Positions 1 to 64,000 of a DNA stretch of 64,000 nucleotides are shown here, piece after piece. The stretch covers positions 222,081 through 286,080 of the forward strand of contig JAPLKG010000017.1 of the NCBI GenBank assembly GCA_026388185.1. The letters run 5' to 3'. The position numbers were made by a program, and so were the translations under genes. Source of the stretch: Candidatus Eisenbacteria bacterium (GTDB lineage: Bacteria > Eisenbacteria > RBG-16-71-46 > JAFGJU01). How positions within the stretch are numbered: the stretch's first letter is position 1; each line of letters starts with the position of its first letter. The notes beneath the pieces were generated by a model, which saw only the letters and a program-made list of their open reading frames with translations, made no database searches and had not been told where the DNA came from.

Positions 1-1079
1 TCTATGTCCCTGGTGTGGGCGCGGTCATATATGACGCCCACGAGAAGAAAGAGAGACCCCGTGATGATGCCGTGTGCGAACATCTGCATCACGGCACCGT
101 TCATCCCCGTGGTGGTCATGGAAGCGATCCCGAGCAGCACGTAGCCCATGTGACTCACGCTCGAATACGCCACAAGTTTCTTCAAGTCTTTTTGCGCCAT
201 GGCGACGAGGGCGCCGTAGATGATGTTTATTACGGCAAGGATGGCGAGCGGAACCGCGAAACTCCGGGCCGCGTCCGGTAGAATCGGATAGCTTATCCTC
301 AAGATTCCGTACGCTCCCATCTTCAGCAGAACGCCGGCAAGAATCACGCTTATCGCAGTGGGTGCTTCGACGTGTGCGTCGGGAAGCCAGGTGTGAAACG
401 GAAACACCGGGACCTTGATCGCAAATCCGAGAAAGAGGGCGAGAAATACTATCATCTGGAATCTGGGGGCAAATGGGTGCGCCGCGGATAGCTGCACGAT
501 GTCGAAAGTGTGCGGCATGCTCGTGAAATACATCGCCAGTATTGCCAGAAGCATCGCGACGCTTCCCAGGAGCGTGTACAGGAAAAACTTGATGGCGGCG
601 TATTCTCTGTTCGGCCCGCCCCAGATTCCTATCAAGAAATACATGGGGACGAGCATCGCTTCCCAGAAGACGTAAAAGAGAAAGAAGTCGAGGGAGACAA
701 AGACTCCCGTCATTGCAGTCTGAAGCAAGAGGAACAGCGCGAAGTACTGCTTCACGCGATCCATTATTCCGTAGCTCGCGATCACGGCCACGAAAGAAAG
801 CAGGGCGGTCAGGAAGACCATGGTAATGCTGAGACCGTCGACACCCAGGTAGTACGAGACGTTGATGGGGGGGATCCAGGGAGCCTTCTCGATGAATTGG
901 AAGCCGGCCATGCTCCTGTCGAACTTCACAAGCAAGAGCACGGAGAAGATGAGCGAGATCCCGCTGAAAACGGTGGAGACGGTCTTTATGCCCTTCTCGC
1001 TGTTGTTACTCATCAAGAGGACGACGATCATTCCGAGCATCGGCACAAAGGTGACAAGTGTTAGAATCGGAAGCTCCAT
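1..1079 (-). CDS. nuoM: NADH-quinone oxidoreductase subunit M (partial, left edge)
   Basis: Antiporter-like proton-pumping membrane subunit of respiratory complex I. The first 359 residues are in the window; the C-terminal quarter or so lies beyond the left edge. The ATG at 1079 has GGAGG 8 nt upstream. Visible landmarks are FWEAMLVPMYFLIG with the conserved membrane glutamate (E140), a conserved lysine (K222) just before PFHTWLPDAHVEAP, and HMGYVLLG. It is the last nuo gene visible, 75 nt behind nuoL; nuoN would be expected next, outside the window. Confidence 0.96.
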   Translation of the reverse strand, partial: MELPILTLVTFVPMLGMIVVLLMSNNSEKGIKTVSTVFSGISLIFSVLLLVKFDRSMAGFQFIEKAPWIPPINVSYYLGVDGLSITMVFLTALLSFVAVIASYGIMDRVKQYFALFLLLQTAMTGVFVSLDFFLFYVFWEAMLVPMYFLIGIWGGPNREYAAIKFFLYTLLGSVAMLLAILAMYFTSMPHTFDIVQLSAAHPFAPRFQMIVFLALFLGFAIKVPVFPFHTWLPDAHVEAPTAISVILAGVLLKMGAYGILRISYPILPDAARSFAVPLAILAVINIIYGALVAMAQKDLKKLVAYSSVSHMGYVLLGIASMTTTGMNGAVMQMFAHGIITGSLFLLVGVIYDRAHTRDI

Positions 1080-1154
1080 TCAGTTTTCCTCCGTCTCAGT
1101 GCAAGAATCTCACGATCTCAGCAGAAGTCCGCTGTCGAAGCAGGAACTTCCTCG

Positions 1155-3068
1155 TCAAGACAAGAACTTCACTATCAGAATCGTTGCGAGCCCCACTATT
1201 ATCATCAGAGCATACTGCTGCAAGTAGCCGGTTTGTGCCCGCCTCGCGATGGAACCGGCGAATTGTGTCACAAAAGCAACTCCGTTGACGGCGCCGTCGA
1301 CTACGTAAACGTCAAACCATCGCTTTATCCTGCTCCAGACCACGGTGACCGTGGCGACCCCGTTGACCGCACCGTCTATGACTCCGAGATCGAACGCGAA
1401 CAAACCTCTTGTCAGCAGGACGAGCGGCCTCACTATCAACGCAAGATAGATTTCGTCCACGTAGTACTTGTTGTAGAGAAGCCTGTAAATCGGGGCGAAT
1501 CTCTTGGAGAACGCGTCTCTCGAAATCCAGCCCTTGACGTACGTGCCGTAGGAGAGAAGTATTCCCGTACCCGCAACCAGGAGAGAAGTCCCCATCACCC
1601 CGTAGTCGGGACCGTGGTGACCGTGCACCTCGCCGCCCGACAGAAAGCTCCCTATTCCCTGCTTGAACCACGGCAAGCCCACCCAGCCTGCGCACACGGA
1701 AAGCACACCCAGAACCGCCAGAGGAATCGCCATCACAGAAGGAGACTCGTGCGCCTTGACCTTTTCCTGTCCAAGGAAGACCACAAAGTAAAGCCTGAAC
1801 ATGTAGAAAGCAGTGAGCAGTGCACCCGCGACTGCGACGAGATAAAGACCGGGATTGCCGGATCGATGCACGGCAACGAGTATTTCGTCCTTGCTCCAGA
1901 ACCCGCTGAACGGCGGGACACCCGCGATGGCCAGGCATGCGATCAAGAAAGTGGTCGACGTAATCTTCATGTAATTCCTCAGACCGCCCATCTCTCGTAT
2001 GTCCTGTTTCTGGGTGGCGTGGATGACGCTCCCGGCACACAGAAACAGAAGCGCCTTGAAGAAGGCGTGCGTCATCAGATGAAACATTCCTGCAACGTAT
2101 CCACCGCATCCGAGTCCAAGCATCATGTAGCCAAGCTGGCTGAGCGTCGAGTAGGCAAGCACCCTCTTTATGTCGAACTGCGTGCACGCGATGGTGGCCG
2201 CGAAAATCGCTGTGATTCCTCCTATCGTGGCCACCGTCAAGGAGGCCTCGGCGCTGGACGAGAAAAGCGGGAAGCAGCGGGCGACCATGTAAACACCGGC
2301 GGCCACCATCGTGGCCGCATGGATCAGGGCGCTTATCGGGGTCGGACCTTCCATGGCATCGGGTAGCCACACGTGGAGCGGAAATTGCGCACTCTTCCCC
2401 ACCGCGCCCGCGAACAGACAGACGGTGGCAATGGTCAGAAATCTTGGAGCGAACTGGCCGCCCTGGGCCATCGAGAAAATCTCTGAGAACTGGAACGTGC
2501 CGGCCGCGGTGGCGAGCAAGAGAATGCCGACGAGAAAGCCGAAGTCCCCGACCCTGTTTGTTATGAAGGCCTTCTTGCCGGCGTCAGAGGCACTCTTCTT
2601 CTCGAACCAGAACCCGATCAAGAGATAAGAACAAATGCCGACGAGTTCCCAGAACATGTAGAGCAGGAAGAAACTGTTGGAGAGGACGAGGCCGTACATG
2701 GAGAAGATGAAAAGCGAGATGTATGCGAAATACCTGGAAAATCTCGGGTCTCCATGCATGTAGCCGACGGAGTATATCTCCACCAGCAGACCCACCACCG
2801 ACACCACGACGAGCATGAGGGCACCGAGCGGGTCCACGGCGGCCCCTATGGAGAACACGTATTTCCCGGCCTGGAACCACGGGTAGCTGACGTCCACCCT
2901 GCCGCCTGAAAGCACGTAGAACAGGAAGGCAAACGAGAGGCAGGTTGAGGCAGCGGCGGCGCCTATGGCGGGGAAGGACCCTTTGCCGGGCAGCCTCTTA
3001 CCAAAGAAAATCGTGACCGCAAAAGCAAGCAGCGGAAGAAGAGGTATCAGGAATGCTGCAACAATCAA
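1155..3068 (-). CDS. nuoL: NADH-quinone oxidoreductase subunit L
   Basis: Largest proton-pumping membrane subunit of complex I, 637 residues, normal for the family. It shows many membrane helices, the conserved glutamate in LYMFWELVGICSYLLIGFW (E141), K225 before QFPLHVWLPDAMEGPTPIS, and a long C-terminal part compatible with the lateral helix HL and the last membrane helix. It starts 21 nt downstream of a TPR gene that splits nuoK from nuoL and is followed by nuoM. No sign of damage. Confidence 0.97.
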   Translation of the reverse strand: MIVAAFLIPLLPLLAFAVTIFFGKRLPGKGSFPAIGAAAASTCLSFAFLFYVLSGGRVDVSYPWFQAGKYVFSIGAAVDPLGALMLVVVSVVGLLVEIYSVGYMHGDPRFSRYFAYISLFIFSMYGLVLSNSFFLLYMFWELVGICSYLLIGFWFEKKSASDAGKKAFITNRVGDFGFLVGILLLATAAGTFQFSEIFSMAQGGQFAPRFLTIATVCLFAGAVGKSAQFPLHVWLPDAMEGPTPISALIHAATMVAAGVYMVARCFPLFSSSAEASLTVATIGGITAIFAATIACTQFDIKRVLAYSTLSQLGYMMLGLGCGGYVAGMFHLMTHAFFKALLFLCAGSVIHATQKQDIREMGGLRNYMKITSTTFLIACLAIAGVPPFSGFWSKDEILVAVHRSGNPGLYLVAVAGALLTAFYMFRLYFVVFLGQEKVKAHESPSVMAIPLAVLGVLSVCAGWVGLPWFKQGIGSFLSGGEVHGHHGPDYGVMGTSLLVAGTGILLSYGTYVKGWISRDAFSKRFAPIYRLLYNKYYVDEIYLALIVRPLVLLTRGLFAFDLGVIDGAVNGVATVTVVWSRIKRWFDVYVVDGAVNGVAFVTQFAGSIARRAQTGYLQQYALMIIVGLATILIVKFLS

Positions 3069-3089
3069 CTGAGTTCCTCCAGATATGTC

Positions 3090-4076
3090 TCAAGTGTTGA
3101 AATGCGTCTTGTCATAAAGGAGCTCCCCCAGAATCAACCTCGCCGAAGGATCGGTCGGATCGAGCTCCAGCGCCTTCTTCATCTCCGCGATGGCCTCGTC
3201 GATCGCGCCCTTCTCCACGTAGAGCAACAACCCAATCTGATAGTGCGCCTCGGCGAATGCCGCGTTCAAGCCGAGAGCGCGCTTGAACATTCCGATTGCA
3301 GCGTCCACGTCGTGCAGATCGCTGAGCATGACGCCGAGCTGAAAGGTGGAGTCCGTGTCGGTCTTGTCAAGCTCGATGACCTTCCCGTAGTGCCGGGCGG
3401 CCCTCTCTTTGTTCCCAAGCTTACGGTATGCTTCGGCGAGCTTCCTGTGAGCCGCGGTGAAGTCACCGAGTAGTCCGATTGCCTTCTCCAGCATGGAGAC
3501 CGCGGAGGAAAAATCGCCTTCCTCGAGCGCCAGCACGCCGGACATGTAACGAGCCGCCGCCGAGTCCGGCTTCTTGTCGAGCAGTCTCTCCACGATGGGC
3601 TTTGCCCTCGAGAATTTTCTTTCTTCGATGAGCAGGGAACCGGCCCACTGTAGAGAGAGCGCAAACTCGGGGTTGAGCTCGTAGCATTGTGACAGGTGGT
3701 CACAGGCCTTGAGTCGTTCTTCCTGAAGCGCTTCGAGAAACCCCATCAGAAAACTCGCTCCCTGAAGTCTAGGATTAAGCTCCATGGCTTTCTTCGCGGC
3801 CTCCCTTGCAGGGCCGATCTCTCCAAGCGCAAGGTTGCAGGCCGCAATGTAGAGGTGCGAGAGTTCGTGGACGGGATCCAGGGCCGCACCGGTCTTGAAC
3901 TCCTCGAGAGCGCTCAGAAAGCTCCCTTCATTGAACAACGCGATGCCCCTTGTCATGAGGTCCCGCACGCTACCCTTCGCACGCGTACGCCTCTGCCTTT
4001 CACCGAGTCTCGTCCCGCACTCAAAGCAATACCTGTGATTGTCAGGATTGGTGGTCTGACACTTCGGACAAATCAT
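3090..4076 (-). CDS. zinc-ribbon TPR protein inside the nuo operon
   Basis: 328 residues without a signal peptide. The N-terminus carries a zinc-ribbon pattern (C3-P-K-C6 and C17-F-E-C20). From about residue 35 to the end it is a run of TPR-like helical pairs, for example SALEEFKTGAALDP, AIGMFKRALGLNAAFAEAHY and AIAEMKKALELDPTDPSARL. TPR arrays bind other proteins; the zinc ribbon may bind protein or nucleic acid. It lies 19 nt behind nuoK and 21 nt before nuoL, so it is surely co-transcribed with complex I. An assembly or regulatory role for the enzyme is possible but is only inferred from position. Confidence 0.85.
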   Translation of the reverse strand: MICPKCQTTNPDNHRYCFECGTRLGERQRRTRAKGSVRDLMTRGIALFNEGSFLSALEEFKTGAALDPVHELSHLYIAACNLALGEIGPAREAAKKAMELNPRLQGASFLMGFLEALQEERLKACDHLSQCYELNPEFALSLQWAGSLLIEERKFSRAKPIVERLLDKKPDSAAARYMSGVLALEEGDFSSAVSMLEKAIGLLGDFTAAHRKLAEAYRKLGNKERAARHYGKVIELDKTDTDSTFQLGVMLSDLHDVDAAIGMFKRALGLNAAFAEAHYQIGLLLYVEKGAIDEAIAEMKKALELDPTDPSARLILGELLYDKTHFNT

Positions 4077-4095
4077 TGCGTCTCCCCGCCAATTC

Positions 4096-4404
4096 CTACC
4101 ACTTCAGGATGTTGAATCTGTCGGCAAAAACCGCTCGCACACTCCTGTAAAGCGCCAGAATCAGCGCCAATCCAACGGCCGCTTCGCCTGCGGCAACGGT
4201 CATTACGAACACCGCAAAAACCTGTCCGTTGAGGGTCGACGTTTCCACAAAACGGGAGAACGCTACGAGGTTCAGGTTTACGGCGCCGAGCATTATTTCT
4301 ATGGAAATGAGAATACCGATGGCGTTGCGTCTCGTGAGCACGCCGAACATGCCGACGACGAAAAGAATCGCTCCAAGAATGAGATAGTGCGATATCGGTG
4401 TCAC
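4096..4404 (-). CDS. nuoK: NADH-quinone oxidoreductase subunit K
   Basis: Small three-helix membrane subunit of complex I, 102 residues as usual. It has the two membrane glutamates of the E-channel (E36 in ISIEIMLGAVNLNLVAFS and E74 in AAGEAAVGLALILALYR). Its start overlaps the end of nuoJ by 4 nt, typical of translational coupling in this operon. Confidence 0.97.
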   Translation of the reverse strand: MTPISHYLILGAILFVVGMFGVLTRRNAIGILISIEIMLGAVNLNLVAFSRFVETSTLNGQVFAVFVMTVAAGEAAVGLALILALYRSVRAVFADRFNILKW

Positions 4405-4916
4405 TTCTTTGTGATTTCCTTTCCCAAGAAAACGGCGCCCACCAGGGCCGCGAGAAGAAGCACTGACGCTACCTCAAAGGCCTCCAAGTAGGTTGACAGA
4501 AGTTGCCTTCCGATGATCATTACGCTCCCTTTCTGAACAGGCGGCACCTCTACGGACCAACCGGCGCCGCCGATTATGTAGACAAAGGCGCCGAGTAGTG
4601 CCGCACAGAGTATGAGGCCGGGAATCAAAAGGTGGTTGGTTTGCCTTATTGCATCGGAAGTGATCCTCTCCGTCAGAACGATTGCGAATATCATCAGTAT
4701 TACGATTGCCCCGACGTAAATCAGTATCTGCACAACGGCCAGGAAATCCGCCTCGAGAAGAACGAAGACGCCGGAGAGCGCGAAGAACATCACGGCCAGC
4801 GAAAGCGCGCAGTGAAAGATGTTCTTCAGCGTGACTGCCATGATCGCGAAGACAACCGCAGCAAGGCCAAGCAGCTTGAAGGCCAACGGAGCGCTGAAGA
4901 GTTCAGCCCAGCTCAA
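4401..4916 (-). CDS. nuoJ: NADH-quinone oxidoreductase subunit J
   Basis: Five-helix membrane subunit of complex I, 171 residues. The family signature around FALSGVFVLLEADFLAVVQI and YVGAIVILMIFAIVLTER is clear. It is separated from nuoI by 2 nt and overlaps nuoK by 4 nt. Confidence 0.95.
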   Translation of the reverse strand: MSWAELFSAPLAFKLLGLAAVVFAIMAVTLKNIFHCALSLAVMFFALSGVFVLLEADFLAVVQILIYVGAIVILMIFAIVLTERITSDAIRQTNHLLIPGLILCAALLGAFVYIIGGAGWSVEVPPVQKGSVMIIGRQLLSTYLEAFEVASVLLLAALVGAVFLGKEITKK

Positions 4917-4918
4917 AT

Positions 4919-5395
4919 TCAGACCTCCGGTCTCTCAACAAGATCCTCTTTGTGATAGATCAAGCCGTCCCTCGTCTCGGTAGCAAGCTCATACTTGGAG
5001 GAAAGTCCGATGGCGTCATGAGGACAGGCTTCGGCACAGAGATTGCAGAACATGCACCTGGAAATATCGACGTCAAAGACGTCCACCTTTCGCTTCTTTT
5101 CTTCGCCGGGGGAGGTCTCTATGTTTATCAGGTGATCGGGGCACGCTCTCGCACACAGCATGCAACCGATGCACTTCATCTCGTGGGTGCCGGGGTCAAC
5201 CTTGAGAACGTGAAGCCCCCTGTAACCGGCCGGCAGCTCCCGCCTTTCGTAGGGATATCTTATGGTAATCGGGCGCGAGAACAGGTATCGCAGCGTCACC
5301 TTCAATCCGTCTACGAGGGTGCGTAGTCCATAAAGAACAAGAGCCACGGGACCCGGACCACTCTTTGTTCTACCTGTTTTCGCAGCGTCTGCCAT
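4919..5395 (-). CDS. nuoI: NADH-quinone oxidoreductase subunit I (two 4Fe-4S clusters)
   Basis: Ferredoxin-like subunit of the peripheral arm that carries electrons towards cluster N2. It has two full 4Fe-4S motifs, C75-C78-C81-C85 (CIGCMLCARACP) and C114-C117-C120-C124 (CMFCNLCAEACP). Length 158 residues. With no nuoE/F/G next to it, this subunit is a likely docking point for an electron donor other than the usual NADH module; that is inference. It lies 15 nt behind nuoH and 2 nt before nuoJ. Confidence 0.97.
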   Translation of the reverse strand: MADAAKTGRTKSGPGPVALVLYGLRTLVDGLKVTLRYLFSRPITIRYPYERRELPAGYRGLHVLKVDPGTHEMKCIGCMLCARACPDHLINIETSPGEEKKRKVDVFDVDISRCMFCNLCAEACPHDAIGLSSKYELATETRDGLIYHKEDLVERPEV

Positions 5396-5410
5396 AACCT
5401 CTTCTTCGTC

Positions 5411-6424
5411 CTAATTCAGAACCGCCATCACAAGTCCGGTCACCAGAAGATTCAAGAACGCAAGGGGCAAGAGCACCTTCCAACAGAAGGACATCATTTG
5501 ATCCACTCTCAGCCTGGGGAACGTGCCTCGCAGCCAAACCATAAAGAACATGAAGAAAAACGCTTTTCCCACGAACCAGAAGAACCCCGGAAGTATTGGC
5601 CCGTGCCAGCCGCCAAGAAACAGTACGGTCGCCATGGCGGAAATGACGAACATGTTTGCGTACTCCGACAGGAAGAAAAACGCGAACCTCAGACCACTGT
5701 ATTCCGTGTGGAAACCGGCGACCAGCTCGGACTCCGCCTCCGGTATGTCGAACGGAAGCCGATTGACCTCACCGATGCCGGCTATGACGTAGATTGCGAA
5801 ACCCAGAGGCTGGAGAAACACGTACCAGACGTGCTTCTGAGCCTCGACTATCCCATGAAGGCTCAGGGTCTGAGCCAGCATAAGGACGCCGAGCACGGAA
5901 AGAAGAAGCGGCACTTCGTAACTCACGATTTGGGCGGCCGCCCTCATCGCGCCGAGAAGCGAGTACTTGTTGTTCGAGCCCCAGCCCGCCATGAAAATGC
6001 CGATGGTCGCCACCGACCCTATCGCGAACACGAACAGAATGCCCATGTTGATGTCTCTGGCAACGAGCTTGTCCGAGAAAGGAATCACCACGTACACAAC
6101 GACGGTGCTCACGAAAACGACAAGCGGGGCCAGGATGTAAACGGGTCTGTCCACGCCGCGAGGGATGATGTCCTCTTTTAGGAAAAGCTTGATCGTATCG
6201 GCAATCGACTGTGCCCAGCCGTGCCGGCCGGTATGGAGCGGCCCCCTCCTCACCTGAATGTGCCCGATGACCTTTCTCTCAAACCAGACCATGAAGAGAA
6301 CCATCAAGACCATGAAGACCATGACGCCCAGAAAGGCCACGGCCATCACGCCGAGCTCATAGATTGGCCGAGGGAGAAGCTGCGGCAGGAAAATCCAGAC
6401 GAATTTCAGGAGTTCAACGTTCAT
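5411..6424 (-). CDS. nuoH: NADH-quinone oxidoreductase subunit H
   Basis: Membrane subunit that forms the quinone chamber together with NuoB and NuoD, 337 residues. Recognised from VWFERKVIGHIQVRRGP, FDIPEAESELVAGFHTEYSG and the C-terminal WLRGTFPRLRVDQMM. About 110 nt separate it from nuoD, the longest gap in the operon, and that gap holds a perfect hairpin at 6507-6526. Confidence 0.97.
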   Translation of the reverse strand: MNVELLKFVWIFLPQLLPRPIYELGVMAVAFLGVMVFMVLMVLFMVWFERKVIGHIQVRRGPLHTGRHGWAQSIADTIKLFLKEDIIPRGVDRPVYILAPLVVFVSTVVVYVVIPFSDKLVARDINMGILFVFAIGSVATIGIFMAGWGSNNKYSLLGAMRAAAQIVSYEVPLLLSVLGVLMLAQTLSLHGIVEAQKHVWYVFLQPLGFAIYVIAGIGEVNRLPFDIPEAESELVAGFHTEYSGLRFAFFFLSEYANMFVISAMATVLFLGGWHGPILPGFFWFVGKAFFFMFFMVWLRGTFPRLRVDQMMSFCWKVLLPLAFLNLLVTGLVMAVLN

Positions 6425-6506
6425 TTTCTACCAGTGTTTCCGTTCCTATTATGTTTCCGTTTCCCGGGGTTCGCCGGTGTGCGACTGCACAACCACGCGA
6501 GCAGGC

Positions 6507-6526
6507 TGCGGACAAGCACGTCCGCA
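6507..6526 (-). other. perfect hairpin between nuoD and nuoH
   Basis: TGCGGAC and GTCCGCA form a 7-bp stem around a 6-nt loop in the only sizeable gap inside the nuo operon. No T-run follows, so it is not a classical terminator. It could be an mRNA-processing or stability element. Confidence 0.45.
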
Positions 6527-6537
6527 CGTTCACAATC

Positions 6538-7641
6538 CTATCGGTCAACCTCTCCAAGCACGATGTCAATGCTGCCCAGAATGGCAACAATATCGGCGAT
6601 CAGAGCGCCCTCAGTCATCGCGGAAATGGCCGCAAGGTTGATGAACGAAGGAGCTCTTATTTTCACGCGATAAGGATTCGTGGTGCCGTCGCTTATCACA
6701 TAGAAGCCGAGCTCTCCCTTGGGGCCTTCTATTCTCGAATAGGCCTCGCCCTTCGCCGGCTTGAGCACTCTCGGCAGCTTGGCCCTGGAATCGCCTTCGG
6801 GAAGCCCGTCCAGCGCCTGCCTTATGATCCGTGCGGCCTGGCGCATTTCCGTGATTCTGACGGTGTATCTGTCCCAGACGTCTCCCACCGTACCGGTGGG
6901 AATGACGAAGTCCATCTCGGGATAAACGAGGTACGGCGCGTCCTTTCGCAGGTCCCACTTGATGGCGGAGCCTCTCAACATGGGCCCGCTCGCCGCGTAG
7001 GAGATCGCGTCTTCGCGACTGAGGACGCCTACGCCCTTCGTTCTGTTCACGAATATGATGTTGTTCGTGAGAAGCTCCTCGTATTCGTCCACCCTCTTGT
7101 CGAACGTGCCGAGGAGTGCCCTGCATTTCCCCACGAACTCAGGAGTGGCGTCCCTCGCCACTCCCCCGAAGCGCACGTAATTGAAGGTCATCCTTGCCCC
7201 GCAAAGCACCTCGAAAGCGTCGAGTATGTCTTCCCTCTCTCTGAAGCAATAGAGCAAGGGAGTGGCCGCCCCCAGGTCGTTTGCAAAAGAACCGAGCCAC
7301 ACGAGGTGGCTTGCCAGCCTGCTCAGCTCCGCTACGATCACCCTTATGTAGCTCGCTCTTCGGGGGATCTCGACTTCGAGCAGAGATTCCACGGCCAGAA
7401 CGAAGGCAAGGTTGTTCGACATTCCCGCGAGGTAGTCAAGCCTGTCCGTCAATGGAATGAACTGAACGTAGGTCCTCTTCTCGGCAAGCTTCTCTATGCC
7501 TCTGTGGAGAAAACCCACGTCCGGGAGAACTTCGACTACTCTCTCTCCCTCGATGGTAAGGCCGAGCCTCAGCACTCCGTGAGTGCTTGGGTGCTGTGGA
7601 CCCATGTTGATGAAAAGACGCTCTGTCTCAAGCTCCGCCAT
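6538..7641 (-). CDS. nuoD: NADH-quinone oxidoreductase subunit D (49-kDa)
   Basis: Peripheral-arm subunit that lines the quinone site, 367 residues. The NuoD signature is clear: INMGPQHPSTHGVLRL at the N-terminus, PDVGFLHRGIEKLAE, then SIDIVLGEVDR at the end. As in other complex I NuoD proteins, the cysteines that bind NiFe in related hydrogenases are absent. It begins directly behind the nuoC stop. C and D are separate genes here, not fused as in E. coli. Confidence 0.97.
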   Translation of the reverse strand: MAELETERLFINMGPQHPSTHGVLRLGLTIEGERVVEVLPDVGFLHRGIEKLAEKRTYVQFIPLTDRLDYLAGMSNNLAFVLAVESLLEVEIPRRASYIRVIVAELSRLASHLVWLGSFANDLGAATPLLYCFREREDILDAFEVLCGARMTFNYVRFGGVARDATPEFVGKCRALLGTFDKRVDEYEELLTNNIIFVNRTKGVGVLSREDAISYAASGPMLRGSAIKWDLRKDAPYLVYPEMDFVIPTGTVGDVWDRYTVRITEMRQAARIIRQALDGLPEGDSRAKLPRVLKPAKGEAYSRIEGPKGELGFYVISDGTTNPYRVKIRAPSFINLAAISAMTEGALIADIVAILGSIDIVLGEVDR

Positions 7642-8160
7642 CTAGTCTCCCGGAAATTTGTCTTCTTCTGCAAGCACGTAGTCTTTCCTGAAGGGGTGCC
7701 CTTTCCACTGGTCGGGAAGGAGTATTCTTCGCAGGTCAGGATGCCCGCTGAACTGGATTCCCAGAAGATCGAACGCTTCCCTTTCGTGCCAGTTGGCGCT
7801 CTTCCAGACGGCCGCTACGGAGGGAGCCGCGTCCTTCTCGCCGACCCCGACCTTGAGCACCAGGACGTGCTTGTGTTCGAGTGAAACAAGATGATAGACG
7901 AGGTCGAATCTAGGAGCACGTTCCGGATAGTCGACTCCGGATATGCAGGTGAGATAGTCGAAACCCAGGCCGGGCTCTTTCCTGAGAAATCTGGCCACGT
8001 TTTCGAATGCCTCGAGCTTGACCCGAACCGAAGGCCAGTTCGTCCGCTCTTCGACAACGGAAATCGAATCTGGAAATTTCTTCAACAGCAGGTCGACAAC
8101 GGGGCTGGGCCGAACGGAGTCTTCCTTCTGCCCTGCGTTTTCGCTTTCGGAATCTCCCAC
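7642..8160 (-). CDS. nuoC: NADH-quinone oxidoreductase subunit C (30-kDa)
   Basis: Peripheral-arm subunit. The family signature WHEREAFDLLGIQFSGHPD and RRILLPDQWKGHPFRKDY is present. The frame is open up to a TTG at 8238, but the extra 26 residues are low in complexity. A GTG at 8160 has GGAGG 6 nt upstream, so I prefer that start (172 residues). It lies between nuoB and nuoD. Confidence 0.93.
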   Translation of the reverse strand: MGDSESENAGQKEDSVRPSPVVDLLLKKFPDSISVVEERTNWPSVRVKLEAFENVARFLRKEPGLGFDYLTCISGVDYPERAPRFDLVYHLVSLEHKHVLVLKVGVGEKDAAPSVAAVWKSANWHEREAFDLLGIQFSGHPDLRRILLPDQWKGHPFRKDYVLAEEDKFPGD

Positions 8161-8251
8161 CTGTTCCCTCCGACTATTTCCGCTCTTCTCTCCGGGTCGG
8201 CAGATCGCCTGGGTCCCGGCACACAATTCGCTACTCAACTCGTGGCACTAA

Positions 8252-8761
8252 TCAGCTCGTCTTCCTGGCCAGAGTCTCCCTGTCAATCTTCTCCCTCAAC
8301 TTCAGTAACCCGTGCAGCAGAGCTTCGGGCCGGGGAGGACAGCCGGGAATATAAACGTCGACAGGTAAGAGCAGGTCCACGCGCTTGACGACCGAGTAAG
8401 AGTCGTAGAACGGCCCGCCGGCGATCGCGCAACCGCCCATCGCAACCACGTATTTCTTCTCAGGCATCTGCTCATAGAGAAGTCTGAGTCGTGGCGCCAT
8501 TTTCTTGGTGACGGTTCCAGATATTATCATGAGGTCCGCTTGTCTCGGCGAGGCTCGAAAAACCTCCATTCCGAAACGTGCAAGATCGTACCTGGAAGCT
8601 GCCGTGGCCATCATTTCGATGGCGCAGCAAGCCAGGCCGAATCCGAAGGGCCAGAGCGAGCATTTTCTTCCCCAGTTTATGGCCTTATCGAGAGTCGTGA
8701 TGATTATGTTAGGCCCGAAGCGATTCTCTATAATGCCCACTTCAAGGCTCCCTTTCTCCAC
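8252..8761 (-). CDS. nuoB: NADH-quinone oxidoreductase subunit B (cluster N2)
   Basis: Carries the terminal 4Fe-4S cluster N2 that reduces quinone. The four cysteines are visible: the tandem pair C45-C46 in [11 protein letters not shown]111 in GGCAIAGG and C141 in [11 protein letters not shown]. Length 169 residues. Its start lies about 34 nt inside the end of nuoA, so the two are translationally linked. Confidence 0.97.
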
Positions 8762-9105
8762 GCGTAGGCAAGCCCAATCAAGAGCACGCCCACAAAAACC
8801 GCCATGTCCACGAAGGCCACGGGGCCGATGCTCTTGAACACGAGCGCCCAGGGCACGAGAAAAATCGTCTCAATGTCAAAAATTACAAAGCAGAGGGCAA
8901 ACACGTAGAAGCGAATATTGAACTGCGACCAGGATTGGCCGACGGGAATCTCGCCACACTCGTACGTGGTGAGTTTCCTTCCGGAGGGATCTTTCGGCTG
9001 GATGAGGGAACCTACGAAAATAGCAAGAAGCAGAAAAGCAAATCCGGCTGCCGCAAAACCGGCGACGTATGCGTAATCAAGAAGCATAGTTTGTAAATTA
9101 TCCAA
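8728..9105 (-). CDS. nuoA: NADH-quinone oxidoreductase subunit A
   Basis: Three-helix membrane subunit of complex I, 125 residues. Recognised from [35 protein letters not shown] and the C-terminal helix. It is the first nuo gene and follows an EIIA gene by 65 nt. The short gap contains three imperfect copies of a GTCGCTTC-like octamer but no clear promoter. Confidence 0.97.
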
Positions 9106-9170
9106 ACCGGCCCTTGAACCCGAAGTCGCCCCGAAGCGACCTGAAGCGACAACGGCCCCTCAGCCGGTTT

Positions 9171-9635
9171 TCAAAGGTACTTGGCCTCGGCCTGCTTGAG
9201 AACCTCGAGGAACTCTTGCGCACCGGCGCACTTTTTCAAGTGCTCTCGGACACTCTCTTCTTTCAGCAGGCGCGAAATGTTGGCAAGCGCCCGGACGTGA
9301 GGCCCCCTGAGCGCCTCCGGAGACACGAGAAGTATGAACAGCCTCACGGCCTCCCCATCCACGGACTGGAACTCTATGCCCTTGGGCGAGAGACCGCACG
9401 AAGCCACCAATGAATCTATCGATTTCGCCTTGCCGTGTGGGATGGCCACCCCGAAGCCGATGCCGGTCGACATCATGGCCTCCCGCTCCGTAACCTGCTT
9501 GAGAATCTCTCCTCCGCTCTTCAGTCCGTGGGCCTTCTCGAGAAGGCTCACCAATTCCTCTATCACCTCGTCCTTGGTGGTGGACTTGAGCGAAGTAGAG
9601 ATGGCTTTCTCGTTGAGGAGTTCCGATAATTTCAT
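9171..9635 (-). CDS. PTS EIIA type-2 (PtsN-like) protein
   Basis: 154 residues covering a single PTS EIIA domain of the fructose/nitrogen-regulatory type. The phosphorylatable histidine is H67 in GVAIPHGKA. The protein has no transporter domain, and no EIIB/EIIC, HPr or EI gene is nearby, so a regulatory (PtsN-like) role is more likely than sugar uptake. It sits 65 nt before nuoA in the same direction and could be the first gene of that operon. A TTGACA lies upstream, but no convincing -10 box was found. Compare the second EIIA domain fused to KdpD at 39523-41217. Confidence 0.85.
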   Translation of the reverse strand: MKLSELLNEKAISTSLKSTTKDEVIEELVSLLEKAHGLKSGGEILKQVTEREAMMSTGIGFGVAIPHGKAKSIDSLVASCGLSPKGIEFQSVDGEAVRLFILLVSPEALRGPHVRALANISRLLKEESVREHLKKCAGAQEFLEVLKQAEAKYL

Positions 9636-9687
9636 TTGCTACAACAAGTTCCGCGCTACGAAAGAGACGTTCACAAAGAGACCTGTC

Positions 9688-9709
9688 AAAAAAAAGGACC
9701 TTTATGGTC
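9688..9709 (-). terminator. weak Rho-independent terminator after the GWxTD gene
   Basis: GACC-ATAAA-GGTC, a stem of only 4 bp, followed by C and eight Ts on the minus strand, 36 nt behind the stop of the GWxTD gene. The stem is weak and the T-run is good. Confidence 0.45.
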
Positions 9710-9744
9710 GAGGCTCAAGAAATATACTATTCCTGCAAGCTATG

Positions 9745-11868
9745 TCAATCGGAAAATGGGGCGCCGGGGATAGAGACCTTGTCGAACGCGCGTTCAGTCG
9801 TGACGCGTTGCCTGCTGACCGAATCTTCCACTTCGAGGACAAGATTGTAGCTGCCGTCTCTCAGTGCGGAGATGTCTATTGACAGCCGCTCCGCGCTCGA
9901 AGATCGCTCCACCTCTCTGTCGAAGCTACTCACAATGTAGTGCTCTCCGGATCCGAATAGGGAAACAAGAAACCCCCACAGTGAGGCGTTCCTTCTGCTG
10001 GATGGTAGTATGGAGTATTTCGTGGTGAAGCGGTATCGCCCATCCCGCCCCTGGGCAAGATTATACACTTCGTAGTAGAGCCTGAGCGGCGCCGGCGAGA
10101 CGTAAGTTCCGGAGGGATTGGGGAGCACGTCCTTGTCCTTGCCGATACCGGTCTCGACGCGCCTCTCTGGAAGCAGGTAGGCCAGCTCTATGTCGCTGAC
10201 GCCGAGATCGTGTGACGAGAAAGACGGCACGACGACCTTCTCTTTTGTGAGCCCGAGCGTTCCGGACACGGAGTCCTTCACTGCGACGGCCACGGTGTAT
10301 TCGCCCGGTGCAAGCTTGAAGTCAAGCTCGCGGATGAGCACCGCCGCCGCACCGCGCTCCGCGTACGTGCGCGCACCCTCCAGAGTCGTGCCGACGCGGG
10401 CAAGTTCCTTCCACAGGCTATCGAAGACTACCGCGTCAAACGACACCAGTCTCCAGTTTCCTTTTGTGACATTCTCGAGCGGAATTCCGACGTAAAGCTC
10501 TTCCCGGACACACGAGTCTCCGAGGAAGCCGGCGCTGGCAAAGAGATTCTGAAAGACGTGCGCGTGGTAGTTGTGGTCGTAGTAGCTGGGGCTATAATAG
10601 GCCCTCGCGTCAATGGCGGAAGGAACAGGCACGGCGGGAAACTCAAAATACTGGAACTCGCCGCTCAGAGCGTAATCCACGAAGGCCACCGCAAACGGAC
10701 CGTTGTCATCAAAGTAATACCATATCAATGTCGGCAGAGACGCGCCCGCTCCCGTTCCACTCGACGTGAAGGTGTATTCTCTGCTCTTCGGAAAGCCGTA
10801 CCTTATGAGCGCCTCGCCGGGCCCGGTCTGCCAGCCCGGAGTACCTGTTTTCTCTATCGTGAACAGGGCCTTGCTGAGTCCCACGCGTCGCCAGTGCTCG
10901 AGAACTCGTTCGTTCAGTTCGGTGGTCGGGGTCGGGTCCAACCCCTTCCAGAAAGTGCGAACGAACTGCTCTTTCTGCGTTCGAGTGAAGTGCTTAAGCT
11001 TGATTCTCTGCTTGGGAGTTATGAGCAGACTGATATCATCGAAAGTCTCTTTGGTCGGACTATCACAAACCGAAAAGAACTTCTTCCAATCTTCGATCGA
11101 TCTCTCGTATTCACCCTTTTCGTGGTGTGCGATGGCGCTGAGCATGATTGCGTCCGGATCAGTCGGAAAACCCCTGAGCAGCCGCTCCAGAACAAACTGC
11201 ATACTGTCGGGTCTTTCTCTCTCCAGATATGCAAGAACGAGATGAGAGAGCGCCTCTTTGTTGGTGGTGTCCGTCTGCGCTGAACTCGTGAACTCGGCGA
11301 TCATGCGAGAGAGATCTCTTTGGTTGCGGTACCTCTTCCAGTCCCTTTGTACGATGAGGCCCAGCATGTAATGAGATTGACCATCTTCGTCGTCTGACTT
11401 GATCAGGGTTTCGTATTGAGATTTGGAGTGACTGAAGAACCCCTGCTCGAAATAGAGGGAAGCGAGTTCATGCCTGATGTCTCGTCGCTCCGGATAGTTC
11501 GAGACAAGTTTCACCAGTATCTGCGAAGCCTGCCTGCGGCCTTCGATGGTCTCCGTTGCCCGTGCGGCCCTCGCGTACAGGAGCGATCCTTCGATCCACA
11601 CCGGAAAATGAATCAGCACGGGCTTTAGTTCCGTGAGCGCCGACTCGTACTTCTTCTCTTGATAGAACCTCGACGCTCTTTGGTAGCGTGCCATGTAGTC
11701 GTGGCCCGGCGCGGTTGATGCACAACCGGAGATCGATAGGCAAACCGGAGCCAGCAGGGAAAGGGAAACGAGCAGACGAAGGAGGCGCCCCGGGGTAAGA
11801 TTCGCAAGACGCGGAATCCGGCGCGTGCCGAGGCGGGCGTCGCTGCCGGGAGCTGATTCGTTTCTCAT
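9745..11868 (-). CDS. GWxTD-domain lipoprotein with TPR-like repeats
   Basis: 707 residues. The lipoprotein signal has its lipobox cysteine at C49 (LSISGC). Residues 55-280 are TPR-like helical repeats. The GWxTD region follows: FWKGLDPTPTTELNE at 306-320 and GWQTGPGEALIRYGFP at 345-360, where the usual D of the name-giving motif is G. The C-terminal half is beta-rich. GWxTD proteins are frequent in Acidobacteria and Eisenbacteria-like genomes and have no settled function. The start overlaps the tonB stop by 4 nt, so the two form one operon and may belong to one outer-membrane system (inference). Confidence 0.88.
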   Translation of the reverse strand: MRNESAPGSDARLGTRRIPRLANLTPGRLLRLLVSLSLLAPVCLSISGCASTAPGHDYMARYQRASRFYQEKKYESALTELKPVLIHFPVWIEGSLLYARAARATETIEGRRQASQILVKLVSNYPERRDIRHELASLYFEQGFFSHSKSQYETLIKSDDEDGQSHYMLGLIVQRDWKRYRNQRDLSRMIAEFTSSAQTDTTNKEALSHLVLAYLERERPDSMQFVLERLLRGFPTDPDAIMLSAIAHHEKGEYERSIEDWKKFFSVCDSPTKETFDDISLLITPKQRIKLKHFTRTQKEQFVRTFWKGLDPTPTTELNERVLEHWRRVGLSKALFTIEKTGTPGWQTGPGEALIRYGFPKSREYTFTSSGTGAGASLPTLIWYYFDDNGPFAVAFVDYALSGEFQYFEFPAVPVPSAIDARAYYSPSYYDHNYHAHVFQNLFASAGFLGDSCVREELYVGIPLENVTKGNWRLVSFDAVVFDSLWKELARVGTTLEGARTYAERGAAAVLIRELDFKLAPGEYTVAVAVKDSVSGTLGLTKEKVVVPSFSSHDLGVSDIELAYLLPERRVETGIGKDKDVLPNPSGTYVSPAPLRLYYEVYNLAQGRDGRYRFTTKYSILPSSRRNASLWGFLVSLFGSGEHYIVSSFDREVERSSSAERLSIDISALRDGSYNLVLEVEDSVSRQRVTTERAFDKVSIPGAPFSD

Positions 11869-12674
11869 CTCTTCTTACCAAACTCCACAAGACAGGCGAA
11901 CCACGCATCCACGGGCTTGTCGTCAAGAAGTGCGGGCATAAACCTGAACTTCATCACTGCCTCGGTTGCGGCGGCGCGGCAGGCCTGATCTTCCAGTCCC
12001 GAGACTATTTCGGCTCTGTCCACGGTACCGTCGGCACAAACGTGAACTCTCACAGTGACCGTGCCCCTTATCCCCCTTCTCTGCGCGGCAGGCGGGTAAC
12101 TGGGCCACGTCATTACTATGGGCGTGGGAGGACTGTACTTACCCGGCGTGGCTGTACCACCCTTGCCGCTGCCTCCTCCCCGACCCGTCCCACCACCACC
12201 GCCAAAACCCATTCCGCCGCTTCCCCCTGCGCCACGGCCCAAATCGGGTGTCAGCGCCGGCGTGGGCACGATGTTTTGGGTGATCTCCAGATCGGCATCG
12301 GGTTCCCCCTCGGGAGGAAGGTCAGGTTTTCCCTTGCCTTCGGACTTGTACTCACCACCGCCAAATGATCCGGGAGTGGCTTCATCTCCGCTCAACATCG
12401 GGGGCGGTCCCAGGTTCGACGGATCGAGATACACCACGCGAGTGGGCAACGGTTCCGCCAGGTTCGCGAGATAATCAGCGACGTAGTAAGCGCTGATCGC
12501 GACAACATGAACCACTATGGATATGGCCAATCCTATCATCGTGAATCTCGGGATGAGACGCCGCACGGCGAGAGCGCCCAGATGGCCATCGTCGGGCATC
12601 GCTTTCGTCAAGAGGGCGGGGGACAGACCGGCGACGCACACCACGCCCGGCCTCAAACGTGCAGCGGACTTCAA
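11865..12674 (-). CDS. TonB-like energy transducer
   Basis: One membrane helix (about residues 46-68), a long Pro/Gly-rich periplasmic linker, and a C-terminal TonB domain with YPPAAQRRGIRGTVTVRVHV, DGTVDRAEIVSG and AVMKFRFMPALLDDKPV. It transmits proton-motive force from an ExbB/ExbD complex to outer-membrane proteins; no exbB/exbD is in the window. The outermost start is a TTG at 12674; an ATG at 12599 is an alternative that leaves a shorter cytoplasmic tail. It overlaps the GWxTD gene by 4 nt. Confidence 0.88.
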   Translation of the reverse strand: MKSAARLRPGVVCVAGLSPALLTKAMPDDGHLGALAVRRLIPRFTMIGLAISIVVHVVAISAYYVADYLANLAEPLPTRVVYLDPSNLGPPPMLSGDEATPGSFGGGEYKSEGKGKPDLPPEGEPDADLEITQNIVPTPALTPDLGRGAGGSGGMGFGGGGGTGRGGGSGKGGTATPGKYSPPTPIVMTWPSYPPAAQRRGIRGTVTVRVHVCADGTVDRAEIVSGLEDQACRAAATEAVMKFRFMPALLDDKPVDAWFACLVEFGKKR

Positions 12675-12699
12675 GTGGAAAACCCCCGTGTAGCGTCAC

Positions 12700-12733
12700 A
12701 AAAACGCCCTGCCCCCGAGTGCGGGAACAGGGC
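12700..12733 (-). terminator. Rho-independent terminator of the TPR sigma-54 activator operon
   Basis: Stem GCCCTG/CAGGGC with an inner CCCG/CGGG stem, then GTTTTTG, reading on the minus strand 19 nt behind the stop of the activator gene. It separates that operon from tonB. Confidence 0.88.
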
Positions 12734-12751
12734 CTGTGCGCACGTCTTCAA

Positions 12752-15700
12752 CTACACCCTCGTTTTGCCACGTGTGCGCCTATCCAGGTTGTATCTTCGG
12801 ATCTTGTTCTTGAGCCCCTTCCTGCTCAAGCCGAGGTAGAGAGCGGTCTTGCTTTTGTTCCAGGAGAATCTATCGAGGGCGCTGACTATCGTTCTCTTCT
12901 CAAAGCCCTCCACCGCGTCCTTCAATTCGGCGTCGCCGCTCGCGGAAGGAGCCTCACTACCGACCATAAGATCGGACGGCAAGAGCTCCGGGGTAATCGA
13001 CTCCCCTTCGTCAGCGAGAATCACTGCACGCTTTATCACTTTCTCAAGCTCTCGTACGTTGCCCGGCCAGTCATAGTCCATGAGCCGTATCATTGCGGCC
13101 TTGGATATGCCCTTTATTTCCCTTTTCATCTCCCGGCTGAAGACGTCGAGGAAATGATCGCACAGAAGCGTAATGTCTTCCCTTCTCTCCCGAAGCGGCG
13201 GAATCGATATGCAAATATCATTGAGGCGATAGTAGAGGTCTTCAAGAAATTTCCCTTCCCTCACGTCTCGCCTCAGGTCAATGCTCGTCGTGGCGCAGAT
13301 TATCTTTACGTCAAGGGGCATGTAGCTTGTCGAACCAACCGGTCGTATTTCTCCGGAATCGAGCAAATGCAGCAGCCGACGTTGGAGCGAGAGCCCCGCT
13401 CTCCTGACTTCGTCGAGGAAAATGGTCCCGCCGTTCGCTTCCTGGAGAAGTCCCTTTCTGTCCTTGTCGGCTCCGGTAAAAGCGCCTCTCAAGTAGCCGA
13501 AAAGCTCGCTTTCCAGGAGGCTATCAGGTAGCGCGGCGCAGTCAACCGTTACAAATGGCTGATCGCGGCGCCCGCTACTGCGGTGGATTGCTCTGGCGAC
13601 AAGCTTCTTTCCGGTTCCAGTCTCCCCTTGCAGGAGAACCGTCGAGAGGTTGTCTGTAACTTTTCCGATGAGCCTCACTATCTCGAGCATTTCGCTGTTT
13701 TGCGTGATGATGTCCGGGAACACGATGCGTTCTTCGAGCTTCTTTCTGAGCTTCAGATTCTCGTCGGCCTTGTCCTTCAACTTCATCTCAACCACAAGTC
13801 CACCCAGCTTTATGGAAAGGCCCACGCACGTGTTGAGGTCGGTCTGCAGAAATGCGCCGCTCGAGTTGCCCTTGACTCTGTCGACGTAGAGCACCGCCCT
13901 GTTGCCTTCCATCCACCTGAAAGGAACGGCAACGAGGCAGGATACCTGTCTGCCGATGTCCACTTCGGAGTCGATTCCGATCGAGGAAGGCAAGTGAAGC
14001 GATATGAATGGTTCGTGGCGGTCGAGTATTCCCTCACCGGAGGAAAGTATCGAAATTATCTTGGAGGCAACGGCAAGGGGAATCCTTCGCGCACAGACAA
14101 GCTCGTACGAAGCCTTCTCTCCGCTCGGCGCGGCTATCAACGCACCGTCCGCTCCGACGGCCTGCGAGATGACTCCAAGCATTTCGCAAACCTTCTGGTC
14201 GAAATCAAGCGACAGCTCGGCTGTTTCCTCGAGTTTTTCACTCAACTGGAATTGGCTGAGCTGAGACATCGAGGTCTTTACAAGCCGCTCCTCGATCTCC
14301 TTCTGAAGAGTCTTGGCGGCGGCGAGCGCTTCTTCTTCGTTGTCGCGGGAGAAGATGTCACGGGCGCGAGAGAGATAACCCTGTGCGGTATCAATCATGC
14401 CGCGTGTCAGATCAACCCTGGCGAACTCCAGATAGCACATGCCTACCCAGTAATCTACTCCAACCGAAAGGAAAAGATCTCTTGCCGTCTCAAGAAGCGA
14501 AACTGCCCTGGTAACGTCCGAGCCCCCTCCCGAAGAGAGCAGGAAGCGGGCGTTCCCAAGAAGCAGCCGCCCGAGGTTGAACCTCTCTCCGATGTCTCTG
14601 AGCTGCTCAATACCGGCGCCAAGAGCGGAGGCGGCTTCCTCGTTAGCCTGAAGGGTCAGATTGGCAAGCGCAGCCACTCTCCACGAAAGGGCCTCCTCGA
14701 ACCTGTCACCGACGTTTCGCGCTATTTGTCTTGCATTCTTTATGAGCGAGAGCGCCTTCTCGGCTTCTCCTTTCGCCAAGAAAAGTTCGGCCCTCAGGCG
14801 CAGTAGTTCACAGCCGAGGTCCTCGCCGGCCTCGCACCGATTCGACATGCTCCACGCGTTCTCATAGTGCTGCTCGGCAGAGACAAGGTCGCCCTGATCA
14901 AAAGCGAGCTCGCCGGCGGACTTCTCAAACAGCACTCCCTCTCTGGCGAAAGTGTGCTCTGCAAGAATCTGGCGAGCCTGCTCGAAATCATTGCGTGCAA
15001 GAGCCCACTTGCGCGTCAATCTATGAACGTTTCCAAGACCTATGAGTGCACGAAGCACTCTCAATGGATCGTTTACTTCGCGGCCGATGTGCAGACACTG
15101 CTCGAAGTCCTCGGTGGCGAGCTTCCAGTTGCCCATCTTCGCGTGAATGACGCCGAGGTTCTGAAGCTGCTGAGCCCTGCCATGATATTCACCCTCAACG
15201 GCCTGCAGGTTGAGAGCTACTTGCAGGTACTCGAGCGCGCGAGGCCAATCGCAGGAGTTCTTGAAAACCAGCCCGAGGTTGTTGTAGGCAAGAGCCAGGT
15301 TCCTGATGTCACCGGCTTTCTTGAAGTAATCGAGGGACTTTATGAAGCAACGTTTGCCGTTCTCGGTTTTCCCCATCCTCAGCCAAACATTGCCAAGGAG
15401 GTTCTCAACGAATCCCTTTTCCTTGTTCTCGGACGAATCTGCAAGCAGCTCTCTTGCGCTCTCGGCGCACGCAAGACCGGTGTCGAGACGGCCCCGCACG
15501 ACAGCAAGCTTGCCTTTTTCCACAAGGATGCGGGCCCGTTCAACCGAGCCGCAAGATTCCTTGGCAATCTCTTCGGCCTGCGCAAGATAGTGCTCGGCCT
15601 CATCGTTTCGGCCTAGCTTACCAAGACAGTAGCACACCTTTCTGAGAACAGAGGCCCTCTCGTCGAGCAGAGCTTCCGAAGGCAGAAGCTCCAAAGCCCG

Positions 15701-15856
15701 CAAGAAGTACTCTACCGCAGACTCATAGCTCGCCGCGCCGACGCAGACGTCTCCGAGGCGCGCCAGTTCCTGCGCTCCGTACTTGGTCCTATCGACACGA
15801 TTTTCCGAGGGCTTCCTCTGATCTCCCTGTACGCCGCCGAGATCGCCTCTCATCAT
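12752..15856 (-). CDS. TPR-GAF-AAA+ sigma-54 activator with Fis-type HTH
   Basis: 1034 residues without membrane segments. About residues 30-520 are TPR-like repeats (such as LAYNNLGLVFKNSCDWPRAL), then a GAF-like domain (about 555-700). The AAA+ domain has Walker A GETGTGKK (744-751), the sigma-54 contact loop GAFTGA (791-796) and Walker B GGTIFLDEV. A Fis-type HTH closes the protein (985-1025, SKTALYLGLSRKGLKNKIRR). It has no receiver domain, so it probably responds to a protein, peptide or small-molecule partner of the TPR/GAF part. ATG with GGGAG 5 nt upstream. It is the second gene of an operon behind a small exported protein, with a sigma-54-type promoter at 16372-16387, which suggests autoregulation. 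Confidence 0.92.
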   Translation of the reverse strand: MMRGDLGGVQGDQRKPSENRVDRTKYGAQELARLGDVCVGAASYESAVEYFLRALELLPSEALLDERASVLRKVCYCLGKLGRNDEAEHYLAQAEEIAKESCGSVERARILVEKGKLAVVRGRLDTGLACAESARELLADSSENKEKGFVENLLGNVWLRMGKTENGKRCFIKSLDYFKKAGDIRNLALAYNNLGLVFKNSCDWPRALEYLQVALNLQAVEGEYHGRAQQLQNLGVIHAKMGNWKLATEDFEQCLHIGREVNDPLRVLRALIGLGNVHRLTRKWALARNDFEQARQILAEHTFAREGVLFEKSAGELAFDQGDLVSAEQHYENAWSMSNRCEAGEDLGCELLRLRAELFLAKGEAEKALSLIKNARQIARNVGDRFEEALSWRVAALANLTLQANEEAASALGAGIEQLRDIGERFNLGRLLLGNARFLLSSGGGSDVTRAVSLLETARDLFLSVGVDYWVGMCYLEFARVDLTRGMIDTAQGYLSRARDIFSRDNEEEALAAAKTLQKEIEERLVKTSMSQLSQFQLSEKLEETAELSLDFDQKVCEMLGVISQAVGADGALIAAPSGEKASYELVCARRIPLAVASKIISILSSGEGILDRHEPFISLHLPSSIGIDSEVDIGRQVSCLVAVPFRWMEGNRAVLYVDRVKGNSSGAFLQTDLNTCVGLSIKLGGLVVEMKLKDKADENLKLRKKLEERIVFPDIITQNSEMLEIVRLIGKVTDNLSTVLLQGETGTGKKLVARAIHRSSGRRDQPFVTVDCAALPDSLLESELFGYLRGAFTGADKDRKGLLQEANGGTIFLDEVRRAGLSLQRRLLHLLDSGEIRPVGSTSYMPLDVKIICATTSIDLRRDVREGKFLEDLYYRLNDICISIPPLRERREDITLLCDHFLDVFSREMKREIKGISKAAMIRLMDYDWPGNVRELEKVIKRAVILADEGESITPELLPSDLMVGSEAPSASGDAELKDAVEGFEKRTIVSALDRFSWNKSKTALYLGLSRKGLKNKIRRYNLDRRTRGKTRV

Positions 15857-15894
15857 TCGTACTCCCCGCGAACGTTGCTAGAAGCTCAATGCAG

Positions 15895-16260
15895 CTATCT
15901 TGCCAAAATCCAGACAAGCAGCAGCGACCAGCGAGTGCCGTTCAGGCCTAGACTCGCCTCTGGCGCTTCCGTGAAAGGCGTACTCTGTTCTGTGCTCGTC
16001 AACTCCCCGCTTATGACGACGCATGCCTCGTTCCCAAATCCGAAACCTCCAGGCAGCTCCTCACCGATTCCTCGTGCAGTGTTGACGGCAATGTCGTCGG
16101 GATCCGCGGCTGGCGGAGGAGGTAGACCCTTGTCAGCTCTACCGCCACCGGGTGAAGTCCACCTGGACTCAGCGGGAGGAACACAGAACGGAAGAACCAG
16201 AGTAAGGAAGCACATCAAGCTGACCAGCAGCACACAGGTCCTGAGGTCAAATCGAGTCAT
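15895..16260 (-). CDS. small exported protein upstream of the sigma-54 activator
   Basis: 121 residues, no family recognised. The start is well supported: AAGGAGG lies 8 nt before the ATG. An N-terminal hydrophobic stretch (about 10-29) ending near VPPAES looks like a signal peptide. The middle is Pro/Gly/Asp-rich, and the protein ends in a short hydrophobic tail, RWSLLLVWILAR. It is the first gene after a sigma-54 promoter and lies 38 nt before the activator gene, so the two are probably expressed together. It could be a signal molecule, a substrate or a sensor partner; the sequence does not decide. Confidence 0.7.
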   Translation of the reverse strand: MTRFDLRTCVLLVSLMCFLTLVLPFCVPPAESRWTSPGGGRADKGLPPPPAADPDDIAVNTARGIGEELPGGFGFGNEACVVISGELTSTEQSTPFTEAPEASLGLNGTRWSLLLVWILAR

Positions 16261-16371
16261 GTCCTCATCCTCCTTACCTCTTTCCTTCCAACCCCTCTGC
16301 CGCTAAGAAGCAATCGACAGGATATTCTGTCGGGGGTATCCGCGACACACTTAAACCCCTTCGTCTTATCG

Positions 16372-16387
16372 AGCATCAAGTGTGCCA
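16372..16387 (-). promoter_or_regulatory. sigma-54 (-24/-12) promoter
   Basis: TGGCACACTTGATGCT on the minus strand. GG and GC have the exact 10-bp spacing required by RpoN, the -24 half (TGGCAC) is perfect, and the -12 half differs from TTGCT at one base. The predicted start near 16361 is about 100 nt before the small exported protein gene. Confidence 0.75.
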
Positions 16388-16427
16388 TCACGACTAGTCG
16401 CCATCTCTGTAATTGTCGTTATTTCAA

Positions 16428-16442
16428 TGCGTTATAAACGCA
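16428..16442. promoter_or_regulatory. candidate enhancer palindrome for the sigma-54 promoter
   Basis: TGCGTTATAAACGCA is a perfect dyad (6-bp arms, ATA centre) centred about 74 bp upstream of the predicted sigma-54 start, the usual place for binding of a Fis-type activator. The rest of the 635-bp gap between 16261 and 16895 shows no gene that I can support. Confidence 0.45.
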
Positions 16443-16749
16443 AAATCTGCACCCGACACCACGAGAAGCCTCAATCCCACCCCTTCAAGGCAACAGGGTT
16501 CCATCGAACCAGAGGGCGTTTCCAACTTGTTTGTCGCAAAGCAATTCAGCTGGATACTAAGTAACCGCCTTGGGCCGCCTGGTAACCATCCGTGCCCTGC
16601 TTCCGAGACACGCTCTCCATCACTACAATATCTCCGATTCGGTTTGGTGTCAAGGCGTTTCTGCGTTGCCTGAGCCCCCGTGCCTGGTGAGGAGACCGGT
16701 GCCGCCGGTGTCGGTATCAGAGGTAATCGGCCCACCTACATCAATTCAT

Positions 16750-16779
16750 TTGAAGCAGGGCGGCTCGCCGTGTTATAAT
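16750..16779 (+). promoter_or_regulatory. sigma-70-type promoter of the diguanylate cyclase gene
   Basis: TTGAAG, 18 bp, TATAAT on the plus strand, about 110 nt before the ATG at 16896. Confidence 0.65.
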
Positions 16780-16895
16780 TATGTGTAAGAGTGCCGCAGG
16801 CAGTATCGCAATTGTAGAGCGCTGCGGGTAGTGCACCTTTTTGTCAACATAGTGATACAACCGGGCTTATTGGAGGGTGCCTCGCGGCGAGGGCG

Positions 16896-18260
16896 ATGAA
16901 GAAGAATTTAACTTTCCGGACTCTACTGGAAGATGTCATCCCGGTCGACAGGCTCACCATGGCCGAGCGGGGTGAAATTGCGCGCGCGCTGGCCCGCGAC
17001 GACAAGTCAGAGCTTGAGGACCTTGCGCTCAGGGCGATTGACAGACTTCAGCAACTGGGTTTTCTCAAGTACCTGGGTGAATCGCGTGAGGCACAAGAGA
17101 AAGTCATCCGTTACAGAAACCTCCTCACTTCCGAATGCATAGCGATCAGAGTCCTCTCGACGACAATGGCGGACGGGGTGCTCAAGCTGAAACTGCCGCT
17201 CCCCGGGGCCAGAATCAGGGCGACGTTCGAGCAAGTGAGAGGGATTTTGTCGCTGGACGACAAGATCCTTACTGAAAAGGATAGGCTGCTTACTGGGACA
17301 AATGACATACTCGCCTTCGTTCTGGACTCTGCAAGAGAACTGACGGGTTGTGACCACACCACGTTCAGTCTTTCAAAGTCATCCAAGGAGAGGCTCAGGT
17401 ATCTGGAGCCGATTGCACAGGAGCTTCAGACGGCGCACGAATACGTTGAGGAATGGGTCATCGACAAGGGTTTCATGCTCTACGCGGCGGACGTGTCCAG
17501 GACCCGTGAGATGGCGCAGATAGTGCCTCCTCAATGCCAATCTGCGGCGATAGTGCGAGTGGGCGGCAATGGGCATCCTCTCTGCGGAGCGCTTCAGGTT
17601 TGCAGCACGAGGAAGGATTTTTTCAACGAGCAGAAGTTGATGCTCTTGAGTCTGCTGGCCGACAACTGCACTTCTCTTCTGACAAAAACCGAACGGCTCG
17701 GGAAGCTCGTGTTTGTCGATTCCCTGACGCAAGTCTACAACCGTTCCTACTTTGACGTGCAGCTCAGTAACGAGATCGCCCGAGCCATGAGAGAAAAGAA
17801 GTCGATGGCGCTCTGCATCATGGACATAGACGGCTTCAAGAGTTTTAATTCTCGCTTTGGATACGAAGGCGGCAATGAGGTCCTGCGCCAGGTGGCCATG
17901 ATGCTCAAGACGGGCATCAGGCCTTTCGACTCGGCGGCGAGATGGGGAGGCGAAGAGTTTGCGGTGCTCTTGACGGCACCTGTCTCCGAGACTCAGGCGC
18001 GGGCCATTTGCGAGCGCTTGAGAACGGCGATAGAAAACGCGCAACTGCGAACGACCGATCTTTCCGGCAGTGTCGTCAATGCGACGGTGACCGTCAGCAT
18101 AGGGGGGGCGCTTTATCCTGAAGACGCCCCCAACGCAAAAGAGCTCTGGAGGAAGGCGAACGAATCGCTACTCGAAGCAAAACGCCCTCCGAAGAACAAG
18201 ACTCTATTCTGGGCCGAATTGGGACTGAACGACGATGGCCTTCCCGAGGCGGAAAAGTAG
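16896..18260 (+). CDS. GAF-GGDEF diguanylate cyclase
   Basis: 454 residues, soluble. A helical N-terminus (1-125) is followed by a GAF-like domain (about 130-265) and a GGDEF domain that begins at DSLTQVYNRSYF (275-286). The active-site motif is GGEEF (351-355), which is catalytically competent in the family. RPFD (342-345), five residues before it, matches the RxxD inhibitory site, so product feedback by c-di-GMP is likely. It makes c-di-GMP from two GTP, presumably under control of a ligand or partner of the GAF part. It is the only plus-strand protein gene of note, is monocistronic, and converges on the HEAT-cyclophilin gene. Confidence 0.93.
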   Translation: MKKNLTFRTLLEDVIPVDRLTMAERGEIARALARDDKSELEDLALRAIDRLQQLGFLKYLGESREAQEKVIRYRNLLTSECIAIRVLSTTMADGVLKLKLPLPGARIRATFEQVRGILSLDDKILTEKDRLLTGTNDILAFVLDSARELTGCDHTTFSLSKSSKERLRYLEPIAQELQTAHEYVEEWVIDKGFMLYAADVSRTREMAQIVPPQCQSAAIVRVGGNGHPLCGALQVCSTRKDFFNEQKLMLLSLLADNCTSLLTKTERLGKLVFVDSLTQVYNRSYFDVQLSNEIARAMREKKSMALCIMDIDGFKSFNSRFGYEGGNEVLRQVAMMLKTGIRPFDSAARWGGEEFAVLLTAPVSETQARAICERLRTAIENAQLRTTDLSGSVVNATVTVSIGGALYPEDAPNAKELWRKANESLLEAKRPPKNKTLFWAELGLNDDGLPEAEK

Positions 18261-18306
18261 TCAAGGCCTGGTCGCGAAGCTTTCGGCGGGAGCGGCTTAC
18301 CTGTGG

Positions 18307-20307
18307 CTACCGGTCACCAAGTGTTATCTCGAGGATCTTGTCGCCTCTTTCAATGCGGTCCACTACGTCCATGCCGCTTACCACTTCACCGAATATGGTG
18401 TATCTTCCATCAAGGTGAGGCTGGGGCGAATGCGTAATGAAGAATTGACTACCGCCGGTGTCCTTGCCGGCCAGGGCCATCCCGACAATACCCGTGAGAT
18501 AGTGTTTCCCATTGATTTCGCACCTGATCGTGTATCCCGGCCACCCCCAACCGTCTCCTCTCGGACAACCGCTCTGAATCACGAAATTGGGAACTACGCG
18601 ATGGAAAGTGAGTCCGTTGTAAAAACCTTGCTCCGCGAGCTTCACGAAATTCTGGACCGTATTTGGCGCGTCCTCACCGAAAAGTCTAATCACAATATTA
18701 CCGTTTTCTGTTCTGATTACCGCCCGCCCGGTGTAGGACCGAGTCGAGACCCTGTAGCCCTGCGGTATTTCTGTGGGCGCGGGAAACGCCAGAAGGCTCA
18801 AAGCACGAAGACTGTCGGCGGGCGAAGCACCCCAGAGCTCCTTGAGCGCGCCGTAGGCTGCGTCCCTCACCCTGTAGTCGTCGTCAAACAATGACTCCCG
18901 GTATATCGAGAACGCCGCAACAGCTCCGAGTTTCTTGAGAGTCTCGATTGCAGCAAGCCTCACGTCGGGCTCGGGACAGTCCTTCCACTTCTCGTAGACT
19001 TCCCTCACTGCCCCCACGGCCCTTGGGTCCCCGAGTTCCGCCCAGGCTTCACACACACTGGCTACGACAACCATGTCTGTGTCGGCGGCGGCGCTTCTGA
19101 GAAAACCGAGGTCCGTCTCACCCTTTACCTTTCCCATACCGGCTATGCACGAGGCCCTGACGCGCCGGTCTGTCTCACGTGTGTAAACGCCGCGAAGCAT
19201 GCCCGCGGAGCCCGAAATCCCCGCCTCGCCCAGAGCCTCATACGCAGAGGCCCTGACAAACCATACCGTGTCCTGGAAGATCGATTCTGTGAATCTCAAT
19301 GCGGAAACCTTCCCGCAGAGAAGAATGGCCCTCGCGGCCTCCGCTCTCACGGAGGGGGAAGGGTCGGCTAAGAGGGCCGACAGGAAATCGGTGGCCGTCT
19401 CCGAGCCGATCATACCTAGAGAAGCGCACGCAGAAGCCCTCACGTGAAAAGATTCGTCTCCCAGTGCCGACACGAGTGAGGAGACGCTCTCCTGCTTCTT
19501 GAAAGAACCAAGGCTTTTCGCCGCGTTGACCCTGACGTGCCAATCTTTGTCGCTAAGAAGCGTTTTCAAGATGGGCACCGAGTCATCGTCACCGGTCTTT
19601 CCCAGCGCTCTGGCAGCGAAGCTCCTCACGAGCCAGCTCTTGTCACCTGCGAGCCTAGAAAGAACCTTGACAGATTTACCATGCGGTATGTTTTCCAGAG
19701 CATAGGCAACGCGCCACCGTAGCTCCTCATCCCTGGAGTCGGCAGCCTTCCAGAGAGCCGTTAGTGCCGTGCTGTCACGAAAGAAGGCCAAAGATAACGC
19801 CGCTTGCCGGGCCAGCAGCACGTTGCTTGCTCCGAGAAGCCGCGAAAGCGGGCGCACCGCCCCGCGGCTCTTCGTTTTGCCGAGGGCCTCAATGGCAGCG
19901 AGTTTCACGTCCGGCGAAGAGTCGGAGAGAAGCTTGACAAGGGTTTTCGAAACAGAATCGACGCCGGAGTAGGCGAGAAAGGCAGGAGATGAGCCGATTT
20001 GTCCAAGGGCAAACGCGGCGAAGACGCGCACTTCCGGGGAGACGTCCCCGGCAGAACGCAAGACGTCGCCGATCGAACTCGTGTCCTGGATTCTGCCCAG
20101 GGCAAGAGCAGCTCTCGACCGAACAACAGGATCTTCATCGCCGAGAAAGCTGGCAACGACCGAGCTTGCGGCGCGGAGATCCTCAAGCGAAGCGATCTCT
20201 TCCAGCTTCTCGGGAGCAGTGAGAGCGAAGAGGAGGCACGGGTCCAAGACAAGGAGGGAACCGAGAAGAGCGAAGGCACCGATCCAGAATCGATGTTGAC
20301 GTATCAT
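18307..20307 (-). CDS. HEAT-repeat / cyclophilin peptidyl-prolyl isomerase fusion
   Basis: 666 residues. An N-terminal hydrophobic segment (about 9-30) looks like a signal peptide or anchor. Residues about 40-500 are HEAT/PBS-lyase-like repeats of roughly 31 residues ([30 protein letters not shown]). Residues 526-666 are a cyclophilin domain with [13 protein letters not shown] (catalytic-type R570), MALAG and [19 protein letters not shown]. Cyclophilins isomerise X-Pro bonds; the repeat arm is a likely protein-binding platform. The ATG lies 3 nt behind the stop of the C25 peptidase gene, with its SD inside that gene, so the two are translationally coupled. It may help fold that secreted peptidase (inference). 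Confidence 0.9.
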
Positions 20308-20310
20308 CTC

Positions 20311-23300
20311 TCACTCCACCTTTACGACTTTGCCCAAGAAGGAATCTCTCTTTCCCTGGACGTCCGTGACCGTAAGTCTGTACAGATACAGGCCATTCGC
20401 TATGCGGTTTCCTTCGGCGTCTCGGCCGTCCCAGATAACGCTGTTGTAGCCAACCCTGGCGTCTCCTTGCAAATCTAGGATCTTCCGACCCGAGACCGTG
20501 AAGATCTCTATCGAAACCTTCTGTAGTACCCCGGTGAGCTCATAGTTGAACGAAGTGACTTCCGCAAAGGGACTCGGGTAGCAGAACACGTTCATCAAGT
20601 TGAATTCCGCGGTCACGTTCACTGTTACCCGACGCTCGATCCCGCCCACCTTCACAGTCAGAGTGTCCCCTCCCTCAGGCAGGAAAAGCTCGGCTTCAAG
20701 CCGCCAGGTTCTTCCAACCCCGTCAATCTGCTGCTTGCTCGTGACCACGGCCGCACTGTTGACGAAGAACTCCATCTCGTCCTGAGACAGAACAATCGGG
20801 CTTGAGACCAGAGCGCTGGCTGCGATGTTCGATGGAACCCAGTCTCCCTCGCGTATGGTCCTCCCGCCGACGCTGAAAGTCGTCGTCAATTCCACCTTGA
20901 GGACAAACTCGGTCTCGCGGCCGTTGACGTCCGTGGCGTGAAGCGTGATGTCGTAGGTGGCAGGACGCAGGACAGTGGGCCAGTAGAGATAAAATTTCCT
21001 GCTGGCGCCGGCGATTGTGTCGGCAAGCGCCGTGACCGCGTACTCGCTGCGCGGAATGATTCCCCTCCCCTCCGTTCCTGATTCCTCAATCCATACCGAA
21101 GTTTCATCTACCGCGACTTCATCACTTACGTAGGCGCCGATACGGGCCGAATCGTCGGACGATTCGACATATACGCTCGATCCATCGACAAGCAGAGAAT
21201 CATTCAGGCTGACGACGAACTGAGGCGGTAACGCGTCCATGCGCAGGCCGGGATCCCCCAGCAGTGCGTATGTTCTCACAGACTGTTTGTTCAGATAGTC
21301 GCCCGACAGAAATCTTATCTTCCCCGACGTTATTATCTCTCCAAGTATCCACCGTGCGCCCCTCTTTCCTCTCAAGTCAGCGGTAGGTGGAGAGCCAAAG
21401 AACGCATCAAACAGGACGACGTTCATGTCTGCCCGGATATTTGAGGGCAGATTTTCATATGCATCGCTCGAGAAAGTTGCAATCGCTCCTCTGGTTGGAA
21501 GAAGCAAGAGCTTCTCGGCAAGACAGTCACCTTGGCTTTTCTCTGTCTCACGATCGAAATCTCCGATGTGACAGGAAAACGCCGTGAAGACCCACGGCTT
21601 GTTGTAGTTGAGTACCGAGGGGACGTCATCGTCGTACACCCAGGAATAAAACAGTCTCTCGTGGGCCAACACGATCTGGCTCCCGTGGCCCTGATAGTTC
21701 ACAAAAAGCCCACCCGTCGAAAGGCTTGACAAGAACTTTGGTTTCACTTCAGTCCTAACGTACTCTATCATGTCAGCCAGGGGAACGCTCTGCGGCTTGG
21801 GATAGGAAGGGACGGAATCCAGAAAGGTTCCCAGGTAGAAAGTATCCGCAGCGAAGCTGGGGGCGGCTGGGCTCGCGTTGACTATACGTCTTGCCTCATC
21901 CGATATAGACTTGAAGATGCGCTCACTGGTGCTTAAACGATCGTTCGCCATGTCGGCGCTGGAATACGAGTCATCCGCAACGAACAAACCTCTGCCTCGG
22001 AAATCCTCCGTGGTCGAGAAAGCCTCATAATTGATTATCTTCTGCACCAGGGCTGTGGCTTCCTCGCTGCTGCCGACTGTCAAGCGACCGACGTACATGT
22101 CAGGATAGTCGTCCTCCACCCCGTCCAGCGCTGTCACGAACCACTGTTCGTTTCCCACCAGTTCCTTTCCCGACGGGCCGGCTACGGGGCTGAACATGAG
22201 ATAGGTAGGTACGAAGTCGGTGTCGCTTCGCGAAGCCACACCTTTGTAGTCTTCACTCGCGTCTCCGACCAGAAGAAGAAACAGGGGTGTTCCCCAGGAG
22301 CTGAACGCATATCTCATGTAGCGACGGATGGCTATTGGGGAGCGTCTCCCGCCGTTGAATTCATCGAAGACGTCGGTCAACTTCGCAAGTTCGACGTTGT
22401 GACCTTGCGATTCTCTGTGCGAGGCAAGAGGTGCCGTGAGAGGAGCAAAAGCGTCGTAGGCCACGATGAAGTAGTCTTTAGAGGCTCCCGAAGTCGCGAG
22501 GGAAGAAGGAGTGTCCGGCGCAATACTCGGCACATTGGGAAGGGCCCCCGTCGTTATCGCCGCGTATCGCTTGGGATAAACGCCTATCGAATCCCTGAAC
22601 ACGAGACTATACCCCGAAGCTTCAGAGGTTATCTGCGAGTCGTGGACGGTCAGAAGCACTGGATTAAGGGAATCAGTAACGTCATACAGCAGTATCCCCG
22701 GGGAAGGGAAACCGGTCAGGGTGAACTCGAGTTCGCCGGACAGAGTGCCACTGTTAAAGACAAGTACGCCGCCGGAAGCCGCAAACGTCTTGTAGTAGCT
22801 CACTTCAAACCAATCGAAGTAAGCACCGCTCCCAGTTACTTTCACACCGGAATCCAGCCTCTCACCGATGTAACGGAAAGTGTTATTCCCGCTCGCGAGC
22901 ATGGTGTCCGGGATACTGAATCCCGTGTCCAACGTTGCTTCGGCCTTGAATAGAGCGGTAGAAGGACCGAATTGCGCTTCGTTGAAAAGCGTGTCCGCCT
23001 TACCCCTGCTGTTTTCCAGAATCATTGTGACGTAATGAAGGGACGGGATGAACCCCTGATACCTGGCTCTTATTCGCCAGGCCTTTGTCGTGTCGGGAGA
23101 ATAAACAGAGAATGGAATTCTTATGTCGTGTGCGGTGGGCTGCTTCCAGAAATAGTAGTCCATGTTTTCTCTGGGAGGCACGTTCATGTAAAGTGAGTCT
23201 TTCTCGAATTGCTGGACGTGGAGAAAGGACGAGGGTTGCTGGGGGCTGCTTGACGAGCGCCAGGAATCCCTCTCGCTCACGAAGGACCCCGGCGAGTCCC

Positions 23301-24360
23301 CGACGGTCAGCCAGTAGACGTTGTCGTAAGAATAACGTGCCTCGAAGACATCGGTGGGAAAGCGATCACGAAAAGAGAGGCCGTAGAACACAAAATAGTC
23401 GTCGCCGTCGAAGTACCCATTCGAATCAGCGTCTACGATGTGGATCGGAACATTCACCTGCTTGAAAGGAGAAGGGTCGTCCTCCTCGTAGAACTTCTCA
23501 AATAGGCGCACCTGGTCAAGCGGATACGCAGTGGACAGGCCTTGTATGCTCGAATAGGAGACCTTGTACACGCTTGACGAGTCTATGGCGATCTTGTATT
23601 CCTGCACGGCCTGAGACACAGGAAAAACGGTCTCGCCCTGCCGCGACTGTGGCTTCATGCGCCAGGGCCTGGCATCTTCGTAGTTGAGAAGAAGTCCCTG
23701 ATAGAGCCCCTCGGAATAGAGCTCGAAAGACGGAGCCGGCTCCAGATTGACCCTTCTTGGCTCAGAAGAAGACCCGAAGTCGACCCTGACGACAAGTCTC
23801 CTTGAGTAGACCAGCAGACCGGAGGCTGGATAGTACTGAAAAGGAAAGAGACGCACAGGAACCACTCTCTGATGCCTCAAAGTCGCCGGTTCCCCAAGTC
23901 TTGCAACTTCGGACGGGAATGGAGCAGTACCATGGTAGAAACTCTCGTCAATCGCAAACTCACGCACCGGGGTCGGAAACTCTCCGCCGCGTATGAAAGC
24001 CCTCGAGACCGGGACGGGAACGACACCCGACCTCGTGGCAGTCTCGTTCGTCAGAACGTTCAGGCGCGGGGTGCTCGCGAAAGGTATTGCAATGAGACAG
24101 GAAGTAAATGGAAGCTGAGGAAGACCCTCGTCTTCCGTGGTGAGAAAGTCGGCGAGTTCGACCAAATGGAAGGTGCGCCCGTCCAGGGTTATGGAGGTTA
24201 CCTCGAAAGTGTCAACCACGACCTCAAGAGTGACTCCAGATTCGTCGCTCTTGAGAATCTGGATACCGGCCGCCAACTTGGCAAAGGCGGAGCCTTCCGG
24301 GAAGGCTGCTCCGAGCACGAACAAGCCGAGTGTGACGACGAGTCTCAAATGGGTTTTCAA
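20311..24360 (-). CDS. secreted C25 (gingipain-type) cysteine peptidase with FlgD-like C-terminal domain
   Basis: 1349 residues. Signal peptide about 1-27. A propeptide-like N-terminal region is followed by the C25 peptidase domain, which begins near DYFIVAYDAFAPLTAPL (about 635). The catalytic pair is visible as H892 in NYQGHGSQ and C930 in FSCHIGDF. Ig-like segments follow. The last about 90 residues (FCYPSPFAEVTSFNYEL, IFTVSGRKI, WDGRDAEGNRIANGLYLYRL) form a FlgD-Ig-like domain related to type IX-type C-terminal sorting domains. No Por secretion gene is in the window. It is driven by the promoter at 24462-24491 and followed after 3 nt by the HEAT-cyclophilin gene. Confidence 0.92.
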   Translation of the reverse strand: MKTHLRLVVTLGLFVLGAAFPEGSAFAKLAAGIQILKSDESGVTLEVVVDTFEVTSITLDGRTFHLVELADFLTTEDEGLPQLPFTSCLIAIPFASTPRLNVLTNETATRSGVVPVPVSRAFIRGGEFPTPVREFAIDESFYHGTAPFPSEVARLGEPATLRHQRVVPVRLFPFQYYPASGLLVYSRRLVVRVDFGSSSEPRRVNLEPAPSFELYSEGLYQGLLLNYEDARPWRMKPQSRQGETVFPVSQAVQEYKIAIDSSSVYKVSYSSIQGLSTAYPLDQVRLFEKFYEEDDPSPFKQVNVPIHIVDADSNGYFDGDDYFVFYGLSFRDRFPTDVFEARYSYDNVYWLTVGDSPGSFVSERDSWRSSSSPQQPSSFLHVQQFEKDSLYMNVPPRENMDYYFWKQPTAHDIRIPFSVYSPDTTKAWRIRARYQGFIPSLHYVTMILENSRGKADTLFNEAQFGPSTALFKAEATLDTGFSIPDTMLASGNNTFRYIGERLDSGVKVTGSGAYFDWFEVSYYKTFAASGGVLVFNSGTLSGELEFTLTGFPSPGILLYDVTDSLNPVLLTVHDSQITSEASGYSLVFRDSIGVYPKRYAAITTGALPNVPSIAPDTPSSLATSGASKDYFIVAYDAFAPLTAPLASHRESQGHNVELAKLTDVFDEFNGGRRSPIAIRRYMRYAFSSWGTPLFLLLVGDASEDYKGVASRSDTDFVPTYLMFSPVAGPSGKELVGNEQWFVTALDGVEDDYPDMYVGRLTVGSSEEATALVQKIINYEAFSTTEDFRGRGLFVADDSYSSADMANDRLSTSERIFKSISDEARRIVNASPAAPSFAADTFYLGTFLDSVPSYPKPQSVPLADMIEYVRTEVKPKFLSSLSTGGLFVNYQGHGSQIVLAHERLFYSWVYDDDVPSVLNYNKPWVFTAFSCHIGDFDRETEKSQGDCLAEKLLLLPTRGAIATFSSDAYENLPSNIRADMNVVLFDAFFGSPPTADLRGKRGARWILGEIITSGKIRFLSGDYLNKQSVRTYALLGDPGLRMDALPPQFVVSLNDSLLVDGSSVYVESSDDSARIGAYVSDEVAVDETSVWIEESGTEGRGIIPRSEYAVTALADTIAGASRKFYLYWPTVLRPATYDITLHATDVNGRETEFVLKVELTTTFSVGGRTIREGDWVPSNIAASALVSSPIVLSQDEMEFFVNSAAVVTSKQQIDGVGRTWRLEAELFLPEGGDTLTVKVGGIERRVTVNVTAEFNLMNVFCYPSPFAEVTSFNYELTGVLQKVSIEIFTVSGRKILDLQGDARVGYNSVIWDGRDAEGNRIANGLYLYRLTVTDVQGKRDSFLGKVVKVE

Positions 24361-24461
24361 GGTTCAGTAGCTCCTGTTGCGTCAAAAAAGCTGCACTGGC
24401 GAACAAGAAGAACAAAAGGGAGTCCGATTAAGCTTACCCTTGTCCTCTCGCTGAAGTTCCT

Positions 24462-24491
24462 AGTATAGACAACCGGCGCTACGAGGGTCAA
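24462..24491 (-). promoter_or_regulatory. sigma-70-type promoter of the C25 peptidase operon
   Basis: TTGACC, 18 bp, TATACT on the minus strand. The predicted leader is about 95 nt, with AGGAG in front of the ATG at 24360. Confidence 0.75.
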
Positions 24492-24669
24492 CTTGAAAGC
24501 GTTCTTTGAGGCACGGCTCTCTCTTGCGGTGAGGAAGGGTTGCCACGAAAAGAAGCGTGGATGTCAAGTGTCGCCGGCCTCCCCTTTCGAGAAAACAACG
24601 TGGGCACCGGGGACACACGAGCGCCGTCCCGTCGGCGCAGGCAATATGCCGCGGAACGTAGTGAGGCAA

Positions 24670-26004
24670 CTATTGAGGAAGCTGTAGTGCCTCGAGTGCT
24701 TCCTCATTCACTACTATCTTCGTCTTCGCCCTGAGTCCTTCAATTAGCCGCACAAGCGCATCATCGGCCTTGGCTAATCTCAGTTTTTGTACTATGGTCG
24801 GAGCACTTTCCTCGACCGTGAGAAGTCTAGGCCCCTGTCTTTCCAGTAGCTTGCCCAGATACCAGAGGCCGTCATTGGAAACCGGACCCGCGATCGCTCC
24901 GATTGGCTTGTCCCAAAGCGCGTCATAGAGCGCAAGGTTTCCTCCCCTGTCAATGAGCTCAGTGGTATCACAAGCAGCTTCCTGTGCCGAGTAGACGGAC
25001 AAATCTATCGCCACGAATTCGAAGTCCTCGCCCTCAGCGAGCCTTCTTGCAGCCTTGTCTCCTACGTCTTCGGATTCAAAGCACATCGTTGCCAGTCTTA
25101 TCAGGTTCGGGGTCACGTAGTAATCCTTCTTTTCATCGTAGTACTTCCTGACTTCCTCGTCTGTAACACTGCAAGTGTCCCGCAGTTGCATGAACATCCG
25201 GCTAAAAATGATTTCTTCCCTCTTGTTGGCTATTCTCTCCTTGAACCATGGATGCCCACGCAGCTCTCGCTTGTTGAATTCGTGTTCGAAAATGAGTTCT
25301 CGACCGAACTGTTTTGCAGCAAGATTGATCTCGTCGGAGTTACCTCCGGTCGGCCTAGCGAAGCCCGGCATGTTCTCAATGTACTCCACAAACTCGCCTA
25401 TCGTGAGCTTGGCACCGACAATGGAGGCGACAGGAATCCGTCCTTCTTCGTCGGTGAAAAGCTGGTGCCATACCACGCCGGATTGCGTTTCGGCGTCACC
25501 TGTGTCCATCCGCCGCACTCCACTCCTCTCCACCACCAGGGCAACCGCCTTCTCATCAACTTTGAGCTCGTAAGCGTTCTGGAGGCTGTCCACGAATTGA
25601 TTGGCGATCTCCATCAGTTTGTTTGCCGGCACTTGTGATGAGGGCGTTCTGACCTCAGGGATTGCATCGAGATAGAGCGCTTGAATATACTGGCCTCTCG
25701 CGTACTCTGCAATCAGATCGTCCCAGGCAGAGAGAGTGTCCCACCCCAGGGCGTGAAAGTACTGACTCAAGAGGCGCTTGGCAATGAGCCTGTCAAGAAA
25801 CTCTCTTTTGCCTTCGGGAGTTTTCGCAGGAGCGTCCTTGGCTGGCCCGACGCGCGCGAGGACAACAAGATATTCATCGGAAGCAATTGAGTAATCTCCC
25901 ACTCTTGCAAGCTCAACTGCCTGAGAAGCCGAAAAAACGAAGGCAAGGAGCAACAGAGTACAAGTCGTCACCAGACAGGCTTTTGATTTCATCAGAGAAC
26001 CCAC
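24670..26004 (-). CDS. SurA/PpiD-like periplasmic foldase
   Basis: 444 residues with a signal peptide (about 1-28). The N-terminal helical part (RVGDYSIASDEYL, GKREFLDRLIAKRLLSQYF) and the segment around VTDEEVRKYYDEKKDYYVTP, followed by a parvulin-like region (RLATMCFESEDVGDKAARRL to KPIGAIAGPV), match the SurA/PrsA layout. These proteins chaperone exported or outer-membrane proteins and may isomerise prolyl bonds. The parvulin core is divergent, so activity is uncertain. It lies upstream of the C25 peptidase, in the same direction but with its own promoter and an unusual structured leader (26103-26158). Confidence 0.8.
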   Translation of the reverse strand: MGSLMKSKACLVTTCTLLLLAFVFSASQAVELARVGDYSIASDEYLVVLARVGPAKDAPAKTPEGKREFLDRLIAKRLLSQYFHALGWDTLSAWDDLIAEYARGQYIQALYLDAIPEVRTPSSQVPANKLMEIANQFVDSLQNAYELKVDEKAVALVVERSGVRRMDTGDAETQSGVVWHQLFTDEEGRIPVASIVGAKLTIGEFVEYIENMPGFARPTGGNSDEINLAAKQFGRELIFEHEFNKRELRGHPWFKERIANKREEIIFSRMFMQLRDTCSVTDEEVRKYYDEKKDYYVTPNLIRLATMCFESEDVGDKAARRLAEGEDFEFVAIDLSVYSAQEAACDTTELIDRGGNLALYDALWDKPIGAIAGPVSNDGLWYLGKLLERQGPRLLTVEESAPTIVQKLRLAKADDALVRLIEGLRAKTKIVVNEEALEALQLPQ

Positions 26005-26102
26005 CTTATCAACGTCGACGAGAAGCTCACGAGTTCCGCTAAGTCAGCTCGGGCCCAGCAAAGGCGACGGCAAGACGCTAGCGGCAGCCTTCAATCTCCT
26101 AC

Positions 26103-26158
26103 CGCTTGAAACAAGCGAGCGTGAGCCGCACGCTCCGTTCGGATTCGACAATCCGAAC
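26103..26158 (-). other. three back-to-back hairpins in the foldase leader
   Basis: Three perfect inverted repeats lie side by side: GTTCGGATT/AATCCGAAC (26137-26158, 9-bp stem, 4-nt loop), GAGCGTG/CACGCTC (26117-26135, 7 bp) and CGCTTG/CAAGCG (26103-26117, 6 bp). With the extended -10 at 26165-26173, the first hairpin would form the very 5' end of the mRNA. None is followed by a T-run, so they are not terminators. Confidence 0.6.
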
Positions 26159-26164
26159 ACTACA

Positions 26165-26173
26165 ACTATAGCA
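26165..26173 (-). promoter_or_regulatory. extended -10 promoter of the SurA-like gene
   Basis: TGC-TATAGT on the minus strand, an extended -10 element, without a good -35 box at normal distance. The predicted start is near 26158, leaving a leader of about 154 nt before the ATG at 26004. Confidence 0.45.
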
Positions 26174-26194
26174 GAGGCGGCTCAAGAGGGACAC

Positions 26195-26230
26195 AAAAAA
26201 AGAGTGGAAGCCACGGCCGTGGCTTCCACT
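26195..26230 (-). terminator. strong Rho-independent terminator of the exported-protein gene
   Basis: A 28-bp perfect palindrome (AGTGGAAGCCACGG and its complement) is followed by C and seven Ts on the minus strand, 21 nt behind the stop at 26252. Confidence 0.95.
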
Positions 26231-26251
26231 CCAGAGACTTTCTGCAACAGA

Positions 26252-26953
26252 TTACCTGTAGAGTCCCTTTATCTTGCCCCAAGTAGTGTTCTCAACGCTT
26301 GTCGGCTCATTGCCCGCACACGTCAACTCAGTGCCACCGTACCTGGCGCCACCGCCAACGGTCGTGCCCTCGTCATACGTGCTGGAACAGTTGATAACCC
26401 ACGGGCCGCCCTCGGGTGTGTCCAAACTCTTAACGATTGTAAGGTCAGCCACTTGCGTGTCATCAATGTTACGATAGTACAGATATCCGATGTGATCCAT
26501 CCAGTCGTGGCACAGTTCCGACGAAGAGGCCAAGCAAGCCAGCGGCTCACCAGCCAGCGATGGGCCCTTCCCGAAGCCGTTGCAAGCATTCCAGTTCATG
26601 AATGTGAGTGCAATGTCGCTGACTTCGTTAATTCCGAAAGGAAGCCCGAGGAAACCACCAAAGGCATCGCACTGACTAGTGCCAGGCTGGTTCGGGCAAA
26701 TGTTCACGAGCCCGCCGATGTGAACGGCCACATAAATGTGGGAGAGCACGTCGGGTTCCCAGCACGCAAGGGTCCCAGAGAGCGGCCGGCCAGGGTGAGT
26801 GCAGATGTAGGCAGGGGTAGTCGGGAGCAGGGTCTGCTTCGCCGAAAAGCTCCAGATTTCAAGATAGAGCTTAGGATTCGGATTTCCTGCCAAGGCAATC
26901 GCGGGCAACAAGCAGATGCAAGCTGCACAGAATAGTACCAATAACTTCTTCAT
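26252..26953 (-). CDS. exported cysteine-rich protein with C-terminal WGKIKGLYR tail
   Basis: 233 residues, no family recognised. I take the ATG at 26953: AAGGAG lies just upstream and the protein then starts MKKLLVLFCAACICLLPAIA, a clear signal peptide. The mature part has many cysteines and aromatic residues. The last residues, TTWGKIKGLYR, match the tail of the lamin-tail protein at 61659-62300 (EPWGAIKALFR) although the two bodies are unrelated, so the tail may be a sorting or anchoring signal. It follows the dockerin-like gene by about 130 nt and ends at a strong terminator. Confidence 0.8.
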   Translation of the reverse strand: MKKLLVLFCAACICLLPAIALAGNPNPKLYLEIWSFSAKQTLLPTTPAYICTHPGRPLSGTLACWEPDVLSHIYVAVHIGGLVNICPNQPGTSQCDAFGGFLGLPFGINEVSDIALTFMNWNACNGFGKGPSLAGEPLACLASSSELCHDWMDHIGYLYYRNIDDTQVADLTIVKSLDTPEGGPWVINCSSTYDEGTTVGGGARYGGTELTCAGNEPTSVENTTWGKIKGLYR

Positions 26954-27032
26954 GTTGTTACTCCTTGAATCAAACAAAACCCCGATCAAGTAAGTGACTG
27001 AGGGCCGAAACATACCGACTTGTTTTCAACCG

Positions 27033-27048
27033 GGTGATCAACATCACC
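27033..27048. other. hairpin between the dockerin-like and cysteine-rich genes
   Basis: GGTGAT-CAAC-ATCACC, a 6-bp perfect stem in the 130-nt gap. No T-run follows on either strand. It could be a partial terminator or processing site. Confidence 0.3.
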
Positions 27049-27082
27049 TCCTTGCATCGCACTGATTCTAGTCAAGAACTCC

Positions 27083-27676
27083 CTACGGATACGTGTGTCC
27101 ATAATGGAGCTGGAACTTGGAATAGTCCAGAGCGTTAACCGTGCCATCCCGGTTGTAATCAGACCTGTATCCCGGCGGTACGGCCATGCTCTTCAGCCAG
27201 TCCAACTGGAAAACCGAGTAATCGAGAGGACCCACCGTACTCGCACCGTCCAGATCAGGGCTCACGCAATACATCGTCGCATCGTAAAACTCGTAATTGA
27301 CACTCGCGTACGAACCGGTGACGGTCACCTGAGTGCTGAGCGCGGCGTTGGCGTCGTTGGCGTCCGTACCCGCGTAGAGCGTGAAGCTCGCGTAACCGTT
27401 GACATCCGTTGTCGCAACAAGCGCAGCCGTATTGAGAACGACAACGAGAGGATTAGCTATTGCAACAGTAACCACCACATTCTGCAAGGGCTGGTTGTTC
27501 TGATCGTTCACGTACACTTCAAGGCCGCTAGCGTCGCCATCAGGACACACCCAGAAGCAGGTTGAGCTTAGTGGGTTCACCCAAGACACCGTCGTATTGC
27601 CGGGGTCCGGTACGAAAGCAAAAGCTGGTGCCGCCACAGCTAGCACCAAGATCACAACGCACAAGAATCTAGTCAT
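27083..27676 (-). CDS. exported protein with Ig-like domain and dockerin-like repeats
   Basis: 197 residues. Signal peptide 1-20 (ending APAFA). The middle is a beta-rich Ig-like region with the pattern QPLQNVVVTVAIANP and DVNGYASFTLYAG, typical of invasin/Big_1-type modules. The C-terminus has two dockerin-like calcium loops, DLDGASTVGPLDYSVFQLDW and DYNRDGTVNALDYSKFQLHY, which normally pair with cohesin modules. No cohesin gene is seen nearby. It has its own strong promoter at 27815-27844. Confidence 0.8.
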   Translation of the reverse strand: MTRFLCVVILVLAVAAPAFAFVPDPGNTTVSWVNPLSSTCFWVCPDGDASGLEVYVNDQNNQPLQNVVVTVAIANPLVVVLNTAALVATTDVNGYASFTLYAGTDANDANAALSTQVTVTGSYASVNYEFYDATMYCVSPDLDGASTVGPLDYSVFQLDWLKSMAVPPGYRSDYNRDGTVNALDYSKFQLHYGHTYP

Positions 27677-27814
27677 TGTCCGACCTCCTCATAGCGCACT
27701 GCATTATGCCGAAGCTAAGATCATAAGAAAGCAGTACCAAAGCAAGATAGCTACTCCGCCGCAACACACCTCCTTTCGACTTCACTCTGCATGATGTTCA
27801 CTCGAACACAAGTT

Positions 27815-27844
27815 AGTATAACACAAGCCGGTAATGGATGTCAA
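27815..27844 (-). promoter_or_regulatory. sigma-70-type promoter of the dockerin-like gene
   Basis: TTGACA, 18 bp, TATACT on the minus strand; leader about 130 nt. Confidence 0.8.
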
Positions 27845-28032
27845 GTAAAAAACCCCCACGTTCCCGAGCCGCCTTTCTACCCTGTAAACCTGCCTTCTGC
27901 CATAAAGTTCCACATATTGTCATCGCACATGCTCTTCTGGACGAGAGGAAGGCTTCAGTCCGGGGGGTTAACTCTAGCTAACTCAATACGTTACAAAGAA
28001 TGTGCCTGACTTGCCTCCCGTCTATGGAAAGA

Positions 28033-28061
28033 ATTATATCACATGAAGTTGTCCGTGTAAA
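28033..28061 (-). promoter_or_regulatory. near-consensus promoter in front of an orphan stretch
   Basis: TTTACA, 17 bp, TATAAT on the minus strand, right behind the tRNA-Val terminator. Within the next 170 nt there is only a 17-codon frame (MCDDNMWNFMAEGRFTG, ATG near 27924) before a GGGGG-TTTTTT stretch at 27847-27857 and the next promoter. A small RNA, a small peptide or just a long leader are possible. Otherwise nothing supportable lies between 27677 and 28060. Confidence 0.55.
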
Positions 28062-28062
28062 G

Positions 28063-28085
28063 AAAAAACGGGCCGGATCCCCCGT
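28063..28085 (-). terminator. Rho-independent terminator after tRNA-Val
   Basis: ACGGG/CCCGT stem around GGATCCGG, followed by a T-run on the minus strand, 44 nt behind the tRNA. It closes the long operon that begins at yggS. Confidence 0.7.
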
Positions 28086-28128
28086 TCCCGGAGCTGCTTC
28101 CGGGCGTGTCGCTGCCGGTGGTGGGCAG

Positions 28129-28204
28129 TGGTGGGCGAAACAGGACTTGAACCTGTGACCCCTTGCGTGTAAAGCAAGTGCTCTGCCAACTGAGCTATTC
28201 GCCC
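28129..28204 (-). tRNA. tRNA-Val (anticodon TAC)
   Basis: 76 nt including an encoded CCA. Acceptor GGGCGAA/TTCGCCC with discriminator A, D-arm TAGCTCAGTTGGCAGAGCA, anticodon loop CTTTACA, T-loop GTTCAAG. It begins 3 nt behind the stop of the small membrane protein gene, so it is probably cut out of the operon transcript. Confidence 0.97.
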
Positions 28205-28207
28205 ACG

Positions 28208-28435
28208 CTATTTCAACAGGATGGCAAGGGGGACCAGGGCGCAGTAACCCGCCACCAGAAGAATGGGTGCCAGGGTGATGGAGCCTATTGAGAGCATGAC
28301 GTAACCAACGATTATCGATGCAAAACCTGCCGCAAAAAGCCAATAGCTTCTGGCCGAAAAAGCTATGACGTCACTCGCGGCTTCTCTGGTCTTGCGCCCC
28401 GTCCCGCCCTTTCTAGCCTTTTCTGGAGATTTCAT
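28208..28435 (-). CDS. small two-helix membrane protein
   Basis: 75 residues. A basic N-terminus (KARKGGTGRKTRE) precedes two hydrophobic helices (about 29-50 and 53-73). It resembles short DUF3098-type membrane proteins, but I cannot confirm the family. It starts 3 nt behind larE and ends 3 nt before tRNA-Val, so it is translated from the long operon. Function unknown. Confidence 0.65.
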   Translation of the reverse strand: MKSPEKARKGGTGRKTREAASDVIAFSARSYWLFAAGFASIIVGYVMLSIGSITLAPILLVAGYCALVPLAILLK

Positions 28436-28438
28436 GCG

Positions 28439-29278
28439 TCACCCCCGCAGCTCGCTGCCTATGATTTTTCTGATAGGTTCGTTCATGCTTCCGGTTCTGT
28501 AGCCCTCCAAATCTATCGTCACGAAAAGGAAGCCGAGTTTCCTGAGGTCGTTCACCACCAAGTCCCTTACCTCATGGGACAGCAGGTTGTCAAGCTCATC
28601 CGGCAGGACTTCTATGCGGGCCACGTCGCCATGAGTCCTCACCCTGACCTGAGAGAATCCTTGCCGCTTGAGGCTTTGTTCCGCCGCGGCGACTCGTTCG
28701 AGCTCCGGGCGAGTGATCTCCGTCCCGTACGGAAATCTCGATGCGAGGCAGGCCTGAGGGGGTTTGGACCAGTTGGGAAGCCCGACCGTCCTTGCAAGCT
28801 CTCTCACCTCTGATTTCGTGAGCCCCGCTTCTCTGAGCGGGCTCACTATACCGTGTTCTCTTGCGGCGCGCGAGCCCGGCCTGAAGTCGAGCAGATCGTC
28901 GCAGTTTGAGCCGTCGGCAACCCACTTGATGTTCCTCTCACGTGCAATTGCCTTGAGCTTTCCGAAGAGCTCGACCTTGCAGTGATAGCATCTTTCGGGG
29001 GGATTGCTGCTGAATCGGGGATCTGACAGCTCTTCCGTCTTGGCGACGAGACAGTTCGCGCCGATCTGTCTCGCCAGATCCAGAGCCTCCGCCAGTTCGC
29101 TCGGGGGATAGGTAGGCGAGTCTGCTATTACGGCCAGGACATTGCCCCCGAGCACGTTCACGGCCACCTTGAGAAGAAGAGAACTGTCAACGCCGCCCGA
29201 AAAAGCCACGAGAACGCTTCCAAGTCTCTCTATCAGGCTCTCGAGGTTTTCTAACTTGCCGGCCAGTTGCGCTTCCAT
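28439..29278 (-). CDS. larE: ATP-dependent sacrificial sulfur transferase LarE
   Basis: 279 residues, PP-loop ATPase. The PP-loop SGGVDSSLL is near residue 30, then ERCYHCKVELFGKL, and the cysteine of PPQACLASRFPYGTEI that in LarE proteins gives its sulfur to the nickel-pincer cofactor. The cofactor serves lactate racemase LarA and relatives. larA, larB and larC are not in the window, so partners must be elsewhere or the protein has another sulfur-transfer job. It lies 17 nt behind mltG. Confidence 0.9.
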   Translation of the reverse strand: MEAQLAGKLENLESLIERLGSVLVAFSGGVDSSLLLKVAVNVLGGNVLAVIADSPTYPPSELAEALDLARQIGANCLVAKTEELSDPRFSSNPPERCYHCKVELFGKLKAIARERNIKWVADGSNCDDLLDFRPGSRAAREHGIVSPLREAGLTKSEVRELARTVGLPNWSKPPQACLASRFPYGTEITRPELERVAAAEQSLKRQGFSQVRVRTHGDVARIEVLPDELDNLLSHEVRDLVVNDLRKLGFLFVTIDLEGYRTGSMNEPIRKIIGSELRG

Positions 29279-29295
29279 GCTGTCTCTTCAGTTCT

Positions 29296-30330
29296 TCAAG
29301 CTCCAGACGAGTCCCGAGATCGGGTCGCGTCTCTCACACTTCTTATCGCCGCAAGGTGTTCTTCTATGGTCTTACTAAAGATGTGAGTGCCGTCGCCTCT
29401 CGCGACAAAGTACATGTCCTCACAATCCTTGAGCGGGAAGATGACCGCACTGACCGCGCTCTTCCCCGGATTGCAGATGGGGCCGGGCGGAAGTCCCGTC
29501 ACGAAATACGTGTTGTAAGGGGAGCGCACCTCCAGATCTCTGTACACGATTCTATCCCTTCGACCTCCGAGCGCGTATGCCACCGTGGGGTCGGCTTGAA
29601 GTCTCCAGCCCTGCTTGAGCCTGTTCGTGAAGACGGCGGCTATTCTCGGACGTTCGTCGTCAACCTGCGCTTCGCCTTCCACGATCGAAGCAAGCGTTAG
29701 AACCTGATGCCAGCTCAGACCGACTTCGGCGGCCTTCTTGCCGAACTCCACGCCGAAGGCATGTCTGCCTTTGCTCACCATCTCCCTCACGATCTCGGCA
29801 GGTTCCATGCCCGGAACAAAACCGTACGTATCCGGAAAGAGATATCCCTCCAAAGAACGCGCATTCACACCGACGGAGTGAGCAAAGGTACTGTCGTCGA
29901 CAAGCGCCAGAAAGGTCTTCGGGTCGAGGCGGATTTCGCGATAGAGAATGTCGGCTATCTCTTTCGACGTGAGACCCTCCGGAATCGTAACCAGGTCCTC
30001 GGGTTTCATTCCCTGGGTGAGCTGCCCTATTACTTCGAAGACGCCGAACTCTCTGTCTATCTTGAACCTGCCCGCCTTCATTTCCTTCTCGGCGCCGATG
30101 GCCCTGGCCGCCAGGATGAAAACCGCCTTGCTCCTTATGACGCCGCTCTCTTTGAGTATGCCCGCAATCTCCTGCAACTGTGCTCCCCGTGGGATGAGCA
30201 CCATGATCTTCTCGGGCATACCTTCACGCGGAAGAGGCGGAAACGCGAGACTCACGACAAAGACGACCAACGCCAGGGCCAGCACGATGAGAAGCTTCCG
30301 TCCGATCCTTGTGAGCTTTTCTCTTTCCAT
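29296..30330 (-). CDS. mltG: endolytic murein transglycosylase MltG
   Basis: 344 residues with an N-terminal membrane helix (about 12-32) and a YceG domain. A LysM-like subdomain (PRGAQLQEIAGILKESGVI) precedes the catalytic region LASIVEGEAQVDDERPRIAA, whose glutamate cleaves glycan strands, and then RLQADPTVAYALGGR and SPYNTYFVTGLPPGPICNPG. It releases nascent peptidoglycan strands from the membrane. It lies 38 nt behind ruvX. Confidence 0.95.
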   Translation of the reverse strand: MEREKLTRIGRKLLIVLALALVVFVVSLAFPPLPREGMPEKIMVLIPRGAQLQEIAGILKESGVIRSKAVFILAARAIGAEKEMKAGRFKIDREFGVFEVIGQLTQGMKPEDLVTIPEGLTSKEIADILYREIRLDPKTFLALVDDSTFAHSVGVNARSLEGYLFPDTYGFVPGMEPAEIVREMVSKGRHAFGVEFGKKAAEVGLSWHQVLTLASIVEGEAQVDDERPRIAAVFTNRLKQGWRLQADPTVAYALGGRRDRIVYRDLEVRSPYNTYFVTGLPPGPICNPGKSAVSAVIFPLKDCEDMYFVARGDGTHIFSKTIEEHLAAIRSVRDATRSRDSSGA

Positions 30331-30368
30331 GTTGAAAACGACTGCGACAAAGGGACAGGAGAAGTCGT

Positions 30369-30851
30369 TTACGGTGAGCCATTCAGTTCGGAATGTGTGC
30401 CATTCTCTTCAGGGCGTGAGCCTTCCTGCCGGGTTGTGTTGACCCTTCGACTCAAGAATGACTGGAGTATCAGGAGCGCGGCCACGATATCACGTTTTTC
30501 CTTTTTCTTCCTCGCGCGTTTGCTCAGTCCCAACAACAGTCGTTCCGCCTCCGCGGTCGAGAGTCTCTCGTCCCACAAAGTCACCTTCACGCCACAGGCA
30601 GAAGAGAGCTTGGAAGCGAAGCTCGTGACCTTCTCCGCTTGCGGGCCGGAAGTGCCGTCGAGAGACAAGGGGAGACCCACTACAATTTCGGCGACGGCCT
30701 CCCGGGTCACGAGCTCCCTGATTTCTGTGATCGCCTGCTCTTGGCTTCTCACGTGGAGAACAGAAGGATTCCCGGCCACCACCCCGCCCGGATCGCTGAT
30801 GGAAACGCCTACTCTTCTTGTCCCGAAATCTATTCCCATCACGCGACCCAT
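30369..30851 (-). CDS. ruvX: YqgF/RuvX-type putative Holliday junction resolvase
   Basis: 160 residues, RNase H-like fold. Motifs GIDFGTRRVGVSISD, VVGLPLSLDGTSGPQAEKV and LWDERLSTAEAERLL carry the acidic active-site residues. In E. coli the homologue acts in 16S/23S rRNA maturation; the resolvase role is by fold. The last about 25 residues are an unconserved tail. It lies 19 nt behind the ATPase gene. Confidence 0.93.
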   Translation of the reverse strand: MGRVMGIDFGTRRVGVSISDPGGVVAGNPSVLHVRSQEQAITEIRELVTREAVAEIVVGLPLSLDGTSGPQAEKVTSFASKLSSACGVKVTLWDERLSTAEAERLLLGLSKRARKKKEKRDIVAALLILQSFLSRRVNTTRQEGSRPEENGTHSELNGSP

Positions 30852-30870
30852 ACGCCGTGTTCCAGTCTTT

Positions 30871-31311
30871 CTACGTCCCGGTCTTCTCCGAGGCAGAGCC
30901 TTTCCTCTTGACCATCGTCACCGAGGTTCCGCCCTCGAATTCAAAAACTACTTCGTCCATCAATGACTTGATTATCGCGAGCCCTCTTCCCCTGGATTCC
31001 ACCGCCGCCTCGTCCAACTGGCACTTCACGCAGGAGGGATCGAAACCGGCGCCAGGATCCAAGACGGTGACTCTTAGAAGGTTTTCTTCGATCTGGTATG
31101 ACAGAATCACGTGTTTCGCATCGCTGCATCCGCAACCGTGCTGAATGGCGTTCGTGCTCGCCTCGATCACGGATATCGCAATCGCATTCTTTTCGTCCTC
31201 GTCAAACCCGACGTAGTCGGCCACGGTGTCGCTCACCCTGTCAACCACACGAAGAAACTCCAAGCTGCCGGGTATTATCAGCTTTATGGAAGAATTGCGG
31301 CTAGCGTTCAC
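30871..31311 (-). CDS. anti-sigma-factor-type ATP-binding protein (RsbW/SpoIIAB-like)
   Basis: 146 residues, stand-alone GHKL ATPase domain. The N box (EASTNAIQHGCG), G1 box (DPGAGFDP) and G2 box (GRGLAIIKSLMDEV) are intact. Such proteins phosphorylate anti-sigma antagonists or hold sigma factors. No antagonist or sigma gene is next to it. A GTG start overlaps the rluA stop as GTGA, so the two are coupled. Confidence 0.88.
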   Translation of the reverse strand: MNASRNSSIKLIIPGSLEFLRVVDRVSDTVADYVGFDEDEKNAIAISVIEASTNAIQHGCGCSDAKHVILSYQIEENLLRVTVLDPGAGFDPSCVKCQLDEAAVESRGRGLAIIKSLMDEVVFEFEGGTSVTMVKRKGSASEKTGT

Positions 31312-32288
31312 GCGATTGCCTGTTGGCCTCTCCTCAAGGCTTCAAGGAGTCCTTGGATGTCAGCAGGAAGAGGGATCTCGAAGGACAACGTCTCCCCGCT
31401 GATCGGATGCCTGAATGTCAACGCAGCGGCGTGGAGCGCAGGACGCTCGATCAAACCGAGCATGTCGGATGCCTCCCTTCTCCTTTCGCCGCCAAGCCTA
31501 GAAACGGCCTTCGTTCTACCCCCGTACAGTGGATCCCCAAAAACGGGATGGCCCAGGTACGAAAAGTGTACTCTTATTTGATGCGTTCTTCCAGTCTCAA
31601 GCGAAGCCGTGGCGTGAGTGGCAAAGCAAAACCGCTCGAGAACGGAGAAACGCGTGGCCGCCTTCTTGCCCCTCTGCCAGTCCACTGCCATTTTTTTCCT
31701 GTGAATTCTGTGTCTCGCGATGGGAGCTTCGATTCTTCCCGAGCTTTCTTTGAGGAGGCCCCACACGACCAGATGGTACTTGCGTGCAACCTCTCTTTGT
31801 GCAATCTGCTTTGCGAGCGAAAGATGCGCCTGATCCGTTTTGGCGGCAACCAGCAAGCCCGAGGTTCCTTTGTCGAGCCTGTGTACTATGCCCGGACGCA
31901 AGACGCCGCCGATTCCGGAAAGGTCTCCGCAGTGGGCAAGAAGTGCGTTGACGAGGGTACCACTCTTCACACCGGCTCCTGGATGCACTACGAGCCCAGG
32001 AGGCTTGTTCACAACCACAAGGTGCTTGTCCTCAAAAACTATGTCAAGCGGAATTGGCTGGGCCTCGTGCACGCTGGCTTCCGGTTCCACCAGCGTCAGC
32101 GTCAGTTCCTGGCCCGCCCTCACTTTTTGGCTGCTCTTGGCCGTCTCACCGGCGACCCTGACGTTGCCTTCTCTTATGAGTCTCTGCGCTTGCGAGCGGG
32201 TAATCTGAGGAAAGAGCGCGGCGACCGCTACGTCAAGCCTTTTCCCCTCGGAGGCGTGGGGTATGTTCTTCTTGAGGATTTTCGGCAT
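31308..32288 (-). CDS. RluA-family 23S rRNA pseudouridine synthase
   Basis: 326 residues. An N-terminal S4 RNA-binding domain (LDVAVAALFPQITRSQAQRL) is followed by the synthase domain. The catalytic aspartate is in PGIVHRLDKGTSGLLVAA, with LVVHPGAG before and LETGRTHQIRVHFSYLGHPV after it. The layout is that of RluD-type enzymes acting on 23S rRNA, but the exact target is not decided by sequence. It lies 19 nt behind lspA. Confidence 0.94.
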   Translation of the reverse strand: MPKILKKNIPHASEGKRLDVAVAALFPQITRSQAQRLIREGNVRVAGETAKSSQKVRAGQELTLTLVEPEASVHEAQPIPLDIVFEDKHLVVVNKPPGLVVHPGAGVKSGTLVNALLAHCGDLSGIGGVLRPGIVHRLDKGTSGLLVAAKTDQAHLSLAKQIAQREVARKYHLVVWGLLKESSGRIEAPIARHRIHRKKMAVDWQRGKKAATRFSVLERFCFATHATASLETGRTHQIRVHFSYLGHPVFGDPLYGGRTKAVSRLGGERRREASDMLGLIERPALHAAALTFRHPISGETLSFEIPLPADIQGLLEALRRGQQAIA

Positions 32289-32307
32289 GGAACAAACCAG
32301 GAAAGAA

Positions 32308-32787
32308 TCATTCTGCGGGGTGCCACGTGAGAAGAGAATGGTAAAGAAAGAGCAACACCCCCACGGTCACTGCGGTGTCGGCCACGTTGAATACGGGCCA
32401 TCTCACACTCTTCCAGCCCACGTCGATGAAGTCCACCACCCCGCCGAGCCTCAGTCTATCAATCAGGTTGCCGATTGCGCCTGCAAGAACAAGGACAAGG
32501 GAGAAGGACATGCCGGGCCGACTTCTTCTTGACCGAAAGATAAGGAACAGGAGAACGAGTATGGTGAGAAAGGTCGTGAGAATGAGAGGAGTTCTGTGTC
32601 CGGAAAGTAACCCGAAAACGACGCCGGAGTTGCGAACAAAAGTGAGGCGCACGAAGTCTGTGAGGAGGGGTATGGACTGGCCCGGCTGCATGAGGCGAAG
32701 CACGACGAGCTTCGAGACCTGGTCGAGCAGCAGCGTGCCCGAAAGCACAAACAGGAACTTCTTCAACGACCCCTGCCCCCCTTTCAC
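32308..32787 (-). CDS. lspA: lipoprotein signal peptidase (signal peptidase II)
   Basis: 159 residues from a GTG that overlaps the dksA-type stop as GTGA. The frame stays open further upstream, but the extra part has no membrane character. Four membrane helices. The catalytic aspartates lie in GAIGNLIDRLRLGGVVDFID and FNVADTAVTVG. It removes signal peptides from prolipoproteins, of which this window encodes at least two (the GWxTD protein and 59044-59394). Confidence 0.95.
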   Translation of the reverse strand: MKGGQGSLKKFLFVLSGTLLLDQVSKLVVLRLMQPGQSIPLLTDFVRLTFVRNSGVVFGLLSGHRTPLILTTFLTILVLLFLIFRSRRSRPGMSFSLVLVLAGAIGNLIDRLRLGGVVDFIDVGWKSVRWPVFNVADTAVTVGVLLFLYHSLLTWHPAE

Positions 32788-33161
32788 TGCCCGGCCTTCT
32801 CTTCTTTCTCCTTGCACTTTATGCAAAGCCTTGCGTGGGGGACCACCTCGAGTCTTTCCGGAGAAATGGGCTGGCCGCAAGACTCGCAGTTCCCGTACTC
32901 CTCTTTGTAGAGTCTCCTCAAGGCCTCGTTGATGTGATACAGCAGCCTTCCTTCCGCCGAGGCGAAGAGAAACGACTTCTCCCTCTCCATGGCGTCGGTA
33001 CCGAGGTCGGCCATGTGGAACGTGTATGCCGAGACGTCGCCCGAAGAGTCCTTCAGCGTCTGGTTCAGCACATCTTTCTCCAAATGAGCCAACTGCACCA
33101 ACACTTCTTCTCTCTCTTCCATCAGCCTCTTCTCGAAGTGCTTAAGATCTTTCTTGTTCAC
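32784..33161 (-). CDS. DksA/TraR-type zinc-finger regulator
   Basis: 125 residues from the GTG at 33161, which has AGGAGG 10 nt upstream; the frame is open to a GTG at 33203. Coiled-coil N-terminal part and a C4 zinc finger, CESCGQPISPERLEVVPHAR followed by CIKC. DksA-family proteins bind RNA polymerase through the secondary channel and tune transcription together with ppGpp. It sits between ileS and lspA, a common arrangement in several phyla. Confidence 0.92.
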   Translation of the reverse strand: MNKKDLKHFEKRLMEEREEVLVQLAHLEKDVLNQTLKDSSGDVSAYTFHMADLGTDAMEREKSFLFASAEGRLLYHINEALRRLYKEEYGNCESCGQPISPERLEVVPHARLCIKCKEKEEKAGQ

Positions 33162-33235
33162 GTTTCTCACCCCTCCTGAGTCTGCCTTCCGGTCCTCGAC
33201 CACCCGGGTCTCTCGCTTCTATGAGTCCTTTCTTA

Positions 33236-36200
33236 TTATTCGGCCTTTTTCAGCGCAACCTTTACTTTCTCTCCATCGAGGGTCCATTCTTCCAGCGCGA
33301 AGCCTCCGGAGGCTTCGGTCTTCGGTAACGCCGGTTCTACGCGCTCGGCAAGAGACTCTCCTTCAATCGCCTTAGCCTGCTTGTCAGCAATCCCGGCAAC
33401 GTCCCCGGGCAGCGCGGGCTCGATACTCTCGGCAAGGGCTTCGCTGGCTATGTAGTCTCTGGAGGCCTCAAGAATCGATCTCAGGTTTGCACCGGCTTCG
33501 TAGTACAGGACAATCCTGTCAGAGACTTCGAGCCCGGCCGTTTTCCGCAGAGACTGGAGCCGATGAACGAATTCCCTAACCGTGCCCTCTCGCCTGAGCT
33601 CGTCCGTGATCTTCGTCGTCAGCCAAACGCCCCACGTGCCTTCTCTGTCACCCCATCCAAAGACAGGCTGTTCCTCGCTCTCTACCGGACAGCGCAACGC
33701 GGCAGATTCCAGGGCAAGTTCCAAACCCTCTTTCTTCTTCTCCGTCACCTCAACCTCGGCGGAGGAAAGAACCACCTTTCCCTCCGAGGTCTCTATCTCG
33801 ACCGTTCCACCGGAATGGATTCTCTGGAGCCCTTCCTGGTCCAGAGACTTGATGACCTTCGCAACCTCGTTCACCCTCTTACCGAAACGAGGGCCGAGAG
33901 CCTCGAATTTTGGCTTTGCGACATACTCAGTCACGCTTCTGTCATCCTGGGGAGCTTTTTCCGGGACATTCTTGTCGATCCGCACCTCTTTCACGTTGAG
34001 TTCTTCCTTCACAAGGTCACCGAACTGGGCAAGCGCTTCTTCCGCCACCCTCTTGGCCCCGACGACATAGACTGCCCGCAGAGGCTGGCGGATCTTGAAC
34101 TTGGCATCGTTCCTCAGTGCCCTTCCGCGGATTTCTCTCCTGGCGGCGTTTCTCAGTGCCCTTCCGAGGGAGATGATGTCCATAACGGCGCGCATCTTCT
34201 CTTCGAGGGCGCTGTCAATGGCGCTCTCGTCGAATTGAGGAAAATCACAAAGGTGAACACTCTCGGGAACCGACGTGTTCCCCTTGCGCGCGATCTTCTG
34301 GTGAATCTCCTCGCTCACAAAAGGCGCGATTGGCGCGATCAGCCTGGCAACGTTGTTGAGGACGCCGTAAAGAGTCTCGTAGGCTCCGAGTTTGTCCGGG
34401 CCGAGCTCGGATTTCCAGAATCTTCGCCTGCATTTTCTTATGTACCAATTACTTAGGTCCTCTATCACAAACTCCTGAATCGCCCTGGCGGCCCGGGTTA
34501 TCTCGTAGCTCTCCAGGTCGCCCCCGACCTGGCGCGTCAGCGAATTGAGCTTGGAGATAATCCACCTGTCGATCAAGGAAAGCTCGTAGCCGACCTTCGG
34601 ACGCCCGCCTGCACCAGATCGCCCCGACGAATCCGTGCCGCAAGGCTTGGGCTCGAAGGGGCCGGCGCCGGAAGGCCGGAAACCGTCAATGTTGGCGTAC
34701 AGCACGAAGAACTGGCAGGTATTCCTCAGCGTCCCTAGAAACTTGCTGGCCACTTCGGTCACGCCGTCCCTGTCGAATTTCGTGGGTATCCAGGGCGGAC
34801 TCGTGGTCACAAGATACCAACGCAGGGCGTCCGCGCCTTCTTTCTCGAGAATCTCGGCGGGTTCCGCCGCGTTGCCGCGCGACTTACTCATCCGCTGCCC
34901 GTTCTTGTCGAGAATCATCTCTATCGGGACGACACTCTTGAAGCTGGACTCTCCGGAGACAAAAGACGAAATGGCGAGGAGGCTGTAGAACCAACCTCTC
35001 GACTGGTCCATGCCTTCGGAGATGAAGTCGGCCGGAAAGTTCTGCTCGAACTTGTCTCTGTTCTCGAAAGGATAATGCCATTGAGCGTACGGCATACTGC
35101 CGGAGTCAAACCAGCAGTCTATCACCTCGGGAGTGCGTCTCATGCTGCCGCCGCACGCCGGGCAATTCAGAACGAGTTCGTCCACCATCGGCTTGTGGAG
35201 ATCGAGATCTTGTGGAAGAACGGCGCCAAGATTCTTCAGTTCCTCTATGCTGCCGACGCAGACTTCCTTTGCGCACGCCTCGCAGATCCAGACGTTGAGA
35301 GGAGTGCCCCAGAAACGGTCTCTGCTGAGCGCCCAATCCACGTTGTTCTCTATCCAGTTTGCAAATCTGGAAACCCCTATGTCTCTCGGATACCACTCGA
35401 CCTTGCTATTGCACTCGACCATGAGATCCCTGTAGGACGTGGTCCTTATGTACCACGATTTTCTTGCGTAGTAGATGAGCGGCGAATCGCACCTCCAGCA
35501 GAACGGGTACGAGTGGACCACCTTCTCCTCTCCGTAAAGGAGCCCGCGATTCAGCAGGTCACGAATTATGTCTTTGTCCGCGTCTTTGACAAACACGTTG
35601 GCCCACGTCGTGACGTCTTCCGTGAAACGCCCCTCCCCGTCGACGGGTTGGAGCACGGGGAGACTTTTCTCCCTTCCCAGATTGTAGTCGTCCTCGCCGA
35701 AGGCCGGGGCGACGTGCACGATACCCGTGCCGTCTTCCATCGTCACGAACTCCGCAGTCTCCACCCTGAAGGCGTCGGGGGTGGAAGCGAAGAAAGGAAA
35801 CACTGGCTCGTACTGGCTGCCCTCGAGCTTTCCTCCCGGGAACTCCTCGACGATCTCGTACTGACTCGACAGCGCGCCGATTCTCGCCCTGGCAAGAATG
35901 AGACTCTCGCCGCCGGTTTTCACTCTCACATATTTCTCTTCGGGATGAACTGCCAGCGCCACGTTCGAGATGAGCGTCCACGGGGTCGTGGTCCAGACAA
36001 GGAACGACGTGCCCGGTTCCGTCTTGTGCCTGAATCTCACGTAGACGGAGGGATCTTCGACGTCCCGGTATCCCTGTGACACCTCGTGGCTGGAGAGGGG
36101 CGTTCCGCAACGCGGACAATACGGCAGTATTTTGTGCGCCCGGTAGATGGCTCCTCTGTCCCAGAATTTCTTGAGAAGCCACCAGACCGATTCGATGTAT

Positions 36201-36661
36201 TCGTTCGTGCAGGTAATGTATGGGTGATCGAGGTCCAGCCAGAAGCCGATCCTCTCCGTTACCTGTCTCCACTCCTTTTCGTACTTGAAGACGCTTTCTT
36301 TGCAGCGTCTGTTGAAGGCTTTGACACCGTATTTCTCGATTTGATCCTTGCTCGTGATGTTGAGTTCCTGCTCCACTTCGATCTCGACGGGCAGGCCGTG
36401 CGTGTCCCACCCCGCCTTTCTCTCGACCAGAAATCCCTGCATCGTCTTGTAGCGGCAGACCAGGTCCTTCACCGTCCTGGCCATCACGTGATGCACGCCG
36501 GGAAGCCCGTTGGCGGTCGGCGGGCCTTCGTAGAAGACAAAGCGCGGCGATTGAGACCTGAGGGCGAGGCTCTTTTCAAAAATGCTAGCAGTCTTCCAGA
36601 ATTCGATTATCTTCTTCTCATTCGCTGCGTACGTCAGATCTTTTCCGAAACTCTCAAACAT
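33236..36661 (-). CDS. ileS: isoleucyl-tRNA synthetase
   Basis: 1141 residues, class I aminoacyl-tRNA synthetase. The HIGH-type motif is HHVMA (in GLPGVHHVMARTVKDL) and the KMSKS-type motif RMSKS. A C-x2-C zinc knuckle precedes the segment EVIDCWFDSGSMPYAQWHYP. HVMA and the length point to the eukaryote-like form of bacterial IleS, the form often insensitive to mupirocin. The C-terminus has two similar segments, LAESIEPALPGD and LAERVEPALPKT, which look like a small internal duplication. It follows pnp by 70 nt. Confidence 0.96.
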   Translation of the reverse strand: MFESFGKDLTYAANEKKIIEFWKTASIFEKSLALRSQSPRFVFYEGPPTANGLPGVHHVMARTVKDLVCRYKTMQGFLVERKAGWDTHGLPVEIEVEQELNITSKDQIEKYGVKAFNRRCKESVFKYEKEWRQVTERIGFWLDLDHPYITCTNEYIESVWWLLKKFWDRGAIYRAHKILPYCPRCGTPLSSHEVSQGYRDVEDPSVYVRFRHKTEPGTSFLVWTTTPWTLISNVALAVHPEEKYVRVKTGGESLILARARIGALSSQYEIVEEFPGGKLEGSQYEPVFPFFASTPDAFRVETAEFVTMEDGTGIVHVAPAFGEDDYNLGREKSLPVLQPVDGEGRFTEDVTTWANVFVKDADKDIIRDLLNRGLLYGEEKVVHSYPFCWRCDSPLIYYARKSWYIRTTSYRDLMVECNSKVEWYPRDIGVSRFANWIENNVDWALSRDRFWGTPLNVWICEACAKEVCVGSIEELKNLGAVLPQDLDLHKPMVDELVLNCPACGGSMRRTPEVIDCWFDSGSMPYAQWHYPFENRDKFEQNFPADFISEGMDQSRGWFYSLLAISSFVSGESSFKSVVPIEMILDKNGQRMSKSRGNAAEPAEILEKEGADALRWYLVTTSPPWIPTKFDRDGVTEVASKFLGTLRNTCQFFVLYANIDGFRPSGAGPFEPKPCGTDSSGRSGAGGRPKVGYELSLIDRWIISKLNSLTRQVGGDLESYEITRAARAIQEFVIEDLSNWYIRKCRRRFWKSELGPDKLGAYETLYGVLNNVARLIAPIAPFVSEEIHQKIARKGNTSVPESVHLCDFPQFDESAIDSALEEKMRAVMDIISLGRALRNAARREIRGRALRNDAKFKIRQPLRAVYVVGAKRVAEEALAQFGDLVKEELNVKEVRIDKNVPEKAPQDDRSVTEYVAKPKFEALGPRFGKRVNEVAKVIKSLDQEGLQRIHSGGTVEIETSEGKVVLSSAEVEVTEKKKEGLELALESAALRCPVESEEQPVFGWGDREGTWGVWLTTKITDELRREGTVREFVHRLQSLRKTAGLEVSDRIVLYYEAGANLRSILEASRDYIASEALAESIEPALPGDVAGIADKQAKAIEGESLAERVEPALPKTEASGGFALEEWTLDGEKVKVALKKAE

Positions 36662-36731
36662 ATTTCCTGGCCAAACGCGTCCGATGTTCGCCGATCCCCT
36701 TCAGATGCGACTGTTGCCGGCGACTGACTTG

Positions 36732-37553
36732 TCAGATGCGACTCACGACGTCCATTACGATTCGAGCTAGCTTGGGTTCCGCCTCCTCCGCGACCCGGAG
36801 AATCTTTGCTATGTCGGCTGGCTCAAGCTCTTCGGGCACGCACTTGTCGGTAACGACCGAGAGGCACAAAACTCTCATGCCGGAATGAATTGCGACCAGA
36901 TTCTCTGGGACCACGGACATTCCCACCACGTCTGCTCCGGTCATGCGAAGAAATCTATATTCGGCCGCGGTTTCAAGATTGGGACCAGAGACCGCGACGA
37001 GCACGCCCCTGTGAGCCCTGACCTTCTCCCTGTCCGCCGCCTCCTGCGCCAGCCCGATGAGGTCCCCGTCGTAGGCTCGACTCATGTCGGGAAAACGGGG
37101 ACCGAGGTCATCGTCGTTCGTTCCGATGAGAGGATTGTCACCCATGAGGTTTATGTGATCGCGGACGATCACGAAATCGCCGGGTTCATAGTCGGGATTC
37201 ATCGCGCCCACGGCGCTCGAAAGGATCAACACCCTTGCCCCTACTGCCTTCATCACGCGGACGGGGAAGGCCACCTCTTGCATCGTGTAGCCTTCGTAGT
37301 AATGCACTCTGCCCCGCATTGTGACGACGGCCTTGCCCGCAAGCGTCCCGATTACAAGTTCTCCGGCGTGATACTCCACGGTGGAAACCGGGAAGTTTGG
37401 GATATCGGAATACGGAATCGTGACCTCTGCCTGCAAATGGTCCGCAAGCTGTCCCAGTCCCGTTCCCAGGATTATCCCGATTACCGGCGACGTCTTGGCG
37501 TTGGACCTTATGAAAGACGCGGCTTCGTCGATTTTCTTCTTGAGATCGCTCAC
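36732..37553 (-). CDS. purine nucleoside phosphorylase (trimeric class)
   Basis: 273 residues from the GTG at 37553, preceded by GGAGGGGG; the longer open frame overlaps the DUF167 gene and is not protein-like. The class II signature GRVHYYEGYTMQEVAFPVRV is present, then SSAVGAMNPDYEPGDFVIVR, NLETAAEYRFLRMTGADVVG and SVVPE. It splits purine nucleosides to base and ribose-1-phosphate for salvage. It lies between DUF167 and ileS in the long operon. Confidence 0.94.
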   Translation of the reverse strand: MSDLKKKIDEAASFIRSNAKTSPVIGIILGTGLGQLADHLQAEVTIPYSDIPNFPVSTVEYHAGELVIGTLAGKAVVTMRGRVHYYEGYTMQEVAFPVRVMKAVGARVLILSSAVGAMNPDYEPGDFVIVRDHINLMGDNPLIGTNDDDLGPRFPDMSRAYDGDLIGLAQEAADREKVRAHRGVLVAVSGPNLETAAEYRFLRMTGADVVGMSVVPENLVAIHSGMRVLCLSVVTDKCVPEELEPADIAKILRVAEEAEPKLARIVMDVVSRI

Positions 37554-37582
37554 CAAGTCTGGACACCCCCTCCAATTGCAGT

Positions 37583-37969
37583 TCACGAATCTGGCAGCCC
37601 GCCCGACTCGAGCGCGCGTGCAACGAGTTCTGCCGCCTCCGCTTCGCTCATCCCCCGGATGGCCACGCTCTTGTGTCTTGACGTCAGCCCTCTCACGATC
37701 TTCACTGAGCACTCGGGTAGCTCAAAGACTCGACATAGCAGCTTCGTGAGTTCCACGTTCGCCCTTCCCTCTACGGGAGGAGCCTTGAGTCGTACGCTCA
37801 CGCTTCCGTCGGCCATCAGAGCCTTGACTTCCGTTCTTGAAGCGCCGGGCTGAACCCTGACTTTCAACAGGCAACTCTTCCTTTCGGCGGTTTTCTTCTG
37901 CCTGTTCCCCTCTCCCACGGTTTGTCTCGTTGTCTTATCGCGTTCGCTCTTGTCCTTTTTCCTGCTCAC
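37583..37969 (-). CDS. DUF167 (YggU-type) protein
   Basis: 128 residues. After a 30-residue basic N-terminal extension it shows the complete DUF167 pattern: LLKVRVQPGASRTEVK, LKAPPVEGRANVELTKLLCR and IVRGLTSRHKSVAIRG. The function of the family is unknown; it is often next to yggS and division genes, as here. GTG start, 14 nt behind the divIVA-like gene. Confidence 0.9.
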   Translation of the reverse strand: MSRKKDKSERDKTTRQTVGEGNRQKKTAERKSCLLKVRVQPGASRTEVKALMADGSVSVRLKAPPVEGRANVELTKLLCRVFELPECSVKIVRGLTSRHKSVAIRGMSEAEAAELVARALESGGLPDS

Positions 37970-37983
37970 GTTTTCTTATCCAG

Positions 37984-38622
37984 CTAGTCTCCCCCGGTTG
38001 TGCGGACTTCCACGTACGGGACGCCCTCCGGCTCGGCATCGTGCTCCCCCGGCTCAGCGGAGCCTCGCCCTTCGTCCGATTCAGACGCGGCGCCCGTTCT
38101 GGCTTCTTCAAGATCCAACCGAAGGGCTCGCTGAGACTCCGAGAGCTTCGAGATGGCTTCTTCCTGTTCCTCCATGTCCACGGAATGAAATCTCAATATC
38201 TTGAGTTGGGTCTCCACGAGAGAGCGAAGTCGGGCAACGTAGATGTCCTTCTGGTTCTTCAGGTCCACGATTTCCCTTCTGAGCTCGCCGGCGCGGCGAG
38301 AAGCATCGTCGAGTATTCTATCCGCTTTGAGCTCCGCATCCCTCAGAATAAGCTCGGCCTCTTTCCTGGAGTTTTCTCTCGACTCGCTACTCACCCGTTC
38401 GGCAGTCAGGAGCGTGTCTCGAAGGGCCGTCTCCACCCTCTTGTATTCGTCCACCTGCGCCTCGAGTGCTGTCACCTGCTGCTCCAGATCTCTCTCCTTG
38501 TTGACCACCTGTTCCAGCTCGTCAGCCACAATGCCCAGAAAAATGCGCACCTCCTCGGCGTCTGCCCCCCGCACAACTTTCTTGAACTGTTGGTTGCGAA
38601 TGTCAACCGGTGCGATTCTCAA
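37984..38622 (-). CDS. DivIVA-domain coiled-coil protein
   Basis: About 212 residues. The N-terminal lipid-binding domain RIAPVDIRNQQFKKVVRGAD is followed by a long coiled coil (about 35-165). I prefer the TTG at 38622, which puts GGAGG 8 nt upstream and makes the protein begin like other DivIVA members; an ATG at 38637 adds five residues. DivIVA proteins sit at curved membranes at poles or septa and recruit growth or division factors. The neighbours yggS and DUF167 fit the usual division-linked cluster. Confidence 0.88.
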   Translation of the reverse strand: MRIAPVDIRNQQFKKVVRGADAEEVRIFLGIVADELEQVVNKERDLEQQVTALEAQVDEYKRVETALRDTLLTAERVSSESRENSRKEAELILRDAELKADRILDDASRRAGELRREIVDLKNQKDIYVARLRSLVETQLKILRFHSVDMEEQEEAISKLSESQRALRLDLEEARTGAASESDEGRGSAEPGEHDAEPEGVPYVEVRTTGGD

Positions 38623-38670
38623 AATATCCACCTCCATGCCTGGTCCGTGAGCAATAGAACACTCGCGTCT

Positions 38671-39366
38671 CTACCGTCTCTCTCCAAAAACCGCAGTACC
38701 CACCCTAATCACGGTCGCCCCTTCCTCTATTGCGACCTCGAAATCTCCACTCATTCCCATAGAAAGGACACTCATGTCAACGTTCGGAAAGCCGAGGCTC
38801 GAAATCTTCTCGCCGAGTCTTCTCAACAGAACAAAAGCGCCTCTCGCGTCGTCGGGTTGCTCGGCAAGCGGGCCCACCGTCATGAGTCCCCTCACGCGGA
38901 TACCTTCGAGCACACACATTTGCTCCACGTGACCGGCGAGCTCATCCGGATCGAATCCGTACTTTGTCGCTTCGCCGGAAGTATTGACTTCGAGAAGCAC
39001 GTCCGCGGTCCGCCCGGTTGCCGCGGCCCTATCACTTATGGCGCCGCCCAGTCTCACACTGTCGACAGACTGAATTACGTCGAAAATCTCCAGGGCACGC
39101 TTCACCTTGTTGGTCTGAAGATGCCCGACCATGTGCCACGTGACCTTCCTGCCGATTCTGTCGAACTTGGGCGAAGCCTCCTGGACTCTGTTCTCGCCCA
39201 CGTGCTTTACACCGAGTTCTATTGCTTTTTCGACAACCTCGACCGGAATGGTCTTGGCGACTGCCACGACGGTTACTTCTGCCGGATTCCTTCCGGCCCT
39301 CGCTGCGGCAGATTCCACTCTCTCGGCCAGACAATCGAGTCTCGCTCTGATTTCAGATTCCGCCAT
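38671..39366 (-). CDS. YggS-type pyridoxal-phosphate homeostasis protein
   Basis: 231 residues, alanine-racemase-like barrel without a C-terminal domain. The PLP lysine is in VTVVAVAKTIPVE, then GVKHVGENRVQEASPKF, WHMVGHLQTNKVK and LSMGMSGDFEVAIEEGATVI. It binds PLP and balances the vitamin B6 pool; no catalytic reaction is established. First gene of the 11-kb operon, behind the promoter at 39402-39430. Confidence 0.95.
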   Translation of the reverse strand: MAESEIRARLDCLAERVESAAARAGRNPAEVTVVAVAKTIPVEVVEKAIELGVKHVGENRVQEASPKFDRIGRKVTWHMVGHLQTNKVKRALEIFDVIQSVDSVRLGGAISDRAAATGRTADVLLEVNTSGEATKYGFDPDELAGHVEQMCVLEGIRVRGLMTVGPLAEQPDDARGAFVLLRRLGEKISSLGFPNVDMSVLSMGMSGDFEVAIEEGATVIRVGTAVFGERR

Positions 39367-39401
39367 ATTATTCTGAAAATCCTCATTCCTGTAAACTATT
39401 T

Positions 39402-39430
39402 AATATAGCCGCCGGCACGCTTGCGCGCAA
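39402..39430 (-). promoter_or_regulatory. promoter of the yggS-tRNA-Val operon
   Basis: TTGCGC, 17 bp, TATATT on the minus strand, predicted start about 30 nt before the yggS ATG. No other good promoter was noticed down to 28208. Confidence 0.55.
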
Positions 39431-39522
39431 TAGAGAAAACGGAGTGGCGTTCCATCAACCGGTGCTGCAGGTTCCCCGTCCCGGACTTGCAGATAGTATG
39501 AGGTGAATGCGGCGCTTTGCAG

Positions 39523-41217
39523 CTACGCGTTTGCGGCTTCCCAATCGCGGATCACGGTTATCGCGTCCTCGGAAGTATGGGCGAGCCTCAGGCTGTGAAG
39601 AAGATGTCTGCTTTGAGCCGCCCGACTGGAAACGCCCAAGACTTGAACTTGCGCCTCGGGGGTCTCGGCCGGAGAGAGTATCAGGAACACTACGTCTACG
39701 GGCTTCTCCGTGACCACGTCTGAAACGCCCTTTTTCGTCAATCCGAGTGCCACCACCGGAGTGCTCAGGCCTTTCACGCGCACGTGCGGGAAGGCGACAC
39801 CTTCGTTGAGAAAAGTCGAACCCTGCTCTTCACGTTTCAATACGTCGGCAAACAGTACCCCGGCGTCTCCCGTGCCGGCGTCTTTCCAGACACTGTCCCA
39901 GACACTCCCCGCGAGCGTTCTGAGAACCACTTCTTTCGTGACAGGTTGATCCCAGATGACGACGCGTCGGGGCGACAGGAGCCCGGTCAGTGTCGACTGT
40001 TTCCTCGCCTGCGCCTCGGCCGCGGGTGCTCTCTTCTCGGGCGTCATTCCTTCCGGAACGTCGATCGCGGGCTGGCCGCCGGGTGCTTCCTCTTCACGGG
40101 TATCAAGAACAATGACAGTGACTCCTCTTGCGCCCTTCATAAGATTCCCGGCCACGTCCCTGTTCTTGCCCAGTCTTCTCCAGAAGGGCTTGGGAATCGG
40201 CCTCCCTACAATGATGTGGCCGACGCGATATTCCTTGGCGAACCTGAGAACGGTGTCTGCGACGTCCTCTCCCTTGTACGTGAAAACCATCGCGCCCAGC
40301 TGTTTCGCCAGAGTCAACGTGTCGGAGAGAAGGCGCTGGGTCCGAGCATCGATGGCGGTGGCGGCCTCTGAGGGGGTCTGAACGTAGACCGCGTACCAAT
40401 TTCGGTTCAGTTTTCCCGCGAGACGCGAAGCATAGCGCAGCAGTTTCTCGGAGTTCGGACCGCGCGAACTCAGACAGACCATCACCTGGTCCGGAGTGGC
40501 GGCACTTCCGTCTTCCAGGATCTCACGCCTTCTCAAATCAATCTGTGAGGCGAGTTCTCTCAGTGTGAGTTCGCGGAGTTTCTCCAGATTCGAAATCTTG
40601 AAGAAATTGACTAGAGCGGCCTCGATACGCTCCTGAGGATAGATTTTCCCCGCCGCCAAACGCTTCTGCAAATCCTCGGTGCTCAGATCCACGTCAACGA
40701 TCTGGTCGGCTTCGGCCAGCACGGAATCGGGAAGGCGCTCGCGCACCTTCACTCCCACTGCCTTCTCTACGGTGTCGTAAAGGCTTTCCAGATGCTGGAC
40801 GTTCATTGTCGTGACGACGTGTATTCCGGCAGCGAGAACGTCCTGGACGTCCTCGTATCTCTTGGTGTTCCTGCCACCGGGAACGTTGGTGTGAGCCAGT
40901 TCATCGATGAGAGCCACTTGAGGCTTGCGGGCCAGGATTGCATCCGCGTCCATCTCTTCCACCGGAACGCCGCGATACTCTTGGCTGCGTCTTGGAACGA
41001 TCTCCAGCCCCTCGGCAAGCTTGGCAATCTCGACTCGACCGTGTGTTTCGAGTAACCCTATCACCACGTCGATCCCTTCCTGCTTGAGTCGATGACCCTC
41101 CTGGAGCATCTGATAGGTCTTTCCCACTCCTGCACAATACCCCAGGTAAACCTTCAGTCGTCCGCGCTGGGAACTGCGGATCATTCTGAGAAATACGTCT
41201 GCCCTGTTCTCAACCAT
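39523..41217 (-). CDS. KdpD sensor half (KdpD-N and USP) fused to a PTS EIIA domain
   Basis: 564 residues, no membrane helices and no kinase. Residues 20-230 are the KdpD N-terminal domain with the P-loop GYCAGVGKT (26-34), LIDELAHTNVPGG and TTMNVQHLESLYD. Residues 244-372 are a universal-stress-type domain like that of KdpD (IIVGRPIPKPFW). After a linker, residues 412-560 are a type-2 PTS EIIA domain with the phospho-histidine H478 in GVAFPHVRVKG. The four helices and the kinase of KdpD are missing. It is the last gene of the kdp operon. In E. coli the free EIIA-Ntr protein binds KdpD; here the two are one chain. It probably senses potassium or second messengers for the separate kinase at 45909 (inference). 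Confidence 0.92.
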   Translation of the reverse strand: MVENRADVFLRMIRSSQRGRLKVYLGYCAGVGKTYQMLQEGHRLKQEGIDVVIGLLETHGRVEIAKLAEGLEIVPRRSQEYRGVPVEEMDADAILARKPQVALIDELAHTNVPGGRNTKRYEDVQDVLAAGIHVVTTMNVQHLESLYDTVEKAVGVKVRERLPDSVLAEADQIVDVDLSTEDLQKRLAAGKIYPQERIEAALVNFFKISNLEKLRELTLRELASQIDLRRREILEDGSAATPDQVMVCLSSRGPNSEKLLRYASRLAGKLNRNWYAVYVQTPSEAATAIDARTQRLLSDTLTLAKQLGAMVFTYKGEDVADTVLRFAKEYRVGHIIVGRPIPKPFWRRLGKNRDVAGNLMKGARGVTVIVLDTREEEAPGGQPAIDVPEGMTPEKRAPAAEAQARKQSTLTGLLSPRRVVIWDQPVTKEVVLRTLAGSVWDSVWKDAGTGDAGVLFADVLKREEQGSTFLNEGVAFPHVRVKGLSTPVVALGLTKKGVSDVVTEKPVDVVFLILSPAETPEAQVQVLGVSSRAAQSRHLLHSLRLAHTSEDAITVIRDWEAANA

Positions 41218-41356
41218 GGTTCACCATATCCAATCATTGCCGGTCATTCCCGAACATGTTCGATGTTTCCCGCGCATTCCCGATCATACTCCATCACGTT
41301 TGAGCATTTCCGAACACGTTCAGTCCACCGCGCTCCGGAGCGGCACGATCACGACT

Positions 41357-41947
41357 CTATTTCGACGCCCCATCCAGGGCCAGGTTCAGCATGAGAACGT
41401 TCACTCGGGGTTCGCCGAGGATTCCGAGATCACGACCTTGGATGTGCGCTTCGATCTGCTCGCGAATCGTTCTCTCGCTCAATCGCCGGGCTCTCGCCAC
41501 ACGGGGTGCCTGCAGCAAGGCATTCCTCAGACTGATGTGAGGATCCAGGCCGCTGGCCGATGAGGTCACGGCGTCGGCGGGCACCAGAATATCAGAAGAA
41601 AGACTGTTTTCCCTTCGATATTCCACGACGCGTCGGCCGACGGCGTCAATCAGCTTTCCTGACGTGGGGCCAAGATTGCTGCCGCCGGAACTGCAGGCGT
41701 CGTATCCCCGGCCTGCTGCCGAGGGGCGAGGGTGAAAGTACTTACCATCGGTAAACTCTTGCCCGATCAGGCTTGACCCCAGGATCGTTCCGCCACGCGC
41801 GACGAACGAACCGTTCGCCCTGGCCGGGAAGAGCCCCTGAGCAACAATCCATATTGACAGCGGATACACCCCGCACAAAATCGTGGCCAAACATAACGTT
41901 GCCACGAGTGAGATACGGATTTCTGTGATTAGATTCTTCACGGACAC
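41357..41947 (-). CDS. kdpC: potassium-transporting ATPase subunit C
   Basis: 196 residues with one N-terminal membrane helix (about 11-33) and a periplasmic domain. Signature segments are GSSLIGQEFTDGKYFHPRPS, LVPADAVTSSASGLDPHIS and VARARRLSERTIREQIEAHI, ending VNVLMLNLALDG. It stabilises the KdpFABC complex. GTG start 15 nt behind kdpB. A 139-nt gap follows before the KdpD-EIIA gene; it holds several copies of a CATTCCCGA-like word of unclear meaning. Confidence 0.96.
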   Translation of the reverse strand: MSVKNLITEIRISLVATLCLATILCGVYPLSIWIVAQGLFPARANGSFVARGGTILGSSLIGQEFTDGKYFHPRPSAAGRGYDACSSGGSNLGPTSGKLIDAVGRRVVEYRRENSLSSDILVPADAVTSSASGLDPHISLRNALLQAPRVARARRLSERTIREQIEAHIQGRDLGILGEPRVNVLMLNLALDGASK

Positions 41948-41962
41948 AAGTCTTCTTCCTTC

Positions 41963-43984
41963 CTACACCAGATGAAGCGCATTGACAATCGTGTCTATCA
42001 GCTTGATGCCCGGGAACGGCACGATCAGGCCGCCAAGACCGTAAATAAAGAGATTGCGTCTGAGTAACGCGGACGCACCCAGGGGCCTGAATTTCACCCC
42101 TCGCAGAGCCAAGGGAACCAGCGCAAGGATAATGAGCGCGTTGAAGATGACGGCGCTCAGGATGGCACTCGCAGGCGAACGGAGTCCCATGATATTCAGA
42201 GGGGCGATGCCTGGGAACACGCTTACCAGCATTGCAGGGATGATGGCGAAGTACTTGGCCACGTCGTTGGCAATGCTGAACGTTGTGAGCGCCCCTCTCG
42301 TGATGAGCATCTGCTTGCCGACCTCCACAACTTCTATCAGCTTGGTGGGACTGGAGTCGAGGTCCACCATGTTTCCTGCTTCCTTGGCCGCCTGTGTTCC
42401 CGTGTTCATGGCCACTCCGACGTCGGCCTGGGCGAGGGCCGGCGCGTCGTTTGTGCCGTCACCGGTCATGGCCACAAGGTGACCGGCCGCCTGCTCCTTT
42501 CGAATCAGCGCCAGCTTGTCCTCAGGTTTCGCCTCCGCGATGAAATCATCCACGCCTGCTTCTCTCGCTATCGCTGCCGCCGTCAGCCGATTGTCGCCGG
42601 TTATCATCACGGTTTTGATACCCATCGCCCTGAATCTCTCAAAACGATCCTTGAGCCCTCCCTTCACAATGTCCTTCAGATGAACGGCGCCCAGAACCTT
42701 GGCTTCGTCGGCGACCAACAACGGCGTTCCGCCCGAAAATGAGATTGAATCCACCGCGTCGTGGACCTCGACGGGAAAATCGGTCCCGACGAAGTCTCGT
42801 ATTGCGTCGGGCGCGCCTTTTCGGATGTGCCTGCCGTCAAAGTCCACCCCGCTCATCCTCGTCTGCGCGGAGAAAGCGATGAATCTGGCGTGCGGCATCT
42901 CCGACATTGAGCGCCCTCTGAGACCATATTTCTTCGCCAGAACAACGATGCTTCTGCCTTCTGGCGTCTCGTCGGCCAAGGATGCAAGTTGCGCCGCACT
43001 TGCCAGCTCCTCGACCTTCACTCCCGGCGCCGGGAGAAACTCTGCTGCCTGACGATCTCCCAGCGTGATCGTGCCCGTTTTGTCCAAGAGGAGAACGTCC
43101 ACGTCTCCCGCCGCTTCAACGGCGCGGCCGCTCATGGCCAGCACGTTCTTCTGAACCATGCGGTCGATCCCCGCGATCCCGATGGCGCTGAGCAGACCAC
43201 CGATCGTGGTGGGGATGAGGCACACCAGCAATGCCACCAATACTGTGATGGAAAAAGGCGTGCCCGAGTAAAGCCCGAAGGGTTTGAGGGTGACGATGAC
43301 GACGAGGAAAATGATCGTCAGCGCCGAGAGAAGAATGGTCAGGGCGATTTCGTTCGGCGTCTTCTGACGTCGTGCACCTTCGACCAGACTGATCATGCGG
43401 TCCAAAAAACTCTCGCCGGGGTTCGCCGTGACGCGGACCTTGATCCGGTCGGACAGAACGCGCGTGCCGCCCGTGACTGCACTCCGGTCGCCGCCCGCCT
43501 CACGAATGACGGGAGCGGATTCACCCGTTATGGCCGACTCGTCCACGGTGGCCAGACCTTCGATGACTTCACCGTCGGCGGGTATGAGCTCGCCTGCCGA
43601 AACAATGACGAGATCGTTTTTTCGCAGCCGCTCGGCCTGCGCTCTCTCAACCGTGCCGTCGGTCCTCAAACGGTTTGCCACAGTCTGAGTGCGCGTCCGC
43701 CGGAGGGCCCTGGCCTGGGCCTTCCCCCTTCCCTCGGCCATGGCTTCCGCGAAGTTGGCAAAGAGGACCGTGAACCACAGCCAGATAGTCACTTGTGCGA
43801 CAAAGCCGAACGGCTCGTTTCGTGACCTGAAGAGAAGCCCGAGGGTAGTGATGGCGGCTCCCACTTCCGTCACGAAAATGACCGGGTTCTTGAGCAGCCA
43901 GACCGGGTTCAGTTTTTTGCACGCATCCACGATGGCCTGCCCAACTATTTGGTGGTCAAAGAAAGGAAGAGCTTTGACTGCCAA
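41963..43984 (-). CDS. kdpB: potassium-transporting ATPase subunit B (P-type ATPase)
   Basis: 673 residues, the ATP-hydrolysing subunit. The phosphorylated aspartate is D301 in [10 protein letters not shown]; the actuator loop TGES is at 153-156; the hinge is [20 protein letters not shown] followed by the Kdp-specific [20 protein letters not shown]. No damage seen. It lies 27 nt behind kdpA. Confidence 0.97.
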
Positions 43985-44011
43985 GATCTTCTACTCCTTC
44001 AGTCCACTTTT

Positions 44012-45727
44012 TCAGTAGAGCGCGCCTGATCCCGTCATTAGAAAATGCTCGACTACCGGGCCGAGGGCGAGAACAGGCAAGAAGGTGAGCGCTCCGACGA
44101 TCAGGACCGTACCTACCAGCACGACGGTGAACGTCAAGCCCCACACTGGGAAGCTGCCTCCGGTTGCTGCAATCAGCTTCTTTCTCCCCAGGCTTCCGGC
44201 CAGACCCAACACCGGGACGATCATGGCGAAACGTCCGAGAAGCATGGCCAGCCCCAGGGTTGTGTTGTACCAACAAGTGTTGCCGCTCAAACCGGCGAAG
44301 GCGCTCCCGTTGTTTCCGGTGGTCGACGAGTACGCATAGAGCATTTCGGCTAGACCGTGTGGCCCGGTGTTGTTCAGGCCGGCAATGCCCCACCGACTTG
44401 CGGCGGCCCATGCCGCGAAACCCAGGATACTGAAGATCAATATCAGCACGGTGAGAGCGGCGAGCTTGACGTCGCGAGCCTCGATCTTCTTACCCAGGTA
44501 CTCCGGTGTTCGCCCGACCATGAGCCCCGTCAGGAACACGGCGAGCACCACAAAGACGAGCATTCCATAGAGTCCGGAGCCGACTCCCCCGAAAACCACC
44601 TCACCAAGTTGGATGTTAAACAGCGGGATCATCCCACCCAACGGCGTGAAGGAATCATGCATCGCGTTGACCGCTCCACACGAGGCGTCCGTGGTGATGG
44701 TGGCGAACAGGGCGGAGTTGAAAACCCCGAACCGAACTTCCTTCCCTTCCATGTTTCCGTCAGCGGGATTTACCCCAAGCGCGTGCAGTCTGGGATTGCC
44801 CGCGCTCTCGGCCCACCAACAGACCAGCAAGGCTGAGAGAAAAAGAAACAACATGGCACCCCACACGGCCCAACCATGTTTCTGATTTCTTACCGTTCGC
44901 CCAAGATAGTAGGTGAGGCCGCTCGGGATGAGAAAGATGGAGAGCATCTGTACGAAGTTCGACAGAGGGGTCGGGTTCTCGTAAGGGTGTGAGGCGTTCG
45001 CGTTGAAAAAACCGCCTCCGTTCGTTCCCAGCATCTTGATCGCCACTTGCGACGCGACAGGACCCTGGGGGACGAGTTGGGTTGACGATTCGACGAGTTC
45101 TGCCCCGGCATAGGGCTTAAAGTTCTGGATCACACCTTGCGATACCAGGAAGACGGCCAACACAACACAAATCGGAAGTAGCAGGTAGAGATTCACGCGC
45201 ACGACATCGACCCAGAAATTCCCGATGGTCTTCGCCGAATGCCGGGCGATGCCGCGCACGAACGCCGCAGCCACGACGATGCCCACGGCCGCCGAAACGA
45301 AGTTGTGGAAGACGAGACTCACCATCTGCGAGAAGTAGGACAGGGTGGACTCACCCGCGTAGTTCTGCCAATTAGTGTTGGTAGTGAAGCTGACCGCCGT
45401 ATTGAACGCCAAGTCTTCCTTGACGGGGCCGAAACCCTGCGGGTTGAGCGGCAGGAGATGCTGAAGTCTGAGGATGGCGTACGTGAACAGTAGCCCGATC
45501 AGACTGAATGCAAGCAGAGACAGAGTGTACTGCTTCCAATCCTGCTCCTTTTTCGAGTCCACACCGAAGAGGCGGTACAACGATCGCTCGACCGGCCCCA
45601 GGACCGGATCAAGAAGGGTCTTTCCCTCGGCGTCCAGGACACGAACCAAGTGGAGGCCCATCGGTTTGGTCAAGGCCAGAAGGACCAGGACGTAGATAGT
45701 CAGTTGAATCCATCCAATGAGGTCCAT
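44012..45727 (-). CDS. kdpA: potassium-transporting ATPase subunit A (channel-like)
   Basis: 571 residues, the potassium-binding, channel-like subunit. Four pore loops are recognisable, among them FNTAVSFTTNTNWQNY, GTNGGGFFNANASHPYENPT and TDASCGAVNAMHDSFTPLGG. It takes up potassium with high affinity, driven by KdpB. It lies 14 nt behind kdpF. Confidence 0.97.
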   Translation of the reverse strand: MDLIGWIQLTIYVLVLLALTKPMGLHLVRVLDAEGKTLLDPVLGPVERSLYRLFGVDSKKEQDWKQYTLSLLAFSLIGLLFTYAILRLQHLLPLNPQGFGPVKEDLAFNTAVSFTTNTNWQNYAGESTLSYFSQMVSLVFHNFVSAAVGIVVAAAFVRGIARHSAKTIGNFWVDVVRVNLYLLLPICVVLAVFLVSQGVIQNFKPYAGAELVESSTQLVPQGPVASQVAIKMLGTNGGGFFNANASHPYENPTPLSNFVQMLSIFLIPSGLTYYLGRTVRNQKHGWAVWGAMLFLFLSALLVCWWAESAGNPRLHALGVNPADGNMEGKEVRFGVFNSALFATITTDASCGAVNAMHDSFTPLGGMIPLFNIQLGEVVFGGVGSGLYGMLVFVVLAVFLTGLMVGRTPEYLGKKIEARDVKLAALTVLILIFSILGFAAWAAASRWGIAGLNNTGPHGLAEMLYAYSSTTGNNGSAFAGLSGNTCWYNTTLGLAMLLGRFAMIVPVLGLAGSLGRKKLIAATGGSFPVWGLTFTVVLVGTVLIVGALTFLPVLALGPVVEHFLMTGSGALY

Positions 45728-45741
45728 GGACCCTTTCCCCG

Positions 45742-45825
45742 TCAGAATACCTCGGGTCGGAGGATCGTGATGAGCAAGTACGCGATCAAGACAAATCCTA
45801 CGAGGATCCCCAGAAAGTCAGCCAT
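45742..45825 (-). CDS. kdpF: KdpF small subunit (27 residues)
   Basis: A 27-residue hydrophobic peptide that begins MADFLGILVGFVLIAYLLIT and ends LRPEVF, matching KdpF in size, position and the LRPE(x)F end. It is a single membrane helix that stabilises KdpABC. The ATG lies 3 nt behind the stop of another 27-residue peptide gene. Confidence 0.88.
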   Translation of the reverse strand: MADFLGILVGFVLIAYLLITILRPEVF

Positions 45826-45828
45826 TGC

Positions 45829-45912
45829 TCAAAGCCTTTCACACGCGCGCGCGTAAAGAAAGCAGAGGCCGAAGAAAACGATGGAGATCAAGATGTAAGC
45901 AAGATCCGTCAA
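45829..45912 (-). CDS. 27-residue membrane peptide upstream of kdpF
   Basis: Reads (M)TDLAYILISIVFFGLCFLY and ends ARACERL: one membrane helix with a charged tail. The TTG start overlaps the kinase stop and has AAGGAGAG 6 nt upstream. Similar short frames with a Y-x2-A/G-C-E/D-R-L ending occur before kdpF/kdpA in other bacteria to my knowledge, but they are usually not annotated. The conserved-looking tail, tight spacing and good SD argue for a real gene. It may be a second accessory helix of the Kdp complex or a link to the sensor kinase. Confidence 0.72.
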   Translation of the reverse strand: MTDLAYILISIVFFGLCFLYARACERL

Positions 45913-47753
45913 GATTGACTCTCCTTCTCCGGGGTTCGGTCGGCCCTTCTGAGCGTGAAAGTGAAGGTGGTTCCTCTTCCTTCCCGGCTCTCAACGCCGA
46001 CCACGCCGCCGTGAGCCTTCACGATTTCCTTAACGATGGCAAGTCCCAGCCCCGCTCCCGTCTCCGTTCCTTGGTCCGGGACGCGGAAGAACTGTTCGAA
46101 CACTCTCGGGAGATACTTGCTTGGGATGCCCTTGCCCGTATCGGAAATCGAGAATCGGACCGTCTTCTCCTCGGCCGTCGCAGAAACGCTAACGCGGCCC
46201 CCGGCCGGCGTGAACTTGAGCGCGTTCGAGACCAGGTTGCCAAATACGTGACCGATCCGTGTCGTGTCAACCCAGACGTCGGGCAAGTCGTCCGGCACCT
46301 CGACGCTCATAGTCACTCCCTGGTCCTGGGCTGCCCGATGGAACGGGTCCAGAGCCTCCGACACCATCGCGCGAGAGGAGATCGCACGAAGTTCTAGTTG
46401 AGCTCTCCCGGATTCAATGCGACTGATGTCCAGTAGATTGCTGAGAATACCGTGGAGTCGATTGCTGTCCTCGCCGGCCGCCAACAGAAGCTCTACCTGC
46501 TTCTCCGTGAGAGGTCCCACTTTTTCCTCGAGCAGAAGGTGGATGGCCATGCGAATGGAAGTGAGCGGAGTCTTGAGCTGATGCGATACCGTCGAGATTA
46601 CTCCCTTCCTCAACTCATCCTGTTGCCGGAGCTGCGTGACGTCTTGAAGCGTCAGTACGATTCCAATGGGTAACCTTTCGCTGTCCAGGATGGGCACCGC
46701 TTGCGGACGAAAGTATCTCTCTTCTCCGTTCACAAAATGCTGAACAAATCTTCGATCGTTCTGTTTGGACGTCGCGGCGCCGCCCTTGAGGACGTCGTTG
46801 TACAGATCTACGATCCATCTCAATGACGAGTCTGATATTTGTGAGCCGGGTCGTAGCCCGAAAACGGTCTTCGCCGTCTCAGTCGCCAGCTCCACGCTCC
46901 CGTGCATGTCAATTGCGGCAATCGCCTCGGGTAGACTGTCAAACGCTTGTTGCGTGGCCCGCTGGATCCGAACCAGTCTGGCTTGATCGGAGCGGCGAAA
47001 TTCGCGGAGACTGGCCGCCATCGCGTTGAAAGCTTCGGAAAGGTGTCCGATCTCGTCTCGAGAAGTGCTTTGTACAACCAGATCCAGATTCCCGCGCCTG
47101 ATGTCGTCCGCGGATTCTATGAGGCGATTTATCGGGCCGAGAATCCATCTTCCGGCAAAGATCATGAATCCCACGGCAACGATTGTGCCAATCAAAAGAT
47201 AGAGATACATTCGCTGCCGGGCGGCGGCGGCGCTCGTGCGAGCTATCTCGTTCGCGTCGTTCATGTTTTGTTGATTGAGTTGAAGGATCTCGTCCGCCGT
47301 GTTCTTGATCTGGTCAAATAGCGGGAGGAAAGAGGTAAAGTAGGAGGCTCGCCTGGCGGCCAGCGGGATCTTTGGATCCAGCACGCCGTCTAGCGTCCTC
47401 TGGTACTGGCTAAAGAGCTGCTGAAGACGAGCCGCCCGCTCGCCTTCTCCAGGGACAGTGATGTTGCCCAGTTCGATCTCGAGCTCCTTCTCGAAAGCCA
47501 ATTCGTTCTCGCGGACAAGCTTCGTTCCCTCTTCCGTATAACCCATGAGTATGAACAGCACCCCGCTGTCGGTGCGTTCCAGGGCCTCCTTCATCTGCTG
47601 ACAAGCTACAACGCTCCGGTAGTTCTCGCGCAGGATGACGTCGATTGATCTTCCCAGCTTGGTGAGATGGAGGATACTCTGCGCGCCGATGACCAGGATG
47701 ATCACAAGCAGCCCGCCGAATCCCAGAGACAGCTTTTGACGGATTCCCAGCAT
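45909..47753 (-). CDS. HAMP-PAS sensor histidine kinase of the kdp locus
   Basis: 614 residues. Membrane helices near 8-28 and 185-207 flank an extracytoplasmic helical sensor. Then HAMP (about 205-260), PAS (about 270-375, AFDSLPEAIAAIDMHGSVEL), HisKA with H391 in SHQLKTPL, and HATPase_c with N box LVSNALKFTPAGG and DTGKGIPSKYLPRVFEQF. It is not the kinase half of KdpD (no KdpD helices), so the sensor pair was replaced. ATG with GTGGAG upstream, about 37 nt behind a sigma-54-type promoter. Its stop overlaps the start of the 27-residue peptide gene, so it is the first gene of the structural kdp operon. Confidence 0.92.
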   Translation of the reverse strand: MLGIRQKLSLGFGGLLVIILVIGAQSILHLTKLGRSIDVILRENYRSVVACQQMKEALERTDSGVLFILMGYTEEGTKLVRENELAFEKELEIELGNITVPGEGERAARLQQLFSQYQRTLDGVLDPKIPLAARRASYFTSFLPLFDQIKNTADEILQLNQQNMNDANEIARTSAAAARQRMYLYLLIGTIVAVGFMIFAGRWILGPINRLIESADDIRRGNLDLVVQSTSRDEIGHLSEAFNAMAASLREFRRSDQARLVRIQRATQQAFDSLPEAIAAIDMHGSVELATETAKTVFGLRPGSQISDSSLRWIVDLYNDVLKGGAATSKQNDRRFVQHFVNGEERYFRPQAVPILDSERLPIGIVLTLQDVTQLRQQDELRKGVISTVSHQLKTPLTSIRMAIHLLLEEKVGPLTEKQVELLLAAGEDSNRLHGILSNLLDISRIESGRAQLELRAISSRAMVSEALDPFHRAAQDQGVTMSVEVPDDLPDVWVDTTRIGHVFGNLVSNALKFTPAGGRVSVSATAEEKTVRFSISDTGKGIPSKYLPRVFEQFFRVPDQGTETGAGLGLAIVKEIVKAHGGVVGVESREGRGTTFTFTLRRADRTPEKESQS

Positions 47754-47800
47754 TATCGTTCTCCACTTTTCCAGTGCTCTGCTATTACCCTTTTCTATTA

Positions 47801-47816
47801 CGCAGGCAATGTGCCA
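47801..47816 (-). promoter_or_regulatory. sigma-54 (-24/-12) promoter of the kinase-kdp operon
   Basis: TGGCACATTGCCTGCG on the minus strand. The -24 half is perfect, GG and GC are exactly spaced, and the -12 half is CTGCG instead of TTGCA. The predicted start near 47790 is 37 nt before the kinase ATG. The gene just upstream encodes a sigma-54 activator, which supports the call. Confidence 0.7.
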
Positions 47817-47838
47817 ACAGATTTGTTACCTTAACCTG

Positions 47839-47892
47839 TTGAAAGATGGAGATGATTCCGGGCCGCGCAAGGGTAAACCTTAAATCTTTCAA
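47839..47892. promoter_or_regulatory. candidate activator site: 9-bp inverted repeat upstream of the kdp promoter
   Basis: TTGAAAGAT (47839-47847) and ATCTTTCAA (47884-47892) are exact reverse complements, centred about 75 bp upstream of the predicted start. The half-sites are 45 bp apart centre to centre, about four helical turns. Confidence 0.45.
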
Positions 47893-47987
47893 GAAACCGG
47901 AAGAAAACGCATTGAAGACTGCAAGGCGATATCAAGAAGGAAGTGAGATGACCGAGAAAAGAAGGAAGGGCGGAGGTGTGCGGACCT

Positions 47988-49316
47988 TCAGATTCCGTAC
48001 TTCTTGCGGCGACGCCAGAGGGTGGCCTGGTCGATTCCAAGAACATCTGCAGCTTCCTGCAGCGATTTCGTGGTGGCGAGAATTCGCCGTATGTGCTGTT
48101 CCTCGATTTTCTCGACCGTGACAGGATCGCCTATGCCGGGAGCCATTTCACTCGGGAGCAACGCCGTGGGAAGGCACTCGATGCCGACGCGATCGGTCTG
48201 ACAAAGAATGGCGGCCCGCTCGACAACGTTACTCAACTCCCTGATGTTTCCCGGCCAGCGATATTGCTTCAGCGCCTCCAGCGCCTCGTCAGTGAAGCCG
48301 GCGAAGGACCGGTGGCTGTTGCGACCACAGAATGCGAGTAGTCTCTCTGCAAGCGTGACGACATCATCCGGCCGTTCTCGCAACGGAGGAATCTCAATCT
48401 GAATGACGTTGAGCCGATAAAAGAGGTCTTCTCGAAACCGTCCTGCGGCCACCGCCTGCTCCAGGTCCACGTTCGTCGCTGCGATGATGCGCACGTCCGC
48501 TCGTCGCGTCGTGTAGTCGCCAACCCGCTCGTATTCTCTGTCCTGTGCGAAACGCAGAAGTTTCGGTTGCAGGGACAGAGGCAAATCGCCTATCTCATCC
48601 AAGAAGAGCGTGCCGTTATCACAGGCTGCGACGCGACCGGGATTATCACGAACGGCTCCAGTAAAGGCTCCCCTTACGTGCCCGAAAAGCTCGCTCTCCA
48701 AGAGCTCGGAAGAGAAGGATGGACACGAGACGATGCCCATGGGTTTCTCCGCGCGATTGCTCCACGCGTGAATGGCGCGCGCAAGCACGGTCTTACCCGT
48801 TCCGCTCTCGCCTCTGAGAAGAATTGTGGCGTCGGACGGCGCCACCTGCCGCGCCAGAGCCACGGCGTGCTGCATGGCCGAACCGGTACTCGAGAAGTCA
48901 ATCTCGGGACGCGTTCGACCGAGATCTTCCTGCAATGCGGCAACCCGTTCCTCCAGCACTCGCATTTCGTGCACCTTTTGAACGGCCAATTTGACCTGGG
49001 CAGGCGTGAAAGGTTTCGGAATGTAGTCCGTTGCCCCGCGGCGCATGGCTTCGACGGCAGTCTCGATGGAGGCGTAGGCAGTGATGACAATGATCTTGAG
49101 CCAAGGACACGTGGCCAGCAGAGCGGGAATCAGGTCAAGCCCGTCATCGGTCCCGAGTCGCAAATCCACAAACGCAAGTTCGAAAGCTCTTCTCGACGCC
49201 TCAGCCAGGGCGTCCTGAAAATTGCTGACGGCGATGACTTTGTGACCTTCCGTCTCGAGACACACCGACAAGGTCTTGCGAATGTTGATCTCGTCGTCCA
49301 CGACGAGAATGTTCAA
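47988..49316 (-). CDS. NtrC-family sigma-54 response regulator of the kdp locus
   Basis: 442 residues. Receiver domain 1-115 with phospho-acceptor D51 (FVDLRLGTDDGLD) and K101. AAA+ domain with Walker A GESGTGKT (169-176), GAFTGA loop (216-221) and DEIGDLPLSLQPKLL. Fis-type HTH at the end (LQEAADVLGIDQATLWRRRK). It activates sigma-54 polymerase. Its own promoter at 49376-49404 is of the sigma-70 type, so it can be made constitutively and then switch on the downstream kinase-kdp operon. The usual KdpE is an OmpR-type regulator without AAA+ domain. TTG start with a weak SD. Confidence 0.93.
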   Translation of the reverse strand: MNILVVDDEINIRKTLSVCLETEGHKVIAVSNFQDALAEASRRAFELAFVDLRLGTDDGLDLIPALLATCPWLKIIVITAYASIETAVEAMRRGATDYIPKPFTPAQVKLAVQKVHEMRVLEERVAALQEDLGRTRPEIDFSSTGSAMQHAVALARQVAPSDATILLRGESGTGKTVLARAIHAWSNRAEKPMGIVSCPSFSSELLESELFGHVRGAFTGAVRDNPGRVAACDNGTLFLDEIGDLPLSLQPKLLRFAQDREYERVGDYTTRRADVRIIAATNVDLEQAVAAGRFREDLFYRLNVIQIEIPPLRERPDDVVTLAERLLAFCGRNSHRSFAGFTDEALEALKQYRWPGNIRELSNVVERAAILCQTDRVGIECLPTALLPSEMAPGIGDPVTVEKIEEQHIRRILATTKSLQEAADVLGIDQATLWRRRKKYGI

Positions 49317-49375
49317 CGCTTGACCGGATGTGGTTTCGATTTGTGGCCTCCCTTCGCCTCCATGCCTTGAGCAAC

Positions 49376-49404
49376 AGCATACTAAATCGATGCTGGAAAA
49401 TCAA
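49376..49404 (-). promoter_or_regulatory. sigma-70-type promoter of the response regulator gene
   Basis: TTGATT, 17 bp, TATGCT on the minus strand; leader about 53 nt. A further palindrome, CATGAA-TTG-TTCATG, lies upstream at 49492-49506. Confidence 0.65.
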
Positions 49405-49543
49405 TTTGGGACGACGCCCGATTGTGTACCGCATTGCGGGGAAATTGACTCCCCGGGAATTTGCCGCTAACGTTGAACTTGAAGAGGCTCTCATGAATTG
49501 TTCATGCACCTTCCACCGCGATCTTCGCCGGACCGAATAGAAA

Positions 49544-52405
49544 TCAAAGCGAATCAAAATCGAAAACAGCCTCGACTCTGTTTTCCCCGTCTTCTATGCG
49601 ATGAACCCACCTGATGCCGAGAATGAGGGGAAAGCGTAAATTGAAAAAGTGCGTTTCGAAACCCGTTTCAACTCCGGCCGAACGGTAGGGTGTTTTGGCG
49701 TTGCCATCCATTCCAATCGTGTAATCGTAAAACAGCCTTCCTTTTATCCGTTTCAGATACGCAAATGAACCCAACGAAACATCGGGACAAAACACCGGAA
49801 ACGTGTATGACGCCGAGGCATGCGCGAGTTTTTTGTGGAACACGGAATCGTATCCGCGCGAGAATGGGAGGGAAATCGGAAACAGGTAATTATCCGGCTT
49901 CTGTTCCTCCCATGCGGCCCGGTACACGAAACTGTGGTGTTTCACGAACCCGGGAAGATAAAGAATCGCCTGCGATAGAAATTGCGAACCCCGGTAATCG
50001 GTTCTAAACGGGGCGTGCCGGTACTCGATTTGCAGATCCTGAGCCCAGCGCGGCGCCACGTCGCGAATCGCGCCTTCCCGGTAACGCGAGAATGTGAGCC
50101 GGTAATGAAGCGGGACCAGGCTGCCGCTAGGCGGGTCCGGCCGGTCCTCAGCGTATTTGTCCGAAACACGGTTGAATGACGCATCCAGGCTGGCCTGGAA
50201 TCGAGTGATATGAATATCCCGAGATAGATCCAGCGGGATGCTCAATCCCAGACGAGTCGAGGTTTCCGTCCATGAGTCCGTTCGTTCTTGGTCTTCCTCG
50301 TCCTTGAATACAATCTCTTTTTCTCCGCGGCTCAATCCGAGATCGATCACCGGAAATAGCCCGGCGTAAACAACGTCTGCGTCAAGCCGGACACTGGAAT
50401 CTTTCGTGTCAATCATGGGTCCGAAGGTAAGCGATGTCGTATTAAGTTTATCCCTGGAAACCAGAAGTAGCCCGAATTCATGAGAACCCGAAACAGGATA
50501 CCAGGAATGCACATTCAGAAGATGCGAAAACGGCTTGTAGTCCTGAATCGGGTAAATTACTCTCGGGATCTGTGATTCGTCCAGCATGGGTCCGTTTTCC
50601 TGGGCTGCAAGCGTTTTTGCGTAACCGGTCGCATCCGCAGCCGCTGAATCCGGCTCTGTCCACAGGGAAGGATCGAAATCCGCTTCGCATACTTCCATCC
50701 CGTCGGGCGAATATCCGGAAAAAAGTAGTTTTTTCCCGTTAGGTGAAACCTGCGGCGAGAATGCACCATAGGGTAGGGATGTGACCTGGTATTCGATATT
50801 GGTCTCCATATCCACGGCATGGATGTTATCGATTCCAGATTTCGGGGAACTGAACAGGACCCAGTGGTCGAAGAGTACGGGATGGGAAATACCGGCCCAG
50901 CCGGGTGCAAGGGCTTCACGGGTTTGGCAGGACTTGACGTCAAGAACGGATATGCCCTTACCGCGATCGTCCTGGAATGTGAAAACGATGCTCTGCCCGT
51001 CCGGAGACCAGCATGGGGACTGAAGGAATGCGTTATCCGAACTCGGAATCCGCTCGAGAAGTCCTCCCGTTCCTACGTCAAGGATGACCAGTGCGCACCT
51101 CCTGTCCTTTTCGAATTCTACGGCAGCGATGCGCCCGCCGTCCGGTGAAAATGAAGGATTGAAATATGGAAATCCGCCGGCTATCCTGTGGGTTTCCCCG
51201 GTACGGACGTCCATGACCACGATGGACGGTAGGGTTCTCGCCCCCCAGCGTATGTCAGGAATGCCTTCATCCCAGACGATTTTCCCGGCAGCCACCGAAC
51301 TCCTCGTGCCGTTCGGCTCCAGGGGCGATATCTGTTTCAGTATTCTTTCGTTTTCCCTGGTATCAATGGCCACGATGGACCAGGGAACGGCGTAGCTCCA
51401 TTCTTGCGCGACGACCGTACTGTCGTCCAGGTATTGCGGAAAGCGATATTTCGTCCAGGTCGAAGGCTTCCGATTCAGTATCCGGTACTGCGGGTACGTC
51501 CTGACAGGGATCTGGTTTCTCCATGCCTCTTCCAATTCGACCAGGGTTTCTTCGTACAATTGTGACACGCTCTTTTCTGTTTCTTTCTTGATGGCGTTTG
51601 AAAACGAAAACGGCCAGAACGACCATTCTGACGTTCTTCTAATGATGCGATTCCAGACCGAAGGTCCGTATTCTTGTCTGACGTGGGAGACGAGCGGATA
51701 ACCCAGCTCATACCAGTTCGGCGTCCAGTCTCTGTAGGAGCCGATGTACTCCTTTGAATAGGAATACCGTATATTGTTCAGAAGCTGGGTCCGTATGCCC
51801 ATGCCGAATTCGGGAATGCGACCCCGACCGTTTCTCGTTAGCGCCGTTTCCATGCCTACCGCATCGCCTTCCCACCACCATAAGGGGATTGAGAACATCG
51901 ATAACGCGGAAACGCCCGATTCGCCGCTTACCCAACCGGCAAATCGGGTGAATCCCGTATTCACCTTGTCGAACTGGACCATGTGTCTGCCTTCATGAGC
52001 AGCAAGCAGCCTGTACCATTCCCCCGATCCCGTAAAAGTCCCCTGCACGGGCAGGTGGTACCATTCGGATTTTCGAGGCGCAAGCATGACATAACCGTTT
52101 GCGTTTGCACCCTGATTGGTCAGAAACAGCGAAATCCGTTTTCTTTTCGCGTCCAGCGTTTGATTGAGCGGGCCGTACAGGTATTCCATCGTATTGGCGA
52201 CTCTCAGTCCCTCCTCGGAAAGCTCGTCAGGAAAAACGATCTCAAAATGCGCAGTCTCGATTGTTTTCCATCGGATGCCCGGAGGATTTTGGTAGGTGTC
52301 GATCATCTGGGCGTGAGTCAACGCCGGCAGAATCATCGCCGGAAGGAGCCATTTTAGAATGGATTTGCTGAATGCCATGGTGTTTTGAAATCGCGTGATG
52401 GTCAT
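49544..52405 (-). CDS. exported HExxH protein with TolB-like propeller and C-terminal beta-barrel
   Basis: 953 residues. Signal peptide about 10-32 (ending LTHA). The first 300 residues resemble peptidase-MA/gluzincin domains: H137-E-x-x-H141 in AAHEGRHMVQFDK and a downstream WWWEGDAVGMET with a possible third metal ligand. Residues about 330-600 have TolB/WD40-like propeller blades (NPSFSPDGGRIAAVEF, PCWSPDGQSIVFTFQDD). The last about 330 residues are amphipathic beta strands ending in VEAVFDFDSL, like an outer-membrane barrel. A surface metalloprotease is plausible. Base composition is poorer in GC than the neighbours (28/60 and 26/60 in two lines I counted), and it lies next to ssrA, so it may be acquired. 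Confidence 0.78.
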   Translation of the reverse strand: MTITRFQNTMAFSKSILKWLLPAMILPALTHAQMIDTYQNPPGIRWKTIETAHFEIVFPDELSEEGLRVANTMEYLYGPLNQTLDAKRKRISLFLTNQGANANGYVMLAPRKSEWYHLPVQGTFTGSGEWYRLLAAHEGRHMVQFDKVNTGFTRFAGWVSGESGVSALSMFSIPLWWWEGDAVGMETALTRNGRGRIPEFGMGIRTQLLNNIRYSYSKEYIGSYRDWTPNWYELGYPLVSHVRQEYGPSVWNRIIRRTSEWSFWPFSFSNAIKKETEKSVSQLYEETLVELEEAWRNQIPVRTYPQYRILNRKPSTWTKYRFPQYLDDSTVVAQEWSYAVPWSIVAIDTRENERILKQISPLEPNGTRSSVAAGKIVWDEGIPDIRWGARTLPSIVVMDVRTGETHRIAGGFPYFNPSFSPDGGRIAAVEFEKDRRCALVILDVGTGGLLERIPSSDNAFLQSPCWSPDGQSIVFTFQDDRGKGISVLDVKSCQTREALAPGWAGISHPVLFDHWVLFSSPKSGIDNIHAVDMETNIEYQVTSLPYGAFSPQVSPNGKKLLFSGYSPDGMEVCEADFDPSLWTEPDSAAADATGYAKTLAAQENGPMLDESQIPRVIYPIQDYKPFSHLLNVHSWYPVSGSHEFGLLLVSRDKLNTTSLTFGPMIDTKDSSVRLDADVVYAGLFPVIDLGLSRGEKEIVFKDEEDQERTDSWTETSTRLGLSIPLDLSRDIHITRFQASLDASFNRVSDKYAEDRPDPPSGSLVPLHYRLTFSRYREGAIRDVAPRWAQDLQIEYRHAPFRTDYRGSQFLSQAILYLPGFVKHHSFVYRAAWEEQKPDNYLFPISLPFSRGYDSVFHKKLAHASASYTFPVFCPDVSLGSFAYLKRIKGRLFYDYTIGMDGNAKTPYRSAGVETGFETHFFNLRFPLILGIRWVHRIEDGENRVEAVFDFDSL

Positions 52406-52490
52406 TTTCTCCTCCCACGCCCGAGTCCCTGGGTCTGAATCGAAAATGGATCACAGATCGCAATGAATTCCCACGCCAGGGCGAAGAATG

Positions 52491-52519
52491 TTTATATAGG
52501 AGATTCGATTCCGTGTCAA
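52491..52519 (-). promoter_or_regulatory. sigma-70-type promoter of the HExxH protein gene
   Basis: TTGACA, 17 bp, TATAAA on the minus strand; leader about 80 nt, GGAGGAG before the ATG at 52405. The rest of the gap up to the tmRNA (52520-52700) shows a small hairpin, ACCGG-ACA-CCGGT (52673-52685), and no gene that I can support. Confidence 0.75.
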
Positions 52520-52700
52520 GATGCGTGGGCATCCGGATTGACGTGGAGAATTTTGCCTATCTTCTGAGGCGCGTTGAAGAGAAAGTCAAGGAAATGCACA
52601 GCGAAGTGCCGGAGACCATTCGCTTGAAGGAGGTGCAACTCATCGCTGAACAGCGCCGGGGCCTTCAATCGCACCGGACACCGGTTCGAGTTCTCTGCTT

Positions 52701-53052
52701 TGGTGGAGGCGGCGGGAATCGAACCCGCGTCCGAAGAAGTTTAAACGTAAGCCGCTACGTGCGTAGTCTATCTTTTATTTCTCGCGTCCTCCGTCTCCGA
52801 CAGACAGGATACGGAGGGCGCCAGCCCGCTAAATCTCGCTTCCTACCCACGGGCGAAGAGAGGAAGCCAGCCTGCCTTCGTCGGCGCCCTTCTCCGCCTC
52901 AACAGGCGAAGGCGGGAAGGACGTGGCTACAGTCTATGCAGCCAGGGCCAACTGTGTGTTGGCATTTGAATTTTCCCACTTGTTTAACGAGCCAATGGGG
53001 ACCTCGGCACGCTGCTTGCGTCTCTGCCTCCCCGTCGAAACCAGGCGCCCCC
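52701..53052 (-). ncRNA. ssrA: transfer-messenger RNA
   Basis: 352 nt including CCA. The 5' end GGGGGCG pairs with CGCCTCC before A-CCA, with one G-T pair. The 3' part has the typical T-arm GGTTCGATTCCCGCC. The tag frame (minus strand, 52963 to 52934) reads ANTQLALAA then TAG. It rescues stalled ribosomes together with SmpB, whose gene is 5.5 kb away. It follows tRNA-Lys by 26 nt and probably shares its promoter. Confidence 0.95.
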
Positions 53053-53078
53053 ACTTTCAAATGCAGGAGAAGAAGGTT

Positions 53079-53151
53079 TGCGCCGTGGAGGAGTCGAACC
53101 TCCGACCTACTGATTAAGAGTCAGTTGCTCCACCAATTGAGCTAACGGCGC
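53079..53151 (-). tRNA. tRNA-Lys (anticodon CTT)
   Basis: 73 nt, CCA not encoded. Acceptor GCGCCGT/ACGGCGC, discriminator A, anticodon loop CTCTTAA, T-loop GTTCGAC. It lies directly upstream of ssrA. Confidence 0.96.
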
Positions 53152-53193
53152 AACGATTGTTCCGGGGAAAGAGAAGCCCAGCAACCGAGTTAG

Positions 53194-53222
53194 AACATAA
53201 CACCTGGAGCGTGGACTGTCAA
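53194..53222 (-). promoter_or_regulatory. promoter of tRNA-Lys and ssrA
   Basis: TTGACA, 17 bp, TATGTT on the minus strand, about 36 nt before the tRNA. Perfect -35 box and optimal spacing. Confidence 0.8.
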
Positions 53223-53227
53223 GAGGT

Positions 53228-53295
53228 GCGCGTGACGTGGCGCAGATGACGTGGTGTCAAGCCCTGGCGCCGCGCGCGTGACGTGGCGCAGATGA
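53228..53295. repeat. 22-nt perfect direct repeat between divergent stable-RNA promoters
   Basis: The copies at 53228-53249 and 53274-53295 (GCGCGTGACGTGGCGCAGAT then GA) are identical, offset 46 bp. A third partial copy (ATGACGTGG) lies between them. They fill the space between the tRNA-Lys/ssrA promoter and the tRNA-Pro cluster promoter. Confidence 0.85.
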
Positions 53296-53317
53296 ACGCC
53301 CGCAACATTCCCCAGTA

Positions 53318-53346
53318 TTGACACGGCCGCGCCCATTGCCTATGAT
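53318..53346 (+). promoter_or_regulatory. promoter of the tRNA-Pro-Arg-His-Arg cluster
   Basis: TTGACA, 17 bp, TATGAT on the plus strand, about 21 nt between the predicted start and the first tRNA. Confidence 0.85.
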
Positions 53347-53373
53347 GAGGATGGCGTGTTTCGCATTCGAAAT

Positions 53374-53451
<78 letters not shown>

Positions 53452-53550
53452 TTCTTGTGATCCCCTGCCGGCGCGGGCAAGAGTGCTCCTCAGTAGTGTA
53501 AGTCGAACAGCAAGTGCCGCAACGCACGGCGGCGCCGGTGCATCGATAGC

Positions 53551-53627
53551 GCGCCTGTAGCTCAGCTGGATAGAGCAACGGATTTCTAATCCGTTGGTCG
53601 GGGGTTCGAATCCCTTCAGGCGCGCCA
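53551..53627 (+). tRNA. tRNA-Arg (anticodon TCT)
   Basis: 77 nt with encoded CCA. Acceptor GCGCCTG/CAGGCGC, anticodon loop TTTCTAA, T-loop GTTCGAA, discriminator G. Read in the same cluster as tRNA-Pro. Confidence 0.96.
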
Positions 53628-53635
53628 TGACAGGC

Positions 53636-53712
53636 GGTGGACGTAGCTCAGCTGGTAGAGCGCTGGACTGTGGATCCAGCTGCCGCGGGTTCAAATCCCG
53701 TCGTCCACCCCA
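53636..53712 (+). tRNA. tRNA-His (anticodon GTG)
   Basis: 77 nt including the extra G at -1 opposite C73 and an encoded CCA. Acceptor GTGGACG/CGTCCAC, anticodon loop CTGTGGA. Confidence 0.95.
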
Positions 53713-53730
53713 CCACTTCTTTCCTGCAAT

Positions 53731-53785
<55 letters not shown>

Positions 53786-53804
<19 letters not shown>

Positions 53805-54448
53805 CACCCTATCCCCTCGAGGTACATCTTCCGGAGATGCCGCCTCAGGGAACCGAGCGCTCGTCCCCTGTGACTCAGCCTGTTCTTGAGAACCGGACTG
53901 AGCTCGGCGAAGCTGGATTTCTTGCCTTCCGGGATGAATACCGGATCGTAGCCGAAACCGTTCCGCCCCCTGGGCTCGAATGCGATGCGCCCCGGACACT
54001 GACCCCTGAAAATCTTCTCAGTTCCGCCGGGAATGGCGAGGGCGATCACACATTTGAATCTTGCAATTCTCTGCTCCTTCGGTAGTGATTGAAGAACATC
54101 GAGGAGCTTCTTCACGTTGTCGGCGTAGGTCGCATTCTCTCCCGCATATCTTGAAGAGAGAACTCCGGGCCTGCCCTCGAGTATGTCTACTTCAAGACCC
54201 GTGTCGTCCCCTATTGAAGGGAGCCCCGTGAAATCGCTCGCAAGTCGGGCCTTCAAGAGCGCGTTGTCCTTGAGGGAATCCTTCCCTTCTTTCGGGTCAG
54301 GGGCACCGGGGAAGTCACTCAGGGACAGGATCTCCAGCCACTTGGCGGAAAGAATCTCCGTGACCTCCTTGAGTTTGTCACGGTTTCCGGAGGAGAGGAC
54401 TATTCGAAGTCTGTCGTTGGACGCGGCCACCCGTTTAGTAGATTTCAT
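53786..54448 (-). CDS. rdgB: RdgB/HAM1 XTP/dITP pyrophosphatase
   Basis: 220 residues. The family motifs SSGNRDKLKEVTEIL, YAGENATYADNVKKLL and RNGFGYDPVFIPEGKKSSFA are intact. It removes non-canonical purine nucleotides such as XTP and dITP from the pool. The last residues (TPGRS) are encoded by the strand opposite to tRNA-Arg(TCG), so the C-terminus lies in the tRNA. It is the last gene of the smpB-rdgB cluster. Confidence 0.95.
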
Positions 54449-54457
54449 CTTCCCACA

Positions 54458-55189
54458 CTAGCCCTTCTTCTCGCCGGCGATCGCCCGCTTCTGAGCTTTG
54501 ATCAGTTCATTGATGCCCTTTCTGCCAAGCTCCACCATCGTGTCCATCTCTTCCTTGGTAAACGGCTTCACCTCGGCCGTTCCCTGTATTTCAACGAGGC
54601 GTCCGGATTCCGTCATCGCCACGTTCATGTCCGTGTACGCTCTGCGATCTTCGTCGTAACACAAATCGATAACGACCGCGCCGTCCACGACGCCCAGGCT
54701 GACCGCGGCGACAGGTTCGACGAGCGGCAGCCTTTCAATCGTCCCGGAGGCGACGAGACCGGAGAGCGCGAAGTGCAGGGCAACGAACGCACCCGTAATG
54801 GAAGCGGTTCGCGTTCCTCCGTCGGCCTGAATTACGTCGCAGTCGAGTATTATGCTCCTCTCACCCAGGACCTTGAGATCTGTGACTGCCCTGAGTGCCC
54901 TGCCGATGAGTCTTTGTATCTCCGAGGTTCTTCCTCCGACTCGTCCCCTGTGAGATTCTCTCACGGTCCGCTCCTGCGTGCTTCTCGGAAGCATCCCGTA
55001 TTCGGCGGTCACCCAGCCCGTTCCGGAGCCCTTGAGAAAAGGAGGAACGCTGTGTTCGACGGTGGCCGCACAGATGACCTTCGTGTCTCCAATCTCCATG
55101 AGAACCGACCCGTCGGCGAACTTGAGATAGTCGGTCCGTATCTTGATCTTACGCATCTCGTCAGGTTTTCTTCCATCGACTCTTTTCAT
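54458..55189 (-). CDS. rph: ribonuclease PH
   Basis: 243 residues. Typical start [20 protein letters not shown], then [40 protein letters not shown] (phosphate/RNA contact region) and [21 protein letters not shown] phosphate-dependent 3' exonuclease that trims tRNA precursors; it sits close to a tRNA cluster and beside rdgB, a frequent neighbour in many bacteria. Confidence 0.96.
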
Positions 55190-55228
55190 GTTTCACCCCG
55201 TTTCCTGCTCGGTCGTCTACTCGCAGCC

Positions 55229-56047
55229 CTATCTCTCGTACCAGGGGACGTCGGACTGGTTGACCAGTGTTAATCCGTCGATTTCCTGCCCCAGAAAACG
55301 CTCACCGACGTCCTTGAACTTCCTCGGAATATCACTCACGTAGAAATGCCTGAACACTCTTCCCCCGCTTTCGGCCTCCATCCCCTTGTCTTTCAGGATC
55401 GCTATGACTTCGTTGGCCGCCTCCTCACCCGAGTCCACAAGCGTGACGTTCTTCCCCGCGGCCTCCTGGATGATGCCGCGAAGCACCGGATAATGGGTGC
55501 AACCCAAGACCAGCACGTCCACGGCAGCGCGCGTCAGCGCTTCCAGGTATTCATTTGCGACCAGCTTCGCAACGGGGTGAAGTATCCATCCCTCTTCCGC
55601 GAGCGGGACAAAAAGCGGGCATGCCACGGAATGGACCTTCACGGCGGGGTCCAGGGAGGCGATTGCTTTCTCGTACGCGCGACTTTCGACCGTCCCCACG
55701 GTTCCTATGACGCCGACGACCTTCTTCTTGCTAAGATGGACGGCGGCCCTTGCGCTGGAGTCTATCACTCCCACGATCGGCACGTCGAAAGCGCCTCTCA
55801 GCTCCTCGAGCGCCACCGCCGAAACGGTGTTGCACGCAACGACTACGAGTTTGACGCCTCGATTCAGGAGGAATCTCGTGTTTTCAAATGCGAATCGCTT
55901 TACTGTTTCGACCGACTTCGAACCGTATGGCACGCGCGCGGTGTCGCCGAAGTAAACGATGCTCTCGTTCCGAAGTCTCGAAATCAAGTGCTTCACGACG
56001 GTGAGGCCGCCGATTCCCGAATCAAAAATACCTATGGGTGAACCCAT
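55229..56047 (-). CDS. murI: glutamate racemase
   Basis: 272 residues. The two catalytic cysteines are in VVVACNTVSAVALEEL and VLVLGCTHYPVLRG; the N-terminus is IGIFDSGIGGLTVVKHL. It makes D-glutamate for peptidoglycan. ATG with AAGGAG 6 nt upstream. It fits the cell-wall context with the amidase and GerMN genes. Confidence 0.96.
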   Translation of the reverse strand: MGSPIGIFDSGIGGLTVVKHLISRLRNESIVYFGDTARVPYGSKSVETVKRFAFENTRFLLNRGVKLVVVACNTVSAVALEELRGAFDVPIVGVIDSSARAAVHLSKKKVVGVIGTVGTVESRAYEKAIASLDPAVKVHSVACPLFVPLAEEGWILHPVAKLVANEYLEALTRAAVDVLVLGCTHYPVLRGIIQEAAGKNVTLVDSGEEAANEVIAILKDKGMEAESGGRVFRHFYVSDIPRKFKDVGERFLGQEIDGLTLVNQSDVPWYER

Positions 56048-56111
56048 CTGAAGCTCCTTGCGATCTCACGCCAAGCGGCCCGATCTCGCCGGTCCGACAA
56101 CGTCAAAATCG

Positions 56112-56687
56112 CTATTGCCAATCAAACACGCTCAGGGGCTCGGTCAGGTCGTAATGCCCCCCCAGCGAATCGACCGAACTTCCCTCCACCAATATCTGCA
56201 CGTGCGTGATGTCGACGAAGTTCGCCGACACGGTACGAACTATCGAAGCCAGGATCAAATACTCTTCCGTCGAGCCTCCCGTGAAACCACTCTTCAATTC
56301 CCCCGAAAAATCCAGATACGCAGTCCTGCCCGCAATGTAGGCACTCCTCAGTAGAGTTCCCGGAGGAAGAACGCCGATCCCCTTGCCCGTCGGACCCGAA
56401 ATGAGTTCTCTCATGATGCTTGCGAGCAGCGTCGAAGGCTCTGCGGAAGCCATGATGTCCCGCGTGGTCTCGATGGGTTCGGTCCCGTCTTCCGAGCCGA
56501 AATATAGAATCACGGCCTTTGTTCCGACCTCGACTTCTTCCGAGGGCTTGGTCACGGGTTCGCCGGGTTTCTCTACGCCGGCTCTGCGTTTGGAGAAAGT
56601 GACGACCAAGACTATGGCGAGAAGGCACACAATAATGAAAAGGACGAAGTTGAGCCTCTTGGATGCTCTGGTTTTTGATGTGCCCAT
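56112..56687 (-). CDS. membrane-anchored GerMN-domain protein
   Basis: 191 residues. One N-terminal membrane helix (about 13-32), a Pro/Glu linker, and a GerMN/sporulation-type domain with ASIMRELISGPTGKGIGVLP, SAYIAGRTAYLDFSGELKS and EYLILASIVRTVSANFVDIT. GerMN domains are known from spore germination proteins and from cell-envelope proteins of non-sporulating bacteria; pairing with an amidase gene, as here, is common. GGAGG lies 5 nt before the ATG. Confidence 0.88.
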   Translation of the reverse strand: MGTSKTRASKRLNFVLFIIVCLLAIVLVVTFSKRRAGVEKPGEPVTKPSEEVEVGTKAVILYFGSEDGTEPIETTRDIMASAEPSTLLASIMRELISGPTGKGIGVLPPGTLLRSAYIAGRTAYLDFSGELKSGFTGGSTEEYLILASIVRTVSANFVDITHVQILVEGSSVDSLGGHYDLTEPLSVFDWQ

Positions 56688-56726
56688 GCGTGCCTCCGAA
56701 TCGTGCGGACATCTATCGCGGTGCTT

Positions 56727-58184
56727 CTATCTCGCTCCTTCGTTCACAAACTCGCCGATACCCTCTGCGATTGCTGCAGCAATTCTATGCCGGGACGAGG
56801 AATCTAGCAAGAGAGCTTCGTCGCCGGGATTCGTCAAGAATCCGCAGCACACAAGTACGGACGGCATGTCGACCCCCTCAAGTGCAACTGCCGGGACTCT
56901 GCGCAATCCCAACTCCTTGAGATTCGTGGCACTGCCGAGCCTGTCGGAAATGCCCCCGGCAAGAGAAAGGCTGGCGCGAGCGTGCCTCTCGGAGGCGCCT
57001 TTCCACGAGCTCACCTGGACACCGCCGATCGCCGGCTCCGAAGCCGAGACCCCATCACCACCCGGCGCCTTGTAGACTTCAAGACAATACCCGCTGGCTC
57101 CGGGAGACGCGTAACCGTCGCAGTGAATGCTCACAAAAATGTCACCATGAGCTGCGTTGGCCTCGACGGCCCTTGTTTCCGGAGTTTGTTCGGAGTCGTC
57201 TTCTCTCGTCAGTACTACTTCGAGCGTCCCGGTCTTTGAGAGGAAACCCTTGATGTCTCGAGCGATATCGAGATTTACTTGTTTCTCAACCGCTCCACCC
57301 TTGCCCTTCACGCCCTCGTCGGAACCTCCATGGCCGGGGTCGAGCACGACCACCCGGTACTTGCCGCCAGACAGCTCCCCGCCAAACGGGGCAAGACTCA
57401 TCTCACGCATCTGTGAGTCGGACGAGGTGAAACCGATGGCAATCCTTTCGGGTCCTGTCTCGCGCTTTAGACTGTAACCGAGAGTGTGAGAATCCAGCGC
57501 CATTCGGAGCTCGACCCCCTTGGCGCTCTGACTGACCAGAAGCTTCTTGACAAGACCGGCCTTGGCGGACGAGGGTTTTGCGGAGACGACTGCATTTTCG
57601 AGAAGTATCACAAACGACTCTTTGGAAAGAGAAACGGGCAAGTACTCAACCTTCCCCTGGCTCTCGACGGTAACATACGTGAACTCGCCCGACGTTTCGA
57701 GACCGATCCTCACCGGCACGCTGCCCTCTCTCAGGAGAGAAAGGGTCTGATTGTCGGCGCTCCACGCGACTCTCTTCTGTGAGAACTGAGGCACAACTTC
57801 GAGAAGAAACTCGACGGGCACGTAAGGCACACCTCTGACGAAGAGAACGGGCGCTCCCAGCACGAAGGTTTGGTCCCCGACAGCCAGGATGGGGCTTCCG
57901 ACGGTGAATCGGATCCTCGTGCCCTCAACGTTGAGGACGGCCTTCCTGGTCTCCGCCTTCCAGAACTTGGTCGCTCCCAAGAGGAGAGCGGCGTCGTCCA
58001 TGGAAACGTAGTCCCTGCCCTGTATCCTCGTCGACTTGCGGGCCTCGGCGCTGACGTAGGAAGGCGCAAGACCGGGGAGGATCGCAACAAGGAGGATCGC
58101 GACGAGCAAGACGGAAATGGGAGACAGTGGTGTCATGGTGCGGTCTCTGACTCTCGGCACGGTGTCATTCAGTCTTCCGGTCAC
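56727..58184 (-). CDS. exported N-acetylmuramoyl-L-alanine amidase-like protein
   Basis: 485 residues. Signal peptide, then a copper-amine-oxidase-N-like domain (about 48-135, GRDYVSMDDAALLLGATKFW), a linker region, and an Amidase_3 domain (about 275-480). Zinc ligands are present in VVLDPGHGGSDEG (H), GGAVEKQVNLDIA (E) and SIHCDGY (H). The later motif that normally reads VExGFxxN reads VLVCCGFLTNPGDE, so the usual catalytic glutamate is replaced by cysteine. It may be inactive or work differently. A GTG at 58184 overlaps smpB by 20 nt; an ATG at 58136 would also give a good signal peptide. Confidence 0.85.
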   Translation of the reverse strand: MTGRLNDTVPRVRDRTMTPLSPISVLLVAILLVAILPGLAPSYVSAEARKSTRIQGRDYVSMDDAALLLGATKFWKAETRKAVLNVEGTRIRFTVGSPILAVGDQTFVLGAPVLFVRGVPYVPVEFLLEVVPQFSQKRVAWSADNQTLSLLREGSVPVRIGLETSGEFTYVTVESQGKVEYLPVSLSKESFVILLENAVVSAKPSSAKAGLVKKLLVSQSAKGVELRMALDSHTLGYSLKRETGPERIAIGFTSSDSQMREMSLAPFGGELSGGKYRVVVLDPGHGGSDEGVKGKGGAVEKQVNLDIARDIKGFLSKTGTLEVVLTREDDSEQTPETRAVEANAAHGDIFVSIHCDGYASPGASGYCLEVYKAPGGDGVSASEPAIGGVQVSSWKGASERHARASLSLAGGISDRLGSATNLKELGLRRVPAVALEGVDMPSVLVCCGFLTNPGDEALLLDSSSRHRIAAAIAEGIGEFVNEGAR

Positions 58185-58647
58185 GCCTTCGTCCCTTGAG
58201 AGCTCTTTCTATCTCGCGTTCCTGTTCCCTTCGAGCGATGCTTTCTCTCTTGTCGTATTTCTTCTTGCCCTTCACGAGCGCCAGCTCAACCTTAGCATGC
58301 TTTCCCTTGAAATATACGTTCAAAGGCACGAGCGTAAGCCCCCGCTCGTTGATTTTTCCGGCCAGCCTGCGGATTTCTTGCTTGTTGAGCAACAGCTTCC
58401 TTGTTCGCAAGGGATCGTGGTTGAAACTGCTGGCTTCGTCGTAAGGACTTACGTGCATGTTGTGCAGAAAAACTTCGCCGCCGTCGACGGTAGCATATCC
58501 GTCCCTGATGTTCGCCTTGCCTTCCCGCAGAGACTTGACCTCGCTGCCGACCAAGACTATTCCGGCCTCCATGGTTTCAAGTACGAAGTAGAGGTAGCGG
58601 GCCTTGCGGTTTGCGCAAACTTGTTTGATCGTTGTTTCGGGACACAT
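58165..58647 (-). CDS. smpB: SsrA-binding protein SmpB
   Basis: 160 residues from the ATG at 58647; the frame is open further upstream but that part is not conserved and contains the 58677-58785 repeats. Motifs VCANRKARYLYFVLETMEAG, LVGSEVKSLREGKANIRDGY and the basic tail KGKKKYDKRESIARREQERE are typical. It carries tmRNA to stalled ribosomes. No SD is visible and a promoter at 58655-58683 would place the transcript start on or next to the ATG. Confidence 0.94.
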   Translation of the reverse strand: MCPETTIKQVCANRKARYLYFVLETMEAGIVLVGSEVKSLREGKANIRDGYATVDGGEVFLHNMHVSPYDEASSFNHDPLRTRKLLLNKQEIRRLAGKINERGLTLVPLNVYFKGKHAKVELALVKGKKKYDKRESIARREQEREIERALKGRRRDRKTE

Positions 58648-58654
58648 CGTGCGA

Positions 58655-58683
58655 TTGATAACAGATGGAGCCGTCGGTTTCAA
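58655..58683 (-). promoter_or_regulatory. candidate promoter of smpB (leaderless)
   Basis: TTGAAA, 17 bp, TATCAA on the minus strand. The -10 box is only about 7 nt before the ATG of smpB. Confidence 0.45.
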
Positions 58684-58785
58684 CAGGTTAAAGTCTATCC
58701 AGGATGTCGTTGTCGACCGGGAGCTGGCCGTTCGCAGCGGGCTATCGTGTTTCAACGAACCAGAAGTCTATCCAGGATATCGTTG
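58677..58785. repeat. two-copy imperfect 36/37-nt repeat with 36-nt spacer
   Basis: Both copies (58677-58712 and 58749-58785) start with GTTTCAAC and end with AAGTCTATCCAGGAT, then G or A, then TCGTTG; only the middle 6-7 nt differ more. Size, spacing and the GTTTCAAC end are CRISPR-like, but there are just two copies and no cas gene. Confidence 0.6.
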
Positions 58786-58810
58786 CGCCGAAACGCAAAT
58801 ATGCTATTAT
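58783..58810 (+). promoter_or_regulatory. promoter of tRNA-Leu
   Basis: TTGCGC, 16 bp, TATTAT with a TGC extension on the plus strand, about 46 nt before the tRNA. The -35 box overlaps the end of the second repeat copy. Confidence 0.5.
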
Positions 58811-58862
58811 TCTCCCGCAAGAGAGGTTGACGCGAGGCTAGAGAGTCACGCAGGAAGCGCGT

Positions 58863-58949
58863 GCGGAAGTGGCGGAATTGGCAGACGCGCTGGGTTCAGG
58901 GTCCAGTGAGGGTAACCTCTTGGGGGTTCAAATCCCCCCTTCCGCACCA
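58863..58949 (+). tRNA. tRNA-Leu (anticodon CAG)
   Basis: 87 nt with encoded CCA and the long variable arm of class II tRNAs. Acceptor GCGGAAG/CTTCCGC, anticodon loop TTCAGGG, T-loop GTTCAAA. Confidence 0.96.
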
Positions 58950-59043
58950 TGCATCACCCTTTTCAGCGCCCCATTGATCGCCCGCGATGGCTCCACGCCG
59001 AGCCCCGGGCCATCTACTCTTGCTATTCAGTCCCGTTACCGGC

Positions 59044-59394
59044 TCATTCCGATGTCTGAGGCAGCTGCAAATCAGGAGGACCCTGGGTGGCTTTTGTGGC
59101 AAGAGAGGGTTTCTGCTTCCTGAGCTCCCGCTTTACTGTCTCGAGCTCCCGTTCGCTCAGACCGTAGATATCCTTGATGGTCTTCTCGCAGTATCTTCCC
59201 TTCCAATCCCTGCCGAATTTCCTCAACGATGTTCTCTCGATGCCGGTCTTGGACTCTCTGCTTTCGGATACACCTCGAGGTGTACCTCCCCTCACGACTC
59301 GTTGCTCGGGTTGAGCACAGGAGAGGGTCATAACAAGGAAAAATGTGAGGGCAAGGAGCTTCCGCACGGGCGAACCCCGCGTAATGAGTGACAT
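59044..59394 (-). CDS. small lipoprotein of unknown function
   Basis: 116 residues. Lipoprotein signal with lipobox LTLSC (C26). The mature part is charged and helical (GLSERELETVKRELRKQ). No family recognised. It stands alone, convergent with tRNA-Leu. The SD is weak, so the call rests mainly on the lipobox. Confidence 0.6.
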   Translation of the reverse strand: MSLITRGSPVRKLLALTFFLVMTLSCAQPEQRVVRGGTPRGVSESRESKTGIERTSLRKFGRDWKGRYCEKTIKDIYGLSERELETVKRELRKQKPSLATKATQGPPDLQLPQTSE

Positions 59395-59579
59395 AACCGC
59401 ACAACCGTGCCGTCACCCTAACAGAAGCTCAACTGCAGTTCAACTCCAAAAACGAAGATGCTACAGAGTCACCTACTGACCGGAGCGCGCGCCATACTAC
59501 GTCACTCGTCCGAATACAAAACCCTGAGCCTCGGTGCTCCCCGCGACCTGTCAGCCAAAGCGGTAGATGTGAAAACCTG

Positions 59580-61445
59580 TCAGCGCAATACAACTAACTT
59601 CTGGACACCGCCTCTGGCACACCCACCTGCCAAGAAACGCGCAAAGTAGACCCCGGGTCTCACCTCCTTACCTCTCTCGTCCCTACCGTCCCACAATACC
59701 TCTCCCTCCCCCCCAGAACACTCTATACGCCTCACTAACCTCCCAGATAAATCCAGCACCTCAAACTCCGCCTCTCTCCTGGCCCCAGCGTAGTAACCCA
59801 ACATGAAGCCTACCCCTGACGGATTGGGCCTCACTCCGATGAAGCCTACTCTCACACCTCCCTCACACGGCCGCACCAACACAGGGCCCGCCTCCTCACA
59901 CAACTCCCCAAAAGGCGACTCAACCTCCAACCAATATCGATACCTCCTGCCCAACTCCACCGTGCTGTCTACAAAACTCTCAACGTCCACCAATGGCTCT
60001 ACCGTGTACACCAACTCCCTCTCTCCCTCTGCATCAGGCTCTCCACAACCACCTGCGTCTGCACGGTACACGTTGAACCTCACCTGCCCCCGACAGCTCC
60101 ACTCAACCACCACCCGCTCCCCCTCTACACGAGCGCTGAAACCCTTGACCCACGGCTCGGACAGAAAATCATCTGAATACCGAGCCCAGATGTCATAGTC
60201 ACTCCCACTCGGACCACGACTCCGCTCCCACACTACCCATACCCTCCCTCCTGTACCTACACCCACATCCGGCCACTCATCTGTTGCCGCAAGCTCGCTG
60301 TCAGGCTCTGTCACCATCTCCTCTCCCGTCCACCAGCAATCCGACCACCGGCTCACGTACACATCTCCCTTGTACACGTTGTCATGATCCGCCCTGGCCC
60401 ACGCAACCACCGGCCCACCCTCCACACTACCGCTCACCATGAGACCGTAATCCCACTCACTCGGGTCAGCAGGTGGCAAAGGGATTGAACCACTGATACT
60501 CCAACCCGCACCATCCCAAAAACCAGCACAAATGTTAGAAGTGGTGTCAAAATACACTATCCATGGACCCTCACCACTACTGAAACATATCTTCGGGCCC
60601 CCACCCCTGATCGAAAGAGGAGACTCTCTCCAGGTGCCCTCATCCCGGTACACGCAGTGAAGCGTATCAACGTGATCCATCGCTTCCCACACAACCCAAG
60701 GCACACCCAAGCCAGAGACCGCTATGTCAGGATACCCATCCTGAACCTCCGGATGATCTATGTGCTCCAAAGATGACCAAACGCCATCCACACGATTCCG
60801 AAAGAAAAGATCAAGGTCGTACCCAGGGTGTCTGTTCACAAAGGCACCAACCACAGCCCAAACCGACGTCGTGTCCACGCACCCCATCTCATAGCCCTGC
60901 CCTTCAATACCTGCCGCATACAGCGTCTCAGGCTCACACCATCCTGCACCTGCCCAGTGCGTCGTCAACACGTCACAGTACGGCGACGTACCCCCACGAT
61001 AACGCTCCCAAACCACCCACGGAATACCGTCCTCCCCGATGCAAGCCATATGCCACGCATCCTTCTGCACATTGTCCGGGTGCACCCTCTCCTCGGGTGT
61101 CCAACCTTCCCCTCTCCAACGAGAATACATAATCTCAAAATCACCCTGACTAGCATCAATACCCATCCAAAACACCCAAGCCGTCCCCGCACTGTCAACA
61201 ACCACCATAGGACTCCAGTCATAAGACGTGTCTTCCACGTTCACCTGCATCTCAGGACTCCACGTAGCTGCAAGAACGGGCGATGCTGTTGGAAGGAAAA
61301 AACCACAGGACAGAACAGAGGTTGTCAAGAGCAGTACTGTGGAGGCAAGGACATGCATGTGGCCAAGATCGCGGCCAAACCAGTGGCCGAAACCCAGCCT
61401 TCCGCCTTGCCTGCGTGAAATAGCCCCCTCGCGAGCGAACCCCAT
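59580..61445 (-). CDS. exported beta-propeller protein with FlgD-like C-terminal domain
   Basis: 621 residues from the ATG at 61445, which has GAGG 8 nt upstream (a TTG at 61469 is also open). The signal sequence follows a 30-residue basic head. The body repeats blades with the pattern GxPWVVWE (VWVVWERSRGPSGSDYDIWA) as in BNR/sialidase-like propellers. It ends in a FlgD-Ig-like domain (VLDLSGRLVRRIEC, WDGRDERGKEVRPGVYFARF) like the C25 peptidase, so both may use the same export route. The coding strand is extremely G-rich and C-poor compared with neighbours. Confidence 0.82.
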   Translation of the reverse strand: MGFAREGAISRRQGGRLGFGHWFGRDLGHMHVLASTVLLLTTSVLSCGFFLPTASPVLAATWSPEMQVNVEDTSYDWSPMVVVDSAGTAWVFWMGIDASQGDFEIMYSRWRGEGWTPEERVHPDNVQKDAWHMACIGEDGIPWVVWERYRGGTSPYCDVLTTHWAGAGWCEPETLYAAGIEGQGYEMGCVDTTSVWAVVGAFVNRHPGYDLDLFFRNRVDGVWSSLEHIDHPEVQDGYPDIAVSGLGVPWVVWEAMDHVDTLHCVYRDEGTWRESPLSIRGGGPKICFSSGEGPWIVYFDTTSNICAGFWDGAGWSISGSIPLPPADPSEWDYGLMVSGSVEGGPVVAWARADHDNVYKGDVYVSRWSDCWWTGEEMVTEPDSELAATDEWPDVGVGTGGRVWVVWERSRGPSGSDYDIWARYSDDFLSEPWVKGFSARVEGERVVVEWSCRGQVRFNVYRADAGGCGEPDAEGERELVYTVEPLVDVESFVDSTVELGRRYRYWLEVESPFGELCEEAGPVLVRPCEGGVRVGFIGVRPNPSGVGFMLGYYAGARREAEFEVLDLSGRLVRRIECSGGEGEVLWDGRDERGKEVRPGVYFARFLAGGCARGGVQKLVVLR

Positions 61446-61508
61446 ATCACAGACCTCGAGTGAAACCAAGGTACACTTCGCCGTAAACCAAACTTCTGCC
61501 GCAGCACA

Positions 61509-61537
61509 AACCTAGGACTCCGGCCCCTCTCTGTCAA
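61509..61537 (-). promoter_or_regulatory. promoter of the beta-propeller gene
   Basis: TTGACA, 17 bp, TAGGTT on the minus strand; leader about 57 nt to the preferred ATG. Confidence 0.6.
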
Positions 61538-61658
61538 CACATTTCCGCGAGTCACAGATGCTATCCCACAAGAACGTCTCCGCTTCCAGCTACAGAACTC
61601 TCGAAAGTACCGGCGGCCTGCCCCTGGCTCTTGCCGCCTAGCGGGACACCGGCCCGCC

Positions 61659-62300
61659 CTACCTGAACAGTGCTTTTATGGCACCCCAGGGCTCAGGAAC
61701 AATGTCGGTGGCGCAACCATTAGGCCCGCCCGGACTCGGAGGGCATTTTGTCCCGAGCGGAGGCTCTGTTCCGCTGTAAGGACTGAGCGCGTCGAAAATG
61801 TACCAGTCCTGGCTTCCGGACGGCTTCCTTCCCACGGAACGGTTCGAACCGCCCGCAGCCTTTCCGTAGGTATAAGAGTCCACTTGGAAGCTGTCTGCTC
61901 CGACAAACCTCCACAGGCGAACGGTGTCTCCCGTGTTGGCAAGACTCAGCCCGTAAGCAGGATATCCGTTCGCGCGCTCCCAGGCGTAGGACTGGCTGCC
62001 GTAGACAGCGAGGTGGCCTTGCGCCGGGATGGTGCCAGAAAGCCCGTACCTCCACGTCGTGTCGGCGTCGGCGATGCGATATCCGTCGAGAACGGCCGGC
62101 GATTCGGAGTTGTTGTAGATTTCTACCCACTCGTCGTCGCGGTAGTTGTACACACTGTCACCGTTCCAGTCAATGGAAGGGGAAGGCAAAATCTCGTTGA
62201 TGACAACGTCGGCGGAACACAATACGGGAAAGAGAACAATACCGAAGAGAACAATGGAGAGAACAACCACGAGCGGAAGAGCGAAGGCAATGCGTTTCAT
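61659..62300 (-). CDS. exported lamin-tail-domain protein with C-terminal WGAIKALFR tail
   Basis: 213 residues. Signal peptide about 1-30. A lamin-tail (LTD) domain follows: VVINEILPSPSIDWNGDS, DDEWVEIYNNSESPAVLDGY and GDTVRLWRF. LTD domains in bacteria occur in extracellular proteins and may bind surfaces. The last residues, EPWGAIKALFR, match the tail of the unrelated exported protein at 26252-26953. AGGGAGG lies 8 nt before the ATG. Confidence 0.85.
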   Translation of the reverse strand: MKRIAFALPLVVVLSIVLFGIVLFPVLCSADVVINEILPSPSIDWNGDSVYNYRDDEWVEIYNNSESPAVLDGYRIADADTTWRYGLSGTIPAQGHLAVYGSQSYAWERANGYPAYGLSLANTGDTVRLWRFVGADSFQVDSYTYGKAAGGSNRSVGRKPSGSQDWYIFDALSPYSGTEPPLGTKCPPSPGGPNGCATDIVPEPWGAIKALFR

Positions 62301-62391
62301 TCTTTCATCCTCCCTTCATCCCAATCACCACACACTTGCCTTGGAACTGACTGAATCGAGAGAACTGTAGCTGGAAAGGCGGGATGTTATC

Positions 62392-63339
62392 TTACGGAAT
62401 GATTTTGGTTCCGGCCTTGCCGTCGATGGCGCGGCCTATTTCATCGCAAGACGTGATTATTACTTCCTTACCACCTCCCTCCAAAAACTCGACGGCAGCC
62501 TGTATCTTGGGCCCCATGCTTCCGGGGGCGAACTCGCCCGCGGCAAGGTATCTCTTGGCCTCGGCGGCGGACATGAGGTCGATGTCGTACTGGTCGGGCT
62601 TGCCGAAATGGAGGGCCACCTTGGAAACGGCAGTAGCTATGACGAAGGCTTCGACGTTCAGCACTGCGGCAAGCACACTCGATGCAAAATCCTTGTCTAT
62701 GACTGCTTCCACCCCTTTGAGCATGCCTTCGGGGGTTTCGACGACGGGAATCCCACCGCCCCCAACTCCTATGACGATCCTACCGGCCTTTACCAGTTCG
62801 CGAATGACTTCTGCTTCCACGATCTTGAGCGGTCTGGGTGAGGGCACCACCCTTCTGTAACCCCTTCCAGCATCCTCGACCACGGACCATCCCTTTTCGC
62901 TTGCCAGTCTCTGAGCCGTTGACCTGTCGTAGAACGGCCCTATCGGCTTGGTGGGCTTCAGGAAGGCCGGATCGTCGGAATCAACGATCACCTGAGTGAC
63001 CACAGTCACGACGCTCTTGTCTATTCCCGCTCTCTTGAGCTCGTTGTAGAACACCTGCTGAATCATGTAACCCAGGCCGCCCTGGGAATCGGCGCCACAA
63101 ATGTCAAGCGGCATGGGCGGTACGATGTCCTTTGCGGCCTCATTCCGTATGACGATGTTTCCGACAATCGGGCCGTTCCCGTGGGTCACGATGAGCCGCG
63201 TTCCCTTCCTTATCGTGTCGACGAGCTGGACCACGGTCGCGCGCGTAACTTCGATTTGCTCGTCGATCTTCCCGGTCCCTCGCTCGGGGATTATCGCGTT
63301 GCCGCCGAGCGCGAGGACCATGCTCTTAAACGCACTCAA
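62392..63339 (-). CDS. arcC: carbamate kinase
   Basis: 315 residues, amino-acid-kinase fold. Signatures VLALGGNAIIPERGTGKIDE, LIVTHGNGPIVGNIVIRNEA, GVGGGGIPVVE and IDKDFASSVLA are intact. It makes ATP from carbamoyl phosphate (arginine, agmatine or purine breakdown) or runs in reverse. No arginine deiminase or ornithine carbamoyltransferase is in the window. The TTG at 63339 has GGAGG 7 nt upstream; it follows the aminotransferase by 24 nt. Confidence 0.95.
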   Translation of the reverse strand: MSAFKSMVLALGGNAIIPERGTGKIDEQIEVTRATVVQLVDTIRKGTRLIVTHGNGPIVGNIVIRNEAAKDIVPPMPLDICGADSQGGLGYMIQQVFYNELKRAGIDKSVVTVVTQVIVDSDDPAFLKPTKPIGPFYDRSTAQRLASEKGWSVVEDAGRGYRRVVPSPRPLKIVEAEVIRELVKAGRIVIGVGGGGIPVVETPEGMLKGVEAVIDKDFASSVLAAVLNVEAFVIATAVSKVALHFGKPDQYDIDLMSAAEAKRYLAAGEFAPGSMGPKIQAAVEFLEGGGKEVIITSCDEIGRAIDGKAGTKIIP

Positions 63340-63363
63340 TAACGTCCCTCCGTCAATGCCGCC

Positions 63364-64000
63364 CTACAGCTTCTCTATGAACTCCTTCATGCGGCTGAGT
63401 CCCTTGTTGATGTTTTCAATCGAATTCGCATACGAGAGTCTCAAGTAGCCCTTGCCGTACTTACCGAAGGCCGTGCCGGAAAGCAGAGCTACTCCCTTCT
63501 CCTCGAGAAGCCTCGAGGCCAGCACGTCGCAATCCATGCCGGTCGCCTTGACGTTGGGAAACACGTAAAAAGCGCCCCTCGGGGTCTTGCAGCTCACTCC
63601 CTTGATTGAATTGAGGCCGCGCACGACGACGTCGCGGCGCTTCTTGAACTCTCGCACCATCTTCATCGAGTCGTCTTGAGGTCCCGTTATGCCGGCGATT
63701 CCCGCGCGCTGCGTGAAGGAGCAAGTGCAGGAAGTGCAGTTTGTCTGTAGCCTGGCCACGTGCTTGGCCAACGTCTCATTCATGATGCCGTAACCCAACC
63801 GCCAACCGGTCATCGCGTAGGTCTTGGTCCAAGGTCCCGTCACCGCAGGCGCCGTTTGCAGCTTGCCAGTGAAGGTGATGGAGAGACTCGTCGCCGTCTT
63901 GGCAATGCCCAGCGCTGGCGGAGGTGTCGCGCTCGCCGGAGTTATGAGTTGGATCGCGTTCATCGGCGCGCGGGGATCACCACTGCCCGTGATGGCGTAT
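63364..64000 (-). CDS. class I aminotransferase C-terminal half joined to foreign 5' sequence (partial, right edge)
   Basis: From KTYAMTGWRLGYG (PLP-lysine region) to the end at 63364 this is a normal PLP-dependent aspartate/aromatic-type aminotransferase (PRGAFYVFPNVKATGMDCDV, GKYGKGYLRLSYANSIENIN). Upstream of about 63825 the frame stays open to the window edge but encodes something else: LSITFTGKLQTAPAVTGPWT, a pattern known from extracellular beta-sandwich proteins of Verrucomicrobia/Planctomycetes type. The N-terminal half of the enzyme is absent. A chimeric join at the contig end is the simplest explanation. Confidence 0.8.
   Translation of the reverse strand, partial: YAITGSGDPRAPMNAIQLITPASATPPPALGIAKTATSLSITFTGKLQTAPAVTGPWTKTYAMTGWRLGYGIMNETLAKHVARLQTNCTSCTCSFTQRAGIAGITGPQDDSMKMVREFKKRRDVVVRGLNSIKGVSCKTPRGAFYVFPNVKATGMDCDVLASRLLEEKGVALLSGTAFGKYGKGYLRLSYANSIENINKGLSRMKEFIEKL

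Follow-up and report, generated by a model that had tools for sequence, protein, structure and literature searches.

A putative sigma-54-dependent potassium-limitation module at a kdp locus of Candidatus Eisenbacteria

Textbooks present KdpD/KdpE as the model for potassium control, with kdp classically under the OmpR-type regulator KdpE, and the usual associations of sigma-54 are nitrogen, motility and the cell exterior. How, then, is a kdpFABC operon controlled when the genes ahead of it encode an NtrC-type regulator and a separate kinase? We addressed this question in a stretch of 64,000 nucleotides from Candidatus Eisenbacteria bacterium (contig JAPLKG010000017.1; hereafter, the window), where all features described below lie on the minus strand. 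Our reading, to which we assign a probability of roughly 0.8 on comparative sequence evidence, is that a sigma-54-dependent module for potassium limitation, horizontally mobile, is represented here in its Kdp form.

The first gene (47988-49316) encodes a 442 aa response regulator of the NtrC/AtoC type, as judged from Pfam, individual residues and orthologue alignment. It carries everything expected of an NtrC-type sigma-54 enhancer-binding protein, i.e., a receiver with D51, an AAA+ domain (Sigma54_activat) with Walker A and GAFTGA at residues 216-221, and a Fis-type HTH (HTH_8), and it is 60-75% identical to 14 aligned orthologues, identities elsewhere reaching 86%. The second gene (45909-47753, ATG at 47753) encodes a 614 aa membrane histidine kinase, recognized by Pfam, predicted fold and conservation, with a periplasmic four-helix bundle (4HB), HAMP, PAS, HisKA (His391) and HATPase_c. 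This bears out the preliminary description of the locus, which had placed an NtrC-type regulator and a separate HAMP-PAS kinase ahead of kdpFABC. The kinase sensor is predicted with a pLDDT of 89 and is conserved across 21 sequences; its fold is a generic four-helix bundle, best matched by chemoreceptor ligand domains and other kinases, and no ligand site was identified in the kinase.

The pump genes follow. A 27-aa membrane peptide ending in ACERL (45829-45912), whose start overlaps the kinase stop codon, precedes KdpF in most kdp loci examined and matches no Pfam or NCBIfam model. Next come KdpF (27 aa, 45742-45825; Pfam Potass_KdpF, E 8.9e-4, just under the cut-off), KdpA (44012-45727; Pfam KdpA, E 4e-238), the P-type ATPase KdpB (41963-43984; DKTGT at 301 and TGES at 153, assigned by Pfam, motifs and tree) and KdpC (41357-41947; Pfam KdpC). 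In the KdpB tree, the window protein falls inside the cassette clade (100/97), apart from the KdpDE-type pumps of its class-mates, and this phylogeny indicates that the kdp cassette was acquired horizontally. The earlier notion of a kdp operon rewired to sigma-54 is thus kept as far as the control is concerned but not as the rewiring of a resident operon, since the pump seems to have been acquired along with the rest of the cassette.

The last gene of the operon (39523-41217; Pfam) encodes a kinase-less KdpD fused to EIIANtr: a KdpD domain with Walker A/B motifs (E 5e-91), a Usp-like region and a C-terminal PTS EIIA domain (PTS_EIIA_2, E 9e-14, 52.1 bits against a cut-off of 27) with His478. 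The EIIA domain matches PtsN structures, and its phosphoacceptor His478 is invariant in 13 sequences, the Walker motifs likewise showing no variation; the full-length prediction is of low confidence (mean pLDDT 62), while the EIIA part alone is good. The protein scores below the cut-offs of both the PtsN equivalog TIGR01419 (35 against 139) and KdpD_non_kinase NF038185 (352.8 bits over residues 7-368, against 550). In E. coli KdpD, W39 serves adenine binding; the equivalent position here is Tyr, a point against the reading favoured below. The fusion recurs in related loci, and our literature search, which covered few subscription journals, found no publication on a natural KdpD-EIIA fusion. 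KdpDs devoid of a histidine kinase are mostly found where KdpE is absent, and the N-terminal domain of KdpD alone phosphorylates KdpB (PMC11018627); KdpD is a binding partner of EIIANtr in several proteobacteria (PMC3665714, PMC13104625).

In the genome as a whole, the fusion is the sole KdpD-domain gene, leaving no KdpD histidine kinase, and no KdpE was found among the kdp neighbours, where the regulator is NtrC-type and not OmpR-type. The gene for sigma-54, rpoN, is present with all three domains, and 16/16 genomes of relatives have rpoN too. Both results agree with the preliminary proposal of a sigma-54 system replacing the conventional KdpDE pair.

Between the regulator and kinase genes lies a -24/-12 element, TGGCACATTGCCTGCG (47802-47817), which agrees with TGGCAC-N5-TTGC at 9/10 consensus positions and reads CTGC at -12. 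The element had been described as lying 37 nt before the kinase gene; the element stands, being conserved in relatives, while the actual distance to the ATG at 47753 is 48 nt. The figure of 37 nt matches the leader length from the predicted start site. A single match of this kind could not be taken at face value, given that the window contains 56 matches with up to two mismatches against 53 expected. We judge TGGCACATTGCCTGCG to be real because it is conserved in homologous gaps and not by its motif score: in 33 of 43 homologous regulator-kinase gaps a -24/-12 element lies no more than 200 nt from where the kinase gene starts, far above shuffled sequences (mean 1.57, maximum 5), so that the search for this gene order plus element in related genomes came out in favour of the original suggestion. 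With GG at -24, GC at -12, the expected spacing, this conservation and rpoN in the genome, the element has the sequence attributes of a sigma-54 promoter. A second candidate within the kinase gene (47190-47176), although a perfect match, was put down to chance, as it is coding and has no enhancer upstream.

The family also displays paired TTGCA-N3-TGCAA palindromes about 60-110 nt upstream of the -24/-12 element, which are probably the enhancers of the putative sigma-54 promoter. Such palindromes number 62 in regulator-kinase gaps against 1.98 expected (maximum 7). In the window, UAS1, TTGCAGTCTTCAA (47912-47924), follows the family consensus conserved in relatives with one mismatch and lies 108 nt 5′ of the -24 element, making it a probable enhancer; UAS2, TTGAAAGATTTAA (47880-47892), 32 nt from UAS1, is a degenerate palindrome, conserved in position and decayed in sequence. 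The window sites are therefore weaker than those of the family, with CTGC at -12, one mismatch in UAS1 and a degenerate UAS2. Across 1.1 Mb (the module loci together with the window) we count 47 composites of UAS and -24/-12, of which 45 stand ahead of the kinase, of KimA, of Kdp or of whichever gene comes first behind the regulator; 0.73 Mb of other loci and 0.9 Mb of simulated sequence contain none. A stricter form of the pattern has a single match in the 2.6 Mb genome, at the regulator-kinase gap.

No -24/-12 element was found upstream of the regulator gene in the window, which led us to reject sigma-54 autoregulation of the regulator. Instead, as had been suggested, a sigma-70-type promoter candidate is seen there, TTGATT-17-TATGCT (49382-49410, ± few nt), with its first hexamer about 88 nt 5′ of the TTG start. 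This site is weak (8/12, below the scanner threshold); one related locus (L104) has a counterpart, TTGATT-17-TATCCT, at the matching position.

We therefore favour the following scheme. The regulator would be kept at a low constant level by its own sigma-70-type promoter. The periplasmic four-helix domain of the kinase, possibly assisted by the KdpD-EIIANtr protein, would sense potassium shortage and the kinase would phosphorylate D51 of the regulator, which may then bind the TTGCA-N3-TGCAA sites in the gap that separates the regulator and kinase genes, its AAA+ domain opening sigma-54 polymerase at the -24/-12 element, 48 nt ahead of the kinase ATG. A single unit would thus yield the kinase, both peptides, KdpFABC and the fusion; this part of the preliminary description draws support from rpoN, the conserved promoter and enhancer, and the lack of a kinase-bearing KdpD. 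Nearly all relatives likewise have the kinase inside the controlled unit, and since it would be made within the unit, it may amplify its own signal. At ample potassium, the kinase-less KdpD, its Walker motifs kept, could apply a post-translational serine-phosphate brake to KdpB, perhaps further controlled by the phosphotransferase state of the EIIA domain.

The pair would control kdp here, but its associations are not limited to kdp. Orthologues of the regulator-kinase pair adjoin KimA, TrkAH/Ktr-type and Kup importers, in most cases together with this composite, and where genes are displaced or inserted (L030, L031, L120) the composite usually precedes the importer or the gene that directly follows the regulator. 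Because it precedes unrelated potassium importers in related genomes, the pair appears to be a portable module for control at low potassium. It is likely that one sigma-54 potassium-limitation module, comprising the NtrC-type regulator, the four-helix kinase, the paired TTGCA-N3-TGCAA enhancers and often the KdpD-EIIANtr fusion, has spread horizontally across phyla and become attached to Kdp, Trk, Ktr-type, Kup and KimA. Plasmids were rejected as its vehicle, a single distant match having turned up.

A less likely alternative is that the kinase has no potassium sensing of its own and that KdpD-EIIANtr, as the potassium/phosphotransferase sensor, influences the kinase through contact, much like EIIANtr with E. 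coli KdpD. The fusion accompanies the kinase even without kdpFABC (L026-L028, L030), a KdpD domain does so at two Kup loci (L128, L142), neither His478 nor the Walker motifs vary, and EIIANtr-KdpD contact is known (PMC3665714). However, the Trk and KimA loci L117, L137 and L139 keep regulator and kinase with no adjacent KdpD-EIIA, and the kinase owns a conserved periplasmic domain. It is unlikely that the pair answers some other stress (envelope, osmotic, or carbon/nitrogen status) with potassium import as one output. The generic sensor fold would allow it, two other regulators bind D. vulgaris kdp (PMC3333781), and non-potassium neighbours occur occasionally, namely, in place of a known potassium importer beside the pair, a CitMHS-family transporter (L143) and a TRAP transporter (L122/L123); most neighbours in distant hosts, however, import potassium and are of several kinds unrelated to one another, and potassium therefore fits best as the signal. 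Read-through from the sigma-70-type promoter, with the -24/-12 look-alike incidental, is very improbable: in its favour are the collinear gene order, a motif that by itself does not exceed chance and such a promoter site 5′ of the regulator, but -24/-12 and paired palindromes recur at fixed spacing in distant hosts, the composite pattern matches the genome once, at this gap, and it usually stays before the importer or first post-regulator gene when genes move.

Under the mobile-module reading, the regulator is conserved while the adjacent importer changes, and the potassium signal is therefore separated from the pump. Such loci form a natural comparison set for identifying the sensed signal, and the operator is specific enough for predicting potassium regulons in uncultured phyla. 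If the spread is true, the module would stand beside KdpDE and c-di-AMP control as their counterpart. The EIIANtr-KdpD contact in proteobacteria is debated; since the fusion unites both partners in one chain, it makes the PTS-potassium link directly testable.

Sigma-54 control of kdp is not new. In Desulfovibrio vulgaris, the GAFTGA regulator DVU3334 reportedly binds its own kdp operon and regulates it, and the system is listed in the sigma-54 regulome (Rajeev 2011, PMC3333781; Kazakov 2015, PMC4641369). Compared by published description, DVU3334-DVU3339.1 shares with our locus an NtrC-type regulator linked to its own kdpFABC and a histidine kinase split from KdpD, there a KdpD+UspA protein. 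It differs in that regulator and kinase genes apparently follow the pump, judging by locus numbers, whereas here they precede it, and in that no EIIA domain is mentioned and no other importer family is linked. What is unreported is the occurrence of the pairs beside KimA, TrkAH/Ktr-type and Kup importers, together with the recurring KdpD-EIIANtr fusion: the same literature search, with few subscription journals covered, found no publication that places Trk, Ktr, Kup or KimA under sigma-54, and potassium transport is absent from the Geobacter RpoN-regulon paper.

The split system of Deinococcus radiodurans and cyanobacteria likewise combines a truncated KdpD with a separate sensor kinase and a regulator, but its kinase is the C-terminal half of KdpD, and the accessible part of that account describes no sigma-54 promoter or EIIA domain (PMC5716572). 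With kinase-less KdpD (PMC11018627; NF038185) the fusion shares KdpD plus Usp, the retained Walker A/B and the lack of a KdpD kinase in the organism; unlike it, the fusion bears a C-terminal EIIANtr. That domain resembles PtsN in structure and in its phosphoacceptor His, although the two are fused here, whereas proteobacterial PtsN is a separate protein and makes its contact with KdpD in trans. The kinase recalls Pseudomonas KinB, whose NtrC-type partner is AlgB, in pairing a four-helix periplasmic sensor, HAMP and a PAS kinase with an NtrC-type regulator; KinB matches the sensor marginally (E 0.57 and 0.27; TM to target 0.76). Finally, as with E. coli KdpD/KdpE, the system would control kdpFABC, with a homologous pump and KdpD domain (KdpB 65% and KdpD domain 44% identical), but it would do so through an NtrC-type instead of an OmpR-type regulator, a separate kinase with another sensor and a predicted sigma-54 promoter.

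The whole gene cluster lies on the minus strand and is transcribed toward lower coordinates. A regulator (49316-47988; receiver, sigma-54 AAA+ domain with GAFTGA, Fis-type HTH) is followed by a kinase (47753-45909; four-helix sensor, HAMP, PAS, HisKA and HATPase domains), and these domain matches agree with the preliminary description, which had placed such a pair before kdp. The kinase sensor is predicted to form a four-helix bundle (pLDDT 89), for which structure comparison gave no significant match. Downstream are two 27-aa peptides, then KdpA, KdpB and KdpC and finally a 564-aa protein that combines a KdpD domain with a PTS EIIA domain and lacks a kinase domain. The second peptide matches KdpF slightly below the Pfam cut-off. 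The first, a membrane peptide ending in ACERL (45829-45912, minus strand), is without a match among Pfam or NCBIfam models; it stands ahead of KdpF at most of the kdp loci examined, canonical KdpDE-type operons from the window's class among them, and is absent from this position in E. coli.

The -24/-12 element (47817-47802, minus strand) is separated from the downstream kinase ATG by 48 nt, not by the 37 nt given before. Alone, such a motif carries little weight, since the window holds 56 matches against 53 expected (at most two mismatches). In the relatives, searched as had been proposed, most complete loci retain the arrangement regulator, kinase, KdpABC, KdpD-EIIA, and the element (at least 8 of 10 positions, at most 200 nt from the kinase start) occurs in 33 of 43 regulator-to-kinase gaps (dinucleotide shuffles: mean 1.57, maximum 5). 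The same gaps contain 62 TTGCA-N3-TGCAA palindromes when up to one mismatch is allowed (shuffles: mean 1.98, maximum 7), and their spacing to the -24/-12 element is kept, at about 86–110 nt for the first and 63–78 nt for the second. We counted 47 composites of palindrome (UAS, a probable enhancer; UAS1 and UAS2 in the window) and -24/-12 element in 1.1 Mb of module loci plus the window. Of these, 45 are upstream of the kinase, of KimA, of kdp or of the next gene downstream of the regulator; 0.73 Mb of other loci and 0.9 Mb of simulated sequence have none. Locus L019 has a second composite upstream of kdp, and L030 has divergent composites, one before the kinase and one before KimA. The window's copy is rather weak (one mismatch in UAS1, a degenerate UAS2, CTGC at -12); a somewhat stricter pattern matches the window's genome once, at the kdp site, and a reversed control pattern not at all.

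The window's genome encodes rpoN with all three domains (an rpoN gene is also present in 16 of 16 relatives' genomes tested), and the kinase-less fusion is its only KdpD-domain gene, in line with the claim that the pair stands in for KdpD/KdpE. No TrkH/KtrB gene was found in this genome; a KimA homologue lies elsewhere, without UAS or -24/-12 sites. The rpoN cluster (L147, contig C8, 2461-13906) comprises rpoN, radical SAM, hpf, HPr kinase and rapZ genes and continues with mannose-type EIIA/IIB/IIC, HPr and enzyme I; no EIIANtr gene was found within it. Since enzyme I and HPr are encoded close to rpoN, the EIIA domain of the fusion could be phosphorylated through a PTS chain. Three further EIIA-2 domains exist in the genome, one of them a stand-alone EIIANtr-like domain (window 9192-9623, minus strand).

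Relatives of the kinase were found, in a search of named genomes, in Syntrophaceae, other former Deltaproteobacteria, Acidobacteriota, Hydrogenedentota, Chlorobiaceae, Latescibacterota and Fibrobacteres; many of the named loci are from metagenome-assembled genomes. The kinase-sensor profile is present in 3/47 genomes of the window's phylum and 60/395 of the phylum to which a Syntrophaceae host belongs, from which two and 40 regions, respectively, were read. In L108 (1900-2685, minus strand) and L110 (4741-5169, minus strand), a shorter relative of the four-helix sensor region, lacking any kinase domain, is encoded between the regulator and kinase genes.

The same regulator family and kinase accompany KimA (L021, L117, L026-L028, L030; match to the solved structure of this potassium transporter, E 3e-66), KimA and kdp together (L022, L114, L120), TrkA and TrkH (L018, L102, L134, L137, L139) or Kup (L128, L142), and more distant kinases of the family adjoin Kup and Trk genes (L129, L130, L136, L141). 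Our "Ktr-type" label denotes right-sized TrkH/TrkA Pfam matches, which separate Trk and Ktr only loosely. Because the regulator tree requires 6 changes for the KimA context and 10 for the Kdp context, the module has exchanged importers repeatedly. Exceptions are L143 (5956-7359), where the composite, with its -24/-12 element, precedes a CitMHS-family transporter in place of a known potassium importer, and L122 and L123, with TRAP genes. In L139 a receiver-plus-TPR protein (9873-10589) lies between kinase and TrkA, and receiver-like genes follow the kinase at several other loci. A distant KdpABC (KdpA 38-45% identical) replaces the cassette pump in L020 (12110-17189) and L118 (8787-13009), with regulator, kinase and KdpD-EIIA retained; L020 has an additional gene after the pump, for a protein predicted to be secreted or in the outer membrane.

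Misassembly of the cassette is unlikely, since the contig spans 286 kb and the genome is 98% complete. Window KdpB shares about 80% identity or more with most cassette members from other phyla, against about 65-68% with its class-mates, and falls inside the cassette clade of the KdpB tree (support 100/97). Kdp loci of the class, where readable far enough, have a canonical KdpD kinase and mostly KdpE too. The simplest reading is that the whole cassette was acquired horizontally.

The C-terminal domain of the fusion matches PtsN structures (E about 1e-8), and both the phosphoacceptor His478 of this domain and the Walker motifs of the KdpD domain are invariant across 13 aligned proteins. Binding of EIIANtr to KdpD is known from several proteobacteria, and rhizobia carry ptsN2 within the kdpDE cluster (PMC3665714, PMC13104625); no description of a KdpD-EIIANtr fusion was found in the literature searched. 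The KdpD N-terminal domain on its own phosphorylates KdpB, and kinase-less KdpDs predominate where KdpE is missing (PMC11018627, 2024). Species of the module with kinase-less KdpD would indeed control transcription, via another two-component pair.

We infer all functions of the module from sequence. No account of the multi-importer module turned up in the literature searched, which covered few subscription journals. Sigma-54 control of kdp as such is already known from Desulfovibrio vulgaris, where the GAFTGA regulator DVU3334 controls its own kdp operon, with the kinase split from a KdpD+UspA protein (PMC3333781), and is included in the sigma-54 regulome (PMC4641369). Of the genomes those authors compared, only D. 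vulgaris Miyazaki and S. fumaroxidans had orthologues; the regulator-kinase family is much wider than it then seemed. Compared with the published description of the DVU3334 operon, the window operon differs in gene order, with the promoter placed in the regulator-kinase gap, and in its EIIA fusion.
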